Source: Verrucomicrobiota bacterium (GTDB lineage Bacteria; Verrucomicrobiota; Verrucomicrobiia; Chthoniobacterales; UBA10450). Taken from it: a stretch of 64,000 nucleotides of DNA. Shown here piece by piece: positions 1 to 64,000 of the stretch. Each line of letters starts with the position of its first letter. Positions within the stretch are counted from its first letter, which is position 1. The stretch lies in NCBI GenBank assembly GCA_003219415.1, contig QHOS01000019.1, positions 1 to 64,000 of the forward strand, read 5' to 3'. A program made the translations under genes and the position numbers. A model generated the notes under the pieces. The model did not search any database. It was given only the letters and a program-made list of their open reading frames with translations, and had not been told where the DNA came from.

Positions 1-1809
1 GCCTATTCGCACCACCGGCGTGTTGATCATTTGCGAGTGCAAATGTTCCATGACCGCGCAGCCGAAACCGTTGTGCAAAACATGATCTTCGATCGTGCAC
101 ACAACTTCGACACTGCGCGCGAAAAATTCGAGCGTGCCGGTATCCATCGGTTTGATCCATCGCGGATTGATGAGCGCGACGGAAATTCCTTTCTCCTCCA
201 GTTTGCGGGCGGCTTCCTCGGCCACTTCAAACATGTTGCCAAGCCCGAATATTGCCACGTCGCGCCCATGCTGCACGACTTCCGCCTTGCCGATCTCGAG
301 CAGCTTGGGTTCCGGTTTGATTTTTGCGCCTGGCCCCGACCCTCGCGGATAACGAACGGCAATTGGGCCGGAGTTGTAGTGCGCCATGGTCCAAAGCATA
401 TCGACGAACTCGTCCTCATCCTTCGGCTGCATGTGCACCCAATTGGGAATGTGGCGAAGGTACCCAATGTCGAACAAACCGTGATGCGTTGGGCCGTCGT
501 CGCCGCTTAATCCGGCGCGGTCCATGCACAACTTTACATTCAAGTTCTGAATGGCGATGTCGTGGATCGCCATGTCGTAGGCGCGCTGGAAAAATGTGGA
601 GTAAATTGCGAGGAATGGTTGCAGTCCCTGCGTTGCCAACCCGCAGGCGAAAAGCGTGGCATGCTCCTCCGCGATACCGACATCGAAATAGCGGCCGGGA
701 TGCGCCTTGGCGAAATGCGAAAGGCCGGTACCGCTCGGCATTGCGGCGGTGATGGCAACGACCTTTTGATTCGTCTCTGCAAATTTGGCGAGCGTTTTGC
801 CGATAATTTCCGAATACGTCGGCGTAGGCGTTGGCGCAGTCTCGCCGCTCTCGATCTTGTATTTGCCGAGACCGTGGAATTTATCCGGTTGCTTGAGCGC
901 CGGGGCGTATCCCTTGCCTTTCTTGGTGAGAATGTGCAACAACACCGGCTCCTCCTGAGTTTTCAAAAATTCGAATGTCCGGATCAGCAATGGAATATCG
1001 TGTCCGTCAATTGGGCCGTAATAACGCAAGCCCAGCTCCTCGAAGATGACACTCGGCACGAGCAAGCCTTTGACGCTTTCCTCCACTTTGTGCGCGAGGT
1101 GCACGCCGGTTTTCCCAAGAATCGCCTGGACGAAATCGCGAGCCTTATCGTGCAGATGCGCATAAGTCGGATTCGTAACGATGCTATTTAGGTAATTAGC
1201 TATCGCGCCGACGTTTTTCGCGATCGACCACTCATTGTCGTTGAGCACGACTATGAAACGCTTCGTGTGCGCTTTTACATTGTTGAGTGCTTCGTAGCTG
1301 ATCCCGCACGTGAATGCGGCGTCTCCCGCTACCACGATGATGTTCTCGTCCCCACCGCGGAGGTCGCGTCCAACCGCCATACCGAGCGCAGCGGAAAGCG
1401 CCGTCCCCGCATGACCCGCGCCGTAGCAGTCGTGTTCACTCTCAGTGCGCAAAAGAAAACCGTTGAGTCCGCCGAATTGGCGCATCGTATTAAAACGATC
1501 GAGCCGGCCGGTAAACATCTTGTGGACGTAGCCTTGATGACTGACGTCCATAACGAATCGGTCGTGCGGCGTGTTAAAAACCCGGTGCAGGGCAATTGTC
1601 AGTTCAACAACACCGAGATTTGGGCCCAGATGCCCTCCGGTTTGGGATAGGACTCCGATCAGCTCTTCCCGCACGTCCTGTGCGAGTTGGGGCAGATCCT
1701 GTTCGCGCATCGCCTTGATATCAGCGGGCGATTGAATCCTATCGAGCAGACGCGGGGCGGTGGCTGTTGCCTCAGAGGTCTGAGACGAATCAGAAGAGTT
1801 TGATTTCAT
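1..1809 (-). CDS. dxs: 1-deoxy-D-xylulose-5-phosphate synthase, 3' end truncated by window edge
   Basis: Manual translation of the minus strand from ATG at 1809 gives MKSNSSDSSQTSEATATAPRLLDRIQSPADIKAMREQDLPQLAQDVREELIGVLSQTGGHLGPNLGVVELTIALHRVF...; also GDAAFTCG and EHATLFACGLA. Open to base 1; not in the ORF track because its stop lies outside the window. Confidence 0.95.
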   Translation of the reverse strand, partial: MKSNSSDSSQTSEATATAPRLLDRIQSPADIKAMREQDLPQLAQDVREELIGVLSQTGGHLGPNLGVVELTIALHRVFNTPHDRFVMDVSHQGYVHKMFTGRLDRFNTMRQFGGLNGFLLRTESEHDCYGAGHAGTALSAALGMAVGRDLRGGDENIIVVAGDAAFTCGISYEALNNVKAHTKRFIVVLNDNEWSIAKNVGAIANYLNSIVTNPTYAHLHDKARDFVQAILGKTGVHLAHKVEESVKGLLVPSVIFEELGLRYYGPIDGHDIPLLIRTFEFLKTQEEPVLLHILTKKGKGYAPALKQPDKFHGLGKYKIESGETAPTPTPTYSEIIGKTLAKFAETNQKVVAITAAMPSGTGLSHFAKAHPGRYFDVGIAEEHATLFACGLATQGLQPFLAIYSTFFQRAYDMAIHDIAIQNLNVKLCMDRAGLSGDDGPTHHGLFDIGYLRHIPNWVHMQPKDEDEFVDMLWTMAHYNSGPIAVRYPRGSGPGAKIKPEPKLLEIGKAEVVQHGRDVAIFGLGNMFEVAEEAARKLEEKGISVALINPRWIKPMDTGTLEFFARSVEVVCTIEDHVLHNGFGCAVMEHLHSQMINTPVVRIG

Positions 1810-2131
1810 CATTTGTGCTTTCGGATTCATTGACGCCTTCGGTCGGAGCAGCCGGCTCGGGTGTAGGCTCGAAATCCTTAACTATCGCCTTTCCTGCACT
1901 GTTGCGAGCTATGATTTCGATCTTTTGCTCTGCCTTCGCAAGTCGTTCCTGACAAACCTTTACCAGATTCATTCCCTCTTCGTAGCGTACGATTAGATCC
2001 TCGAGCGGGAGTTTGCCGGATTCCATTTGCTCGACAATTTTTTCGAGCCGATCCATCGCGCCCTCAAAGTTAAGCTCTGTTTCGCGCGATTTCGGTTTGC
2101 TGCTCATGGGGAAAACGGAGGAATTAAGCAC
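1790..2131 (-). CDS. xseB: Exodeoxyribonuclease VII small subunit (start may be internal Met at 2107)
   Basis: NFEGAMDRLEKIVEQMESGKLPLEDLIVRYEEGMNLVKVCQERLAKAEQKIE is the XseB signature; overlaps the dxs start. Confidence 0.92.
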   Translation of the reverse strand: MLNSSVFPMSSKPKSRETELNFEGAMDRLEKIVEQMESGKLPLEDLIVRYEEGMNLVKVCQERLAKAEQKIEIIARNSAGKAIVKDFEPTPEPAAPTEGVNESESTNDEIKLF

Positions 2132-2274
2132 AGCTTAGCCAGGAGAAAAGGGGCGACTTACGCGGTGCACCCGCCAAGAACGGAGCGAATTGCAGCTTTA
2201 AGGCCTTTAAACGACACACCAAATAAGCATTCGCGTCAATTCAAAGCGCGGCCGAATATTTCCGCTCTGCATCC

Positions 2275-3000
2275 ATGAAAAGAATGCCGGCAATTTCGCG
2301 TTTGTGGTGGCGTCGACCTGAGGATACGAATCGAGCCGAGTTATCGCCCGGGCCATCCTATCACGGGACGTGGGACGCGGTCGCACGTTTCGCGGCTGAA
2401 ATTCGGGCCAGCAATTTCATGGCTGAGATGATCCGCCGCCGCGATGGGTACGGCAGCGAAGGTGTGATGGGAGCGCTCGATTGCGCGACGCTTTATGGAT
2501 TGACGCGTTGGCTCCGGCCGGCGGCGATCGTGGAGTCCGGAGGATATATTGGAATGTCGTCGGCCTTTATCTTGAAAGCGCTTGCTGACGAAAAGCTCAC
2601 AGCGGCCAAACTGTACAGCATTGAATTGAGCCAGGAATGCGACCAAGGCGCTTTGATTCCGGATGAATTGCGATCCGTTCCAGGCGGTTTCGTGCCGATG
2701 CGCGGCAAAATCGAAGATTTCCTTAAGCGCAACGCGCTCCCTTCATCCGTCGACATGTTTCTGCACGACAGCTCGCATAGCTATCGGCACATGCTCTGGG
2801 AGTTTCGCCAATTTTGGCCGCGACTACGCGACGGCGGATTGCTCGTGTCGCACGACGTACAGATGAACGCGGCTTTTCCCGAATTCGTAGCCAAAACTTA
2901 TGCGCACGATAAAAACACCGGACGCCGCGACGCGCAGCGGACATCACATTATGAATGGGGACGCTGGGGTTATATCGGCTTCGCAATTAAGAAAGGCTAA
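2275..3000 (+). CDS. Class I SAM-dependent methyltransferase-like protein
   Basis: VESGGYIGMSSAFIL motif I-like, DMFLHDSSHSYRHMLWEF..WPRLRDGGLLVSHDV typical of Methyltransf_24-type proteins. Confidence 0.65.
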   Translation: MKRMPAISRLWWRRPEDTNRAELSPGPSYHGTWDAVARFAAEIRASNFMAEMIRRRDGYGSEGVMGALDCATLYGLTRWLRPAAIVESGGYIGMSSAFILKALADEKLTAAKLYSIELSQECDQGALIPDELRSVPGGFVPMRGKIEDFLKRNALPSSVDMFLHDSSHSYRHMLWEFRQFWPRLRDGGLLVSHDVQMNAAFPEFVAKTYAHDKNTGRRDAQRTSHYEWGRWGYIGFAIKKG

Positions 3001-3011
3001 CTTTTCCGTTA

Positions 3012-3566
3012 CTAAAGCAGGCGTTTTCTGTTCGCCGATCCTGCGATTAGCTTTTCCAATCGCTTCAGCCGCGTCGCCTCCTGTTTTGCACTCACGATCC
3101 ACCACCCGATTGCTTTTCGATATGAGGGCGGCTGAGCGTAAAAGAAATCCCATGCGGCTTTGTTTTGCCTCAGCCTTTTCTCGTAAGGCGCATCGAGATT
3201 GGCGCTCCTTTGTTCGTATGAATAAATCCCCGACTTATTTTCTTTTCGCGCATTAAACGCGGCCATGCCGGGGGGCTTCATCAAACCTTTCTCGCTCAAT
3301 TCTCGTGCGCGCTTGATGTTGACCGCGCTCCAAATGCTTCCGCGTCTTCGTGGCGTAAATCGACTGGTGTAACGCAGATCATCAACGCTCTTGCGGATGC
3401 CATCGATCCAGCCAAAGCAGAGCGCTTCATCCACCGACTCTGGCCACGTGATGCTCGGCTGCCGTGAGCTCTTTTTATAATACCCAACCCATAATTCTTG
3501 GGTGATAGCATGATTCTTCTCCATCCATCTGCGAAAATCGTGTGCTGATTTGAAGTATTTAATCTT
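3012..3566 (-). CDS. YdeI/OmdA family protein
   Basis: KSAHDFRRWMEKNHAITQELWVGYYKKSSRQPSITWPESVDEALCFGWIDGIRKSVDD..YTSRFTPRRRGSIWSAVNIKRARELSEKGLMKPPG; internal Met at 3566 is the likely start. Confidence 0.8.
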   Translation of the reverse strand, partial: KIKYFKSAHDFRRWMEKNHAITQELWVGYYKKSSRQPSITWPESVDEALCFGWIDGIRKSVDDLRYTSRFTPRRRGSIWSAVNIKRARELSEKGLMKPPGMAAFNARKENKSGIYSYEQRSANLDAPYEKRLRQNKAAWDFFYAQPPSYRKAIGWWIVSAKQEATRLKRLEKLIAGSANRKRLL

Positions 3567-3656
3567 CATCGCAGCCGATCTCATCATGCCGAGCGAAAGA
3601 TCAAGAACTCGCGCGCTACGCGAGCCAGCACTGCGATCACGCATTCACGAGGATGG

Positions 3657-4034
3657 TTAACCGATTTGCTTCTTGTAAGCTTTCGCGTCTTTCAACTGTT
3701 TGAGATCATCGGCGTTATCGAGTTTGAGAACGAAAATCCAGCCCTGGCCGTAGGGTTCGCGGTTGATCAGCGCCGGGTCTGCTTCGAGTGCTTTATTGAC
3801 TTCCACGACCGTTCCTTTCACCGGCGCGTAGATGTCGCTCGCTGCCTTCACTGATTCGACAACCGCGATCGCTTCTTTGGCGTTCGCTTGCCGATCCATC
3901 TTCGGGAGCTCGACGTAAACCACGTCGGTCAATTCAGATTGGGCGTGATCGGTAACGCCGACACGGACGTTGTCGCCTTCGCGTTTAATCCATTCGTGTG
4001 ATTCGGTGTAGAGCAGTTCGTCAGGAACATTCAT
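3657..4034 (-). CDS. gcvH: Glycine cleavage system H protein
   Basis: YTESHEWIKREGDNVRVGVTDHAQSELTDVVYVELP..VESVKAASDIYAPVKGTVVEVN (lipoyl Lys region); ATG at 4034 overlaps the gcvT stop. Confidence 0.97.
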   Translation of the reverse strand: MNVPDELLYTESHEWIKREGDNVRVGVTDHAQSELTDVVYVELPKMDRQANAKEAIAVVESVKAASDIYAPVKGTVVEVNKALEADPALINREPYGQGWIFVLKLDNADDLKQLKDAKAYKKQIG

Positions 4035-5179
4035 GTTTTTTTGTAGAGCGGTTTCTTTTCTATGGTGGCTGGGAACTTTTGTCCGCGTATTTCGATATCG
4101 ATTCGGGCGCCGATTTTCGCGCGCGCCGTCGAGACATACGCCATGCCCACGCCCCAGTTCAAGCTCGGAGAAAGGGTGCCGCTTGTTACTTCGCCGATGC
4201 GCTCGTCGTTCTCGAAGACGGCGTAATGCGGTCGCGGCGGAGGTCCTTTTTCTTTCATTCGAAATGGCACGAGCTTTTCGCGCGTTCCTTTTTCTTTTGT
4301 TTCGAGCAAAACGTCGCGTCCGATGAAGTTTGATTTTGTCAGATCGACAAAGAATCCCAGCCCTGCCTCGATCGGATTTCGTTCTGGGGACAGGTCGGAG
4401 CCGTTCAGCGGGTAGCACATTTCGAGGCGCAACGTGTCGCGCGAACCGAGACCGCTGGGCTTAATACCGAATGGCCTGCCTTTTTCGAGCGAGGCGTTCC
4501 AAAACTTCCCCGCATCCGGCGCGCGAAAGAAAACTTCAATACCGTCCTCACCCGTGTACCCAGTGCGAGCGACGGAGACAGTCGTCCCATCGAATCGAAA
4601 ATCGGTAATCGAATTTCGCGGCGGAAGATTAATACCCGCACCGAACAGCGCGTGAAACAACTCGGCGATCCGCGGACCTTGAATGGCGACTCCGCCAAAA
4701 TTCGCGCTGCGATTTGTGATCTCACAAACAGCGGCGGTCTTCAGTCCGCCGCTGGGGCGATCAGGAGATCGTCCCTCCTTGAGATGCTTTTGTAGCCAAG
4801 CGAAATCTTCATCTGTCCGTGCCGCATTGACGACCAGCAGAAATTTCTGCTCGCCGATCCGATAAACGATCAGGTCGTCAATGATACCGCCGCTCTCATT
4901 CAACAGAAAGGTGTATTGACCCGTGCCAACATCGAGCTTGCCGACGTTATTTGTGAGCATGGTATTGAGCCATTCGTTCGCGTCTCTTCCCTCCACAATC
5001 AATTGTCCCATGTGCGAAATATCAAAGATGCCGATGTTGTTTCGCACCGCTTGATGTTCCTCGACGATGCTCGTGTATTGCACCGGCATGAGCCACCCCC
5101 CGAAAGGAACCATTCTCGCACCAAGCCGGACATGTTCTTCGTAAAGCGGTGTCTTTTTTGGCGCAATAGGTTCGCTCAC
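4031..5179 (-). CDS. gcvT: Aminomethyltransferase (glycine cleavage T protein); start GTG 5179 or ATG 5209
   Basis: LYEEHVRLGARMVPFGGWLMPVQY, FDISHMGQ, GYTGEDGIEVF, GLGSRDTLRLE, EVTSGTLSPSL. Confidence 0.96.
   Translation of the reverse strand: MSEPIAPKKTPLYEEHVRLGARMVPFGGWLMPVQYTSIVEEHQAVRNNIGIFDISHMGQLIVEGRDANEWLNTMLTNNVGKLDVGTGQYTFLLNESGGIIDDLIVYRIGEQKFLLVVNAARTDEDFAWLQKHLKEGRSPDRPSGGLKTAAVCEITNRSANFGGVAIQGPRIAELFHALFGAGINLPPRNSITDFRFDGTTVSVARTGYTGEDGIEVFFRAPDAGKFWNASLEKGRPFGIKPSGLGSRDTLRLEMCYPLNGSDLSPERNPIEAGLGFFVDLTKSNFIGRDVLLETKEKGTREKLVPFRMKEKGPPPRPHYAVFENDERIGEVTSGTLSPSLNWGVGMAYVSTARAKIGARIDIEIRGQKFPATIEKKPLYKKT
4729..4778. repeat. Double palindrome inside gcvT (in-frame inserted repeat candidate)
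   Basis: cagcggcgg-tcttcagt-ccgccgctg followed by gggcgatc-agga-gatcgtcc; encodes the extra segment RSPDRPSGGLKTAA. Confidence 0.7.
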
Positions 5180-5358
5180 GCGCCAAAGTAAGCAGTGCAG
5201 CGATTGCATGCAAAGGTGGATCGGCGTCTCTGAAGACGATGGCGGAGGATTCGCCAAAGCCGCAAATGTCAGGCGGCAAAGCTGCATTTATTGCCATCGC
5301 GTTGAGGACAACGCGATCCACCTTGCGCGCAAACTGCGCGCCTTTACCGTGCGTCGCG

Positions 5359-6150
5359 ATGACTTGGCTCGACAAACTCGAACGGCGCCTCGGTTTTCTC
5401 GCTATCCCGGGGTTGATGCGGATCGTTGTCGCTTTTAACGCGCTCGTTTTTCTGTTGGTTCGTTTGAACCCTGGTTTTCGTCTCGTGGTCGATCTCGATC
5501 CCGGGCGGATTCGCCACGGCGAAGTCTGGCGACTAATCACCTATATTTTTCTTCCACAGACCGACAGTTTTTTGTGGGTCTTCCTTCTCCTCTGGTTTCT
5601 CTGGTTCATCGGTGAAGGCCTTGAACAGGCGTGGGGAGCGTTTCGCCTCACGCTTTATTTCATCGTCGGAATGATCGGCACGACAGTCGCCGCATTTTTC
5701 TTCGGAGCGCGTTTTTCCAACTCAATGTTGTACGCGTCCTTGTTCTTCGCTTTTGCCCGGTTCTATCCCGATCAAGTGATCTATCTTTTTTTCGTTTTGC
5801 CGGCGAAAATCAAATGGATCGCCTGGGTCTCGGCAGCGTTCTTATTGTTTGGCTTTGTTGTCGGCACGAATTCCTATCGCATGGCGCTGGTGGCTGCGAT
5901 GGCCAATTATTTGATCTTTTTCGGTCCAGAAATTATTCACGATGCTCGGCATCGCGGCGAAGTCTCGGCGCGACGAAGCCGCTACGCACGGAGTTCTCGA
6001 AGTGAAGCCGAGCCACTCCATAAATGCTCCGTGTGCGGCGCGACCGAATTGAGCGATCCAAACCTTGATTTTCGCGTGGCCCGCGACGGCGAGGAATATT
6101 GCATGGCGCATTTACCGAAGGCAGCAACGCCGGCGCGGGAGACTTTGTAG
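5359..6150 (+). CDS. Rhomboid-like multi-pass membrane protein with a C-terminal Cys-containing tail
   Basis: GEVWRLITYIFLPQTDSFLWVFLLLWFLWFIGEGLEQAWGAFRLTLYFIVGMIGTT hydrophobic, rhomboid/Der-like layout; CSVCGATE near C-terminus. Confidence 0.6.
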   Translation: MTWLDKLERRLGFLAIPGLMRIVVAFNALVFLLVRLNPGFRLVVDLDPGRIRHGEVWRLITYIFLPQTDSFLWVFLLLWFLWFIGEGLEQAWGAFRLTLYFIVGMIGTTVAAFFFGARFSNSMLYASLFFAFARFYPDQVIYLFFVLPAKIKWIAWVSAAFLLFGFVVGTNSYRMALVAAMANYLIFFGPEIIHDARHRGEVSARRSRYARSSRSEAEPLHKCSVCGATELSDPNLDFRVARDGEEYCMAHLPKAATPARETL

Positions 6151-6201
6151 CCGCCTCGCTGTGTCGAGGCGTTAATCGCCTTGACTCAGCGCGGTCGCTA
6201 C
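6147..6201. repeat. Dispersed imperfect palindrome (gtagcYgcctcgctgtg family)
   Basis: gtagccgcctcgctg...cagcgcggtcgctac; related copy at 23571-23655. Confidence 0.6.
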
Positions 6202-6223
6202 AACGCGGCTTGACCAGAAATCG

Positions 6224-7060
6224 TTGGGCATGAAACTAAGCGCGATGACAGATAAGAACACAGCGCTGGTACCCGAGGTAGGCTGGCATTGTTTGCATTT
6301 ATATTACCGGATCGAGTACGGCCAATGGCAATTACTCAGCCGTGACGAACAAAATGCGGCAAAGACAAATCTGTCGTCGCTCGTGCAGGAAGTTCGCGCG
6401 ATGGAGTCAACCCAATTGCTTACGCTTAGCATGGTCACGCCGAAAGCCGAGATCGGTTTCATGTTGATCACGCCCGACCTGCATAATGCCAACAAAATTG
6501 AAAAGCGTCTCTCGCTCTCGTTAGGCGCGGACGTACTAAGTCCGGTTTACAGTTATGTGTCGCTTACGGAGGAAAGCGAATACGCCACAAGCGAAGACGA
6601 ATACGCGCAGACGCTTGAGCCCAGTGTGCGGAACGATCAAGCAAAACTCGATCAAGCCTTGGCAGCATTTCGCGAGCGAATGAAACATTACCGGCAGGAG
6701 CGCGTTTATCCGACACTGCCCGATTGGCCGGTTGTTTGCTTTTATAACATGAGCAAACGGCGGGGAGAGCAGCGCAATTGGTATGCCCTGCCGTATGACG
6801 AGCGCCGCAAACTGATGAAAGGACACGCCGCGGTTGGACGCGAGTTCGCCGGCAAGGTGAAACAGCTCATCACGGGTTCGACCGGCCTCGACGACGCGGA
6901 ATGGGGCGTGACTCTGTTTGCGCGCGATACATTTCAGATCAAAGCGATCGTTTACAAAATGCGTTTCGATCCCGTCAGCGCAGAGTACGCGGATTTCGGC
7001 GAATTTTACATCGGCATTCAATTGCCACTGGACGAATTGTTCCGGCGATTGCAGCTGTAG
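6224..7060 (+). CDS. chdC: Chlorite dismutase-like / coproheme decarboxylase (HemQ)
   Basis: Family signature RNWYALPYDERRKLMKGHAAVGREFAGKVKQLITGSTGLDDAEWGVTLFARDTFQIKAIVYKMRFDPVSAEYADFGEFYIG. Confidence 0.88.
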   Translation: MGMKLSAMTDKNTALVPEVGWHCLHLYYRIEYGQWQLLSRDEQNAAKTNLSSLVQEVRAMESTQLLTLSMVTPKAEIGFMLITPDLHNANKIEKRLSLSLGADVLSPVYSYVSLTEESEYATSEDEYAQTLEPSVRNDQAKLDQALAAFRERMKHYRQERVYPTLPDWPVVCFYNMSKRRGEQRNWYALPYDERRKLMKGHAAVGREFAGKVKQLITGSTGLDDAEWGVTLFARDTFQIKAIVYKMRFDPVSAEYADFGEFYIGIQLPLDELFRRLQL

Positions 7061-7148
7061 CAATGTTCCTCTCCCTCTTCCTCCCAGTCTTACTCGTTGT
7101 CCGGGGCTGCGCTGAGATTAAGATGCAGAGGAAGAGGAAGGTTCTTTC

Positions 7149-7233
7149 GGATGGGTGACAGAGCGGTTGATTGTGCACGCCTGGAAAGCGTGTGTGCCGA
7201 AAGGCACCGGGGGTTCGAATCCCCCCCCATCCG
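7149..7233 (+). tRNA. tRNA-Ser (anticodon GGA)
   Basis: Acceptor ggatggg/cccatcc, anticodon stem cacgc/gcgtg with loop ctGGAaa, variable arm typical of Ser, T-loop ttcgaat. Confidence 0.95.
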
Positions 7234-7275
7234 CGGTTGATCTCTTGGGCTTGCTCCTACTCTCAGTGGTTAACG

Positions 7276-7956
7276 CTAACCTGCCCGTTGTTCCACCACT
7301 TGTAATTCCTGCCGCAACTTGACGACGCTCCCGTTTGGGAGAACACCTCGAAAGTTTACGCTGGGATAAATCATGCAATCGCGGCCGATGACCGAGCCGG
7401 GATTGATCACTGCGTTGCAACCGATCTCCGACCGATCGCCAACAATAGCGCCAAATTTCCTGAGTCCTGTCGGAATGTGGCCATCGGCTGCTACGATCGC
7501 GATTTCGCCGTGATCCAGCTTTACGTTTGAGAGAATCACGCCCGCTCCGAGATGGGCGTGATGGCCAATGATCGAATCACCCACGTAATTGAAGTGCGGC
7601 ACCTGCACTTCATCGAAAAGGATGGAATTTTTGAATTCGCACGAGTTGCCCATGACTACACCGTTGCCGACGATCACGTTTTCGCGCACGTAACAACCGC
7701 TGCGAATGTGGCAGTTTTCGCCGATCCACGCCGGGCCTTTCAACACGGCGCCCTGTTCAACGACCGTTCCTCTGCCAATAAAAACATGGTTGCTGATAAA
7801 TGGTTTGCCCATCAGCTCGGCCAGGATTGCAGGCTTGAGACGAAATTGCAGGTAACTGGCGATTTGTTTGAGCGCATCCCAGACATGATTCTGGTTTTCG
7901 AACAACTTCGGGTGAGCCGTGTGTTCGAGATCGAGAAAATCGGCGGGCGCAAACAT
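7276..7956 (-). CDS. Left-handed beta-helix (hexapeptide) acyl/nucleotidyltransferase-like protein
   Basis: IGRGTVVEQGAVLKGPAWIGENCHIRSGCYVRENVIVGNGVVMGNSCEFKNSI hexapeptide repeats; start Met at 7956 (MFAPADFLDLEHT). Confidence 0.82.
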   Translation of the reverse strand: MFAPADFLDLEHTAHPKLFENQNHVWDALKQIASYLQFRLKPAILAELMGKPFISNHVFIGRGTVVEQGAVLKGPAWIGENCHIRSGCYVRENVIVGNGVVMGNSCEFKNSILFDEVQVPHFNYVGDSIIGHHAHLGAGVILSNVKLDHGEIAIVAADGHIPTGLRKFGAIVGDRSEIGCNAVINPGSVIGRDCMIYPSVNFRGVLPNGSVVKLRQELQVVEQRAG

Positions 7957-8017
7957 CTTCAGCAGTGAAGATGGCCAATCACTCCCTCCGTTGCGAGCGC
8001 TTTTTGTGACGCGTGCC

Positions 8018-9442
8018 TTACCCAGAGCTCGTGCGCGGGGTGAGTTTTTGGCCTTCTTTCGTATCGCGCACCTCCCAGCCCAGCGCGGAAATTTGATCCC
8101 GCAGTTCATCGCTTCGTTTCCAATGTTTTTCGCGTCGCGCGTTCTGCCGCTCCTCTCCGAGTTGCGCCACTTCGGCCGGTACTGCGACCTCCGACTCGCT
8201 TTCGAGTTCGAGAACAGTGTTGATTCGGCTCCACCAATTGAGCCATGCGTTTGCCGTCGCGCCGTCGAGTTTATTTTCGTCCATCGCACGATTCGTTTCG
8301 CGAATCGATTCGAACAGGAATCCCAGCGCCGCGGAAATGTTCAGATCGTCGTCCAGCGCATTCTCGAAGTCGGGTTCAATTGAACGTTGAACGTTCGGTG
8401 TTGAGCGTTGGACGTTTTCTTCTTTTGCGATTTCCCGGAGTCGCGCGAGCCATTCATCAATTCGACCTAACGATTCGCGCGCCTCTTTCATTCCCTCCCA
8501 GGTAAAATTGAGCGGCACTCGATAATGCACACGCAACAGCGCATAGCGAAGCTCGCGCCCGGTGTAACCTTTCGCGAGGACATCCGGCACGGTATAAAAG
8601 TTGCCTAACGACTTCGCCATTTTCTGGCCATCGACCAGCAAATGCGCGCAATGCAGCCAGTAACGGACGAATTTTTTTCCGGTCACGCCTTCGCTTTGTG
8701 CGATTTCCGCTTCGTGATGCGGGAAGATATTATCGACGCCGCCGCAATGGATATCGATCTGATCACCCAACAACGCAGTCGCCATCGCGCTGCACTCGAT
8801 GTGCCAGCCGGGCCGGCCCGGTCCCCATGGCGAGGCCCATTTTACGTCGCCGTCTTCTTCGTCCCACGCTTTCCACAGCGCGAAATCCCCGATGTGTTCC
8901 TTGTCGTATTCGTCATGCTTCACGCGTCCTGTCGATTGCAATTGAGTGAGATCGAAGTGCGCGAGCTTGCCGTAATTCGGAAATTTGTTGATACGAAAAT
9001 AAACTGATTTGTCGTCCGCCTGGTAAGCCAGGCCGCGTGCAATAAGCTCGCGGATCATGTCGATCATCCTATCGACGTAACGCTGGTTGGTGGCAGCAGG
9101 GAATTCATCTGCGCGTTTGATCCGCAACGTCTCGGAATCTTCAACGAACGCCTGTTTGAATTGCTCGGTGAATTTCGCCAGCGGCACCTTTGCTTCCCGC
9201 GCGCCGCGAATCGTCTTGTCATCTACATCGGTGATGTTCATCACCCGATGCACCTTGTAACCGCGCAGCTCCAGATGACGCTGAAGCAAATCCTCGAAGA
9301 TGTAAGCGCGAAAATTTCCGATGTGTGCGCGGCTATAGACGGTTGGCCCGCAAGTGTAGATGCTGACTGCGTGCCCGGCCGAATCGCGCGCTTCGAACTC
9401 TTCGATCCTGCGCGAGTAGGTGTTAAAGAAGCGCATTGTCAT
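8018..9442 (-). CDS. cysS: Cysteinyl-tRNA synthetase (start 9442 or 9436)
   Basis: IYTCGPTVYSRAHIGNFRAYIFEDLLQR, GWHIECSAMA, GVDNIFPHHEAEIAQSE, KMAKSLGN. Confidence 0.97.
   Translation of the reverse strand: MTMRFFNTYSRRIEEFEARDSAGHAVSIYTCGPTVYSRAHIGNFRAYIFEDLLQRHLELRGYKVHRVMNITDVDDKTIRGAREAKVPLAKFTEQFKQAFVEDSETLRIKRADEFPAATNQRYVDRMIDMIRELIARGLAYQADDKSVYFRINKFPNYGKLAHFDLTQLQSTGRVKHDEYDKEHIGDFALWKAWDEEDGDVKWASPWGPGRPGWHIECSAMATALLGDQIDIHCGGVDNIFPHHEAEIAQSEGVTGKKFVRYWLHCAHLLVDGQKMAKSLGNFYTVPDVLAKGYTGRELRYALLRVHYRVPLNFTWEGMKEARESLGRIDEWLARLREIAKEENVQRSTPNVQRSIEPDFENALDDDLNISAALGFLFESIRETNRAMDENKLDGATANAWLNWWSRINTVLELESESEVAVPAEVAQLGEERQNARREKHWKRSDELRDQISALGWEVRDTKEGQKLTPRTSSG
8378..8417. repeat. 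Heptameric short tandem repeat inside cysS
   Basis: ttgaacg|ttgaacg|ttcggtg|ttgagcg|ttggacg; encodes NVQRSTPNVQRS in the CysRS linker. Confidence 0.8.
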
Positions 9443-9519
9443 GTCGAGCGAACTCGAGACATCTCTCGATTAATAGATAAGAGATTCCTCGATCCGCTGC
9501 GCTCCGCTCGGAATGACAA
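9437..9519. repeat. Dispersed inverted-repeat element, copy 1
   Basis: ttgtcatgtcgagc...gctcggaatgacaa termini with internal agagattcctcga; second copy at 11011-11095. Confidence 0.85.
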
Positions 9520-9524
9520 ACGAT

Positions 9525-10001
9525 TCATTTTTGCTCAACGGTTGCCACCGCCATTGCGGCAATGCCCTCGCCGCGCCCGATGAATCCGAGCTTTTCATTT
9601 GTCGTAGCTTTGATGCTCAGATCCGATTCGCTACTATCGATGGCGGAGGCAATTTTCTTCCGCATCGCGGAAACGTGCGGCGCGATCTTCGGTTCTTCAG
9701 CGATAATAGTTGCATCGATGTTGAGCACGCGGGCTTTCTTTTCGGCAAGCAATTTACTCACCTGCTTCAAAATCTGGATGCTGCTAATCCCGCGAATAGA
9801 CTGGTCCGTGTTCGGGAAATGCTGACCAATATCGCCGGCGCCGATCGCGCCCAATAATGCGTCTGCGATCGCGTGAGACAAGACGTCTGCGTCTGAATGT
9901 CCTTCCAGTCCGCGGAAGTGCGCAATCTCGATGCCGCCAAGGATCAGTTTTCGGCCTTCAGCGAGGCGATGCACGTCGTAGCCAATTCCGCATCGAATCA
10001 T
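9525..10001 (-). CDS. ispF: 2-C-methyl-D-erythritol 2,4-cyclodiphosphate synthase
   Basis: IGYDVHRLAEGRKLILGGIEI, GHSDADVLSHAIADALLGA, NIDATIIAEEPKI, IKATTNEKLGFIGRGEGIAA. Confidence 0.97.
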   Translation of the reverse strand: MIRCGIGYDVHRLAEGRKLILGGIEIAHFRGLEGHSDADVLSHAIADALLGAIGAGDIGQHFPNTDQSIRGISSIQILKQVSKLLAEKKARVLNIDATIIAEEPKIAPHVSAMRKKIASAIDSSESDLSIKATTNEKLGFIGRGEGIAAMAVATVEQK

Positions 10002-10169
10002 GGGCTTCGCCGCGTTAAATCGTTGAAGAGTTGAAGCGTTGAATCGTAAATCCGATGCAACTCCAAAAGGTTCCGCGAGCGAGACGATGTAACGGTATAA
10101 CGAGTCACCCAGATTGCTCGTGCTTCATGCTTGGCCATTAATTCATTCGTCATTTGCGCTCATCATTTA

Positions 10170-10916
10170 TCACAGTTTGAGATTAATCACGCCATTTGAC
10201 GCAACAATACTGTATTTGTCTTTCATATCCGCACGCGGGCGAAGGTCGACAGTTCCGCCGGCGTTTTCAACCAGTAGCCACCCGGCTGCGATGTCCCAAA
10301 GACTGATTCCCTGCTCAATGTAAGCGTCGAGTCGTCCGCAGGCGACATAAGCCATGTCGAGCGCAGCGCTGCCGAGTACTCGGCATTTGCGCACACGATG
10401 AACCATTTGTTGGAGCAACGGGAAATTTGCGTTGATCGTCTCACCGGTCTTGGCGAGCCCGACAGAGACCACTGCTTCAGCAAGGTCCGCGCGGTCGCTT
10501 ACGTGAAGCGGATTGCCATTGAGCTTTGGAGTCTCGCCTTTTTGCCCCTTCCACATTTCCCGGCGGATTGGGTCGTAAATAACACCGACCGTGACCTCAT
10601 TGCGAAAGCGCAGCGCAATCGAAACGCAAAAATGTGGAATCCCATAGAAATAATTCACGGTGCCATCAAGCGGATCGACGATCCATTGGTGCTCGCTGGA
10701 TTGATCACCCACGATTCCTTCTTCGCCATAAAGCGCGTGTTTTGGAAATTCTTTGAGAAGCAGCTTCGTAATTAACTCCTGTGTCTGAATATCGATCGCC
10801 AGCTTGATGTCGTGCGCCGCAACGGCATGGACCTGCTGCGGGCGGCCGAAATTTTTGCGAAGCAACTTTCCGGCAGCGCGCGCTGCCTTTTCAGCGGCAT
10901 CGAGATAATGCTTCAT
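10170..10916 (-). CDS. Inositol monophosphatase family protein
   Basis: DIQTQELITKLLLKEFPKHALYGEEG, WIVDPLDGTVNYFYGIPHFCVSIAL, LWDIAAGWLLVENAGG. Confidence 0.93.
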   Translation of the reverse strand: MKHYLDAAEKAARAAGKLLRKNFGRPQQVHAVAAHDIKLAIDIQTQELITKLLLKEFPKHALYGEEGIVGDQSSEHQWIVDPLDGTVNYFYGIPHFCVSIALRFRNEVTVGVIYDPIRREMWKGQKGETPKLNGNPLHVSDRADLAEAVVSVGLAKTGETINANFPLLQQMVHRVRKCRVLGSAALDMAYVACGRLDAYIEQGISLWDIAAGWLLVENAGGTVDLRPRADMKDKYSIVASNGVINLKL

Positions 10917-11010
10917 CGCGAAGTTGACCCGTTGAATGTTGAGAAGGTTGAGTAGTTTCCGCTCAGCTGCTCAACCTCTCAACTCCTCAACCACAAAAGC
11001 CTGTTTGGCT

Positions 11011-11095
11011 TTGTCATGTCGAGCAAAGTCGAGACATCTCGATTTTCTTTTCTGAATCACGATCAGAGATTCCTCGACTACGCTCGGAATGACAA
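11011..11095. repeat. Dispersed inverted-repeat element, copy 2
   Basis: ttgtcatgtcgagcaaagtcgagacatctcg...agagattcctcgactacgctcggaatgacaa; same family as 9437-9519. Confidence 0.85.
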
Positions 11096-11107
11096 AGCGC
11101 ACACAAT

Positions 11108-11142
11108 AAAAAAACCGGGAGGAAAATAAATTCTCCTCCCGG
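11108..11142 (-). terminator. Intrinsic terminator on minus strand
   Basis: Perfect 9-bp stem ccgggagga/tcctcccgg (11115-11123/11134-11142) followed on the minus strand by a 7-T run. Confidence 0.85.
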
Positions 11143-11201
11143 GGTTGAAGTTAGGGTTGTGACTCCGAAAGCCTTCGGAGCCGTTAATCAAGCGTGGGGC
11201 G

Positions 11202-11258
11202 TTAATGCCTCTTTTTCTTCGCTGATTTTTTCTTTGCTGCTTTTTTCTTCTTCGCCAT
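11202..11258 (-). CDS. 18-aa Lys-rich small ORF, MAKKKKAAKKKSAKKKRH
   Basis: ATG at 11258 preceded on the minus strand by aaaggggggaatt (Shine-Dalgarno-like); TAA at 11202; hairpin and terminator follow. Confidence 0.55.
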   Translation of the reverse strand: MAKKKKAAKKKSAKKKRH

Positions 11259-11345
11259 CGACTAATTCCCCCCTTTCATCCGCAACACGCGCGGAACTCT
11301 GTGAAGAGTTGGGAATGACTTCACTTATTCGAGTTCAGTTAATCG

Positions 11346-12002
11346 TCACATTTTTTTTGTCAAACATTTTGTTGCGAATTTTGAAAATATTTTTACAAGC
11401 TCGCGCGCGATAATTCTTTTTGGCGCGCGAGAAATTTTCTCTTTTTCGCCATTTCGAAACAAAATCGTCACTTCATTCACGTCGCTCTCCATTCCCGAAT
11501 TTGCGCCGCTGACATCGTTTGCAACGATGATGTCGCAATCCTTTTCGCGCAGCTTCTTCGCGGCATTTTCTTCCACGTGATCTGTTTCCGCAGCGAAACC
11601 TACGAGAAGAAATTGCCGGTCTTGCCGGTGACCTAACGAATCGAGAATGTCGCGCGTGGGAATCAGTTCGAGCGAAAACTTCTCGCCGTGCTTTTTGGTT
11701 TTAGTCGATGAAACGTTTGCCGGCTTGTAATCCGCGACCGCGGCGCACAAGACGCATATGTCAAACTGGTCCGCATGGTGGTGCACGGCTTCGAACATTT
11801 CGTCACTCGTCAAAACGGAAATCAGTTGTGCGCCGCGCGGCGCCTCGAGGTTCACCGGGCCTGAGATCAACGTGGCATGGTGCCCGTCAACCAGGGCCGC
11901 TTCGGCGATGGCGTAGCCCATTTTTCCAGATGAGCGATTCGAAATGTAACGAACCGGATCGATCGGCTCGCGCGTGGGCCCGGCCGTGATGAGGAATCTC
12001 AC
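11346..12002 (-). CDS. coaB: Phosphopantothenate-cysteine ligase (CoaB domain, separate ORF)
   Basis: MRFLITAGPTREPIDPVRYISNRSSGKMGYAIAEAA, AAVADYKPA, LVGFAAETDHVEENA, DIIVANDVS. Confidence 0.9.
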   Translation of the reverse strand: MRFLITAGPTREPIDPVRYISNRSSGKMGYAIAEAALVDGHHATLISGPVNLEAPRGAQLISVLTSDEMFEAVHHHADQFDICVLCAAVADYKPANVSSTKTKKHGEKFSLELIPTRDILDSLGHRQDRQFLLVGFAAETDHVEENAAKKLREKDCDIIVANDVSGANSGMESDVNEVTILFRNGEKEKISRAPKRIIARELVKIFSKFATKCLTKKM

Positions 12003-12631
12003 GCGATCAAATTATCCTGGCGGGCAAGCAAGAACTCCGCGCGGAACGCGATGTCGTTGACTTTCCAGAGTCTGCCGACGCCTTCGTAGCCGCAGGCAAG
12101 CATTCCTTCTTCTGGTCCGATAAATTCAGCGCCGCGCGCTTTCAATTTTTCCACGTTATCCACAGTGGCAGGATGCTCCCACATTTTTCCATTCATGGCC
12201 GGCGCCAGCAGAATTGGGGCACGCGTCGCGAGTGCGATGGCTGCAAGCGGGTGATCGGCCAGTCCATGCGCAAGCTCGGCGATGATGTGCGCAGTCGCCG
12301 GAGCAATCAGGAGAAGGTTCGCGCGATCCGCCAGCTCAATGTGGCCGGGTCGCCAACTTTCTTTTTCGTCGAAGAAACTGGTGGTCACGGGATTTTTTGA
12401 AAGTGTCTGCAAAGTGAGTGGAGAAATAAATTCCGTCGCATCCCGCGTCATGACGACAAAAACTTCGTGGCCCTGTTTGACCAGCAGACTGGCGAGCTCG
12501 GAAGACTTGTACGCAGCAATCGATCCCGTCACTCCGAGCACGACGGTTTTCGTGCCCGGTCGAATGCGCACAACTTTCCGCGCGCTCGCTTTATCGCGTT
12601 TCCTTTTGGAATCTCTGCCTTCTGCAATCAT
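11999..12631 (-). CDS. coaC: Phosphopantothenoylcysteine decarboxylase (CoaC flavoprotein domain, separate ORF)
   Basis: VVLGVTGSIAAYKSSELASLLVKQGHEVFVVMTRDATEFISPLTLQTLS, LLAPAMNGKMWEHPA, MLACGYEGVGRL. Confidence 0.9.
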   Translation of the reverse strand: MIAEGRDSKRKRDKASARKVVRIRPGTKTVVLGVTGSIAAYKSSELASLLVKQGHEVFVVMTRDATEFISPLTLQTLSKNPVTTSFFDEKESWRPGHIELADRANLLLIAPATAHIIAELAHGLADHPLAAIALATRAPILLAPAMNGKMWEHPATVDNVEKLKARGAEFIGPEEGMLACGYEGVGRLWKVNDIAFRAEFLLARQDNLIA

Positions 12632-13239
12632 TTCTCGATCAAACGCCGGCTTAAATAGCCTTCTGCCTCCATGATCTGCCGGAATCTCCGCAAATCTTCC
12701 TCCATCGATCCACTGATAATAGTATAACGATAGTCGCGCCAGTGTTCCATTTCCCGGGCGGCGGTGGCCAGGCGCAAATCGATTTGCTCCACGGTTTCCG
12801 TTCCGCGATTTAGCAGGCGTTTTCGCAATTCCTCAAGATCGGGAGGCATAATAAACACGTCGGCCAGAGCATCCCGGATAAGAGGATCGCCGCAGTTCCG
12901 AATAACAGCGGCGCCCTGCGTATCGATGTCGATCAAAACATTCCTTCCGCTTTTTAGATTTATTACGACCGGTTCGCGCAGGGTGCCATAACGGTCTCCG
13001 TGCACCTGCGCGTGCTCCAGAAAATCTCCCTTATCAGCTCGCTCGCGAAAATCTGCATCGGAAAGAAATTGATAATCTTCGCTGTCAATTTCGCCGGCGC
13101 GAGGCGCTCGCGTCGTACAGGAGACGGAATAAAAAAGATTAGGAGATTGACGAATCCTTTCCACGAGTGTGGTTTTACCCGCGCCCGATGGAGCAGAAAC
13201 CACAAAAAGAATTCCGCGGCGGCTGAATTTTTTACTCAA
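12628..13239 (-). CDS. gmk: Guanylate kinase
   Basis: VVSAPSGAGKTTLVERI, YSVSCTTRAPRAGEIDSEDYQFLS, VLIDIDTQGA. Confidence 0.97.
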   Translation of the reverse strand: MSKKFSRRGILFVVSAPSGAGKTTLVERIRQSPNLFYSVSCTTRAPRAGEIDSEDYQFLSDADFRERADKGDFLEHAQVHGDRYGTLREPVVINLKSGRNVLIDIDTQGAAVIRNCGDPLIRDALADVFIMPPDLEELRKRLLNRGTETVEQIDLRLATAAREMEHWRDYRYTIISGSMEEDLRRFRQIMEAEGYLSRRLIEK

Positions 13240-14107
13240 GATTTTGGGCTTGCTCGCGAATCTTCTCTAGTTCCGCCTTGCAGGCGATGACGCGCTGGGA
13301 GATTGCGGCGTCATTTGCTTTTGCGCCAAGCGTGTTGAGCTCGCGAAACATTTCCTGGGTGATGAATTCCAGAGTGCGCCCGACCGGTTCTTTGCTGCGC
13401 AGATGGTGCGCAAACTGGGCGAGATGACTTTCAAGACGCGTTAGTTCCTCCGAAACATCTGCGCGATCGGCAAAGAATGAGATCTCTTTCAACAGACGCT
13501 CATCGTCACTGGCAATCGGCAAGCCAGCCTTTTGGATGCGATCGAGAAGGACGGCACGATATCGTTTCACCACATCGGGATGAAACGCGTGGATTTCTTT
13601 GAGTTTTCTACGGATTGCTTTCAGGCGATGGATCAAATCCTTGGCCAGATGTTTCCCCTCGCGTTCTCGCATTTTAATTAAATCTGAGAGGGCACCGCGC
13701 AGCGCGCGATCGATCGCCGGCCATGCTTCTTCCGCGTTCAAGGCCTGTTCAGGAAAACGCATCACTCCCGGGGCCTGCAGGATTGTGCTGATCGTGATCT
13801 CGCCGGGGGCATTCAACTCCTTTTGCAATGCACGCATCGCTTCGTGATAAGAGCGCGCCAACTCGGTATCGAGCGCCAGGTTTCGCGCGCCGTTGGGGCT
13901 ACTGTGGAGAGCAATTGTGGCGTTGGTCCGGCCGCGCGAGATATTTTCATTGATCGTCTGGCGAATACGCGGTTCGAGTTCGGCCAGGTCGCGCGGCAGA
14001 TTGATCACGATATCGCTCTGCTTTCGGTTCACTGAATTGAGCTCCACGCTGAATTTTCTTCCGGCGTGGACCACTTCAGCGCGGCCATATCCAGTCATGC
14101 TTCTCAT
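13232..14107 (-). CDS. yicC: YicC family endoribonuclease
   Basis: MRSMTGYGRAE...SVNRK, C-terminal GRTLEFITQEMFRELNTLGAKANDAAISQRVIACKAELEKIREQAQN. Confidence 0.95.
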   Translation of the reverse strand: MRSMTGYGRAEVVHAGRKFSVELNSVNRKQSDIVINLPRDLAELEPRIRQTINENISRGRTNATIALHSSPNGARNLALDTELARSYHEAMRALQKELNAPGEITISTILQAPGVMRFPEQALNAEEAWPAIDRALRGALSDLIKMREREGKHLAKDLIHRLKAIRRKLKEIHAFHPDVVKRYRAVLLDRIQKAGLPIASDDERLLKEISFFADRADVSEELTRLESHLAQFAHHLRSKEPVGRTLEFITQEMFRELNTLGAKANDAAISQRVIACKAELEKIREQAQNLE

Positions 14108-14218
14108 ATTCGATGCAAAAGTTTATGCCAGAGAAACGCCCAACGTTCAATGGAAAGCAGTAAAAGCGAAGCGGGGACGAACCGTTGAAAAGCACCGGGG
14201 CATCCGTTATGCACGCGT

Positions 14219-15460
14219 GTGAACCACTGGCAGCAGGAGCTTATTGCAGGCGCCATCTTCGCAATCACCTACGTTCTCATCAGCGGCCGGCAACTCAAGA
14301 TTCTGCCCTTGAATCGCCCCGCCGCGGCCTTGTTAGGCGCGGTACTAATGATTGCGACTGGGGTGATGACACCCGAGCGCGCGTATCGCGCAATCAACTA
14401 CGACACATTGGTGCTGCTGTTGGGTATGATGCTCATCTCGGCCTACCTGGATCTCGCTCATTTTTTCGAATGGGCGGCGGAACTGGTTCTGAATTTCTCG
14501 CGAACTCCCGTGCATTTGCTGCTTTATGTCACGCTCACTTCGGGAATTCTCTCGGCGCTGTTAGTGAACGACACAATTTGCCTGATGCTCACCCCGCTCG
14601 TCGTGGCTGTTATCAGGCGCGGCAAGCTGCCCCTTCTGCCATACCTCGTTGCGCTCGCGACCAGCGCAAATATTGGCAGTGTGGCCACGCTGGTCGGGAA
14701 TCCGCAAAATATGATCATTGGACACTTCTCGCACATCTCCTTTCCGGAATTTTCGCGGTCGCTCCTGCCGGCGGCCGCTGTTGGGCTGGCAATCAATTTT
14801 TTCATTTTGCGTTTTGGTTTTCGAAAAATGTTGCGCGTGACAGCGATTGATCGGGCCGACTACCCGGCCCCAAAACTGGAGAGCGGCTTGTTCGCGCTTG
14901 TTTGTGTTGTGTTGGTGTCGATCTTTGGCGGTTTCTTAGCCGGCCTGAACCTGGCGTGGACAGCGATGGCTGGGGCGGCACTTGTGATGGTACTCGCGCG
15001 ACGCGACACGCACGGGGTGCTGAAGCTGGTCGACTGGCATCTGCTCCTTTTTTTCGCGGCGCTCTTCATCGTAGTCGATGGCTTAAGCGATACCGGCCTG
15101 CCAGATGCGATTTACTCGCGGTTGCAACCGATCTTCGGATCAAGCGCGCCGGCGCAGGCATGGAATCTCACCTGGTTTTCCGTGGTCGGATCGAACGTTT
15201 TCTCAAACGTGCCGTTCGTGTTGGTGGCAGGAAACTGGATCGCGCGATTAGCGGAACCGGCTTTGATGTGGAAGGTGCTCGCGCTTTCGACGACGTTTGG
15301 TGGCAATCTCACTATCGTGGGTTCGGTCGCGAACATGATCGTGGTTGAATCAGCGCGCGATCATATCCAGGTCGGTTTTTGGGATTACGCGCGCTTTGGA
15401 ATTCCTATTACCGTTCTGACGACCGCCGCCGGTGTGACCGTGTTGCTGGTCTTGCGCTAA
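14219..15460 (+). CDS. Anion/Na+ permease, ArsB/NhaD/SLC13-like (GTG start)
   Basis: Multi-pass; [68 protein letters not shown]. Confidence 0.85.
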
Positions 15461-16451
15461 GAAGATCGACAATTGCGCGGCGATGAGGAGAAGGGATGGG
15501 GACCGATTCAATTCGGCGGATGGAAAACCAGTGCTGAGAACGATTGTCGATCTTCGGCGGGCGCTGGTGAAAAATGCGCAGCGTCACGCGATGATGCGTG
15601 AATGGAAACACGAACTTGTAAGCGGGACGTTGCCGCGAACTTGACGGCCTTAAGCCGTCAAGTTTGAGCGGTGGCAGTATCCACATGCCGTGCCAGCGTG
15701 CGGATGATTGTTCGAGAAGAACTCTGCCGTTATTAGTGACGAATGCGTGTGTTTCGATAAGTCGCTTGGTGCGCGGTCTAGATTTCTTGATTGGCAGCGC
15801 TTCCGGATTTTTAGCTCGGCAAAATTTTTTTACCGGACAGACGTTGCATTTGGGTCTGTCCGCTAGGCAAACCAGCGCGCCCAGATCGATAAGCGCGGAA
15901 TTGAAACGCGCTGCATTGCGGCTGGGAACAACTTGTGCGGCGCTCTCCCAGAGTTTTTCGCGGCCGATCGCGGAATCAATCGGGGCGCGCATGTCAAACA
16001 GGCGGGCGAGCAGACGCGCGGTATTCGTTTCGACAATTGGAACCGGTTGATGAAAAGCAAAAGTCGCGACTGCGTTCGCCGTATAGCGGCCAATGCCAGG
16101 CAATTTGCGAATCACTGCGATATCGCCGGGAAAGATTCCCATGTGTTGATCCTGCACAATCTTGGAGGCGGCATGAAGATTCCGGGCGCGGTTGTAATAG
16201 CCGAGACCTTGCCAGCCGTGGAGAACATCGTTTTGCGAAGCGCGCGCGACGGAAGCGAAGTCCGGAAATCGGCGAAGCCATTTATTATAATACGGGATCA
16301 CGGTGGCGACCTGGGTTTGCTGGAGCATGAACTCGGATACAAGGATCGCGTAAGGATCGCGGGTTTTGCGCCAAGGTAGATCGCGGCCATGGCGGCGAAA
16401 CCAGCGCAGGAGGGAGCGTCGGAACGCGCGAACGTCTTTTGGCGATGTCAC
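15408..16451 (-). CDS. mutY: A/G-specific adenine glycosylase
   Basis: [80 protein letters not shown] (Fe-S Cys motif). Upstream in-frame codons to 16493 are repeat-derived; GTG at 16451 is a plausible true start. Confidence 0.93.
15638..15664. repeat. Perfect palindrome inside mutY
   Basis: aacttgacggc-cttaa-gccgtcaagtt, 11-bp arms; encodes KLDGLRPSS between the LPP and [10 protein letters not shown] segments. Confidence 0.7.
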
Positions 16452-16462
16452 AATTTGAAAGC

Positions 16463-16585
16463 AAACGTCCAACGTCCAACGCTCATCGTCCAACTCTCAA
16501 TTCGGAAGTGATCGAGCACCGAGTGCGTGCAACGGCGTAGGCTTGCCGAAGGCGGGTTAAGCGTTGAGCGTTGGGCGTTGAATTC
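16463..16585. repeat. Inverted pair of heptamer arrays spanning the mutY-rnhC divergent intergenic region
   Basis: aacgtcc|aacgtcc|aacgctc|atcgtcc|aactctc ... ttaagcg|ttgagcg|ttgggcg|ttgaatt. Confidence 0.8.
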
Positions 16586-17561
16586 TTACACTCATCCGCT
16601 CACGCAGGAACAGGTCACAAAGTTGCGGACTTTGCTCGAAGAACTCGGCTTCCAGTTCGCGCCGAAGGAATGGACCATTTTCTTTGCACAGAAGAACAAA
16701 TTGAGCGTGGCGGTTTACCAGAAAGGACCAAAGATTCTCGTGCAGGGAAAAGGTCTGGAGGAATTCGTGCAGTTTGAGCTGGAGCCGAAGATTCTTGGCG
16801 AAGCGAAGCTGGGCTATGAAGAAGTGCATTCGCCGGAGATGTTCGAGCCGCACTTCGGCGTGGATGAGAGTGGCAAGGGCGATTTTTTCGGGCCCCTCGT
16901 GATCGCGGGTGCGTACGTCGACCGGGGGATCGCGCGCAAACTTCTGGACGGCGGTGTCGTAGACAGCAAGCGGATTGGTTCCGATGCGCGGATTCGTGCT
17001 TTGGCGGACGCTATTCGGAAGGAGTCCCTCGGTTTGACGGACACGGTCCTGATCGGGCCGGCGAAATACAACGAGCTTTACGAGAAGTTTGGCAACTTGA
17101 ACAAACTGCTTGGATGGGGACACGCGCGAGTAATTGAGAATCTGCTGGCGAAAAAGCCGGATTGCCCGAGGGCATTGTCGGACCAATTTGCGGACGCGCG
17201 TGTGGTCGAACAATCGTTGTTGCGGCACGCGAGAAAGATCAACATCGAACAGCGGCCAAGAGCGGAATCAGATATCGCAGTGGCGGCCGCATCGATCCTT
17301 GCGCGAGAAGCCTTCATTAATTGGCTGGAGCGTAAAGGGAAGGAAATGGGTGTGCGGTTGGAACGCGGTGTGTCTGCGGGCGTGAAAGAAAGCGCCAAGA
17401 AACTTGTGGAAATGAATGGACCAGACGCATTGCGCACGGTCGCCAAGGTGCACTTCCGAACCGCGCATGAAATGGCGCCGGACTATTATCCCGCTCCGAC
17501 TCCGCGCGAGAATTGGGCAGGCCCACGCCTGCCTCGCCGTAGCCCCGGCGAAGGTGGGTGA
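16578..17561 (+). CDS. rnhC: Ribonuclease HIII (ORF open from GTG 16527; TTG 16578 gives NSYTHPLTQEQV)
   Basis: FGVDESGKGDFFGPLVIAGAYVD, VVDSKRIGSDARIRALADAIRK, RAESDIAVAAASILAREAFINWLERKG; N-terminal TBP-like domain. Confidence 0.93.
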   Translation: MNSYTHPLTQEQVTKLRTLLEELGFQFAPKEWTIFFAQKNKLSVAVYQKGPKILVQGKGLEEFVQFELEPKILGEAKLGYEEVHSPEMFEPHFGVDESGKGDFFGPLVIAGAYVDRGIARKLLDGGVVDSKRIGSDARIRALADAIRKESLGLTDTVLIGPAKYNELYEKFGNLNKLLGWGHARVIENLLAKKPDCPRALSDQFADARVVEQSLLRHARKINIEQRPRAESDIAVAAASILAREAFINWLERKGKEMGVRLERGVSAGVKESAKKLVEMNGPDALRTVAKVHFRTAHEMAPDYYPAPTPRENWAGPRLPRRSPGEGG

Positions 17562-17736
17562 TTTGTTAATGCGTTAGAACGTCACAGCGCTCATTGCTTG
17601 TCGTATTCAGGCACGCGAGCGGTGATTCAAGAGCGTTTGGCCTTCTGGTCGAAGAGGTTACTCAATTTTAAAAATCGCGTTTTTATGCTTCATTGAGCCA
17701 CCACAAGAGCAATACGGAACGATTAGTAAAATAGAT

Positions 17737-18093
17737 ATGGCAAAGTTAACCAAGCGCGACATCGTAGTCGCCATCAGTAACCAAACCGGCATGGTCCAGC
17801 ATCAAGTCTTCGATGTGGTCCAGCGGACGCTCGATAAAATCACCGACAGTCTCGCTAGCAATATCCCCGTTGAACTACGCAATTTTGGCGTTTTTCAGCC
17901 GCGTCTGACCAAGCCGCGCGTCGGTCGAAACCCGAATCAACCCGGGAGCAGTTTTGTCATTCCGCCACGCGCGACGGTGAAATTCAAAGCTGGCAAGATT
18001 ATGCGTCAGCGCGTTGAGAAGCTTTCGCGGGAACTGAAAGAAGCCGCAGACGAAAAGACCAAGACCGAAACAGGCGCGCCAAACCCGGGCTAG
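17737..18093 (+). CDS. HU/IHF family DNA-binding protein with charged C-terminal tail
   Basis: LTKRDIVVAISNQTGMVQHQVFDVVQRTLDKITDSLASNIPVELRNFGVFQPRLTKPRVGRNPNQPGSSFVIPPRATVKFKAGKIMRQRV. Confidence 0.93.
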   Translation: MAKLTKRDIVVAISNQTGMVQHQVFDVVQRTLDKITDSLASNIPVELRNFGVFQPRLTKPRVGRNPNQPGSSFVIPPRATVKFKAGKIMRQRVEKLSRELKEAADEKTKTETGAPNPG

Positions 18094-18126
18094 GGAAAAC
18101 CCTCAGGGTTGAGGTTCAGAGAAGCG

Positions 18127-20598
18127 CTAGGAGAGCAGATTCTGGATCGTCCTTTCCAAGCGCTCAAAATTGATCGGTTTGGTGAGATGTTCGGCGAATC
18201 CTGCCGCTCTGGCTTGGTTGACGTCTTGTTCTGCTCCAAAGCCGCTGAGTGCGATTCCGGGTAGGTTTTTGCTGAGCCGCACTTCGCGCATTAATTCGTA
18301 ACCACTGCGGTCCGGCAGTCCGATATCGCTGATAAGCAGATCGAAGTCCTGTGTGCGGACTTTTTCCACGGCCTGGTCGGCGGAATGCGCGACCGTAATT
18401 TCGTAGCCGCGGCGTTCCAGCATCCTTTTCATTCCGATGCAAGTGTCATGATGATCGTCCACCAGCAGGACGCGCCGATGCCTTGCGACGGCCAGTTCTC
18501 GTTCCGGGCCAGCCGGTAGATCTTTCCTGTCGCCGTCGCCGCCAGCAGGCTTGACCACGGTGTTTAGTTCCAGCGAAAAAGTGGCGCCCTGATCTCTCCC
18601 AGGACTTTCGACGCGGACCTTTCCGCCATGTGCGTCGATTAGCGCCTTTGAAATCGCCAGACCGAGGCCGAGCCCTCCAAAACGCCGGGTAATCTCAGCC
18701 TGCCCTTGTTCGAACGCGTTGAAGATTTTATCGATTTGTTCTGGCTCGATGCCGATGCCCGTATCGATAATCCGAACCTCGATTTTGTCCGGCGCGGGGT
18801 TAAACGTCTCAATAGTGATTCGGCCTTTTTCCGGCGTAAATTTCACACTGTTCTTGATCAAATTCCAAAAGACTTGTTGTAGTCGCGCCGGATCGCCTTC
18901 CACGTAGGTTTGAGTAGCGCGAAGATGAAATTCCGCTTCGAGATCCTTGGCACCGATTTCCTCCCGGCATATTTCGTAAGCGCGCTGCAGGAGTTGATGC
19001 ACGCAAATGGTTTCAAAGCTTAATTGCAACTTGCCTTTTGCAATTCGAGTTACGTCGAGCAGATCATCAATCAGCCGTGCTTCCAGTTCGACGTTGCGGC
19101 GGACGACCTCAAGCGCTTCCCTGACGGGCGGGGAATCTGGCAGCTCAGCCTCGAGATCTCCCACCATCGCTAGTACCGGTGCGAGTGGACTTCGCAGCTC
19201 ATGTGATAGCAATGCCAGGAATTGGTCCTTTGCCGCATTTGCGCCAATCAATTCCTGACGCAGCGTGACATCGCGTGTCTTGTCTTCGACCAGATAAAGT
19301 ACGCCTTGAATGGTTTCGTGTGAGCCTTGGAGCCGGAGTAAATTGACGTTCAAAAAATGGGTCATACCCGTCTTATCTTTCAAGGGATGTTCAATTAGCT
19401 GAAATGGCGTTCCAAAGGTAAGCACCCTCTCAATTGCCCCGGGCGGAGCAATCTTCACGTCCTCGTAGGTGGTTTCCGTGATGTCGCGACCAGCTGGCAC
19501 ATCGCCAAAACGCTCCGCCATGCGGGCAAAGGCATAGTTGGCATGGAGAAAACGACGGGAAGCCGGATCGATGAAAGCGATTCCGCTGGGCATGTTGGCC
19601 AGCATTTTTTCGTTGAAGATGACTTCGCGCTCCAGACGCTGTTTGGCTTCCAGTTGCCGCTGGTAATACCCGCTGCCCAGCCATGCGAAGACCGCAGTCA
19701 GGACGATCAACCAGGCTGCCAACACCGTCATTCGTCCCAAAAGATCATGAACCGGTTTGTAAGCCAGGGTCCTGGGCTGCTCCACTACGGCCACCCAACC
19801 GCTCGATTCAATCGGGCTGAAAGAATAGAGATTGCCATGTCGCTCGAAATGCCCGCTTTTGCTCTGGCTGATCTCTTTGATCAATCCTTCATTTGCCTTC
19901 GGTGCAGGGGTTACGGGATTTGGCTTGAAATCGCTGGCAAAAAGCGCCACGCCGTTTTGATCGAGTACCTCAAAAACAAGGCGATCTGAAAACTCAATCG
20001 CAGACAAGCGCCGGCCAATCCTTTCCACCAGCACGGAAACTCCGACATAACCCAGGATGGTCCTGTCCGGCGCACGCACCGCACCGACAATGTCAGTGAC
20101 GGCCCGGTTATCCGACAGCCTGGGGTGAATTGCCGAGACAAAGGTTGCATCTGCCGCGGCCGCTTGCTCGCGCCAGTACTCCGAGCCAAAATCCTTGCCG
20201 ATCATCTCCGAACCCGTGGGAATCGATGCGATCAGGTCGCCGTTCGGCGTTGTGATGAACATTCCATCGATCTGCGGGTGGGAATAAAACGCCGAGTTGA
20301 GCCATTGTTGAGTAACCTGCGGATTTGGCGCGCTCAAATTATTCACCACTTCCGGCAGCGTTTGATAATATTCGATGACGCTGCTGCTGCGGTTTAGATC
20401 ATGGGCGACCAAGTGTCCCACCAATTGAATTAGAGTTTGCCGGTCGCGCAGGATTCTTGATTCCAGCGTGTCGCGCAAGATCGTGTAGGAAACAATTAGC
20501 GTCAGGATCGATGGGATCCATCCCGCCAGAAGAATAGGAAAGATGATCTTGAAACGTTCGAAACGGTCGCGCCTTCGTTTCGTCATTGTGTCTCCCAA
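18127..20598 (-). CDS. Hybrid sensor histidine kinase / response regulator (extracellular sensor, PAS, HisKA, HATPase_c, REC)
   Basis: LALLSHELRSPLAPVLAMV H-box, QVFWNLIKNSVKFTPEKG N-box, DTGIGIEPEQIDKIF, GGLGLGLAISK, C-terminal VLLVDDHHDTC...DLLISDIGLPDRSGYELM receiver. Confidence 0.95.
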   Translation of the reverse strand: MGDTMTKRRRDRFERFKIIFPILLAGWIPSILTLIVSYTILRDTLESRILRDRQTLIQLVGHLVAHDLNRSSSVIEYYQTLPEVVNNLSAPNPQVTQQWLNSAFYSHPQIDGMFITTPNGDLIASIPTGSEMIGKDFGSEYWREQAAAADATFVSAIHPRLSDNRAVTDIVGAVRAPDRTILGYVGVSVLVERIGRRLSAIEFSDRLVFEVLDQNGVALFASDFKPNPVTPAPKANEGLIKEISQSKSGHFERHGNLYSFSPIESSGWVAVVEQPRTLAYKPVHDLLGRMTVLAAWLIVLTAVFAWLGSGYYQRQLEAKQRLEREVIFNEKMLANMPSGIAFIDPASRRFLHANYAFARMAERFGDVPAGRDITETTYEDVKIAPPGAIERVLTFGTPFQLIEHPLKDKTGMTHFLNVNLLRLQGSHETIQGVLYLVEDKTRDVTLRQELIGANAAKDQFLALLSHELRSPLAPVLAMVGDLEAELPDSPPVREALEVVRRNVELEARLIDDLLDVTRIAKGKLQLSFETICVHQLLQRAYEICREEIGAKDLEAEFHLRATQTYVEGDPARLQQVFWNLIKNSVKFTPEKGRITIETFNPAPDKIEVRIIDTGIGIEPEQIDKIFNAFEQGQAEITRRFGGLGLGLAISKALIDAHGGKVRVESPGRDQGATFSLELNTVVKPAGGDGDRKDLPAGPERELAVARHRRVLLVDDHHDTCIGMKRMLERRGYEITVAHSADQAVEKVRTQDFDLLISDIGLPDRSGYELMREVRLSKNLPGIALSGFGAEQDVNQARAAGFAEHLTKPINFERLERTIQNLLS

Positions 20599-20922
20599 CT
20601 GATGCCTGCCGGTTGCGAAAATTGGCCCATCACCGTTACTCTGCTCGCCATTTCAGGCAAGCGTGAATGTCGGGAGGACAAGATGAGGTCGAAATGATGG
20701 GTCAGTCCAATCACACGAGAAGATCGTCCAGTCTTGGACAATCAAACAGATTGCCAGACCGTTCGTCCTCTGAATTACGAAAATCGAGAGGAGATTGTTG
20801 TGTATCAACAGAATGCGGCGACGATTTCAGAGGCAAATGTACGATTTTTGAATTGACGGACATGGTGAAAACGGCATCATGTCGGGCTTACCCCGAAAAA
20901 CTTTCGGGGCTGTAGAACTCCC

Positions 20923-22428
20923 ATGCAAGGAAGCCTCGCACACATTATCTGGTCGATTTGTTATCTGAGCGTGCTCATCGGGCTTTCGGCTTATGGCATC
21001 CATCGCTATTTCATCATCTATCTGTATCTGAAAAACCGGACGCGGATGCCAGTCCCAGCAGGTCATTTTGAAAAACTGCCAAAGGTGACGGTTCAACTCC
21101 CCATCTTTAACGAAGTGTACGTTGCCGAGCGTTTGCTTCGTTCCGTGAGCGAATTGGATTATCCGCGGGAGCTTCTCCAAATCCAGGTGCTGGACGATTC
21201 AACCGACGAAACCTGCGAGATCATCGCCTCGTGCGCGGAGGAACTGCAACAGCGAGGCTTTAATGTTCAGCGCATTCATCGGGTAGATCGCACTGGTTTC
21301 AAAGCGGGCGCTCTGGCGATAGGGCTCGAGGCTGCCGAAGGCGAATTCGTTTGTATCCTGGACGCCGATTTTGTTCCGCAAAGGGATCTACTGAAGCGAA
21401 CCATCGATTACTTCACTGACCCGAAAGTGGGAATGATCCAGACCCGATGGGGACATTTGAATCGCGGATATTCGTTGCTCACGCGTATGCAGGCGATCTT
21501 TTTGGACGGACACCTTTTGCTGGAGCAAACCGCGCGCAGCCGCAGCGGCAGGTTTTTCAATTTCAATGGAACGGCCGGTCTCTGGCGGCGTTCCTGTATC
21601 GAACAAAGCGGAGGCTGGCAATATGATACACTGTGCGAGGATCTCGATCTCAGCTATCGCGCCCAGCTGGCGGGCTGGAAATTCATTTATCTTTCAGACG
21701 TTGTAACTCCGGCGGAACTGCCGGTAGACATGAACGGCTTCAAGTCTCAGCAGCATCGCTGGACCAAAGGCTCCGTCCAGACTTGTAAAAAACTATTGCC
21801 CACCATCTGGCGCAGCCGCCTTCCGTTCCCGATCAAGCTCGAAGCCACTGGGCATTTGATGTCCAACTTCGCCTACCTGCTGCTCGCTCTGTTGTGTGTG
21901 CTTCTGCATCCCTCGACCGGAGGACCTCAGGGTGGGTGGCTCCGTACTTTGCTTATCGATATTCCGATCTTCCTCGCAGCATCGGCTTCGGTAGCCGTTT
22001 TTTATATTTGTGCCCAACGTGAACTGCATCCCAGAACGTGGATGAAAGAGATTCTGTTTCTGCCATGCCTGCTTGCATTGGGAATTGGTCTTTCGCTCAA
22101 CAATGCGCGAGCGGTGCTGGAAGCGCTTATCAACCACAAATCCGACTTCACCCGGACGCCCAAGTACGGCATTGAACGAAGATCGCAGCCGTGGCGCAGC
22201 TGCAAATACCGGCCGCTTCAATCAACCCTTCCACTGGCGGAATTGGCTTTCGCAATCTATTTCACGTATTTCGTGGTGTTCGCGATCGTGCATGGCCAAT
22301 TTTTGTCCGTGCCATTCCTGGTGATGTTTCAAGCCGGTTTCTTTTACGTTTGCGTTTCTTCATTTAGCAGTCGCTGGTCAAAAATTAATTTTGCCAGGTC
22401 CGGCGCGGCCGATGCAATTCCCGCGTGA
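20923..22428 (+). CDS. Family 2 glycosyltransferase, processive/cellulose-synthase-like
   Basis: VTVQLPIFNEVYVAERLLRSVSELDYP, VLDDSTDET, CILDADFVP, FNGTAGLWRRSCIE, CEDLDLSYRAQLAGW, QQHRWTKG. Confidence 0.92.
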   Translation: MQGSLAHIIWSICYLSVLIGLSAYGIHRYFIIYLYLKNRTRMPVPAGHFEKLPKVTVQLPIFNEVYVAERLLRSVSELDYPRELLQIQVLDDSTDETCEIIASCAEELQQRGFNVQRIHRVDRTGFKAGALAIGLEAAEGEFVCILDADFVPQRDLLKRTIDYFTDPKVGMIQTRWGHLNRGYSLLTRMQAIFLDGHLLLEQTARSRSGRFFNFNGTAGLWRRSCIEQSGGWQYDTLCEDLDLSYRAQLAGWKFIYLSDVVTPAELPVDMNGFKSQQHRWTKGSVQTCKKLLPTIWRSRLPFPIKLEATGHLMSNFAYLLLALLCVLLHPSTGGPQGGWLRTLLIDIPIFLAASASVAVFYICAQRELHPRTWMKEILFLPCLLALGIGLSLNNARAVLEALINHKSDFTRTPKYGIERRSQPWRSCKYRPLQSTLPLAELAFAIYFTYFVVFAIVHGQFLSVPFLVMFQAGFFYVCVSSFSSRWSKINFARSGAADAIPA

Positions 22429-23188
22429 CAAATTCAAATTGTCGAGTAAGAAGTTGCGCATGCTTCGGCCCCTAGCAGCAATTTTCAGTTTCATTTCAAT
22501 AATACCTGCGTTCGCTGTCACACCGGTCGATACATCGAGCCAGCTTATTGTCAGTGTGTGTGATCAAAAGCTGATGCTGGTACAGAACGGCGGGAAAGTG
22601 GTGACTTACCCGGTGTCCACGTCAATTTTCGGTCTTGGCGACGCCTGGGGACGAATGACAACTCCTCTGGGTTATCTTGCCGTCGAGAAAAAAATTGGTG
22701 ACAACGCGCCGACCGGGGCCGTGTTCCACAATCGTCGATTCACTGGCGAAGTTCTGCAGCCCAATGCTCCCGGACGCGACCCCATAACCACGCGTATCAT
22801 TTGGTTGCGCGGCCTTGAAGCGCAAAACGCGCATGCTTTTCAGCGTTGTATTTATATTCATGGGACGCCGCAGGAAAAGACGATCGGTCGGCCAGCCAGC
22901 TATGGCTGTATTCGGATGAAGTCGAGCGACGTTGCCGCACTTTATGATCGCGTTCCGCTCGGGACCCTCGTGCAGATTACCCCTGAGCACTTGCCGAAAC
23001 TGGCAAAGGCGCCGCGACTGCAACCAACCAATACTTTCGCAGCTGTAAGCGCAAAACCTCAGAGCCAGGATCAGACGATTTCTACTCCAGCTTCCGGCGC
23101 TACGCTCTCGGTCGAACAAATGCGAATGCGTGGGGCTCTTGCTGCCCAACGACAAAAAGCGAAGCTCGAATTGGACAAACGCTTGTAG
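22391..23188 (+). CDS. L,D-transpeptidase (YkuD family); start may be internal (22412 or 22460)
   Basis: LIVSVCDQKLMLVQNGGKVVTYPVSTS and catalytic IHGTPQEKTIGRPASYGCIRM; signal-like MLRPLAAIFSFISIIPAFA. Confidence 0.92.
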   Translation: MPGPARPMQFPRDKFKLSSKKLRMLRPLAAIFSFISIIPAFAVTPVDTSSQLIVSVCDQKLMLVQNGGKVVTYPVSTSIFGLGDAWGRMTTPLGYLAVEKKIGDNAPTGAVFHNRRFTGEVLQPNAPGRDPITTRIIWLRGLEAQNAHAFQRCIYIHGTPQEKTIGRPASYGCIRMKSSDVAALYDRVPLGTLVQITPEHLPKLAKAPRLQPTNTFAAVSAKPQSQDQTISTPASGATLSVEQMRMRGALAAQRQKAKLELDKRL

Positions 23189-23318
23189 GCGCTTGGAAGG
23201 GCACAACTTGGACCACTTGGATCTGGGAGTGCGTCAACTTAATCTTGAAGAGCTTCGGGGTTGACAATCGTAATGCGCTCGCGAGCGTGCACGTCCACGA
23301 GGTTTTTGATTATTACTA

Positions 23319-23567
23319 ATGGCCAATACGAAATCAGCTGCTAAACGCGCTCGGCAAACACTGAAGCGATCGCTCCGCAATCGTAGCGTTGTAACGCATC
23401 TGCGGACCATGCAGAAGACGGTGCGTTCCACGCAAACACCGGGATCTGATCAAGTCCGCGCGCTGATCTCAGCAATCGACAAAGCCGCCAAGCGCGGAAT
23501 CATTCATCCGAACGCCGCCAAGCGCCGTAAAGCGCGACTTGGCAAAATCCTCGCCGGCGCTAAATAA
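23319..23567 (+). CDS. rpsT: 30S ribosomal protein S20
   Basis: MANTKSAAKRARQTLKRSLRNRSVVTHLRTMQKTVR...KAAKRGIIHPNAAKRRKARLGKIL. Confidence 0.96.
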   Translation: MANTKSAAKRARQTLKRSLRNRSVVTHLRTMQKTVRSTQTPGSDQVRALISAIDKAAKRGIIHPNAAKRRKARLGKILAGAK

Positions 23568-23570
23568 ATA

Positions 23571-23655
23571 GTAGCTGCCTCGCTGTGCAAGGTCCTGCGC
23601 TGATGTGTTTGAAATGCGCACTCGCGACGCGTCTCACAGAGACGCGGCTGCGGTA
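23571..23655. repeat. Dispersed imperfect palindrome, copy 2 of the 6147-6201 family
   Basis: gtagctgcctcgctgtg...cacagagacgcggctgcggta. Confidence 0.55.
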
Positions 23656-23697
23656 AATGCCGATTGCATATCCTGCCGGACGGATAGATTCTTGCTA

Positions 23698-24285
23698 ATG
23701 ATTCCCGCTTTTCTGCTCGTGTTTTCGGCTGCGGCCTATCGCGTTACGACCGGCCTTTTGATTCATTCGGGTGCGACCTGGCTTTCTAATTTCACTCCGC
23801 TCGCTGCAATTGCCCTCTGTAGCGCGGCGTACTTTCCAGGGAAATACAAATTCTCGATACCGCTCGTTACGCTTTTTATTTCCGACGTGGTGATTAACTT
23901 CCGTTATGGCGCGCCGCTGCTCGACTCACAAATCGTCGTGCGTTACGTCGCGCTGGCTGTTGTTGGATGCGCGGGGCTTCTCCTCCAGAACCGAGCATCG
24001 CTGAAAACGCTTCTGCCGGCTTGCATCGTTGGATCGACGTTTTTCTATGCGATCACAAACATGTTTTCGTGGTTAAGCGATCCCGGCTACACGAAGAATT
24101 TGGCGGGCCTCATTCAAGCGCTGACGACCGGATTACCCGGTTACAGCGCTACCCCCAGTTGGATGTTCTTTCGCAATTCGCTGATCAGCGATCTTCTGTT
24201 TACCCTGGTCTTTGTCCTGTCCATCAACCTTGGCCGAAGCGCGGAGGACTCGCGCGCCCGTGCCGCGGTTCCGCGCGCGGCTTGA
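23698..24285 (+). CDS. Multi-pass membrane protein, DUF6580-like
   Basis: SNFTPLAAIALCSAAYFPGKYKFSIPLVTLFISDVVIN; SWLSDPGYTKNLAGLIQALTTGLPGY..FFRNSLISDLLFT. Confidence 0.7.
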   Translation: MIPAFLLVFSAAAYRVTTGLLIHSGATWLSNFTPLAAIALCSAAYFPGKYKFSIPLVTLFISDVVINFRYGAPLLDSQIVVRYVALAVVGCAGLLLQNRASLKTLLPACIVGSTFFYAITNMFSWLSDPGYTKNLAGLIQALTTGLPGYSATPSWMFFRNSLISDLLFTLVFVLSINLGRSAEDSRARAAVPRAA

Positions 24286-24291
24286 GCCGTC

Positions 24292-25338
24292 ATGCACCCG
24301 GTGGAGCAGCGCGACGAAGTCGAGATGCTCTCGCTGATGCTGTTGATTCGGCGTTTCGAAGAACGCGCCAGTCAGCAGTATCAAGCGCAGAAGATCGGGG
24401 GTTTTTGTCATCTTTACATTGGGCAGGAAGCAGTTGTAACCGGCGCTGTCGCAGCCGTTCGTGACGATGACTACATCATCACCGCCTACCGCGATCACGC
24501 TCACGCGCTTGCTCGCGGCACAAGCCCCGACGCCTGTATGGCGGAGCTTTTTGGGAAAGAAACAGGGTGTTCGCGCGGCTTGGGTGGCTCGATGCATTTC
24601 TTCGACAAGCAAAATCACATGTACGGAGGTCACGCCATTGTTGCAGCTCACATTCCGCTCGCGGTAGGATTGGCTTTCGCCATCAAGTACCGCGGTGAAG
24701 ATCGCGTCACGCTCTGCTTTTTCGGTGACGGAGCGATCAATCAGGGCGCCTTCCACGAAGCGTTGAATCTCGCGGCTCTCTATAGATTGCCGATCGTCTT
24801 CATTTGTGAAAACAACCTTTTCGCAATGGGAACTTCCGTGCAGCGATCAACCTCGCTCAGGCAAATCGTCGATCGCGCGGAAGGTTACGACATTCCTGGA
24901 GAGATTGTCGACGGAATGAACTTTCGCGAAGTCCGCGACAAGGTTGCGGAGATGGTAGATTCCATCCGCAAAGAACCGCATCCAGCGTTCCTGGAAGTAC
25001 GGACTTATCGTTATCGCGGCCACTCGATGTCGGACCCGGCAAGTTACCGGACCAAGCAGGAGCTGGAGAAATATCGACTCGATGATCCGATCACGCGTTT
25101 ACGCGCGCAGCTTACGCGTGAGGGAAAATTGACGAACGAACAATTCGATTTACTCGACAAACGAGCGAAAGAGACGGTGCTGGCGGCCGTAAAATTCGCC
25201 GAGAAGAGTCCCCAACCGCCGCTCGATACACTGTACGATTACACATATGCCAATGGAGCGATGGAGCCGGGCCATCATCGGCCCGAGGAACCAGCACAGA
25301 AGCGGCGCGAGGGCGCGCCATCTCCAAATACCGATTAG
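24292..25338 (+). CDS. pdhA: Pyruvate dehydrogenase E1 component alpha
   Basis: GFCHLYIGQEAV, ITAYRDHAHALARG, LGGSMHFF, FFGDGAINQGAFHEALNLAALYRLPIVFICENNLFAMGT, YRYRGHSMSDPA. Confidence 0.97.
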   Translation: MHPVEQRDEVEMLSLMLLIRRFEERASQQYQAQKIGGFCHLYIGQEAVVTGAVAAVRDDDYIITAYRDHAHALARGTSPDACMAELFGKETGCSRGLGGSMHFFDKQNHMYGGHAIVAAHIPLAVGLAFAIKYRGEDRVTLCFFGDGAINQGAFHEALNLAALYRLPIVFICENNLFAMGTSVQRSTSLRQIVDRAEGYDIPGEIVDGMNFREVRDKVAEMVDSIRKEPHPAFLEVRTYRYRGHSMSDPASYRTKQELEKYRLDDPITRLRAQLTREGKLTNEQFDLLDKRAKETVLAAVKFAEKSPQPPLDTLYDYTYANGAMEPGHHRPEEPAQKRREGAPSPNTD

Positions 25339-25340
25339 CG

Positions 25341-26324
25341 ATGAGAGAAATCACGTATCGTCAGGCGCTCAATGAAGCGCTCGCGGAAGAACTGGAGCGT
25401 GATCCGAATGTTTTTCTGATGGGCGAGGAAGTCGCTGAATACCAGGGCGCCTACAAGGTCAGCCATGGTTTGCTTGAACGCTTTGGGCCGCGACGCATTA
25501 TCGACACCCCAATCAGCGAGAACGGATTTGCCGGCCTGGGAGTTGGCGCGGCAATGGTCGGCCTGCGGCCGATCATTGAATTTATGACGTTCAGCTTTTC
25601 GCTCGTGGCATTCGATCAGGTCGTGAACAACGCCCCGAATATGTACACGATGTCTGGCGGGCAATTTAATATTCCCATCACCTTTCGTGGACCAAACGGC
25701 CCGGCACATCAGCTCGGCGCTACGCATTCGCATGCAACGGAGAACTTTTACGCCAGCGTGCCGGGGCTGAAAGTTTGCACGCCGGCGACGCCGCGCGACG
25801 CGAAAGGATTGCTTAAAACGGCCGTGCGCGACAACAATCCGGTTCTGGTTCTGGAAGCGGAGTTGCTCTACAGCTCAAAGGGAATGGTGGAGCCCCCGGA
25901 TGAAGAGCTGCTCATCCCACTCGGCAAAGCAGAAGTGAAACGCGAAGGCAGCGATGTTTCGATCATTTGTTATTCACAGACCGTTCCGCTGGCACTCAAC
26001 GTTGCAGCCCAACTGGAGGAAGAAGATATCTCTGCGGAGATTGTCGATCTACGTTCGATTAAGCCGCTCGATGAGAAGGCAATTTTCGAGTCCGTTACGA
26101 AAACGCATCGCGTGGTGATCGTCGAACAAGATCATCCATTTTGCGGTGTCGGCGCAGAGGTCTGCTACCGGATCCAAAAAAACATTTTTGATGCGCTCGA
26201 CGCTCCCATCATCCGCGTATCCCAAGAAGACGTGCCCATGCCATATAATGAGCGCCTCGAGAAAGCGGTTCTCCCAAACGCGGACAAACTCGTCGCTGCT
26301 GTGAAACAGGTCTGCTACGCATGA
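25341..26324 (+). CDS. pdhB: Pyruvate dehydrogenase E1 component beta
   Basis: MREITYRQALNEALAEELERDPNVFLMGEEVAEYQGAYKVS, RIIDTPISENGFAGLGVGAAM, IEFMTFSF. Confidence 0.97.
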   Translation: MREITYRQALNEALAEELERDPNVFLMGEEVAEYQGAYKVSHGLLERFGPRRIIDTPISENGFAGLGVGAAMVGLRPIIEFMTFSFSLVAFDQVVNNAPNMYTMSGGQFNIPITFRGPNGPAHQLGATHSHATENFYASVPGLKVCTPATPRDAKGLLKTAVRDNNPVLVLEAELLYSSKGMVEPPDEELLIPLGKAEVKREGSDVSIICYSQTVPLALNVAAQLEEEDISAEIVDLRSIKPLDEKAIFESVTKTHRVVIVEQDHPFCGVGAEVCYRIQKNIFDALDAPIIRVSQEDVPMPYNERLEKAVLPNADKLVAAVKQVCYA

Positions 26325-26346
26325 ACCAAGCTAAAAGGCTATAACA

Positions 26347-26426
26347 GTTAAAAGGTTAAAGAGCGGGCCACACGTAACATTGTATCTTTTTGACCGTGTA
26401 ACCTGTAACTCTTTAACCTTTTCAAC
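26347..26426. repeat. Inverted pair of octamer repeats between pdhB and pdhC
   Basis: gttaaaaggttaaagag (26347-26363) against ctctttaaccttttcaac (26409-26426). Confidence 0.75.
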
Positions 26427-26435
26427 TTTCATCCC

Positions 26436-27776
26436 ATGCCTGAAATTCAGATGCCCAAATTGAGCGACACGATGACCGAGGGCACTCTCGTCGCCTGGAA
26501 AAAAAAGAAGGGGGACCAGATCTCGGCCGGCGAAGTGCTCGCTGAGATTGAGACCGACAAGGCGACGATGGAATGGGAATCGCCCGAGGACGGAACCCTC
26601 ACCGAGATTTATGTCCAAGAGGGCGGCAAGGTAAACGTGGGCGATAGGATTGCCTTCATCGGTGGTGAAGGCGAGGAAGCACCCAAAGAAGAGGAGAAGA
26701 AAAAAGAGAAGGAAGAAAAAGAGGAAAAGCCAAAAGCCAAAGAAGAAGAAGAAAAGAAGGAAGAGAAGCCGAAGAAGGGCGAGCAACTAAAAGAAGAAAC
26801 GCCGACAACGGAAGAGAAGGAGGAGAAAAAGGCGGCGGCCCCACCAAAGGCAGAAAAGAAAACTGAACCTGAAAAACCGGCGCCGAAAATCGATAAGGCC
26901 GAGGAAGCACGGGTGAAAGCGTCGCCGGTTGCGCGCCGAATTGCGGCCGAGCTCGGTGTTGATCTTTCCAGCGTGAAGGGCACTGGACCGGAAGGTCGTG
27001 TAACGGAGACCGATGTGCGCGCTGCAGCTAAATCAAAATCCGTTACTCCGGCGACCAAAGTTCCGGCGGCGGTAAAGGCTGGCGAAAGCGCCCGCATTCA
27101 ACTGTCCGGAATGCGTAAAATCATTGCCCAGCGGCTGGTCGAAAGTCTCGGACCGGTTCCACATTTTTACCTCAGCATCGACATCAATGCTGCGCCGCTG
27201 ATGGAGGCGCGAGAGGAATTGAAGTCGGCGGGCGAAGGCGCGGATGCGGCGAAAATTACGGTAAACGATTTCGTTTTAAAAGCGGCAGTACAAGCCGCGC
27301 TCAAGGTACCACGAGTGAACGCTTCGTTCGACGGCGATGCAATAGTGCAATACGCCGACATCGATCTTGGAATTGCTGTCGCAATTGAAGATGGTCTTTT
27401 GACACCGGTTATTCGTGCCGCCCAAAACAAATCGCTGCGCGAGATCAGCGAACTGGCAAAGGACTTAGCAGATCGCGCGCGCAATAAACGTATGAAGCCT
27501 GAAGAATTTCAGGGCGGCACATTCACAGTTTCAAATCTTGGCGGCATGGGCATCGACAGTTTTTCTGCTGTTATCAATCCTCCGCAAGGTTTCATTCTCG
27601 CTGTTGGCAGGATCACGAAAGTCCCTGTAGTGGACGATTGCGACCAGATCATCGTGGGCCGTCGCATGTCGCTCACGATGAGCTGTGATCACCGCGTGAT
27701 CGATGGCGCCCTCGGCGCTGAATACCTGAAAGAACTGCGCCACCTGCTGGAAAACCCGGCGTTACTTCTGGTTTGA
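26436..27776 (+). CDS. pdhC: Dihydrolipoamide acetyltransferase (PDH E2)
   Basis: Lipoyl EIETDKATMEWESPEDG; peripheral subunit-binding ASPVARRIAAELGVDLSSVKGTGPEGRVTETDV; catalytic MSCDHRVIDGALGAEYL. Confidence 0.96.
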   Translation: MPEIQMPKLSDTMTEGTLVAWKKKKGDQISAGEVLAEIETDKATMEWESPEDGTLTEIYVQEGGKVNVGDRIAFIGGEGEEAPKEEEKKKEKEEKEEKPKAKEEEEKKEEKPKKGEQLKEETPTTEEKEEKKAAAPPKAEKKTEPEKPAPKIDKAEEARVKASPVARRIAAELGVDLSSVKGTGPEGRVTETDVRAAAKSKSVTPATKVPAAVKAGESARIQLSGMRKIIAQRLVESLGPVPHFYLSIDINAAPLMEAREELKSAGEGADAAKITVNDFVLKAAVQAALKVPRVNASFDGDAIVQYADIDLGIAVAIEDGLLTPVIRAAQNKSLREISELAKDLADRARNKRMKPEEFQGGTFTVSNLGGMGIDSFSAVINPPQGFILAVGRITKVPVVDDCDQIIVGRRMSLTMSCDHRVIDGALGAEYLKELRHLLENPALLLV

Positions 27777-27843
27777 ATCTCTAGCAGAGCGCGTGAGAGC
27801 CAGTCTTAGCGCGGGCGAGATGTCCTGTTTAGAACGCTAGTGA

Positions 27844-28320
27844 TTATCGTGACCCCGTTTCCCAGGTCATGAAATCGTCGAGTGTTTGCCGTGTTCTATC
27901 GACTACGAATTCGACGACGGCTGCGTCGTCGATGAAGCCGAGGAACGGTGTCTTATCCGGAATTAAATCGAATGGATCGACCAGATAGTTAAGAGCAGCA
28001 ACGATCCATAACAACGAATCATGCGTAACCTGATCGTATTCTTCGCGATGATGCGCACGGACCAAACGCAGCATTGTCTGAAGATAAGGCCAATACTCTT
28101 TAAAAGAGTCTTTCGGCACGGTCGCTGCCTTTCTCGATGCTTCGTTGAAAAGCGTTTGTAGACGGTCACGATCATCGATGCACGATTTTGCATCGGTGAG
28201 CGCTCTCGCGAAGGCTTCGCTGCGAAGGGCAGGTTTGCTGTAAGGGCTGACTCCCTCAATATTTCTTCGACTCAGCCGCGCCTTGGTTTTGGTATCCGAT
28301 TTCGTTTTTACCTCTTTCAT
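27844..28320 (-). CDS. YkvA/DUF1232 family protein
   Basis: LLWIVAALNYLVDPFDLIPDKTPFLGFIDDAAVVEFVV. Confidence 0.85.
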   Translation of the reverse strand: MKEVKTKSDTKTKARLSRRNIEGVSPYSKPALRSEAFARALTDAKSCIDDRDRLQTLFNEASRKAATVPKDSFKEYWPYLQTMLRLVRAHHREEYDQVTHDSLLWIVAALNYLVDPFDLIPDKTPFLGFIDDAAVVEFVVDRTRQTLDDFMTWETGSR

Positions 28321-28396
28321 CGGTCACTATGAGAGCAGGTAGATGCGCAGATGAGAAGCCCATTCGAACAGAATGATGAATCCAGTTGATCGCCAC

Positions 28397-29452
28397 CTAC
28401 GGCTTTGTTGCCAGAACCAGTGGTGAAGGCCCGGGCGCTTTCAGCTTTCGAACTTTTTTGAACCCCGCTTCTTCCAGCCAGTTTTTGATTTCGTTGAAGC
28501 TGAAGGTGTCGCCTTTTTCAGTGTTGACCAGCATTTGCACGGCAAACATCAGTGAAGGTAGCGGTTCGGTGCGATCATCGTTCACCAGCCATTCTGCAAT
28601 TGCGATCGTGCCGCCGGATTTTAGCGCGCGGAAAATCTTTCTGAGCAACCGACGGCTGCGACCTTCGCCTTCGCTGTGCAAGATGTGACCAAGCGTCGCG
28701 ATGTCATAGCCGCTGCCGAAATTCGCTTCCAACATATCACCCTCGACATAATTAAAGCGATCGCCGACGCCGAACTTTTGTGTGATTCGTTTCGTCGTCG
28801 GAATCATTCCTGCCCAATCGACTGCGGTTACCCGCACCCGGGTCGATTTTTGGGCCAGGGCAATGCCCCAAATACCTGAACCGGCGCCAAGATCGAGCAC
28901 GCGAATTTCGTTCTTTGCCTTCGCTAACTTCAAATGATCGCCGAGCTTTTGCGCAGGCGGATAGCTCATCGGGATGATATTTTCCACTAGCTGACTGAAG
29001 AATTCCGTGCCTTCGGTTTCCTGGTTCACGGCCACGGCTGGACGACCTTCGCGAACGATATCGGACAATCGCAGCCATCGTGAAATGAGCTGGGGCGCAA
29101 TGGCTCCAAAAAAACCCGCGTGCGTCCCCGGCCTTTTGCTTAGAAGAAAGGCGGCGCTTTCGGGTGTAAGCGAATACTTTCCTTGCCGATTTTTCTTTAG
29201 AAGACCTAGACCAACAAGCGCATTCATCAGAATCCCCAGAGCCCGCGCCGATGCCCCGGTTTCTCCTGCAACCTGCTCTGTCGTTTTTGCGTCGCCCTCC
29301 AACGAATCGAAAACCCTGTTACTCACGCCGGCGCTGATGATCATCGGCGGTGCGTAAGCGAAGCTGAGTTCCATCAAACGTTCAGGCGTGACTTGTTCGC
29401 CACGGCGAATCCGTCCTTTGGCGGATTTTTTACCGCGAGTTTTCTTGGACAT
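28397..29452 (-). CDS. SAM-dependent methyltransferase with N-terminal winged-helix dimerisation domain
   Basis: VLDLGAGSGIWGIALAQ, EGDMLEANFGSGYDIATLGHILHSEGEGRSRRLLRKIFRALKSGGTIAIAEWL. Confidence 0.85.
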   Translation of the reverse strand: MSKKTRGKKSAKGRIRRGEQVTPERLMELSFAYAPPMIISAGVSNRVFDSLEGDAKTTEQVAGETGASARALGILMNALVGLGLLKKNRQGKYSLTPESAAFLLSKRPGTHAGFFGAIAPQLISRWLRLSDIVREGRPAVAVNQETEGTEFFSQLVENIIPMSYPPAQKLGDHLKLAKAKNEIRVLDLGAGSGIWGIALAQKSTRVRVTAVDWAGMIPTTKRITQKFGVGDRFNYVEGDMLEANFGSGYDIATLGHILHSEGEGRSRRLLRKIFRALKSGGTIAIAEWLVNDDRTEPLPSLMFAVQMLVNTEKGDTFSFNEIKNWLEEAGFKKVRKLKAPGPSPLVLATKP

Positions 29453-29506
29453 ATCAGATTTGAGGTTTCGAAAGCTAAGATCGACAAATAAGGTTGGGAA
29501 TCAATT

Positions 29507-30709
29507 GTGACCAAGCATTCTTCTGAACTTGAGACGCCGCGCCTTACCGTCTTCTGCAAGACACGCGAAGAAATGGAAGCTGGCGAGCGCGCCGTTCTCG
29601 CGCCGTTTGCGGAAAAGTCCGGTGACTCGCGCGGCCGGCAATATTCAGAGCCCAGTCATTCGTTTCGGACCGAATTTCAGAGGGATCGCGCACGCATCAT
29701 TCATTCACGCGCCTTTCGTCGAATGGAGTATAAGACGCAGGTCTTTTTGAATGGAACCGGTGATCACTTGCGCACCCGGCTGACGCACTCCATTGAGGTC
29801 GCCTCCATCAGCCGCACGATTGCTCGCGCATTACGCCTGAATGAAGATCTCGCGGAAGCGATCGCGCTCGCGCACGACCTGGGACACGCGCCCTTTGGAC
29901 ATTCGGGCGAAGAGATGCTGGCTGAATGCATGCGCGACCACGGCGGCTTCGATCACAACCGTCAGAGCGTGCGAGTGGTCGAGCTCCTTGAAGATCCCTA
30001 TCCGAATTTTCCGGGTCTGAACTTGACATTCGAAGTGCGCGAGGGCCTGCGGAAACATGGAGCATTTCATCAACTGGAAAAACTGACAGAACGGCAGGCA
30101 CGCGCTCCTTTACAAAACTATCGTTGCCCATCGCTGGAAGCGCAGGTCGCGGACCTGGCGGACGAGATCACTTATTACAGTCACGACTTGGATGATGCAG
30201 TCGATTTCGAAGTCCTGAACGCGGCGCAACTGGAACAAAACGAGGTCTGGCGTCGAAGCATTCGAGCAGTGCTGGCACGCTATCCTGACGCTCGCGAGCC
30301 GGAACTACACAAGCTAATCATCCGGGACATTATCGACACGGAAGTACACGATCTGGTCTCGACCAGTGCAAAATCCATTGCCGATGCGGGCGTGCAAAGT
30401 TCAGACGAAGCGCGCCAGCAGCCGGCGCCGCTGATTCGTTACAGCGATGATTTGCTCCAGGCGAATCGCGATTTGCGAAAATTCCTGTACCAGAACGTTT
30501 ATTACGATCCACGCGTCTCCGAAGTAAATCGGCGGGCCTGCGAAATGTTGCGGCAGGTTTTCCAGGCGTACCTGGCGGATCCTGACGAGCTGGGTGAGAC
30601 GGCGGCGAAACGAATTGAAACTGAGGGATTGCATCGCACGGTCTGCGATTATATCGCGGGAATGACCGATCGGTATTTGATGGAAGAACACGCGCGGATC
30701 ACAGGGTAG
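29507..30709 (+). CDS. dgt: dGTP triphosphohydrolase-like HD protein (GTG start)
   Basis: HSRAFRRMEYKTQVFLNGTGDHLRTRLTHSIEVASISRTIARALRLNEDLAEAIALAHDLGHAPFGHSGEE. Confidence 0.94.
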   Translation: MTKHSSELETPRLTVFCKTREEMEAGERAVLAPFAEKSGDSRGRQYSEPSHSFRTEFQRDRARIIHSRAFRRMEYKTQVFLNGTGDHLRTRLTHSIEVASISRTIARALRLNEDLAEAIALAHDLGHAPFGHSGEEMLAECMRDHGGFDHNRQSVRVVELLEDPYPNFPGLNLTFEVREGLRKHGAFHQLEKLTERQARAPLQNYRCPSLEAQVADLADEITYYSHDLDDAVDFEVLNAAQLEQNEVWRRSIRAVLARYPDAREPELHKLIIRDIIDTEVHDLVSTSAKSIADAGVQSSDEARQQPAPLIRYSDDLLQANRDLRKFLYQNVYYDPRVSEVNRRACEMLRQVFQAYLADPDELGETAAKRIETEGLHRTVCDYIAGMTDRYLMEEHARITG

Positions 30710-30756
30710 GGGCGGCTCACCTGACAGCCCGCCGCGCGATCATCCCGGGGAGAACC

Positions 30757-30778
30757 GGGCGATTGAGGTCAATCGCCC
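30757..30778. terminator. Hairpin between convergent genes, possible bidirectional terminator
   Basis: Perfect gggcgattga-gg-tcaatcgccc; no clear U tract. Confidence 0.35.
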
Positions 30779-30782
30779 CTGC

Positions 30783-31415
30783 CTACGCAGCCGCGCTTCC
30801 ACTTTCTTCCCGAAGATATTGAATCACCAGCCGCAGGCGTTTGTTAATAGATAGTTCTTCGAGGACGCGTTGACGACGAAGGGGATCGCTCACAAATGTT
30901 GAGGTGACGAGATCAGCAAGTAATTCCGGGTCGCTCAAATCGGAAAGATACCGATCTACTTTAGGGGGAAGCTGCCGTGGTCCGTCTCCTTTCAGGTTCG
31001 AATAAAGCTCCAGCACTTTCGCAGCCAGCGCTTCGGTTTCTACGGACGTGGTGGATTCGCATTCGAGGGACTCTATCATTGCAATAGGAAATGGCGCTTC
31101 CTGCTGAAAAGCGCTGAATCTGACACGTTCGAGTCCCTGCAGAATCAGGTTCGAGGTGCCGTCGCTTCGTTCAACGCATGCGCGAATAAGACCAACGCTG
31201 GCAATGTGAAAAAAGTCTCCGGTCGAATTCCATTCAGCGCAGTGCGGCTTGAGCAGTGCAACGCAAAACATGCGGTGATGGGCGAGGGCGTGCTTTAACA
31301 TCTCGCGATAGCGCGGCTCAAAAATATGAAGCGGAAGCAGCGCATGCGGAAAAAGCAGAGCGCCAGGCAACGGCATAACCGGCACTTTTTTGGGGAGGGT
31401 TACAGATGAGGACAT
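30783..31415 (-). CDS. LON peptidase N-terminal-domain protein
   Basis: VPVMPLPGALLFPHALLPLHIFEPRYREMLKHALAHHRMFCVALLKP..VGLIRACVERSDGTSNLILQGLERVRF. Confidence 0.9.
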   Translation of the reverse strand: MSSSVTLPKKVPVMPLPGALLFPHALLPLHIFEPRYREMLKHALAHHRMFCVALLKPHCAEWNSTGDFFHIASVGLIRACVERSDGTSNLILQGLERVRFSAFQQEAPFPIAMIESLECESTTSVETEALAAKVLELYSNLKGDGPRQLPPKVDRYLSDLSDPELLADLVTSTFVSDPLRRQRVLEELSINKRLRLVIQYLREESGSAAA

Positions 31416-31508
31416 GGCGTCTTCTATCTTTGTACGATATGTGCCTTGGAGAAAGAGCAAGCGGTGGAGCGTAACTCGTAATTCATTACAACGCCAAAAA
31501 ATGGCCGA

Positions 31509-31553
31509 TTTAACGCTTCAACTGTTTAACGATTTAACGCGGCGGAGCCATTC
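31509..31553. repeat. Octamer repeat array plus conserved block at the aroD 3' end
   Basis: atttaacg|cttcaact|gtttaacg|atttaacg then cggcggagccattc; related block at 43296-43334. Confidence 0.75.
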
Positions 31554-32229
31554 CCAATGCCCGAAGCTGTTCCAGCGATATTTGTCCTTCGATGTCGCTT
31601 CGGCCGAGCGAAACATATATAAGAGCCGATCCGCAACAGGCGAGGAGCACACGCGAAGCGGCGCCCAATTTACCGATTCCCATCGCGCTCACGGCAACGC
31701 CAGGTTCCCTGGCCGCGACGAAATCGATCAATCGCGTCAGTTGCGCCGGAGTGTCGGTGCGTGTCGCCAGCTTGAAAATATCCGCGCCATACATCATTGC
31801 CGCGCGCGCTTTCTCTCGCAGCTGATTGGGACTCGGAGTGCTTTTCAGGCAGTGCACTGAAATGATCTGCCGCACATTCTGCTTCCGAGCCATCCGAAGC
31901 AGCGACCGGAAGACTGGCGCCGAGCGTAGTTCGACGTCGATATAACGAGCCCTGGATAAGAATCGAGCGAGAAGATTGTGTCGTTGCGCCGCGGATAATC
32001 GATTTGCGCCGCCTTCGATCGGATGTCGAGCCGTGATGATCAGCGGCGCGCGTAACTTCGAAATCCTGTTCTCCAGTCGATCAACCGCCCGCACAAGACG
32101 ATCCAGACGCAGTTCAAAAATATCCGGTGGCTTGCCCATTCGAATAGCGAAATCGAGGTCCGCCGGCGACGTGATTACGCCGACTACACGGTGACGTAGG
32201 CGAGGCGTTGCCAACCTGCGCACGATCAC
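31534..32229 (-). CDS. aroD: Type I 3-dehydroquinate dehydratase
   Basis: DIFELRLDRL, LIITARHPIEGG, IDVELRSA, ISVHCLKSTPS, GADIFKLATRTDTPAQ. Confidence 0.88.
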   Translation of the reverse strand: MIVRRLATPRLRHRVVGVITSPADLDFAIRMGKPPDIFELRLDRLVRAVDRLENRISKLRAPLIITARHPIEGGANRLSAAQRHNLLARFLSRARYIDVELRSAPVFRSLLRMARKQNVRQIISVHCLKSTPSPNQLREKARAAMMYGADIFKLATRTDTPAQLTRLIDFVAAREPGVAVSAMGIGKLGAASRVLLACCGSALIYVSLGRSDIEGQISLEQLRALGMAPPR

Positions 32230-32231
32230 AT

Positions 32232-32840
32232 TTAGCGGCCGGCCCCTGGTGCGTAGCGCGAAACCATTCGCTCAACGTACTTGGCCAGAATGTCGAACTC
32301 GAGGTTCATTAGATCGCCCGGTTGGGCCCGGTCCAGATTGGTATGCGTTTTCGTGTAAGGAATAATCCACGTGACGAAACTTGTCGGAAGAACATCGGCG
32401 ACAGTAAGACTGATCCCATCGACCGCAATCGAGCCCTTGCGCGCGACGTAATGGGCGAATGCGTCAGGTAACTCGATTTCCAATCGAAAATCTGCGCCGC
32501 TCTTCTGCCAGGCGATGACCGGCGAAACACAATCGATGTGCCCTTGAATGAAATGTCCGCCAAGGCGCTCGCTTGCAGTAACGGCACGTTCGAGATTTAC
32601 CAGCCGCTTCCGCTGCAAGTTTTTTAGATTTGTGCGAGCGATCGTCTCTTCCAAAAGATCGAAAATCAACACGCCGCCGCGATGTGAGTGCAGGGTGAGG
32701 CAACAACCACTAACGGCCAAACTATCGCCACGCCGTATCTTTTTCGCGACGCGCGGAGCGGCAAGTTTCAATTGGTTGCCGCTTTTGCTTGTATTCACCG
32801 CAATCACGGTGCCAACTTCTTCGATTAAACCGGTGAACAT
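32232..32840 (-). CDS. ribE: Riboflavin synthase alpha subunit
   Basis: MFTGLIEEVGTV, GDSLAVSGCCLTL, LGGHFIQGHIDCVSPV, GSIAVDGISLTVADV. Confidence 0.96.
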   Translation of the reverse strand: MFTGLIEEVGTVIAVNTSKSGNQLKLAAPRVAKKIRRGDSLAVSGCCLTLHSHRGGVLIFDLLEETIARTNLKNLQRKRLVNLERAVTASERLGGHFIQGHIDCVSPVIAWQKSGADFRLEIELPDAFAHYVARKGSIAVDGISLTVADVLPTSFVTWIIPYTKTHTNLDRAQPGDLMNLEFDILAKYVERMVSRYAPGAGR

Positions 32841-32849
32841 TCTGAAGAG

Positions 32850-32903
32850 CTTAAGTTTTCAGTTTTAAGTTTTACGGAGTCTGCACTTAAGACTTAACAC
32901 TTC
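32850..32903. repeat. Heptamer-armed inverted repeat upstream of nhaA
   Basis: aagtttt|cagtttt|aagtttt ... acttaag|acttaac|acttctt. Confidence 0.7.
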
Positions 32904-32953
32904 TTCATTCCTATTTCATTAGCGTCCGTTGGTCGTTAGAAAATGAGTGTGTA

Positions 32954-34270
32954 TTGCCCATGCCCGTTCATTTAAGGAAACTCCCGCCTACTATCTTTCA
33001 GCGCTTTTTCCGCACCGAGACAGCAGGCGGATCAGTCTTGCTGCTGTTCGGCATTGCTGCGTTGGCCCTGGCGAACTCACCGCTCGCCGCATCGTACGCG
33101 GGTGTTTGGCGAACACCATTAGCCGTCGGGATAGCGGATTACTCACTTTCACTGACGTTGCATCAATGGGTCAATGACGGACTGATGGCAGTGTTTTTCC
33201 TCTTGGTTGGCTTGGAGATCAAGCGGGAATTGGTCGTCGGTGAGCTGGCCTCCGTGCGCAAAGCAACGCTTCCCATCGCGTGCGCTATCGGCGGCATGAT
33301 TGTCCCGGCTGCGCTTTACTGGGTTTTCAACCCGATTGGATTTGGAGCGCGGGGTTGGGGTATTCCCATTGCGACTGATATTGCCTTTGCCCTCGCCGCA
33401 CTGGCATTGATCGCACCACGTGCGCCAACCGGTGCAAGGGTATTTTTGACTGCTCTGGCGATCGTTGACGATGTGGGGGCGGTGCTTGTCATTGCTACTT
33501 TCTATTCGCAAACCATCGCGTGGGGAGCCCTCGGCGTCGCAGGTCTGCTGATTTTGGTGTTGTTCGGATTTAATGCAATGGGAGTGCATCGGCTGTGGCC
33601 GTATTTGTTAGTGGGAGGGATGCTCTGGTATTTTGTGCATCAGTCCGGGGTGCACGCGACGGTTGCTGGGGTGGCCCTTGCTTGCGCCATTCCCACGCGC
33701 ACACGGACCAATGCAACGCAATTCTCTCGGGAGGCGCGCTCAGTTTTGGATCGATTTGACCAAACCGAGAGCGGCGATTTTATCGTTTTGACCAGTAAGG
33801 GACAGCAGGAAGCGCTCTTTGCACTCGAGTATGCAGCCCAGAGCGTAACGGCGCCGATTCTGAGGCTTGAACACGCTCTACATAAATTCTCAGCATTCGT
33901 GGTGATGCCGCTGTTCGCCGCGGCGAACGCTGGAGTGACCGTAGCGTTACCGATCCGGCATGCAAAGATTGCCGTCGGAGTGTTGGTCGGACTGGTTCTT
34001 GGCAAACCGCTGGGGATTATGGCGGCGGCTCTGCTCGCAGTTAAATCAGGCGTTGCCAGACTTCCTCACGCTGTGAGCTGGACATCTTTGCTCGGTTATG
34101 CGTGGCTCGCCGGAATCGGTTTCACCATGTCGCTATTTATCGCAATGCTTGCGTTCGATGAGACTGCGTCGGTTGGGGCCGCAAAGTTGGGCATCCTTGC
34201 CGGCTCGCTCGCGGCTGGGGTCGCGGGAGCCATTGCCCTGAGGATTGCCTCAGGTTTTCGTAATGAATAG
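32954..34270 (+). CDS. nhaA: Na+/H+ antiporter NhaA
   Basis: GGSVLLLFGIAALALANSPLA, NDGLMAVFFLLVGLEIKRELVVGEL, GIPIATDIAFALAAL, LTALAIVDDVGAVLVIA, GIGFTMSLFIA. Confidence 0.96.
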   Translation: MPMPVHLRKLPPTIFQRFFRTETAGGSVLLLFGIAALALANSPLAASYAGVWRTPLAVGIADYSLSLTLHQWVNDGLMAVFFLLVGLEIKRELVVGELASVRKATLPIACAIGGMIVPAALYWVFNPIGFGARGWGIPIATDIAFALAALALIAPRAPTGARVFLTALAIVDDVGAVLVIATFYSQTIAWGALGVAGLLILVLFGFNAMGVHRLWPYLLVGGMLWYFVHQSGVHATVAGVALACAIPTRTRTNATQFSREARSVLDRFDQTESGDFIVLTSKGQQEALFALEYAAQSVTAPILRLEHALHKFSAFVVMPLFAAANAGVTVALPIRHAKIAVGVLVGLVLGKPLGIMAAALLAVKSGVARLPHAVSWTSLLGYAWLAGIGFTMSLFIAMLAFDETASVGAAKLGILAGSLAAGVAGAIALRIASGFRNE

Positions 34271-37181
34271 GTCGCATCCCGCTCCCGAGTCCCATGTGTT
34301 CTATGAGGCGCAGGCGCAAAGCCGAGGAAGCGCGCCGGTTACCATTCTCTGTTCCATTCTCTTTCTGTCCGGGACTGGTGCACTCATATTCGAAACTCTT
34401 TGGCTACGGTTAAGCGGGCTCGCATTCGGCAACTCGGTCTGGGCAGCGGCGTTAATCCTTTCCAGTTTCATGGCCGGCCTGGCACTTGGGAACGCGATCG
34501 CGGCTTCATCGAGAATTCGGCGATGGCGACCCCTCCAGCTTTACGCGTTGCTGGAAGTGCTCGTTGCTCTGCTTGGGTGCACAATCGTTTTTGGTCTTCC
34601 GGCGCTCGGCGAATTATTGCGACCCCTGTGGCAAATGCTTTGGAATTACCAGCCCGCGCTTCTCGGAGTGCGATTCATTGTCTCTTTCCTGATTTTGCTT
34701 GTGCCGACGACGGCGATGGGCCTGACGCTGCCGGTGTTGATCGAAGATCCAATGTTGCGGCAAACCAATTTTGGAAGCGCGATTGGTTTTTTGTATGGCT
34801 CGAACACGTTAGGAGCGGTGGTTGGCGCTGTGCTCGGTGAAGGTTATCTCATCGCGGCGTTTGGTCTTCGAGGCACAAGTTTGGCTGCGGCTTTGGCGAG
34901 TTGCATCGCTGCAGCGGTCGCTTTGCTGATAACACAAATTGACAGGAACATGGCTGCGCTTGTTCCTCAGCGCACACTTCCTCTGCGTTTGGGCGCAAGA
35001 TATTGCCCCCCGTGGCGTATGCTTTTCATCAGCTTTGGGACGGGCTGCATCCTTTTGTCGCTGGAGGTGATTTGGTTCCGATTTTTACGGCTGTACGTCG
35101 TTTCAACACCCACGGCGTTCGCCATAATGCTTGCGATTGTACTGGCGGGAATCGGGCTCGGCGGCCTTGCGGCGGGCATGATGCATCATCGCTCCGCCCG
35201 ACCGAATCAATTGCTTCCTATCCTGTTGTTGCTGACGGCGATTGCAGTGCTTTTGTCATACCTTTTCTTTCCAGGCGAGGCGGTAAACACGCCCGGCGGT
35301 GCTTTCAGCATCGCATCCTGGCCGCAAATCGCGTTGCTGTGCCTGGCCTTAATGTTCCCTGTCTCATTTTTGTCGGGGATCTTGTTCCCGACCATCGTTG
35401 TCGTTGTCCAAGCGAGCGTGGAAGACCGGATGAACAGCACTGGAATCACGACCTTGTTCAACACGGCGGGGGCAGCAGTTGGTCCACTGATTGCAAGTTT
35501 CACGTTGCTGCCGAACTTCGGCCTTCAGTGGAGTTTCATCTTATGCGCTGTAGCGTATGCTTTGCTCGCCGCGCTTGGTGGCGAAGAAAGAGCGTCGTCC
35601 TTTAAGCGATCCATCAACTTCGTAACTGCTGCGCTTTACGCCGCGGTACTCCTTATCGTCGCAGTTATTCAATACCATCGTGCGGACGCGCCTTTCGAAC
35701 ATGCGAGCCGGCCCTACGAATTGGACGAAAGAGGGCGCGCGTTAGCCTACGTTGTAAAAAAGATCGAGGGGACCGCAGACACGTATCAGTTGCTGCGACG
35801 GGATCTTTTTGGCGAGCCGTATTACTACCGGCTGTTGACCAACGCCTTTTCGATGTCAGCCACAAATCCGCGCAATCAGCGCTACATGAGATTGTTTGCC
35901 TATCTTCCTCTGGCACTTCGTCCAGAGTCAAAAGATGTGCTGCTTATCTGTTACGGCTGCGGAGTCACCGCCGATGCGCTCCTCCACGGACCGGACGTCC
36001 GGCGAATGGATATCGTGGACATTTCCAAAGAGGTATTCACTCTTGCTGATCTCTATTCTGGCATCAATTACTCGAACCCGCTGCGCGATCCTCGCGTCCA
36101 CTCAATCGTGCAGGATGGGCGGTTCTTCCTCCAGGCAAGTCCGCGGCAATACGACATTATCTCCGGCGAGCCGCCTCCGCCGAAGGTGACCGGTTCGGTC
36201 AATCTCTACACCGAGGAATTTTTCTCGCTTATGAACAGCCGACTGAAGGAAGGCGGAATCGCTACGTTCTGGCTGCCGATCAATCAATTAAAGGTAGATG
36301 AAGCAAAAGCAATTCTGCGTGCGTTTCACAATGCATTTGCCAACGCGTCTGTCTGGGCCAGCGCAGATCAGGAGTGGATCATGATGGGCATAAAAGGTCC
36401 GGGACGCAAAATGGAAGCAGAAAAACTTCGGCAATTGTGGAATGACCCAGCCAGCGGCGCGGATCTACGGAGGATTGGAGTTGAGGTTCCCCAACAGCTC
36501 GGCGCGCTGTTTTTGATGGACGGCGAAGAGATCGACCGCATCACCAAAGACGTCGCGCCCCTGACCGACCTTTATCCAAAGCGGCTGACGGATGAGCGCT
36601 GGGACGACGAAGCGAGTCATCGCTTCGCTTTGACGTATTTGGACGCGCCCTCAGCGTTTCAACGTTTTCTTTGGTCTCCATTGATCAATAGAATCTGGCC
36701 TGAGGCGCTCAACCCGGAAACGGCCCGACTGGAGTCATTTTTTAATCTTCGTCAGTCACGATATCTCTCCGAGATGAACGGAAGCAACGAGTTGGCCGAA
36801 CTGGATCTTTATCTGCGCCGTTCCCGCCTGCGAATACCGGTCCTGGAGGTGCTGGGAAGTGACGGGTTCCGGCTGTCAATTGCGGAGCGTGTTGCGAAAA
36901 AATCGCAACCGCCTCCGCTGGAAACGATGCCAGACTTGGTTGCGGGAGCGCTTGCGCAACGCGACATCAATGGGGCAATTCGTCTGTTGGAGGACGAGAA
37001 AGATCGCGGCCCGTTTAGTCTCGGTGACACGTTTCTTCTTATTTATCTCTACTGTTTGAACGGCGAGGTCGACAAAGCAGAAGCACTCGCTGGCGCAAAT
37101 GCCGCGATCAAGAAGAATAGTTTCGTCGATTGGCTCTGGGCGAAATTGCAAAACGAGTTCGGATTTCATCCGCCAAATTGA
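34263..37181 (+). CDS. Fused membrane domain / spermidine synthase-like protein
   Basis: N-terminal multi-TM (LFLSGTGALIFETLWLRLSGLAFGNSVWA); synthase-like domain VLLICYGCGVTADALLHGPDVRRMDIVDISKEVFTLA...VHSIVQDGRFFLQASPRQYDIISGEPPPPKVTGSVNLYTEEFF; overlaps the nhaA 3' end. Confidence 0.88.
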   Translation: MNRSHPAPESHVFYEAQAQSRGSAPVTILCSILFLSGTGALIFETLWLRLSGLAFGNSVWAAALILSSFMAGLALGNAIAASSRIRRWRPLQLYALLEVLVALLGCTIVFGLPALGELLRPLWQMLWNYQPALLGVRFIVSFLILLVPTTAMGLTLPVLIEDPMLRQTNFGSAIGFLYGSNTLGAVVGAVLGEGYLIAAFGLRGTSLAAALASCIAAAVALLITQIDRNMAALVPQRTLPLRLGARYCPPWRMLFISFGTGCILLSLEVIWFRFLRLYVVSTPTAFAIMLAIVLAGIGLGGLAAGMMHHRSARPNQLLPILLLLTAIAVLLSYLFFPGEAVNTPGGAFSIASWPQIALLCLALMFPVSFLSGILFPTIVVVVQASVEDRMNSTGITTLFNTAGAAVGPLIASFTLLPNFGLQWSFILCAVAYALLAALGGEERASSFKRSINFVTAALYAAVLLIVAVIQYHRADAPFEHASRPYELDERGRALAYVVKKIEGTADTYQLLRRDLFGEPYYYRLLTNAFSMSATNPRNQRYMRLFAYLPLALRPESKDVLLICYGCGVTADALLHGPDVRRMDIVDISKEVFTLADLYSGINYSNPLRDPRVHSIVQDGRFFLQASPRQYDIISGEPPPPKVTGSVNLYTEEFFSLMNSRLKEGGIATFWLPINQLKVDEAKAILRAFHNAFANASVWASADQEWIMMGIKGPGRKMEAEKLRQLWNDPASGADLRRIGVEVPQQLGALFLMDGEEIDRITKDVAPLTDLYPKRLTDERWDDEASHRFALTYLDAPSAFQRFLWSPLINRIWPEALNPETARLESFFNLRQSRYLSEMNGSNELAELDLYLRRSRLRIPVLEVLGSDGFRLSIAERVAKKSQPPPLETMPDLVAGALAQRDINGAIRLLEDEKDRGPFSLGDTFLLIYLYCLNGEVDKAEALAGANAAIKKNSFVDWLWAKLQNEFGFHPPN

Positions 37182-37196
37182 CCACGACTGAATTCG

Positions 37197-37414
37197 GCCG
37201 CGGATAACGCTGATAACCCAATTGGGTGAACTGATTCGCAAAGAATCGAGCAGAGAAATCGTTGGCGTGGCGATGCACGTTCTGAATGCCAGGTTGGAGT
37301 GGAAGCGTGCGACAGCAACCGCGAGCGTCTGAGCATCCAAACGTGACGGCTTAAATCTACAGTCCACGGTCGGCAAAAAATTATCCGCGATATTCGCGTA
37401 ATCCGTGGTTCCAA
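37197..37414. repeat. Nonamer-armed inverted-repeat element
   Basis: gcggataac|gctgataac ... ttatccgcg|atattcgcg|taatccgtg|gttcc. Confidence 0.7.
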
Positions 37415-37416
37415 GG

Positions 37417-37558
37417 GTTCAAAAAAACTTTCAAAAAAAGTGAAAAAAAAGCTTGTCAGCCCCTGACGCGTTCCTTTAAACCGTGAGTTAACGCGACAAG
37501 TGCGTCCACAAGGCCGTTCAAAAAAACTTTGAAAAAAGCGAAAAAAAAGCTTGTCAGC
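37417..37558 (+). promoter_or_regulatory. Two direct copies of an A-tract + cttgtcagc module upstream of the TonB receptor
   Basis: gttcaaaaaaactttcaaaaaaagtgaaaaaaaagcttgtcagc (37417-37460) and gttcaaaaaaactttgaaaaaagcgaaaaaaaagcttgtcagc (37516-37558); TTGTCA is -35-like after UP-like A tracts. Confidence 0.5.
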
Positions 37559-37612
37559 GTTCGGAAAAGTTAATAACCGTGGCAGAACCTAACCAAACCA
37601 ATGGAGAAACTA

Positions 37613-40600
37613 ATGACTAAAAACGTGCTAAATAAACTCGGATTCCTTGGCGCCGTCTTTGTGGCGGCCGTGGGATTTCCTCTAATTTTTGCATCAAGCG
37701 CATCGGCTCAATTGCCGGCACCGGCCGTTCCGGCTAACCCGGCGGCGCCGGCGCCTTCGGCTGAGGTCGAGCGTGTCGTGGTGACCGGTTCGAATATTCC
37801 CACGGCGGAAGAGACCGGCCCGAACCCGGTGGACACCTATCGCCCGCAAGACATCGAGAAGCTGGGTATCCGTAACGCAACCGACCTGACCACGTTTATC
37901 CCGCAAGAGGCGGGCGGCACCGTTAACCAGAACATCGCCAATGGCGGCGACGGTACCGTCCAACTGAACCTGCGCGGCATTTTGCCAAAAGAGACCCTGA
38001 TTCTGATAGACGGCAAGCGCATCGCACAGGCTGCAATATTCGGTGGCTACGACATCCAGCTGATTCCCTTCTCCATGATCGATCACATCGATATCCTGAA
38101 GGATGGCGCTTCGGCGGTGTACGGAGCAGATGCCGTCGCTGGTGTGGTCAATTTCTTCCTGATCCACAAGTTCCGTGGCTTGGAAATCGGTGGCACGTAC
38201 GGCAATACAAACCTCGGCGGTTCCAACGATATGGGTGAATGGGAAGCGTGGTTAAAAGCCGGCACAGGCGATGACAAGACCGACATCGTCGTGATCGCCG
38301 ATTTCTATCAGCGCGATGGTGGCCTGTTTAGTCGTGACCGCGACATTTCAAGCAACGGCAATTTTGTTCCATTTGGAGGATTCGACGTTCGCAGCGGGAA
38401 TTTCCCTGGCCGAGTGCACGGTGAACGTTTGATTCCCCGTCTGTTTTTCAGCGCGAACGCTCCGACACCGCATTCGGCTCCTAACGTCGCGACCTCTCCG
38501 TTTTATACTCCCCCGGGTGCGGTACCCGGCATTATAAACGGTACACCCGGGGATGGGAACTACCTGTTCTTTAACTTCGCGGCTTTCACGCCAGCGCTTC
38601 CGCCGGCGGATCGCCAGACGTTCTACGGCTCGTTCACCCGCGATCTGTGCGACAAGTACCTGACGATATTTGCCGATTTCAAAATTGCGCGATCTTTTTT
38701 CGATGCATCCCTGGCGGCTGTTCCGTTTACGCCGGACCCATTTAAGACTCCGGGAACTACCGTAGGATTTAGCCCCACCGGCATCAGCGTGCCAATCCAG
38801 AATGCGTTTAATCCGTTCACCGTAGGGGATACGACTTTGGCTATCAACGGAGTCCCAGTCCCTGTGACTACTGGCGTCCGGTTTCGTGGCATTAATGACA
38901 CCGGCCCCAGACACGAGAAGTTTACCTACTGGGATATGCTCTTCGATGTTGGACTGAAGGGTGAGATGGGCGAGTTTGGCGATTATTTCAAGACGTGGAA
39001 CTGGGAACTGGGCTTCCGCTACGCTCGCAACGAGGGAGAGGACTTGTCCATTGGTGAGGTCAGCCAGCCTGGTCTGCGAGACGCGTTGCTCGATACAAAC
39101 CCGGCCACGGCCTTTAATCCTTTCTTGGGCATCCTTGGTCGCAATACGAATGCGGCGATAGCCCGGACTTATGTCAACCTGCATAACTCGGCCACCTTTG
39201 AGCTGCCATTGGCTTACGCCACGATTAATGGCGATCTGTTTAATCTTCCTGCGGGACCAGTGTCGTTTGCGCTCGGCGGCGAGTATCATGGTGAAAGGTG
39301 GGACCGCAAGCCGGACTCACTGAACACAACGTTCTCAACAATCGGTTCAGTTGACAGCGAAGGCTCAAGGGTGAACCGCGATGTTTGGAGTATTTACGAG
39401 GAAGTGCGGGTGCCGTTCACCAGCCCCACATGGAACTTCCCCGGCTTCTACAGCTTCGAAGTTGACTTTGCCGAGCGCGAGGAATGGTACAGCCAGAATA
39501 CTTCGCCAGTACTCAGTACCAACTTCCCGGCAGCGCATTCTACGTATGACGCGCAGAAGCCAAAGGTATCGGTCCGCTGGCAGCCGATTGATCCCAAGTA
39601 TATCGGCGCGCTGACCCTGCGCGGCAGTTACACTGAAGCGTTTCACGCGCCGACGGTGCTCGAACTTTCACCCGCAGGCCAGCAGAGCTTCCCGCTGGTT
39701 GTCGATCCGTTTTCCAGTCAGACTGAGCCGCAGGTCGAGGAACGCCAAAGCGGAAACCCATTCCTGCACCCAGAAGTCGCCTACGAGTGGACTTATGGAG
39801 CGGTTTACAGCCCGAAATGGATCAAGGGACTCACAGTTAGCGCTGATTGGTGGCACATTGATATGCGCGACATCGTGGCGCTCCTCGGCGCGCAGTTCAT
39901 TCTCCAGAACAGCAATCGCGAACCTTTTGCGAGCTTGGTAACCCGTGCTCCTAGTACAATTCCGGGTGAACTCGGTCCGGCCACGCTCATAATCGATCCC
40001 CGCCAGAACCTTGCTGGGGCGATTTTCGAAGGTCTCGACTACGAAGCGATCTATATCATGGATTCAACGATCTTCGGCGGCGCAGATTGGGGTAGACTGA
40101 CCACTACAGTCAACGGCACTTGGCTGTCCCGGGCTGAGCTTCAGCCAACTCCAGGTTCCAAACGTTTCGGTATCGCTGGCGAGTTTCTGCCTACCTCGTT
40201 CACACTAACTAGTTCGTTGCCGAGGAATCGGGCCAACTTCAGTATCTTCTACGATGGCCCGGCTGACACATGGCTGGGTGGCTTGGATGTTGGAGCAGTT
40301 GTTCACTGGATCGGCCAGTATGAAGACGACAATCTCGATCTGGTCGGAACTTACGACGGCGGAACACCGAAGCCCCAAACGCCGAGAACTGACCCTACAA
40401 CCGGCTTGGACGGTTTACATGCGCGGAAAGTGGCGATGTGGACTACGTTTGATCTGATCTTAAACTATACGTTTAACTTGCCGCCGCCCGCCCCAGCCGA
40501 GGTACCTGGTTTCGCCAAGGATGGCGGCAAAAACGTTAGGATGAAGGATGGCAAGGAAAAGAATGTCATCCCAGTGTCCACGGCTGAGTACGGCTGCAGC

Positions 40601-40765
40601 AACTGGAAATGGTGGCTTAACAACACCACGGTTACGCTTGGTATGCAGAACGTAACCGACGAAGATCCGCCATTCGTGGCTGGCAACTTCGAGAACGGTT
40701 ATGATGAATCGCTAACCACGATCAAAGGCCGGTTCTGGTACGTCGGGCTGAAGAAGAGATTCTAA
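37613..40765 (+). CDS. TonB-dependent outer membrane receptor (ORF open from 37601)
   Basis: Signal peptide, plug RVVVTGSNIPTAEETGPNPVDTYRPQDIEKLGIRNATDLTTFIPQ...NLRGILPKETLILIDGKRIAQAAIFGGYDIQLIPFSMIDHIDILKDGASAVYGADAVAGVVNFFL; C-terminal Phe. Confidence 0.95.
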   Translation: MTKNVLNKLGFLGAVFVAAVGFPLIFASSASAQLPAPAVPANPAAPAPSAEVERVVVTGSNIPTAEETGPNPVDTYRPQDIEKLGIRNATDLTTFIPQEAGGTVNQNIANGGDGTVQLNLRGILPKETLILIDGKRIAQAAIFGGYDIQLIPFSMIDHIDILKDGASAVYGADAVAGVVNFFLIHKFRGLEIGGTYGNTNLGGSNDMGEWEAWLKAGTGDDKTDIVVIADFYQRDGGLFSRDRDISSNGNFVPFGGFDVRSGNFPGRVHGERLIPRLFFSANAPTPHSAPNVATSPFYTPPGAVPGIINGTPGDGNYLFFNFAAFTPALPPADRQTFYGSFTRDLCDKYLTIFADFKIARSFFDASLAAVPFTPDPFKTPGTTVGFSPTGISVPIQNAFNPFTVGDTTLAINGVPVPVTTGVRFRGINDTGPRHEKFTYWDMLFDVGLKGEMGEFGDYFKTWNWELGFRYARNEGEDLSIGEVSQPGLRDALLDTNPATAFNPFLGILGRNTNAAIARTYVNLHNSATFELPLAYATINGDLFNLPAGPVSFALGGEYHGERWDRKPDSLNTTFSTIGSVDSEGSRVNRDVWSIYEEVRVPFTSPTWNFPGFYSFEVDFAEREEWYSQNTSPVLSTNFPAAHSTYDAQKPKVSVRWQPIDPKYIGALTLRGSYTEAFHAPTVLELSPAGQQSFPLVVDPFSSQTEPQVEERQSGNPFLHPEVAYEWTYGAVYSPKWIKGLTVSADWWHIDMRDIVALLGAQFILQNSNREPFASLVTRAPSTIPGELGPATLIIDPRQNLAGAIFEGLDYEAIYIMDSTIFGGADWGRLTTTVNGTWLSRAELQPTPGSKRFGIAGEFLPTSFTLTSSLPRNRANFSIFYDGPADTWLGGLDVGAVVHWIGQYEDDNLDLVGTYDGGTPKPQTPRTDPTTGLDGLHARKVAMWTTFDLILNYTFNLPPPAPAEVPGFAKDGGKNVRMKDGKEKNVIPVSTAEYGCSNWKWWLNNTTVTLGMQNVTDEDPPFVAGNFENGYDESLTTIKGRFWYVGLKKRF

Positions 40766-40789
40766 AAATCAGCTGGTACAAATTCACAG

Positions 40790-40827
40790 CGGCCGGGCTC
40801 CTCACAGAGCCCGGCCGTTTTGCTTTT
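40790..40827 (+). terminator. Intrinsic terminator of the TonB receptor gene
   Basis: 11-bp perfect stem cggccgggctc/gagcccggccg followed by ttttgctttt. Confidence 0.9.
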
Positions 40828-40974
40828 CGAAGTGCGTGGAGGCAGTCCGCGTAGTTGTTTTCTAGCGATCGGATAGATCTTCGTGATGAATGCAATATCC
40901 CACAGACCACGGCTCGTTGGTTTTCATAGCGACGGCGGTTAAGAAATCGCCGATCGTTGACGGCTTACTTGGCT

Positions 40975-43116
40975 TTACTTGTGATATGGCAGGCCCAGGT
41001 CGTAGAGTGCAATTTCATCCTGAAGCGCGTTGGCCAAAGTGGAGTTGCTCCGCTTCTCGGCTGCTTGAAGTGCCTGCCGAGCAGTTTCTTTCGCCTCAGC
41101 GAAACGGCCGCTCTCTGCGAAAGCAGCCGCAAGGGTGCGCAGATAATTGGAATCTTTGCCGTGAGAAAGTCGCACGGCCTGTTTAGCGAGCTCTATTGCT
41201 CTATTCCCATCGCGAATCGAAGCGTCCGAGGAGGTTGCGAGGAGCCAAGCCAAATTGTTGCGAGGCACAGGGTCCTGGGTAGAGATCCGTGCTGCATGCT
41301 CGTACTCGGCGATTGCATCTTTCGGTAATTCTCCCTTTAGAAACGCGTTACCAAGAGCAGTGTGAAAGCCCGCGTCGTTCGGCTGGGTCGCAAGCGCCAT
41401 CTGCCATTGTGCAATCGCGTCGACAATCCGGCCCTGCTGAAAAAGAACGGTGCCAAGGTTCAGATAAGGATCGCCATAACCAGGTCGCAGTTTTACCGCT
41501 TTCTCATAATGGCCGACTGCTTCGCTTACCAGGCCTCGTCGGGCGAGGGCGTTGGCAAGATTATTCTCGATGAGTGCCCCGCCAAAGTTGTAATGGCCGG
41601 CAGCGTTGCGAGAGCGAATCTTCAAAGCAGTCTCGAAGTGCGAAATCGCGTTGTCCAATTCGCCGCGTTGCAGGAAAAGATAGCCGAGATTGTTATGTGC
41701 TGCATCGTTGTCAGCCGTAACAGCCAGCGCGTGGTTCCAGAGCGTCTCGCTGTTTTTCCAATACGACGTCTGCACAAACGCGCACCAGCTCAACGCGATG
41801 ATGATCACTGACGCAATGACGGCGCAGAATAGATTGTAGTCACGGCGAATCTCTGCGGAGGCGGGTGGGCCGCCTCCTCGGACTCCGCGTGATCCACGAG
41901 TCGCGGGCCGACCGCCGGTCGCGACAGATCGCGTGCCAAAGCTGCGCGTCATTATGGGCATTATCAAGTCCGTGATGCCCCAAACAATCAGCATATACAA
42001 ACCGGTCTCTGGCAGGTAAGTGTAGCGATCCGAACGGGCTTGCTCGCCGGCTTGCACCAAGCCGATCACGGGCACCAGCATTCCGACATACCAAAACCAG
42101 CCAGTGAAAATGTACGGCCGTTCCTTCCTCCAACGGATGGCCAACAGGCTGACTGCGACGAGAAATGCAATTGCCAAAAAAACCTGCCACGGGGGCAACT
42201 GATCATTGGGGTGAGGATAGAAAGCCGCCAGCCGAGCGGGCCAGAACATTTGCCAAATGTAGGCAACGTAACTGATAGCCGCATTGTTCAGTCGCCATGC
42301 AAGGGGCAACTCTTCGATCGCTCGTGCACCATAAACCTGAGCCAGCAATGTCGCCACGGACGAAAGGGCAGCCAGCGCAAACAACGGAATCTTTTCCGTT
42401 ACCAGGCGACTAACCGTTGACCACCGATCACTCGCTGCTGCTCGCCAAGCCATGGCCTGTGCCCGGGCGGGACCTCTGATTCTGCCGAGGGGCCAGTAAT
42501 CCAAAAGTAGAAGAACGAATGGAACAGTCACAAGCATTGGTTTCGACATCAGGCCGAGAGCGAACAAGAGCACGACGAGCAGGTAGGATGTGACGGAGGG
42601 CTTGCGGACATAGCGTATGTACGCGCCGAGGGTCAGAATGAAAAAGACGGCGCTCAACACGTCTTTCCGCTCGGAGATCCACGCCACCGACTCCACGTGC
42701 AACGGATGAATTGCGAACAGCGCCGCAACAAAAGCGCTTCGCCACAAAGTCCCTGTCATTTGTCGCAGCACGAGAAACAGCAGGATGACAGCGATGGTGT
42801 GCAAAAGGACGTTGGTGAAATGATGCCCGGCCGGCTTCAGTCCGTACAGCTGACAATCGAACATGTGCGAAACGGTGGTGAGCGGGTGCCAGTTACCAGC
42901 TATCGTGTGCGTAAAAGCCCAGGAGACCCCTTCCAACGATACGCCTGCGGCGACCTTTGCATTTTCATAAACGTACTGTGGGTCATCGTAGGTGACGAAT
43001 TTATGTCTCAGGGTCTGACCGAAAACCAGCCACGTGATTGCGGCGAGAACGGCACATACCCAGACAGCTACTAGGCGCTTTGAAGCCAGTGCCGGGGTGG
43101 AAACACGTTTTGCCAT
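40975..43116 (-). CDS. TMTC-like GT-C membrane protein with C-terminal TPRs (subtype A)
   Basis: FVTYDDPQYVYEN, NWHPLTTVSHMFDCQLYGLKPAGHHFTNVLLHT, IHPLHVESVAWISERKDVLSAVFF, LMSKPMLVTVPFVLLLLDYWPL; TPR tail. Confidence 0.88.
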   Translation of the reverse strand: MAKRVSTPALASKRLVAVWVCAVLAAITWLVFGQTLRHKFVTYDDPQYVYENAKVAAGVSLEGVSWAFTHTIAGNWHPLTTVSHMFDCQLYGLKPAGHHFTNVLLHTIAVILLFLVLRQMTGTLWRSAFVAALFAIHPLHVESVAWISERKDVLSAVFFILTLGAYIRYVRKPSVTSYLLVVLLFALGLMSKPMLVTVPFVLLLLDYWPLGRIRGPARAQAMAWRAAASDRWSTVSRLVTEKIPLFALAALSSVATLLAQVYGARAIEELPLAWRLNNAAISYVAYIWQMFWPARLAAFYPHPNDQLPPWQVFLAIAFLVAVSLLAIRWRKERPYIFTGWFWYVGMLVPVIGLVQAGEQARSDRYTYLPETGLYMLIVWGITDLIMPIMTRSFGTRSVATGGRPATRGSRGVRGGGPPASAEIRRDYNLFCAVIASVIIIALSWCAFVQTSYWKNSETLWNHALAVTADNDAAHNNLGYLFLQRGELDNAISHFETALKIRSRNAAGHYNFGGALIENNLANALARRGLVSEAVGHYEKAVKLRPGYGDPYLNLGTVLFQQGRIVDAIAQWQMALATQPNDAGFHTALGNAFLKGELPKDAIAEYEHAARISTQDPVPRNNLAWLLATSSDASIRDGNRAIELAKQAVRLSHGKDSNYLRTLAAAFAESGRFAEAKETARQALQAAEKRSNSTLANALQDEIALYDLGLPYHK
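41848..41935. repeat. Palindromic GC-rich insert inside the TMTC-like gene
   Basis: ggaggcgg...ccgcctcc and gtcgcg...cgcgac palindromes; encodes RSVATGGRPATRGSRGVRGGGPPASAE, absent from the two paralogs in this window. Confidence 0.75.
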
Positions 43117-43129
43117 TCCTTAAGACTGA

Positions 43130-43359
43130 AACCACGAATGGACACGAATAAACACGAATTTTTCCCAACGTAACCGCCGATTACGCCGATGGCACGGTTA
43201 AGAAGGCTCAGGCGTGGTCAACAGGGTTACTGCACTCGTCATGCTTGGGCGCCCACGAAACACGCAAATTGACGCGAATCATTCTCCAAACCTGATTCAA
43301 CCATTCAACGATTTAACTGCGGCGAAGCCATTCGTGTACATTAGTGTTCATTAGTGGTT
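43130..43359. repeat. Decamer-armed inverted-repeat element between divergent TMTC genes
   Basis: aaccacgaatggacacgaataaacacgaat (43130-43159) and attcgtgtacattagtgttcattagtggtt (43330-43359) are imperfect inverted repeats. Confidence 0.8.
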
Positions 43360-45597
43360 AGATCTTTTGCGCGGCGAGAATGGCTTTGGGCGTTCCTTTT
43401 AATCGCTCTTGTTTTTATATCCTACGCTCGCGTCTTTAATGCCGACTTCATCTGGGATGACGAATCACACCTGACTCGGAATCCCTGCATCGTTGGTCCG
43501 CTGGGATTGAAAGAGGTTTGGACCAGCACGCGGGCGGTCTATTACCCATTGGTCCTTACGACTTTTTGGGTTGTGCATAAGTTCGTCGGCCTCTCGCCCT
43601 GGCCATATCATCTTCTGAATGTGCTTTTGCACGCCGGATCAGCCGTCTTGCTCTGGCAGGTCTTGCGACAACTAAATGTTCGCGGCGCGTGGCTCGGAGC
43701 GGCGCTATGGGCTTTGCATCCGGTGATGGTTCAATCAGTCGCCTGGGTAACTGAGCTGAAAAACACGCAATCGGGATTCTTTTATCTCTTATCGATCTTC
43801 TGTTTTTTGAATTGGGAAGAGAAACTGCGGATGACGCGGATATCACGGATAAAAGGGGCAGAAGAAGTTTTAGTAAAGTATCCGCGAAATCCGCGTTATC
43901 TGTGGTTCGGTTTATCGCTGCTCTTCTTTCTCCCGGCAATCCTAAGCAAGCCTTCCGTGGTCATGTTGCCTGTGGTACTTGGCCTCTGTGTCTGGTGGCG
44001 AAAAGGGCGAGTCTACCGGCGTGATATCGCCGCGCTCGCGCCGTTCTTGTTAATATCCGCACTCGCCAGCGCGTGGACGATTTTGGAACAGAAGTTCCAC
44101 GCTGGCGCAATCGGAGCTGAGTGGGCGCAGACCTGGCCAGAGCGGCTTATCATCGCGGGGCGTGCAATCTGGTTTTACCTGGTGAAACTGGCATGGCCGT
44201 ATCCGTTGATCTTCATTTATCCGCGGTGGAAAATTAATTCTTCCCAGCTAACAGCTTATTTGCCACTCGTCGCGGCATTAGCTGGGTTGCTTGCCTTGTG
44301 GTTGATCCGCGCGAAGTGGAGCCGCGCCGTATTCTTTGCCCTGGCATACTATGTGGTTTCCCTTTTCCCTGTGCTTGGATTTTTCAGCGTCTATTTCTTT
44401 CGCTACTCGTTTGTGAGCGATCATTTTCAATATCTGGCGAGCATGGGGCCGCTGGCATTAGCTGGCGCAGGCATCGTAACGGGTTGTAATCGCCTTCCTG
44501 CACCAAGGCGCCTTTCAGCGTTGTCATCGACATCGCGGCACGGAGCCGTGGTTACTACGCCACTTGTTGGGATCTGTGGAGTTCTCCTACTGTCGCTCGT
44601 TTTTTTGACGTTGCGACAAACTGCGCTTTACCACGACCTTGTCACCCTGTACACAAGGACACTGGCAAGGAATCCCGGCTGTTGGATGGCTCATTACAAT
44701 TTGGGCATTGCTCTCAACGACCAGGGGAACCCCGATGGGGCGATTGCTCATTATCGCAAAGCTATTGATCTTCGGTCGAGTTATGCTGAGGCCCATTATA
44801 ATTTAGGCCGGCTCCTCGTACAGAAAGGCCTGCTCGACGAAGCTATTGCGCATTATGAGAAAGCACTCGAAATGAACCCTGCTGATGCAGAAGCTCACAA
44901 CAATCTTGGTGCCACACTCTTTGCAAACGGGCATGTCGATGAAGCTATTGCTCATTATCGAAAGGCGCTGGCAATCAAGCCGGATTACGCCGATGTCTCT
45001 TGCAATCTGGCGAGTGCGCTCCTTTCCAAGGGCGATTTAGATGGCGTGATCTCTTATTACTCGGCCTGCCTCGCGGTATCACCAGATCAGGCTGAGGCTC
45101 AGTACAACCTTGCCAGCGCCTTGTTTCGAACAGGCCGGATGGACGAGGCGATCGCTCATTATCAAAAAGTCCTCGAGTTGCGCCCGGAGAACGTGGACGC
45201 TCGCGCAAATCTGGGAAGCCTGTTCCTTGCAAAGGGCCGGATCCGAGATGCAATTGCGCAGTACAGACGTGCCCTTCGGATTGCGCCCGATAACGTAGCT
45301 GCCCAGAGCAATCTGGCATGGCTGCTGGCGACGGCCGCCGACCCGTCGCTCAGAAATGGATCAGAGGCCGTCTTCCTGGCCGAACGCGCAGAATCCGATA
45401 GCTCTCGCAGCCAAAATCACGCCATTATTCTACGCATTCTTGCTGCGGCATACGCTGAGACTGGCCGCTTTCCTGAGGCTAAGGGCACTGCCGAACAAGC
45501 GTTACAAGCTGCAGAGGTTCAGGGAAACTCGGCGTTGTCCAACGCTCTTCGAGACGAACTTACGCTCTACGAGCTGGGGCTGCCGTATCATAAGTAA
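43354..45597 (+). CDS. TMTC-like GT-C membrane protein with TPRs (subtype B; GTG start inside a repeat arm)
   Basis: FIWDDESHLTRNPCIVGPLGL, YYPLVLTTFWVVHKF, ALHPVMVQSVAWVTELKNTQSGFFYLLS; TPRs; ends LYELGLPYHK. Confidence 0.87.
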   Translation: MVRSFARREWLWAFLLIALVFISYARVFNADFIWDDESHLTRNPCIVGPLGLKEVWTSTRAVYYPLVLTTFWVVHKFVGLSPWPYHLLNVLLHAGSAVLLWQVLRQLNVRGAWLGAALWALHPVMVQSVAWVTELKNTQSGFFYLLSIFCFLNWEEKLRMTRISRIKGAEEVLVKYPRNPRYLWFGLSLLFFLPAILSKPSVVMLPVVLGLCVWWRKGRVYRRDIAALAPFLLISALASAWTILEQKFHAGAIGAEWAQTWPERLIIAGRAIWFYLVKLAWPYPLIFIYPRWKINSSQLTAYLPLVAALAGLLALWLIRAKWSRAVFFALAYYVVSLFPVLGFFSVYFFRYSFVSDHFQYLASMGPLALAGAGIVTGCNRLPAPRRLSALSSTSRHGAVVTTPLVGICGVLLLSLVFLTLRQTALYHDLVTLYTRTLARNPGCWMAHYNLGIALNDQGNPDGAIAHYRKAIDLRSSYAEAHYNLGRLLVQKGLLDEAIAHYEKALEMNPADAEAHNNLGATLFANGHVDEAIAHYRKALAIKPDYADVSCNLASALLSKGDLDGVISYYSACLAVSPDQAEAQYNLASALFRTGRMDEAIAHYQKVLELRPENVDARANLGSLFLAKGRIRDAIAQYRRALRIAPDNVAAQSNLAWLLATAADPSLRNGSEAVFLAERAESDSSRSQNHAIILRILAAAYAETGRFPEAKGTAEQALQAAEVQGNSALSNALRDELTLYELGLPYHK
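43826..43908. repeat. Nonamer-armed inverted repeat inserted in frame in the TMTC-like gene
   Basis: gcggatgac|gcggatatc|acggataaa ... tatccgcga|aatccgcgt|tatctgtgg; encodes LRMTRISRIKGAEEVLVKYPRNPRYLW. Confidence 0.8.
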
Positions 45598-45621
45598 GCT
45601 TTCAAGGAGCAGCGTGGCTCC

Positions 45622-47721
45622 CTAATCGCCGGCAGACGTTCGTCGAAGAGGAACATTCTCTCGGTAGAGCAAGGCGTCTTCTTCGAGAAGATTCTCTAGA
45701 CTGGTTTTCCCCTGCGTCCGGGCAATGGCTACAGCTTGTTGTGTCACCGCGATGGCGTCAGAGAAACGGCCGGTTTCTGCATAACCGGCCGCGAGCGCTC
45801 GAAGAAAGAGGGGTTCTCTCCCACCCGAGAGGGATACCGCCTGCTGCGCTAGCTCCACTGCCTTTGCGCCGTCGCGGATCGAGGCGTCACTTGACGTTCC
45901 CAGAACCCAGGCAAGGTTGCTACGAGAGTGCGGATCTTCGGGGGCCAACGCCATTGCTTTGTTGTAGTGGGCGATCGCCTCCTTCAGGGCACCCTTGCGC
46001 AGAAGGGCGTTACCAAGGCCGGTATGAGCATTCGCGTCATTGGGTTGTATTTGGAGATCCTTCTCCCAGTCAGCGATTGCTTCGTCGATCCTGCCCTTTG
46101 CATAAAGAACGTTTCCGCGGTTGAAATAGGCTTCCGCGTAATCGGGTTGCAGCGTTATCGCTTGTTCGAAGTGGGCCATCGCTTCATCGGGTTGTCCCTT
46201 TCTCGCGAGAGCGTCTCCGATATTCATTTCTACAAACGCGGTACCCAGATTATAATGAGGATGTAACTTACCAGACCTGATTTTCGACGCGGCTTCAAAA
46301 TGCGACATCGCTTCGTCCAGTTCGCCGCGGTCGACGCAGAGGTAGCCGAGGTTGTTGTGGGCAAAATCGTTGTCTGTGGTGACGGCGAGAGCATGCGCCC
46401 AAAGCGTCTCGCTGTTTCGCCAGTAGGAAGTTTGAGTGAATGCCGTGCATGCCAGCGCAGCAATGACCACTATGGTACCTGCGGTAGCTATACCACGCGA
46501 TAATCTGACGTGGCCCACTACTGCTACGTCGCCAGCAACCCAAACTGCGATCAGAAACAAACCGATGGAAGGAAGATAGGTGTAACGGTCGGCATGGCCT
46601 TGTTCACCAACCTGAACGAGGCCAATCACTGGAACCAGCATGACCAGGTACCAGAGCCAACCGGTAAACAGATAAGGTCGCTTATCTCGGAAAACGATTG
46701 CTGCACAAGTGATGACGAGGAGCAATGCAATCGCGAGAACAACCTGCCAAGTTGCCAACGTATCATTTGGATGAGGATAAAACACTGCGAGGCGTGTCGG
46801 CCATAATGTTTTCCAGGCGTAGATCACGTAACTCGTAACCGCATTCTGTGCCCGCCAGAGAAACGGCAACGCAGGAAGCGAACCAGCAGCGCGTTTTTGC
46901 AGCGCAAATGTGATAATGCCAACGCCAGCGGAAAGAATTAGCCAGGGCACCTTTTCCAGAAAAAGGCGTTGTATTATGCGCCTTCGACTGCCGGAGTGCA
47001 TGATTTTCGACTTCCCTTTTGTGGAGACCATTTGATCAAACCGGCGCAGCGGCCAGTAATCCAGAGCGAGAAGGACAATGGGGGCAGTTACCAGCATTGG
47101 CTTGGACATCAACCCTGCCACGAACAGGGCGGTCACCACAACATAGCGCCTTATCGACGCTGTCCGTGCGTAACGAGCGTATGCGTCCAGCATAAGGAAA
47201 AAGAAAACTGCGCTTAGAACGTCTTTTCGCTCGCTCACCCAAGCTACCGACTCGACGTGCAGCGGGTGAACGGCAAATAATGCAGCGACAATGGCACTCT
47301 TCCATAACGCGCCGGTCATCTGCCGCAGTACACGAAACAGCAGGAGCGCTGCGATCGTATGCAACACGAGGTTCGTGGCATGATGGCCTCCAGCGTTCAA
47401 GCCGTACAACCGACAGTCCAACATATGTGACAAGGTCGTTAACGGATGCCAGTTCCGTGCGTGCGGGCTCGTAAAGGCGGCCACTATCCCTTGCAGCGTC
47501 AGCCCGGCCCGGATGGTCGGCGCGTTGTAGACGTACATATCGTCATCGAAATTGACGAAGTCATAACGGATTGTCTGACTGAACACGGCCAGACTAAGCC
47601 CGGTAAGAAGCAAGTATATACCGACGGTTATACTGCGGTTCCGAGCGGCGCGTGGTAATTCACGCGGTCGACGGTCCGGTTGGCGCTTCCTGCTATCCGC
47701 TTTACGGTGACGCACTGCCAT
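45622..47721 (-). CDS. TMTC-like GT-C membrane protein with TPRs (subtype A)
   Basis: FVNFDDDMYVYN, NWHPLTTLSHMLDCRLYGLNAGGHHATNLVLHT, VHPLHVESVAWVSERKDVLSAVFFFLML. Confidence 0.88.
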   Translation of the reverse strand: MAVRHRKADSRKRQPDRRPRELPRAARNRSITVGIYLLLTGLSLAVFSQTIRYDFVNFDDDMYVYNAPTIRAGLTLQGIVAAFTSPHARNWHPLTTLSHMLDCRLYGLNAGGHHATNLVLHTIAALLLFRVLRQMTGALWKSAIVAALFAVHPLHVESVAWVSERKDVLSAVFFFLMLDAYARYARTASIRRYVVVTALFVAGLMSKPMLVTAPIVLLALDYWPLRRFDQMVSTKGKSKIMHSGSRRRIIQRLFLEKVPWLILSAGVGIITFALQKRAAGSLPALPFLWRAQNAVTSYVIYAWKTLWPTRLAVFYPHPNDTLATWQVVLAIALLLVITCAAIVFRDKRPYLFTGWLWYLVMLVPVIGLVQVGEQGHADRYTYLPSIGLFLIAVWVAGDVAVVGHVRLSRGIATAGTIVVIAALACTAFTQTSYWRNSETLWAHALAVTTDNDFAHNNLGYLCVDRGELDEAMSHFEAASKIRSGKLHPHYNLGTAFVEMNIGDALARKGQPDEAMAHFEQAITLQPDYAEAYFNRGNVLYAKGRIDEAIADWEKDLQIQPNDANAHTGLGNALLRKGALKEAIAHYNKAMALAPEDPHSRSNLAWVLGTSSDASIRDGAKAVELAQQAVSLSGGREPLFLRALAAGYAETGRFSDAIAVTQQAVAIARTQGKTSLENLLEEDALLYRENVPLRRTSAGD

Positions 47722-49564
47722 TTGTTAGGCTAGGGTCGCGGAGCGGCTGCTCTTGCTGATATAGTGTAATGTTGCCATGTAGTTCAGCTGCTAGATCGGA
47801 GTTCCCCTGGCTGTTGGCTAATTCAATCCCCTGTTGTGCAGCTTGGATTGCTTCGGAGAACCGGCCACTTTCCGCATAGGCCGCGCCCAACGTGCGGAAA
47901 AGTATTGGTATTCTGCCTCCGGAGATGCGCACGGCTTGTTCTGCCAGTTGGACCGCTTTTGGGCCATTTCGGACCGACTCGTCCGGTGACGTGGCAAATA
48001 CCCACGCCAGGTTGCTCATCGCGTTTCCGTTGTCGGGTTGAATTGCCAACACCTTCTGCCATTCTTCCACACCTTCGGCAACATGACCTTGTTGAGTGAG
48101 AACCGTGCCGACGATGTTGTGGACCTCCATGTCGTCGGGTTGTAGTTCGAGTAATTTGCGGTAGTGAACCAGCGCGTCGGCCACTCGGCCCTTTTGGAGG
48201 AGTGCCTTGGCAAGGTTCTCATGAGCGGGGCTATTGTCTGGCCGAAGGTCCGCGGCTGATTGCAGGAGCGAGATAGCTTCGTCCAGCTTACCTTGCCCTA
48301 AAAAGACGATCCCGAGATTATTTTCAGCGACATCATTGTTTGTGGTTACGGCAAGGGCATGCCTGAATAATGTTTCGCTATCGCGCCAGTACGAGGTCTG
48401 AACCCATGCGCCAGAGCTCAAAGCGGCAATGATAAGTATTGCGGCAGTGCTCAAAGCTACGCGTCGGTGTTGGTACAAAGCGGTCAGGTCAGCAACTGCC
48501 CACGTGAGCGCTAAGTATAAGCCAATCTGAGGTAAATACGTGTATCGGTCAGCGTGGCCCTGCCATCCGACTTGCACGAGTCCGATCACCGGGACAAGCA
48601 TTCCCAAATACCAGAACCAACCTGTAATCAGATAAGATCGCTGCTTTCGCAGGAGTATGGCTGCTGCCGTGATGCAAATTAGAAGCAGTAGACAGGAGAC
48701 AATTTCCCAAAGCGGTAGCCGGTTCTCAGGATGCGGGTAGAACACAGCGAGGTTCACCGGCCAGAGCATCTGCCAGATGTAGAGAACATAGCTGACTATC
48801 GCATTGTTGATTCGTTCCAATATCGGCAACTCCTCGGTCCGGCCGACTGCACCTTTCTGCACAAGAAAAGTGGTCACACTCGAAACGGCCGACAGAGCGA
48901 GCAATGGAATTTTCTCAGCGAGGCGTTTCCACAACTGACCTTTGACTCTATCGAGAGGCCAATAGTCGAGAAGCAAAAGCACAAATGGCGATGTTACAAG
49001 CATCGGCTTAGACATGAGTCCACAGCCGAACACGGATACCACGACCAGATAACGTCCGACCCCAGGTAAACGCACGTAATACGCATAGGCCAGCAGTGTT
49101 AGCATGAAGAAGACACCGCTCAACACATCCTTTCGTTCTGCAATCCAGGCGACCGACTCGACACGCAAGGGATGAATTGCGAATACCGCCGCAACAAAAG
49201 CGCTGCGCCAAATCGCTCCGGTCATCTGTTGCAGCGCAAGAAAAAGGAGTATCGCCGCCAGAGTATGAAGGACGACATTTGTAAAGTGATGCCATCCAGC
49301 CTTTAGCCCATACAACTGGCAGTCGAGCATGTGCGAAATGGTCGTCAGCGGGTGCCAGTTCAAGGAGTGAATATGTGTAAATGCCCAGGCAATACCGCTG
49401 AGGCTAAGACCATCTGTTATTCTCGTGGTCTCATACACGTAACGCGGGTCATCGTAGTTGATGAAGTCGTGCCAGAGCGTTTGGCTAAAAACTAACCAGG
49501 TCAGCGCAGCTAGAGAAAGGCAGATGCCGACCGTTAGCCAGCGGCCGCTCAGTGTTGTCTTCAT
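47702..49564 (-). CDS. TMTC-like GT-C membrane protein with TPRs (subtype A)
   Basis: FINYDDPRYVYET, NWHPLTTISHMLDCQLYGLKAGWHHFTNVVLHT, IHPLRVESVAWIAERKDVLSGVFFML; overlaps the downstream paralog by 20 nt. Confidence 0.88.
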   Translation of the reverse strand: MKTTLSGRWLTVGICLSLAALTWLVFSQTLWHDFINYDDPRYVYETTRITDGLSLSGIAWAFTHIHSLNWHPLTTISHMLDCQLYGLKAGWHHFTNVVLHTLAAILLFLALQQMTGAIWRSAFVAAVFAIHPLRVESVAWIAERKDVLSGVFFMLTLLAYAYYVRLPGVGRYLVVVSVFGCGLMSKPMLVTSPFVLLLLDYWPLDRVKGQLWKRLAEKIPLLALSAVSSVTTFLVQKGAVGRTEELPILERINNAIVSYVLYIWQMLWPVNLAVFYPHPENRLPLWEIVSCLLLLICITAAAILLRKQRSYLITGWFWYLGMLVPVIGLVQVGWQGHADRYTYLPQIGLYLALTWAVADLTALYQHRRVALSTAAILIIAALSSGAWVQTSYWRDSETLFRHALAVTTNNDVAENNLGIVFLGQGKLDEAISLLQSAADLRPDNSPAHENLAKALLQKGRVADALVHYRKLLELQPDDMEVHNIVGTVLTQQGHVAEGVEEWQKVLAIQPDNGNAMSNLAWVFATSPDESVRNGPKAVQLAEQAVRISGGRIPILFRTLGAAYAESGRFSEAIQAAQQGIELANSQGNSDLAAELHGNITLYQQEQPLRDPSLTNGSASP

Positions 49565-49571
49565 CTTGAAG

Positions 49572-49657
49572 AAATGACAAATGACAAATGCCTAATGACG
49601 AAGGAATGACGAACCCCAATTTAAAACAGGGGTGCACTCCCGCTTCGTCATTTCTCT
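49572..49657. repeat. Heptamer-armed inverted repeat between GT39-like and TMTC-like genes
   Basis: aaatgac|aaatgac|aaatgcc|taatgac ... cttcgtcattt. Confidence 0.7.
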
Positions 49658-51269
49658 AGGACTTCCTCTGGTAGATCAAAATGTATTTTCCCAGTTGTGG
49701 CACTGATTGTGGTACGTCACCAAAATAATAATCTGTTTTATCTGGCGCCACCATGTTCACGAAACCTGCCACAGTGTAGTTTTGCGCCGTGTACTCATTA
49801 GCCCAGGTGAATATCAACCGCTCGGATTCCGGACGTTGTAGCCAAGAATCTGGCATCACGACAGAGATGAGAAATTTGGGATGGGCACGTTCGATGTCAC
49901 GAATCATTTCTTGCTGCATTTGGCTGGCATACTTCTGGGGCTCCATCAGGCCGTAAGTATAGATGTAGCCGGTTGCGGAATGTCGGCCGGAATAAAAATA
50001 AATCTGCGGCTCGGAACCCAGCACTGCGATCGTGTCATTTCGGGTCGTATGTTCCCGGAGATATTCGGCAATTCTGATGGATTCCACGAAGGGACTCTCA
50101 GGATAGATTATTCGAGAAGCCTCCGCCGGGGAGGCTTCAAAAAAGAATTTTCTTTCTGCGAGAATCGGCCAAGCAAGAGCAAATCCCAGAATTAAGATCG
50201 GGATAAATCGAACTATGATTGATCGGTTTACACCGAGGTCCGACAATCTGCTGATGGCGACGCCCGCGAGCAGCGAAACAGCTAGGAGCACCAAAACGAA
50301 ATAGTGAAGTCGAAAATAGAATCCCGGGCATAGTGCCAATGCAGAGAAGAATAGGAATGCGAGCAGAAAAACTGCGATAGCACGTGTTCGTTGCGCCCAT
50401 AAACCCGCAACGAGTCCGACTCCAGCCAGTGTCCATATCGGCCAGCCCGCTACAGTTACTTCCTTTGCGCTGTAGAAGAAAATTCGCGGCGCCTGACTGA
50501 AAGGAACCAGGCTGCCGTACTGACGCGCGTAATCGATTGTCCAGAACCAGAATCTCTCGAACACACCGATACGCCAGAAAAGGAGGCAAGTAATTCCCAA
50601 GGGAAGAATTACGCCAGCACTAAAAATCAGAGTTCGCAGGAAAATCCTTTCAGGTCGGAATCGCCGATGAAGATCATTAGAGGCAAGATAAATTGCTCCA
50701 AACAGAGCGAAGAAAACCGCCGGTTGCTTCATTAACACTCCAAGGCCAAAGAGCATCCCGCTCGCGAACACCAATCCAAAAGGTCGGCAGTCTGTGGTTT
50801 TGAGCAGAAGCAATGTTCCCCCGAGCACCGGGAGCAGCACAAAATGTGTAGCGTGGCCGGCAAATCCCAGCACCGAGGGGCTTACAGACAACACGGCATA
50901 ACTCATTCCTGCAGCAAGTCCCGCTACCGAATTCACAAGTCGGCGCCCCAGTAAAAAGATCAAAATGATCGTAGCTGTGTTAACAACAAGCAGTCCCAAA
51001 TGAATTCCGGTTATTGTTTGCCCAAAGATCGACATAATCGCGGCGTAGGCTGCATAAGTGCCTGGAAACTTCATGTTGTAGGCGAGCGTGTATGGCGGAA
51101 CACCTTGCAAAATGAGCTGGCCGGCATAAGCGTATTCGCCTTCGTCGCGCTCGAGTGGAATTCCAAGTAATCGAGTCCTGATGGTAATAACGACGCCAAA
51201 AACGATCACGGCCAGAATCCACCATCCAGCACGAAGACCCTTGCAGCTATCGTCAATCTTATGAGTCAC
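49656..51269 (-). CDS. GT39/ArnT-like membrane glycosyltransferase
   Basis: LLGIPLERDEGEYAYAGQLILQGVPPYTLAYNMKFPGTYAAYAAIMSIFGQT with multiple TMs; C-terminal periplasmic-type domain. Confidence 0.82.
   Translation of the reverse strand: MTHKIDDSCKGLRAGWWILAVIVFGVVITIRTRLLGIPLERDEGEYAYAGQLILQGVPPYTLAYNMKFPGTYAAYAAIMSIFGQTITGIHLGLLVVNTATIILIFLLGRRLVNSVAGLAAGMSYAVLSVSPSVLGFAGHATHFVLLPVLGGTLLLLKTTDCRPFGLVFASGMLFGLGVLMKQPAVFFALFGAIYLASNDLHRRFRPERIFLRTLIFSAGVILPLGITCLLFWRIGVFERFWFWTIDYARQYGSLVPFSQAPRIFFYSAKEVTVAGWPIWTLAGVGLVAGLWAQRTRAIAVFLLAFLFFSALALCPGFYFRLHYFVLVLLAVSLLAGVAISRLSDLGVNRSIIVRFIPILILGFALAWPILAERKFFFEASPAEASRIIYPESPFVESIRIAEYLREHTTRNDTIAVLGSEPQIYFYSGRHSATGYIYTYGLMEPQKYASQMQQEMIRDIERAHPKFLISVVMPDSWLQRPESERLIFTWANEYTAQNYTVAGFVNMVAPDKTDYYFGDVPQSVPQLGKYILIYQRKS
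50116..50138. repeat. Perfect palindrome inside the GT39-like gene
   Basis: gaagcctcc-gccgg-ggaggcttc (9-bp arms). Confidence 0.55.
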
Positions 51270-51420
51270 AAAAGCTGCTATTCCGACGAGAAACGGGAGG
51301 TTGCAACTCGGGCATCTGAAATTCGCCTGCTCCTCAGTCCCTGGAAGTTTTCCGTCTCCACAAAGCTGCGGCGCGGAAGGGGGCCATTTTCCATCAATTC
51401 GCGTGACTCGTCCCTAGCTT

Positions 51421-53487
51421 ATGGATGAAATCGCCGGGCGTCTTTTTTCTTCACGCCGTGGCGTATTCATTTTTGCTCTTGTCTTGGCGGCGGTGACGAT
51501 CTTTGCATACTGGCCCGCGTGGAACGGGGGTCTTCTCTGGGACGATGACGTCTACATCACCAATAACGAGCTACTAACGGCGCCTGATGGTCTGCGGCGA
51601 ATCTGGTTCTCGCTCGATTCGCCGTCGCAGTATTTCCCGCTGGTTTATACAACTTTTCGAATCGAGCACGCGGTTTGGGGCCTCGATCCAACCGGTTATC
51701 ATTGGGTGAATCTTCTGCTGCATATTGCCAACGCACTGCTGGTGTGGTTGGTGCTGGCGCGGTTAAAGGTTCCGGGAGCATGGCTGGCTGGAGCAATTTT
51801 TGCGTTGCATCCCGTGCAGGTGGAATCGGTCGCCTGGATCACGGAACGCAAAAATGTACTAATGGGCTTCTTCTTTTTGCTCACGCTCCTTGCCTGGGTT
51901 GCGTTTCTTGACGAAAAGACGAAGCGGCCCTGGCTATATTATGGACTCGCCCTGATCCTTTATCTGCTGGCGCTTTCGGCCAAAACGACAGCCTGCACCT
52001 TGCCCGTAGCGTTGTTTTTGATCTTATGGCTGCAGAAGAAGCGCATCAGTTGGGAGAGAATTTTCGAGATCAATCCCTTTTTCGTTCTTGGCATCGCCTC
52101 GGGTTTGTTAGCGATTTGGTGGGAGCGATACCACCAAGGCACGAGCCGAGCGATCTTCACGTTCCTAAGCCCGATCGAGCGGGTTCTCGTCGCGAGCCGT
52201 GCCATTTGGTTTTATCTGAGCAAACTTGCCTGGCCATCTAATCTCACATTTATTTATCCGCGATGGGATATCGCGCCGACTCATCTGCTCAACTACGCGT
52301 GGCTGTTGACGGGAGTTTTGGTGTGCGGGGCAATCTATTTTCTCCGTCGATACGTGGGACGCTGTGTTGAGGTCGCAGCGGCATTTTTTATTGCGACCCT
52401 GAGCCCGGTGTTGGGGTTCATTATGCTTTATACATTTCGCTACACGTTTGTAGCCGATCATTATCAGTATTTGGCCTGTATCGGTCCGATCGCCCTGGCA
52501 TCTGCAGGTCTGATCAATTTGGCCGACGTGTCTAAGAACAGCCGCACCTTAATTTTCAGTGTGGCGCTCTGCGTGGTGGCACTCCTGGCGACACTGACGT
52601 GGCGACAAGCCGCAATGTATGGCAACATCGAAACGCTCTGGCGCACGACTCTGTCCAGAAATCCCAACTGCTGGATGGCTCACAACAACTTGGGCATCGT
52701 GCTGTTTGAAAAAGGCCAGCTTGACGATGCGATAGCGCATTATCGGACGACGCTGCAAATGCAGCCCAATTTTTGGGATGCCGATTACAATCTTGGCACG
52801 GCTCTTTTGGGCAAGGGCCAGGTAGACGAGGCGATTTTCCATTGCGACAAAGCAGTCAGGATGCAACCAAACGATCCAGATGCTCAAGTGGCCTTGGCCA
52901 ATGCTCTTCTTCAAAAGAGACAAATCGACGACGCGATCGTTCACTACCAGAAAGCGGTTGCAATACGTCCCGATTACTTTCTTGCCCGTTACGGTCTTGG
53001 CCACGCCCTACTTGAGAGAGGGAAGCTTGATGCGGCGATCGAGCATTCTCGGGCCGCCTTGTTGATTCAGCCTAATAACGCAGACTGTCAGACGATTCTG
53101 GCTATTGCTCTTGATGAAGAAGGTCAATCGGTCGAGGCCGTCAAACACTATGAAAAAGCGTTGGAGATTTCTCCTCAATCGGTTTCCGCGTTAAATAATC
53201 TGGCATGGTTACTGGCCACAGGTTCCAACGCCTCATTGCGAAACGGAGCCAGGGCGATTCAACTTGCGACGCAAGCTGACCAACTCTCTGGAGGCACCAA
53301 TGCGCTCGTACTACGCACGTTGGCAGCGGCATATGCGGAGGCCGGCCAATTTGGAAAAGCGATTGAAAGCGCCCGGAGTGCGATGCAGCTGGGGCGGAGC
53401 CAGGGTGATGATTCGTTAGTCACCGAGCTTCAGCAACAGATCGCACTTTATGAGTTGGGGTTGCCTTATCGTGAAATAGCAAAATAA
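51421..53487 (+). CDS. TMTC-like GT-C membrane protein with TPRs (subtype B)
   Basis: LLWDDDVYITNNELL, YFPLVYTTFRIEHAVWGLDPTGYHWVNLLLHI, ALHPVQVESVAWITERKNVLMGFFFLL; TPRs; ends LYELGLPYREIAK. Confidence 0.87.
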   Translation: MDEIAGRLFSSRRGVFIFALVLAAVTIFAYWPAWNGGLLWDDDVYITNNELLTAPDGLRRIWFSLDSPSQYFPLVYTTFRIEHAVWGLDPTGYHWVNLLLHIANALLVWLVLARLKVPGAWLAGAIFALHPVQVESVAWITERKNVLMGFFFLLTLLAWVAFLDEKTKRPWLYYGLALILYLLALSAKTTACTLPVALFLILWLQKKRISWERIFEINPFFVLGIASGLLAIWWERYHQGTSRAIFTFLSPIERVLVASRAIWFYLSKLAWPSNLTFIYPRWDIAPTHLLNYAWLLTGVLVCGAIYFLRRYVGRCVEVAAAFFIATLSPVLGFIMLYTFRYTFVADHYQYLACIGPIALASAGLINLADVSKNSRTLIFSVALCVVALLATLTWRQAAMYGNIETLWRTTLSRNPNCWMAHNNLGIVLFEKGQLDDAIAHYRTTLQMQPNFWDADYNLGTALLGKGQVDEAIFHCDKAVRMQPNDPDAQVALANALLQKRQIDDAIVHYQKAVAIRPDYFLARYGLGHALLERGKLDAAIEHSRAALLIQPNNADCQTILAIALDEEGQSVEAVKHYEKALEISPQSVSALNNLAWLLATGSNASLRNGARAIQLATQADQLSGGTNALVLRTLAAAYAEAGQFGKAIESARSAMQLGRSQGDDSLVTELQQQIALYELGLPYREIAK

Positions 53488-53550
53488 ATGCGAGATAGCC
53501 GGCTGCGATTGAAGTCTTTCAACGATGATATTCGGATTTCGTCATTTACG

Positions 53551-54825
53551 TCAGAGTTCATCGCGCAGAATTTCGAACACCTTCTTGCTCTCCACTACTC
53601 CCGCCAGCGCATCTGTTCCGGGGCCATTGCCAAACCCGACGACGTCTTCAACGGTGACCAAGGCAGATTTCGTGTAAAACGCCGCCGGCTCAGGCTGTTC
53701 GGGCTGCGGTTGTCTGTTCTGACTTTCGTCTTGTTTACCTGGTATTTTCGCTGCTCCATACGATTTATCGCCATTCGGACCGGTGGCCCAGGTAATCCAG
53801 GGCTGGCCGGCAGAATTAAAGCCTAAGAGCGCGATGCCGCTGTCTTTGCGAAAAGGAAATCCATTCAGGTTTAATCCGCCGATCGCCACATCGCCGCAGA
53901 CCACAATCGTCGATTTTTCTCCGCCGTAACTTCGCGCGATGCCAACTGCACGGTCCAGTTCGACCGTTTGGCTCAAGGTTCTCTCCCCGTTGTTTTCCTG
54001 CGCTGCCTTTCGCATTAACCCTGCATCAACCACCAGTAAATACCCGCCAACGTTGTACTGGAGCAATTGGATTGCTCGTCGCACCATATCCGAAAGGCTC
54101 GGCTGCTGACTTCTTTCTTCCACCTGATTCACGAACGCGAGATCTTCTTTACTAAAAACGCCGACCAGTTTCGGACGGCGCCACGCGGGAATCGCGTCCA
54201 GCTCGGCTCGGGTTTGAACAATATCAAACCCGTTGCCACGTAGCTCGAGTAAAAGATCGCGGCTGTCCTGTCGGTCTCCGCCTTTTGTGGCGGGAAGAAA
54301 TTGCGCCGCGCCGCCACCCATCGCTATGTCAACATTTCCGCGATCCACAAACTCGGTTGCGATCTTCTCGGCATCGCTCGGCTCGGCGGGATGTGCGTAA
54401 AAGGCCGCACTCGTCGAATCGGTGAGTTTCGTGTCCGTTATGAGTCCCGTGGCCCGTCCATATTCGCGTGCTAGTTCAATGATACTCTTGATCGCTTTCC
54501 CGTCGGCGTTGATGGCAATGACGCGATTCGCCACTCTCTCACCAGTCGCAATCGCGGTCGCAGCGGCCGCCTGGTCTGGAGCGGCGAAATCCTTTGAATA
54601 ATTCATCACCAAAGCTGCATGAGACATTGAATCGAGGTTCAGGCGCGTGCCGGCGCCAGCAGCATAGGCGCGGGTTGGGGCAAGCCGGGCAGGGGAAAGG
54701 CCTTCTCCAACAAACAAGATAATTCCGAAAGGCTTCCGGATGACCCAGTGCTGAAAATAAAGGACACCAATTCCAGCAAAGGCGAGGAGACAAAAAAGTG
54801 CCAGCAACTGGTTGCGCCACTTCAT
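53551..54825 (-). CDS. Alkaline-phosphatase-fold protein with degenerate active site (ORF open to 54861)
   Basis: KPFGIILFVGEGLSPARLAPTRAYAAG...SKDFAAPDQAAAATAIATGERVANRVIAINADGK...TDTKLTDSTSAAFYAHPAEPSDAEKIATEFV..VDIAMGGGAAQF; PhoA-like layout but motif residues altered. Confidence 0.8.
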   Translation of the reverse strand: MKWRNQLLALFCLLAFAGIGVLYFQHWVIRKPFGIILFVGEGLSPARLAPTRAYAAGAGTRLNLDSMSHAALVMNYSKDFAAPDQAAAATAIATGERVANRVIAINADGKAIKSIIELAREYGRATGLITDTKLTDSTSAAFYAHPAEPSDAEKIATEFVDRGNVDIAMGGGAAQFLPATKGGDRQDSRDLLLELRGNGFDIVQTRAELDAIPAWRRPKLVGVFSKEDLAFVNQVEERSQQPSLSDMVRRAIQLLQYNVGGYLLVVDAGLMRKAAQENNGERTLSQTVELDRAVGIARSYGGEKSTIVVCGDVAIGGLNLNGFPFRKDSGIALLGFNSAGQPWITWATGPNGDKSYGAAKIPGKQDESQNRQPQPEQPEPAAFYTKSALVTVEDVVGFGNGPGTDALAGVVESKKVFEILRDEL

Positions 54826-54905
54826 TACCTTCCTTGTAGCGGCGGTATATGACTGTCGCAAATAGTGAAGCAGCTTTGTAAAGTGCGTGTTCTGAAGCTG
54901 GTAAC

Positions 54906-56513
54906 TTGCAGACTGACCCCGTATCCGAGAAGAAAGAACCGCTTGTCGACCTTCTCATTCACCAGCAAAGTGCGCGACATATGGCTGGTCCAGTGATGCT
55001 AATCATTCGCGACGGCTGGGGCATCAATCCGGGTGGCAAGGACAAGCGCAAGGAAAATGGTGATGCAACCCTTCTCGCGTCGACTCCATTTCATGACAAG
55101 CTCTACCGGGATTATCCAGGCTCCAAATTGAGCGCAAGCGGAAGCGATGTGGGCCTGCCGGAAGGACAAATGGGCAACTCTGAAGTCGGCCATCTCAATC
55201 TGGGGGCCGGTAGGATCGTTTACCAGGATTTGACGCGAATTAATAAAGCAATCGACGAGGGCGAATTAACTCGCAATCGAGTTTTGCAGGAAACCTTTGC
55301 CAGTGCGCGCGGTCATCGCCTTCATTTGCTTGGACTGGTTTCAGATGGTGGTGTGCATAGTCATTATTCGCACATGATCGCGCTTGCGAACGCGGCGCAT
55401 GATGCAGGGGTCGCGGAGATTTTCGTCCACGCTTTCACGGACGGACGCGACACGTCGCCGACCGGCGGCGCCGCTTATCTAAAAACTTGCGAGAAAGAAC
55501 TGGAAAAAAGCGGCGGGCAAATTGTCACGGTTGTGGGCCGTTATTTTGCGATGGATCGGGATCGGCGTTGGGATCGCACCAAAAAAGCATGGGACGCAGT
55601 TGTTCTCGGTCGCGGCGAAATCTCCAAATCCTCGCCATCGACGGCTGTGGATCAGCAATACAAAAACGGCAAAACGGACGAGTTCATGCCGCCGTTGATT
55701 TTTTCTCACGCAAATGAGCAGCGGGTGCGTGATGGCGACGTGGTCTTATTTTTCAATTTCCGCGCCGATCGTGCCCGCCAATTGTCACAGGCATTTTTGC
55801 TGAAGAATTTCGATGGCTTTGACCGCGAGGTCTGGCCGCAAGTGGAGTTTGTCACGCTAACGCAATACGATGCGACCTATTCTTCGCCGTTCATTTTTGC
55901 GCCGGAAGAGCTCGCCGATATCTTGGGCGAAATCGTCAGCGCAGCCGGCAAACGGCAGTTGCGCATCGCTGAGACGGAAAAGTACGCACACGTGACTTAC
56001 TTTTTTAACGGGGGCATCGAGAAGCCGTTTCCGGGCGAAGACCGCAAGCTGATCCCTTCACCAAAGGTCGCTACCTACGATTTGAAACCGGAGATGAGCG
56101 CGTTCGAAGTCACCGATGAAGTGCTCGCACAAATGGCGAATTACGACCTGATCATCCTCAACTTCGCCAATGCCGACATGGTCGGCCATACCGGCGTGAT
56201 CGAAGCGGGAGTCAAAGCTGTAGAGACAGTGGATAAATGCGTGGCGCGAATTATTCCCAAACTTCTCGAGCTTGACGGCAAAGCTATCGTGACCGCCGAC
56301 CACGGCAATTGCGAGAAGATGCGTAACGCTGATGGTTCACCCAATACTGCGCACACGAGCAATCTTGTGCATTTCATCTACGTGGCCAACGATGCTGCGC
56401 GATTCCGGTGCGAAGACGGAATTCTGGCCGATGTGGCACCAACTCTTTTGTTTTTGCTTGGACTGCCTCAACCAAAAAAGATGACTGGCCACAGTTTGCT
56501 CGTGCCAGCTTAG
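54906..56513 (+). CDS. gpmI: 2,3-bisphosphoglycerate-independent phosphoglycerate mutase (alternative start 54981)
   Basis: LIIRDGWGINP, LPEGQMGNSEVGHLNLGAGR, HAFTDGRDTSP, FFNFRADRARQLSQAF, NADMVGHTG, TADHGNCE. Confidence 0.97.
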   Translation: MQTDPVSEKKEPLVDLLIHQQSARHMAGPVMLIIRDGWGINPGGKDKRKENGDATLLASTPFHDKLYRDYPGSKLSASGSDVGLPEGQMGNSEVGHLNLGAGRIVYQDLTRINKAIDEGELTRNRVLQETFASARGHRLHLLGLVSDGGVHSHYSHMIALANAAHDAGVAEIFVHAFTDGRDTSPTGGAAYLKTCEKELEKSGGQIVTVVGRYFAMDRDRRWDRTKKAWDAVVLGRGEISKSSPSTAVDQQYKNGKTDEFMPPLIFSHANEQRVRDGDVVLFFNFRADRARQLSQAFLLKNFDGFDREVWPQVEFVTLTQYDATYSSPFIFAPEELADILGEIVSAAGKRQLRIAETEKYAHVTYFFNGGIEKPFPGEDRKLIPSPKVATYDLKPEMSAFEVTDEVLAQMANYDLIILNFANADMVGHTGVIEAGVKAVETVDKCVARIIPKLLELDGKAIVTADHGNCEKMRNADGSPNTAHTSNLVHFIYVANDAARFRCEDGILADVAPTLLFLLGLPQPKKMTGHSLLVPA

Positions 56514-56538
56514 CGTGGCATGACGCGAGCGACTAGGA

Positions 56539-57309
56539 TCACCCGTCTTCGCCACGTCTACTGCGGACAGGCCGATCCCGGCTCCAGGCTACAATGTCGT
56601 CGAATGTGATTTCGAACTTCCGATTAATCACTCGTGTTCCAGCCACCGCGATTCGGTGCAACAGCCGAATGTGGTACTCGGTTCTTGTTTCGTGCCAGAT
56701 GGGTTTACGGACGAGCTTGAGCGTACCGTCGTCTTCCACAAGAGCGCCCCAATCCACAGGAATCTCCGAATCGCGGAATAACTCCTCAGGCAGAACGAGG
56801 AAATACAAATTGGCGCAGCGATAGCGAAGTAACTTGTCGAATTTGGTGCAATCATAGAGGCGATTTTGCAGGACACGCAGCTCACGTAAAAGTCGCGCGT
56901 AACCGCGGTGGCCGACTGCGGTGAAATCAGGCAAATCGAATTCGGGAAATAGGGAATCGCCGTTCCGCAGGTTCGGGTAATGTGCGCGGAGGCGCTGTTC
57001 GAGAGTCTGGCGGCGCTGGGAAATCGTTTCGAGTCGCTGCCGGGCCGCTTCGCTCTGACAATTATCTCGCCGCAAATCGCAGAGCGCCTGTTTACACTCA
57101 AAGATCGCTATCGATCCAACCTGCTTAGGCGCCAATCGATACGCGGTGACATCGGCACGATACCGGCAGTTTGGCAGACTCACTTCCATCGCGCACGCGG
57201 AATAACCTTGGGCTTGTGCCCACAGAAATGCCAGCCGCTTCAACCGAGCGTGTCTCTCAGTTTCGCCGTGTTTTATTCCCGCAGCCATCTCGCGAGCTCG
57301 CGTGCCCAA
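56539..57309 (-). CDS. Uncharacterised protein with PD-(D/E)XK-nuclease-like N-terminal region (alternative start 57288)
   Basis: MEVSLPNCRYRADVTAYRLAPKQVGSIAIFECKQALCDLRRDN: E...D...E-x-K spacing. Confidence 0.5.
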   Translation of the reverse strand: MGTRAREMAAGIKHGETERHARLKRLAFLWAQAQGYSACAMEVSLPNCRYRADVTAYRLAPKQVGSIAIFECKQALCDLRRDNCQSEAARQRLETISQRRQTLEQRLRAHYPNLRNGDSLFPEFDLPDFTAVGHRGYARLLRELRVLQNRLYDCTKFDKLLRYRCANLYFLVLPEELFRDSEIPVDWGALVEDDGTLKLVRKPIWHETRTEYHIRLLHRIAVAGTRVINRKFEITFDDIVAWSRDRPVRSRRGEDG

Positions 57310-58259
57310 TAGGTGACAATAATATCGGCCCCAGCTCGCTTAAGAGCAGTCATGATCTCAATTACGGCGTCGCGTTCGTTGAGGAAGCCTTTCTCGACGG
57401 CGGACTTGACCATTGCATACTCGCCGCTCACATGATAAACGGCGGTCGGTTTTCGAAACCGCTCGCGGACTCGCCACAAAATGTCCATGTAGGGCAAGGC
57501 AGGTTTTACCATCACAATGTCCGCTCCTTCGTCGACATCCAGTGCTACCTCACGCAAGGCTTCATTCGCGTTGGCAAAATCCATCTGATAAGAGCGCCGG
57601 TCGCCGAACTGGGGCGGGCTCTCGGCAGCCTCGCGAAATGGCCCGTAGAAAGCCGACGCGAATTTCGCCGCGTAACTCATAATCGACGTTTGGTCGAAGC
57701 CTCGCTCATCGAGCGCCTCGCGAATCGCACCGACCCGACCGTCCATCATGTCGCTCGGTGCCACGATGTCCGCACCAGCTGCAGCGTGAGAGAGCGCCGT
57801 CTTCACCAACAACTCGACAGTCTCGTCGTTGAGAACGTGGAAATGATCTCCGTCGATGCGTGTCACACCACAGTGCCCATGACTCATGTACTCACACAGG
57901 CAGACATCGGTGATGGTGACAAGCTCTGGACATTTTGATTTTATGGCCCTCAATGCTTTTTGGACGATTCCGTCTTCGGCATAGGCGCCGCTGGCCTGTT
58001 CGTCTTTTTGTTCTGGAATCCCGAAAAGCAAAATCGCTTGGAGCCCAAGGTCCCGAGCAGCGCGCGCGTCATCGGCAACTTCCTTGGCAGATAACTGAAA
58101 AACCCCGGGCATACTGGCGATCAGCCGGCGCTGCTGCACTTTTTCACTTACAAACAGCGGCAAAACAAAATCGTGAACGCTCAAATGTGTCTCGCGAGCG
58201 AGATTTCGCAGAGCAGGCGAACGCCGCAACCGACGCGGGCGATGCACGAGTTTTCTCAC
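57273..58259 (-). CDS. hemB: Delta-aminolevulinic acid dehydratase
   Basis: ITDVCLCEYMSHGHCGV, ADIVAPSDMMDGRVGAIREALD, IMSYAAKFASAFYGPFREA, RRSYQMDFANANEALREV, MVKPALPYMDI. Confidence 0.97.
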   Translation of the reverse strand: MRKLVHRPRRLRRSPALRNLARETHLSVHDFVLPLFVSEKVQQRRLIASMPGVFQLSAKEVADDARAARDLGLQAILLFGIPEQKDEQASGAYAEDGIVQKALRAIKSKCPELVTITDVCLCEYMSHGHCGVTRIDGDHFHVLNDETVELLVKTALSHAAAGADIVAPSDMMDGRVGAIREALDERGFDQTSIMSYAAKFASAFYGPFREAAESPPQFGDRRSYQMDFANANEALREVALDVDEGADIVMVKPALPYMDILWRVRERFRKPTAVYHVSGEYAMVKSAVEKGFLNERDAVIEIMTALKRAGADIIVTYWARELARWLRE

Positions 58260-58357
58260 AACGCGACGCTACGCGTTGCGAAAGTGAGCCGCAAGCAGGC
58301 AGGAACCGGGTTATTCAACTGCCGCCCCTGATGAATGGGCCGCGTGCTTGACGGCGC

Positions 58358-59131
58358 GTGACGTTAGGTGTCTGCATCTTAATCGTGGCGCGCGGCTCGG
58401 ATTATTTGTTGGTCGATATCAGCAATTCATATACAAAATTTGCCTTTGCATCGACAAGGCGAGTTTTAGCTCCTACGCGGTTCCCTACCAGCGAGCTTTC
58501 AAGCGGCGTGGTCGCACGATTCCTCGGGAAACGAAATGTAAAGAAGCTGGTTGTCTCTTCGGTAGTGCCCGCGAAGAACTCGGCAATTTTGAGGGCCGCA
58601 GCAAAAGTGAATGTGCTTTGGCTGGATTGGAAGCTGAAGCTGGGTGTCGATATTGATTATCCGAAACCACAATCGATTGGTGCGGATCGGTTGGCGAACG
58701 CTGCGGCGGTGACAGCCCTTCACGGCTTTCCCGCAATCGTAGTGGATTTCGGCACGGCTGTGACCTTTGACATCGTCTCTGGACGCCGGGCTTACATTGG
58801 CGGTGTGATTGCGCCAGGGCTTGAAGCAATGACTAATTTTCTTTATCGGCGAACGGCACTCCTCCCGGAGCTTTCATTGAAAGAACCGCGACGCGCAGTC
58901 GGTAAATCGACAATCCAGGCGATGTTGTCGGGAGCCGTGTTCGGCTATCGCGGATTGGTTCGCGAAATCCTGGCGCAAGTTAGAGCAGAGCAGTTTTCGC
59001 ATAAGAAAGTTCATGTCGTCGCGACCGGTGGCTACGCGCGCCTAATCGCGCGACGATTGCCGGAGATCGATGTGGTTCATCCGAACCTTACTCTGGAAGG
59101 ATTGCGAATTGTGGCCAACCTCAATGACTGA
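58358..59131 (+). CDS. coaX: Type III pantothenate kinase
   Basis: YLLVDISNSYTKFAF, GADRLANAAAV, VVDFGTAVTFDIVSGRRAYIGGVIAPGLEAMTNFLYRRTALLPEL, VHVVATGGYARLIARR. Confidence 0.93.
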   Translation: MTLGVCILIVARGSDYLLVDISNSYTKFAFASTRRVLAPTRFPTSELSSGVVARFLGKRNVKKLVVSSVVPAKNSAILRAAAKVNVLWLDWKLKLGVDIDYPKPQSIGADRLANAAAVTALHGFPAIVVDFGTAVTFDIVSGRRAYIGGVIAPGLEAMTNFLYRRTALLPELSLKEPRRAVGKSTIQAMLSGAVFGYRGLVREILAQVRAEQFSHKKVHVVATGGYARLIARRLPEIDVVHPNLTLEGLRIVANLND

Positions 59132-59262
59132 TTCACGACCGTGCAGGGTGGTCGGGCCCTGTATTCTTGCGTTTAATTTTTCCGAAGGGAACTGAAAAAT
59201 CGACTCACGGGAGCAACTTTCCACTTGTCAGACGCGCTGAATAGGGTTTCAATCGCTACTTC

Positions 59263-62200
59263 ATGAGAGTCTGGGGGATGGCGGCGATCGCCGCGCTGGT
59301 GCTTAGGTTATTCGCCGCGGATTCGTTTGGAGCGGAAAATGTCGCCCCGACGAAAGCGGAGCTGGAGGAAATGTACAACGCTGCGTTCCGGGCGTTCGAT
59401 TCTGGCAAATTCGCGGAAGCGCTAAAACAACTCGATGGCATCGATGCCCGCCAACCTGATCTTGCCGCGTCAAAGAACCTTCGCGGCGTGATCCAGATGC
59501 GCCAGGGTAACTACGATCAGGCGGAAGCGGCACTACAGGATGCAGCCCGGATCGATCCAAAGTTCTGGAACGCGCGCTTCAATCTGGCGGAAATCCCGTT
59601 TCTGAGAAAAGATTGGCCGGAAGCGCGCAAGCGCTTCGAACAACTCCTTTCCAGTGGTGAATCGGATCTGGCGAAAGAAGCTTCGCAGCTGATTCAATAC
59701 AAAATTCTGCTCACGTACCTCCTCGAGGGGAAAGAAGACATGGTCGACTCTATTCAGGCCAAATTGGAGCTTTCGCCTGATACGCCAGCCGTTGACTATG
59801 TGAAGGCGGCCGTTGCGCTTAAACAGAAGAATCAAAAAGAAGCCAAAGATTGGATCGGCGTCGCGGAAAAGAACTTTTCACCGCAACTAAACAAGCTTTT
59901 CGCCGAATCACTTTACGAAGTTGGGTGGCTGGAAAAGCCAGCTGGCGAAGCGCGACCTTCGTTGCCGCTCATGACAGCCGCTGAGCGCTCTGAAAAAACG
60001 AAGGCCACCGCCCGCGCAAAGTTCGAGCAGGCACAGCAAGCGCTGCGGCAGCGCGATTTGACGGCAGCGCTCAAACTGATCGATGAAGCGGATAAGGCAG
60101 ATCCGAATCAGGCGTCGACGATTAATTTACGCGGCGAGATTCTGGCGCAGCAGGAACAGTTCGACCAGGCCGAAGCGGCATTTAAGAAGGCAGCGAAGCT
60201 GGATCCGAAACTTCGCGAGGCACAATACAATCTGGCGCAAATTCCCTTTAAGAAGAAGGAGTATGCAAAAGCGCGGGACCGTTTCGAGACGTTGTACAAG
60301 CGCACTCCTGGAGGCGATAAAAATCAAGCGGCAGAACTTATCAAATTCAAGATCTACATGACGCTTTTGCTCGAAGGAAAAGAGAGCCGCGCACACGCGA
60401 TGATGGACGAGTTTCAATTTACCGGGGATACGCCCGCACTCTATTACGCCCAGGCAGCTTGGGAATTTCAACATAACAATCCAGAGAAGGCCTCGGATTG
60501 GACTGCTTCGGCGAATAAGATTTATTCGTCGGCACTCAACAGCGTTTTTGCGGACGCTTTTTACGATGTTGGTTGGATGCAAAGGCCAGCAGCTGCGACC
60601 ATGCCGACACCCGCGTTTGACACAGCCCAGGCTGAGGGGAGTCCAGCAGTCGAGCCGAGTCCCATTCCGGACAAGGTTTTCGCTGCAAATAGCCAAAGTG
60701 ACACCTCGAAGGGTGAAGGGCTGGCTTTGGGCTCAACGGTGAACGCGCCTGGGGCTGGACTGGATATCGCCGGCACTGGAACAGCTGCGCAGACTTCCAT
60801 CTCTGCATCGAACGAGTCGGCTTCGGGAACAGGCTCGCAGCCTGAGCATCCGGCATCGGCATTGTCCTCAGCTGGCAGCGAATCCACGGCTGCGGCGTCG
60901 CCCGCTGAGTCACCGCAGACATCGCCCGCTTCCACGGAGCAAAATGATCAGACGGCTGTTGCCCAAACGAGCGTTTCCCCGAGTCCCGCCGCAGAAGTCA
61001 TGCCTGTCAAAGTTGCGTCGTCCAGCATTCTGGCGAAAGGCAGAATGTGGCTTGTAGGCGGACTACTTTTAGCGGCGCTGCTCATCCTCGCCTGGGTGAT
61101 CGTGCCTACCCTTCGCCGTCGTTATGCCTTTGATGTGCCAAGTTACCCGCGAGCCCCCTCTGCTGCCGCGCCTGCTCTGTTTAAGCCGAAAGCGGCGTCG
61201 GCATCGCCGCAAAAGAAGACTTTGCAGGGCAACGGCTTTGTCGGAGGGCCCCGTCAGATTTCGCTACAATTGAAGGCATCGAAACTAGCATTGCGACATA
61301 GCGCTGTTCCTTCGCGCGACCTGAGCGGTGGTTTTGATCTGACCAAAGGCATGAGAGCAAAGCCGTCACGAGACTCAGCCGCTCAGACGGAAGAGCCAAG
61401 TCCCGGGGTATCGCTTATTGGCTCAGCTATGGGATCAGAGGCTGAATCATTCGTCGGGTCAGTTGTCGAACAAGCGGCAGAGAACGGAGAAAGCTTGCAT
61501 ACGGATACTCCGCAGAAGCCTGAGATGGCCGCGGTTTTAGCGATCAACGAATTGACCGAGGTCACTGCGACAGCGCCGCAAGCGACGGTTGAGATTCCCG
61601 AAAGCGTTGAGGAAATCACATGGCCTGCAGATGAGGCGAGCGAAGTGTTCGACGGCGCGATTGAAAACGCATCGTTTCCTGAGGAGCCTGCCGAGATCCC
61701 ACCAGATACAGGAGTCGCATTGCCTGCGGTGACAACATTGACAGAGCTTCCCGTTGAATCGATCAGCCTGGAGCCAACAATGCCCGATCAAACAGTTTCG
61801 CCTGTGATTCCTACCCCAGTGCTCGCAAGGGCTGCTATGCTCCCCTCTGATTCACCGCCAAAGGCCGCTTCCGCAGAGCCTGTATTTTCGCAAACAACAA
61901 CACCCGCAATCATGCCTGAAACAACTCAAACCCCAACCGCTCCCGCAAACAAAGCCCCGGCCCCGCCGATGGCAAAACCACAACAACCGCCTGCCGTGAT
62001 GCAAACATCCGTGCAGCTTACCTTCTCGTTCGAGATCGCAGCCATGCAGTTGACATCCAGTTTTAAAATGGGCGCTCTCAAGGTGCGTCCCATATCGAAG
62101 CTGGTAACGATGCGGTTGCCTTCGGCTCAGCAGCCTCAGTCCGCTCTGAATTTGCAGGTCAGTTTCGAAATCGCAAAGATTCAGCCCGCCGCAGGAGCGC

Positions 62201-62580
62201 TCGGCAGGATTCGAATGGTTCCGTCGCAACAGCAGAGACCCACTCCGGGCGGTTTGCCGTCATTCGCAGTTGCGGGATTACAGGTGGTTCCCAATTCTGA
62301 GACCGCACCAGTCCAACTCACACCCTCGCAACAGGGACGAGCGTCCGTCCTCATCACGGTTCCGTTCCAGATTACCACACTTGAGTTTGCGCCCTCTCTC
62401 GAAATAGCATCCGTCATCCTAAACTCGAACTCCAAGCAGGTGGCTGTTCAGTTGCCGGGCGCCGGGCCGACCCCGGTTGAAGGCGCGCCAATGTTTGAGA
62501 TCGCAAACCTGGAGTTAGGTGAAGGCGGCGAGATCGGCATGATGCATCTGAACCCGGTTAGCGCGCCAAAGCGCGCCTGA
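59263..62580 (+). CDS. Large TPR protein with duplicated TPR module, single TM and repetitive C-terminal region
   Basis: Signal-like N-terminus, TPRs (GNYDQAEAALQDAARIDPKFWNARFNLAEIPF; EQFDQAEAAFKKAAKLDPKLREAQYNLAQIPF), TM WLVGGLLLAALLILAWVIVP, C-terminal FEIA repeats. Confidence 0.8.
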   Translation: MRVWGMAAIAALVLRLFAADSFGAENVAPTKAELEEMYNAAFRAFDSGKFAEALKQLDGIDARQPDLAASKNLRGVIQMRQGNYDQAEAALQDAARIDPKFWNARFNLAEIPFLRKDWPEARKRFEQLLSSGESDLAKEASQLIQYKILLTYLLEGKEDMVDSIQAKLELSPDTPAVDYVKAAVALKQKNQKEAKDWIGVAEKNFSPQLNKLFAESLYEVGWLEKPAGEARPSLPLMTAAERSEKTKATARAKFEQAQQALRQRDLTAALKLIDEADKADPNQASTINLRGEILAQQEQFDQAEAAFKKAAKLDPKLREAQYNLAQIPFKKKEYAKARDRFETLYKRTPGGDKNQAAELIKFKIYMTLLLEGKESRAHAMMDEFQFTGDTPALYYAQAAWEFQHNNPEKASDWTASANKIYSSALNSVFADAFYDVGWMQRPAAATMPTPAFDTAQAEGSPAVEPSPIPDKVFAANSQSDTSKGEGLALGSTVNAPGAGLDIAGTGTAAQTSISASNESASGTGSQPEHPASALSSAGSESTAAASPAESPQTSPASTEQNDQTAVAQTSVSPSPAAEVMPVKVASSSILAKGRMWLVGGLLLAALLILAWVIVPTLRRRYAFDVPSYPRAPSAAAPALFKPKAASASPQKKTLQGNGFVGGPRQISLQLKASKLALRHSAVPSRDLSGGFDLTKGMRAKPSRDSAAQTEEPSPGVSLIGSAMGSEAESFVGSVVEQAAENGESLHTDTPQKPEMAAVLAINELTEVTATAPQATVEIPESVEEITWPADEASEVFDGAIENASFPEEPAEIPPDTGVALPAVTTLTELPVESISLEPTMPDQTVSPVIPTPVLARAAMLPSDSPPKAASAEPVFSQTTTPAIMPETTQTPTAPANKAPAPPMAKPQQPPAVMQTSVQLTFSFEIAAMQLTSSFKMGALKVRPISKLVTMRLPSAQQPQSALNLQVSFEIAKIQPAAGALGRIRMVPSQQQRPTPGGLPSFAVAGLQVVPNSETAPVQLTPSQQGRASVLITVPFQITTLEFAPSLEIASVILNSNSKQVAVQLPGAGPTPVEGAPMFEIANLELGEGGEIGMMHLNPVSAPKRA

Positions 62581-62623
62581 CCTAGACGAAGGTTCTTTGT
62601 CGGAAGAAGACGGCTTGCGCAGC

Positions 62624-63724
62624 TCAGCGCCAGTTTAGCGAACGCAGTTGTTTCGGAAGAAACATTCCGTTCTTTCGAACTAGCTTACCGTCGAAATAGA
62701 TTTCTCCGCCGCCGTATTCCGGGCGTTGAATGCTTACGATATCCCAGTGCACCTGGCTTCGGTTTCCATTGTCTGCTTCTTCGTAGGCTTGCCCTGGAGT
62801 AAAATGAAACGAGCCGGCGATTTTTTCATCAAACAAAATGTCCCGCATCGGATGTAAAATACGCGGATTAAATCCGAGTGAAAATTCGCCGATGTAGCGT
62901 GCACCCGGATCTGAATCGAGAATCTTGTTCAGTTTTTTGGTTTCGTTGCTTGTCGCGTCAACTATTTTTCCGTTTTTGAATTCGAGACGGATGCCATCGA
63001 AGGCGATTCCCTGATAAATGCTTGGCGCGTTAAACGTCACGTGGCCTTCGACTGAATCTCTCACGGGGCAACTGAACACCTCACCATCGGGGATATTGCG
63101 ATCGCCACCGCAGATCACGGCTGGAATCCCCTTCTTGCTAAAACGGAGATCGGTGCCGCGACCTTTGATTTCGACTCGATCCGTCTTTTCCATCAAACGA
63201 TGGAGCGCCTTCATGCCCGGTAGAAGCTTCCGATAATCCAGCGTGCAGACTTCGAAATAGAAATCCTCAAAGGCCTCGGTGCTCATTCCTGCAAGCTGTG
63301 CCATGGACGGCGTGGGCCAGCGCAGGACTACCCACTTGGTCTTTTTGACTCGCTGATCCTGTACCGACCGCATTTTCCTGGCGATCAATTTCATTGTCTC
63401 CGGCGGCACATCGGAGAGTTCGGTGACGTTGTTGCTGCCTCGCACTGCGATATACGCATCCATTTTTTTCATTCGCGCCAGTTCGTGGCCTGCTGTGAGA
63501 TTTAGCTGTCTGTCAGAGGCTTCCAGCGCGAGAGCGCGGTTTACCCGGACGTGATAGGTCTGGGCAAATGGCACTCCGCCCGCTTTCCGCGCCGCGCGTA
63601 CCAGCGCGATGGTCATTTCGTCAGGAATATCGAATGCCTCAATGAGAACCGTTTCATTACGCTTGAGACGGATAGAATATTCCACCAGAAGTTTCGCGAG
63701 TTTATCAAACCGGGCGTCGTGCAT
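62624..63724 (-). CDS. Aminopeptidase, M29-like
   Basis: Family layout with [85 protein letters not shown]. Confidence 0.85.
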
Positions 63725-63770
63725 AGGCTCTTATCATTCCACCAGCATCGCCGGACGCAACCGGCTGATG

Positions 63771-64000
63771 CTACGCGCTTCGGATAAATTTCGCTGCGAA
63801 AGCGCCATCGAGCCCGTCTTGAAAGGGAAGCGAACGCTTTTGCCCTTCGAGGCGCAGGATGGACGCGCTGGTGAGAGCTCGCTGCACGACTTGCTCGTTC
63901 TCTTCCGGCTCAAGGCTGCATGTGCCGTAAACGAGTGTGCCCTTCTGCTTTAATAGCGGAACGAGCGCGCAAATAATTTCGAGTTGCCGCTGTTGCATGC
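63771..64000 (-). CDS. NOL1/NOP2/Sun family rRNA m5C methyltransferase, C-terminal part (5' end outside window)
   Basis: LEIICALVPLLKQKGTLVYGTCSLEPEENEQVVQRAL contains the GTCSLEPEENE motif of RsmB-like enzymes. Confidence 0.85.
   Translation of the reverse strand, partial: MQQRQLEIICALVPLLKQKGTLVYGTCSLEPEENEQVVQRALTSASILRLEGQKRSLPFQDGLDGAFAAKFIRSA

What the first reader, a model, noticed from the sequence alone, without database searches (positions are those of the whole stretch)
53551..54825. Pseudo-alkaline phosphatase: PhoA-like fold with nucleophile and metal-ligand motifs replaced
Sequence: the canonical D-S-A-A-[SG]-A-T-A nucleophile segment reads PDQAAAATAIATG, so Gln replaces Ser (verified from DNA: cca gac cag gcg gcc gct gcg acc). 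The N-terminal GDG metal motif is GEG. The E-G-G-x-I-D-x-x-x-H segment is VDAGLMRKAAQ, the T-A-D-H segment is VCGDV, and the H-T segment near the C-terminus is LVTVEDV. The ORF is intact with a signal anchor, so it is not simply decayed. Inference: a non-catalytic, binding or regulatory role.
Basis: partly seen in the sequence, partly recalled or inferred. Interest (0 to 1): 0.7.

Follow-up and report, generated by a model that had tools for sequence, protein, structure and literature searches.

The report
Membrane-anchored dead alkaline phosphatase clade
A soil bacterium (Candidatus Udaeobacter) carries an intact gene for a protein folded like alkaline phosphatase but stripped of its catalytic residues, and the same 'dead' version, fixed to the cell membrane, is inherited across much of its bacterial class, so it probably does something other than remove phosphates.

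Summary
Window 53551-54825, minus strand, encodes an intact 424-aa PF00245 (PhoA) protein with Gln at the nucleophile; Arg166, zinc ligands Asp327/His331/His370/His412, Asp51 and Glu322 are replaced. It is not local decay. Of 104 pseudo sequences (query included), none keeps more than 3 of 9 core catalytic residues; full-length active homologues from the same phylum keep all 9. With catalytic and anchor columns left out, the pseudo-enzymes form one clade (bootstrap 99 / SH-aLRT 97) nested among active enzymes and found only within the window's class. Purifying selection is strong (median dN/dS 0.096). The clade shares a new trait: a fixed-length N-terminal transmembrane anchor, start codon 33-37 residues before strand beta-1 in 104/104, Phe16 invariant. 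Active relatives mostly have secretion signals and variable linkers. The window's genome has no active PF00245 enzyme, so this is no decoy subunit of a PhoA. Best explanation: an inner-membrane, periplasm-facing, non-catalytic scaffold or sensor working like YejM/PbgA (same superfamily, different family). Partner and ligand are unknown, and no activity was assayed. Such genes are probably miscounted as phoA in annotations.

The parts
53551..54825 (-). pseudo-alkaline phosphatase (pAP), 424 aa, PF00245 fold, ATG start at 54825
   Evidence: start codon position conserved in the clade
54742..54822 (-). N-terminal transmembrane anchor helix (residues 2-28), followed by a short linker into beta-1 at residue 34
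   Evidence: helix 2-28 in the model; fixed distance of start codon to beta-1, R4 and F16 nearly or fully invariant
54703..54705 (-). E41, in place of metal ligand D51
54571..54573 (-). Q85, in place of nucleophile S102
54379..54381 (-). P149, in place of phosphate-binding R166
53998..54027 (-). residues 267-276 DAGLMRKAAQ, in place of the E322...D327-K328...H331 metal motif
53887..53892 (-). D312-V313, in place of D369-H370
53776..53793 (-). residues 345-350 TWATGP; W346, G349 and P350 conserved in nearly the whole pseudo clade
53701..53763 (-). low-confidence linker, residues 355-375
   Evidence: pLDDT below 50
53656..53658 (-). V390, in place of zinc ligand H412
54826..54980 (.). shared upstream region between divergent pAP and gpmI
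   Evidence: divergent pair kept in the window and all 18 other f1 loci scanned, and in families f5 and f10
54981..56513 (+). gpmI, cofactor-independent phosphoglycerate mutase, divergent neighbour (context, not part of the protein)
   Evidence: PF06415 E=8.9e-79, PF01676 E=8e-74

Best explanation
It is an old, mainly vertically inherited pseudo-enzyme of the PhoA family. An active secreted alkaline phosphatase in an ancestor within the window's class lost its nucleophile, phosphate-binding arginine and zinc sites and came to have a fixed-length N-terminal transmembrane anchor, leaving a folded PhoA domain held tightly against the outer face of the inner membrane. It most likely works as a non-catalytic scaffold or sensor: the PhoA domain binds a periplasmic partner or ligand (perhaps a phosphate-bearing envelope molecule), and the conserved anchor helix contacts a membrane partner, as YejM/PbgA does with LapB. 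Shown: fold homology, loss of catalytic residues throughout the clade, single origin, purifying selection, fixed anchor. Inferred: topology, absence of activity, binding or regulatory function, partner.
For: Full-length PF00245 match and PhoA fold model. All 104 pseudo sequences keep only 0-3 of 9 core residues; every full-length active homologue keeps 9/9. Pseudo clade monophyletic, 99/97, with catalytic and anchor columns removed. dN/dS of 0.05-0.12 against the query in close relatives, all-pair median 0.096. Start codon 33-37 residues before beta-1 in 104/104; F16 48/48 and R4 45/48 among non-redundant members; mean column entropy of the anchor (1.40 bits) lower than of the domain (1.67). 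Active relatives instead mostly have secretion signals and variable linkers. The own genome has only this PF00245 gene. Precedent: YejM acts on LapB through its transmembrane domain (PMC7240159, PMC6921655).
Against: No binding partner, ligand or phenotype is known. Gene neighbourhood differs between lineages (gpmI divergent in three families, ksgA downstream in another branch), so it does not point to one pathway. YejM was itself reported to have Mg-dependent phosphatase activity (PMC7576196), a warning against calling proteins dead from sequence. A carboxylate/Thr set resembling the third (Mg) site survives in 74 of 88 members of the window's order. One family (f9) and two 0.9-Mb genomes lack the gene, so it is not universally needed.
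Confidence: 0.6

Rival explanations
1. A weak or re-tuned single-metal enzyme: the Mg (M3-like) site E41/T138/D267, with D136, still binds one divalent ion and supports slow hydrolysis or another reaction on an unknown substrate.
For: D/E at position 51, S/T at 155 and D/E at 322 are kept together in 74 of 88 members of the order; YejM, long thought not to be an enzyme, was reported as an Mg-dependent phosphatase.
Against: Only 1 of 16 members in other orders keeps that set. The nucleophile column is highly variable (entropy 2.65 bits next to columns of about 0.2-0.9) and R166 is kept in 1 of 104. No His, Cys, Ser or Lys is conserved at 85% or more across the clade.
Confidence: 0.15
2. A structural remnant whose metal-free PhoA domain only serves as a rigid cap or spacer for a functional transmembrane helix.
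For: Anchor more conserved than the domain; in PbgA the transmembrane part is the essential one.
Against: The domain itself is under strong purifying selection and keeps clade-wide invariant residues such as R124, Y262, G302 and the W346-G349-P350 segment.
Confidence: 0.12
3. A regulatory partner (hetero-dimer subunit) of an active PhoA in the same cell.
For: PhoA-family enzymes are dimers (general knowledge); some genomes of the order also hold active PhoA homologues.
Against: The window's genome (96.5% complete) and most of its family hold only the pseudo copy.
Confidence: 0.04
4. A decaying pseudogene.
For: Catalytic residues are gone; one relative (G053) has an in-frame TAA.
Against: Open reading frame kept in nearly all matched genomes, dN/dS about 0.1, single deep origin.
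Confidence: 0.01

Closest known systems
PhoA alkaline phosphatases (Pfam PF00245; E. coli PhoA, shrimp and mammalian alkaline phosphatases, TAB5)
   Same: Full-length fold and domain order; about 19-24% identity in the structure alignments; D101, the GGG loop and D346 kept
   Different: Nucleophile, R166 and most zinc ligands lost; membrane anchor running straight into beta-1 instead of a signal peptide and linker
YejM/PbgA/LapC of Enterobacteria
   Same: Inner-membrane-anchored protein with an alkaline-phosphatase-superfamily periplasmic domain thought to be non-catalytic or weakly catalytic, regulating through its transmembrane part (PMC7240159, PMC6921655, PMC7576196)
   Different: YejM has five transmembrane helices and an LtaS/sulfatase-like domain; pAP has one helix and a PhoA (PF00245) domain; no evidence that pAP acts on LapB/LpxC
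Active alkaline phosphatase L150 (genome G228, same class, f14)
   Same: 33% identity; same layout at the C-terminal motif (ALHTANDV against ALVTVEDV); branches close to the pseudo clade
   Different: Keeps all nine core catalytic residues; its N-terminus reads as a secretion signal
GpmI (iPGM), the divergent neighbour
   Same: Also of the alkaline phosphatase superfamily (general knowledge)
   Different: Glycolytic enzyme of different Pfam families; neighbourhood only

Membership tests
PF00245 alkaline phosphatase fold family | Full-length profile match above curated cut-off | tested here: met
   168 bits against cut-off 24.4, profile 4-417 of 423
PF00245 alkaline phosphatase fold family | Alkaline phosphatase fold | tested here: met
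   AlphaFold model pTM 0.87; PDB alkaline phosphatases are all the top matches, TMq up to 0.82
Active PhoA enzyme | Serine nucleophile in D-S-A | tested here: not met
   Q85 here; S in 17/104 of the clade
Active PhoA enzyme | Arg166 phosphate ligand | tested here: not met
   P149 here; R in 1/104
Active PhoA enzyme | Zn1 and Zn2 ligands (D51, D327, H331, D369, H370, H412) | tested here: not met
   E41, R272, Q276, D312 (kept), V313, V390
Active PhoA enzyme | Phosphomonoesterase activity | not testable with these tools
   needs purified protein
NCBIfam NF007810 alkaline phosphatase equivalog | Score above 540 bits | tested here: not met
   97.7 bits
YejM/PbgA family | Sequence family and architecture of YejM (sulfatase-type domain, five TM helices) | tested here: not met
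   only PF00245 matched; one helix before beta-1
YejM/PbgA-like mode of action | Membrane-anchored non-catalytic domain acting through a transmembrane partner | tested here: inconclusive
   anchor conserved and fixed in length; no partner known; LpxC present in the genome

The most novel reading that the evidence does not exclude
A widespread family of membrane-anchored pseudo-alkaline phosphatases, which arose once by loss of catalysis together with a fixed transmembrane anchor, forms an undescribed envelope sensor or regulator in Verrucomicrobiota.
Probability: 0.4. Interest if true: 0.75.

Novelty: new variant of a known kind. Interest (0 to 1): 0.6.

Why it matters
Pseudo-enzymes are known in many families, but my literature searches found no description of one inside PF00245. 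Here a dead branch has persisted across a bacterial class under strong selection, which makes its unknown role testable by deletion. Udaeobacter is described as ubiquitous and abundant in soil (PMC5615132), and this protein scores far above the curated PF00245 cut-off, so surveys that count phoA genes for phosphorus cycling may count a protein that probably frees no phosphate. The association of catalytic loss with a fixed membrane anchor also offers a clean case of enzyme-to-regulator conversion.

Tried and rejected
Gln as replacement nucleophile: rejected, because the position is far more variable than its neighbours. Alternative metal or catalytic set: no His, Cys, Ser or Lys conserved at 85% or more across non-redundant members. 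Function by gene neighbourhood: gpmI divergent in f1, f5, f10; ksgA adjacent in f20, f30, f37, f39, f40, f44, f50; transglutaminase-like and discoidin-like genes near in some; no single pathway emerges. The first neighbourhood run, with overlap filtering, lost some genes in these GC-rich loci and was replaced by directed tblastn. Distribution outside the class: ten of the best non-class profile matches were read and all carry the active residues. Literature: no paper found on PF00245 pseudo-enzymes.

Full report
The gene. Window 53551-54825 on the minus strand encodes 424 aa with no internal stop. An upstream TTG at 54861 is possible, but the ATG at 54825 matches the start position found across the clade. 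The protein matches PF00245 over nearly its whole length (E=4.5e-49), finds PDB alkaline phosphatases by sequence, and its AlphaFold model (pLDDT 89, pTM 0.87) has alkaline phosphatases as its best PDB matches.

The catalytic residues. Against E. coli PhoA the query reads D51->E, S102->Q, R166->P, E322->D, D327->R, H331->Q, H370->V, H412->V; D101, D153, T155, K328 and D369 are kept.

It is a clade, not a local accident. Named relatives are Candidatus Udaeobacter and other Verrucomicrobia. A match occurs in 77 of 83 genomes of the family and 187 of 213 of the order (a minority of the order's matches are active PhoA paralogues only). I extracted 104 pseudo sequences, the query's own locus included, and 36 active rows, of which one is a duplicate of E. 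coli PhoA and one is truncated. Rows were sorted by the three histidines 331, 370 and 412; the other six core residues are an independent check. Pseudo sequences keep 0-3 of nine core residues (D51, S102, R166, E322, D327, H331, D369, H370, H412), while every full-length active row keeps all nine, with nothing in between. Among 48 representatives below 65% identity the result is the same. Active paralogues from the same order keep the full site in the same alignment, so the alignment is not at fault.

One origin. A careful maximum-likelihood tree built without the catalytic columns and without the anchor puts all pseudo sequences in one clade with support 99/97, nested among active enzymes, with active sequences L150, L158 and L161 of the same class nearest (a quick tree with all columns agrees). 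The branch order among those three is not well resolved. In a phylum-wide profile search the weakest pseudo member listed scores E=7e-93 and the best match outside the class 3e-60; ten sampled matches outside the class all carry the active residues. Within the class some families show an active enzyme instead, for example f15 (L160).

Selection. dN/dS against the query is 0.05-0.12 among close relatives, and the median over 126 pairs is 0.096. The former nucleophile column has entropy 2.65 bits between neighbours of 0.23 and 0.85; the positions of R166, H331, H370 and H412 are also among the more variable. The fold is preserved while the old active site is free to drift.

The anchor. In 104 of 104 pseudo sequences a start codon lies 33-37 residues before beta-1, exactly 34 in 83 of them. 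The stretch is a single hydrophobic helix (model helix 2-28) with R4 in 45/48 and F16 in 48/48 representatives. Active relatives mostly show secretion signals, Tat-like motifs or long variable linkers. Topology (N-terminus inside, domain in the periplasm) follows from the positively charged N-terminus and is inferred, as is the absence of cleavage.

Other constraints. Polar residues conserved across the clade are few: R4, R52, D84, R124, R185, N278, D291, three Tyr and W346. No conserved His, Cys, Ser or Lys set could form a replacement site. A carboxylate/Thr trio like the Mg site remains in 74/88 sequences of the order but 1/16 elsewhere in the class, so a single structural ion is possible in the query.

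Context. In the window's family and in f5 and f10 the gene is divergent from gpmI; in another branch of the class ksgA lies next to it, on the same strand in all but one locus (Pfam identities). The two arrangements fall on different branches and do not point to one pathway. The own genome has no second PF00245 gene, one PhoD-type match above cut-off, a sub-threshold PhoX match, and LpxC.

Mechanism. The most likely role is a membrane-tethered non-catalytic scaffold or sensor. YejM/PbgA is the working analogy: an alkaline-phosphatase-superfamily periplasmic domain on a membrane part that contacts LapB; its transmembrane domain suffices for the interaction (PMC7240159) and is the essential part (PMC6921655). 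The analogy is of mode, not of family. YejM has also been reported to be a Mg-dependent phosphatase (PMC7576196), so an assay is required before pAP can be called inactive.

Novelty. Searches of the paper library found no PF00245 pseudo-enzyme; the library is incomplete. I rate it a new variant of a known kind: a pseudo-enzyme in a family where I found none described, with an unusually deep and clean history.

Noticed in passing
window 47702-53487: Neighbouring block of membrane proteins with TPR repeats and a PMT_2-type glycosyltransferase; in most relatives of the family this position next to pAP holds an F5/8 type C (discoidin-like) protein instead.
   Followed up: partly
L149, L152, L153, L155, L156, L157, L163, L175, L176, L180, L181: In a second branch of the class pAP is followed by ksgA/rsmA (16S rRNA dimethyltransferase) on the same strand, an apparent operon across several families.
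   Followed up: partly
L083, L084, L086, L076, L078, L080, L081, L101, L111: A small, apparently exported transglutaminase-like protein with no Pfam match lies near pAP in parts of f1 and f4.
   Followed up: partly
genomes of family f9 and two 0.9-Mb genomes of f13: No PF00245 gene of either kind found; the pseudo-phosphatase can be lost or absent.
   Followed up: no
L006 (G053:C393): One same-genus relative has an in-frame TAA inside the orthologue; assembly error or recent decay.
   Followed up: no
window 56539-57309: Minus-strand gene with a sub-threshold MmcB-like match, kept between gpmI and hemB in much of the family.
   Followed up: no
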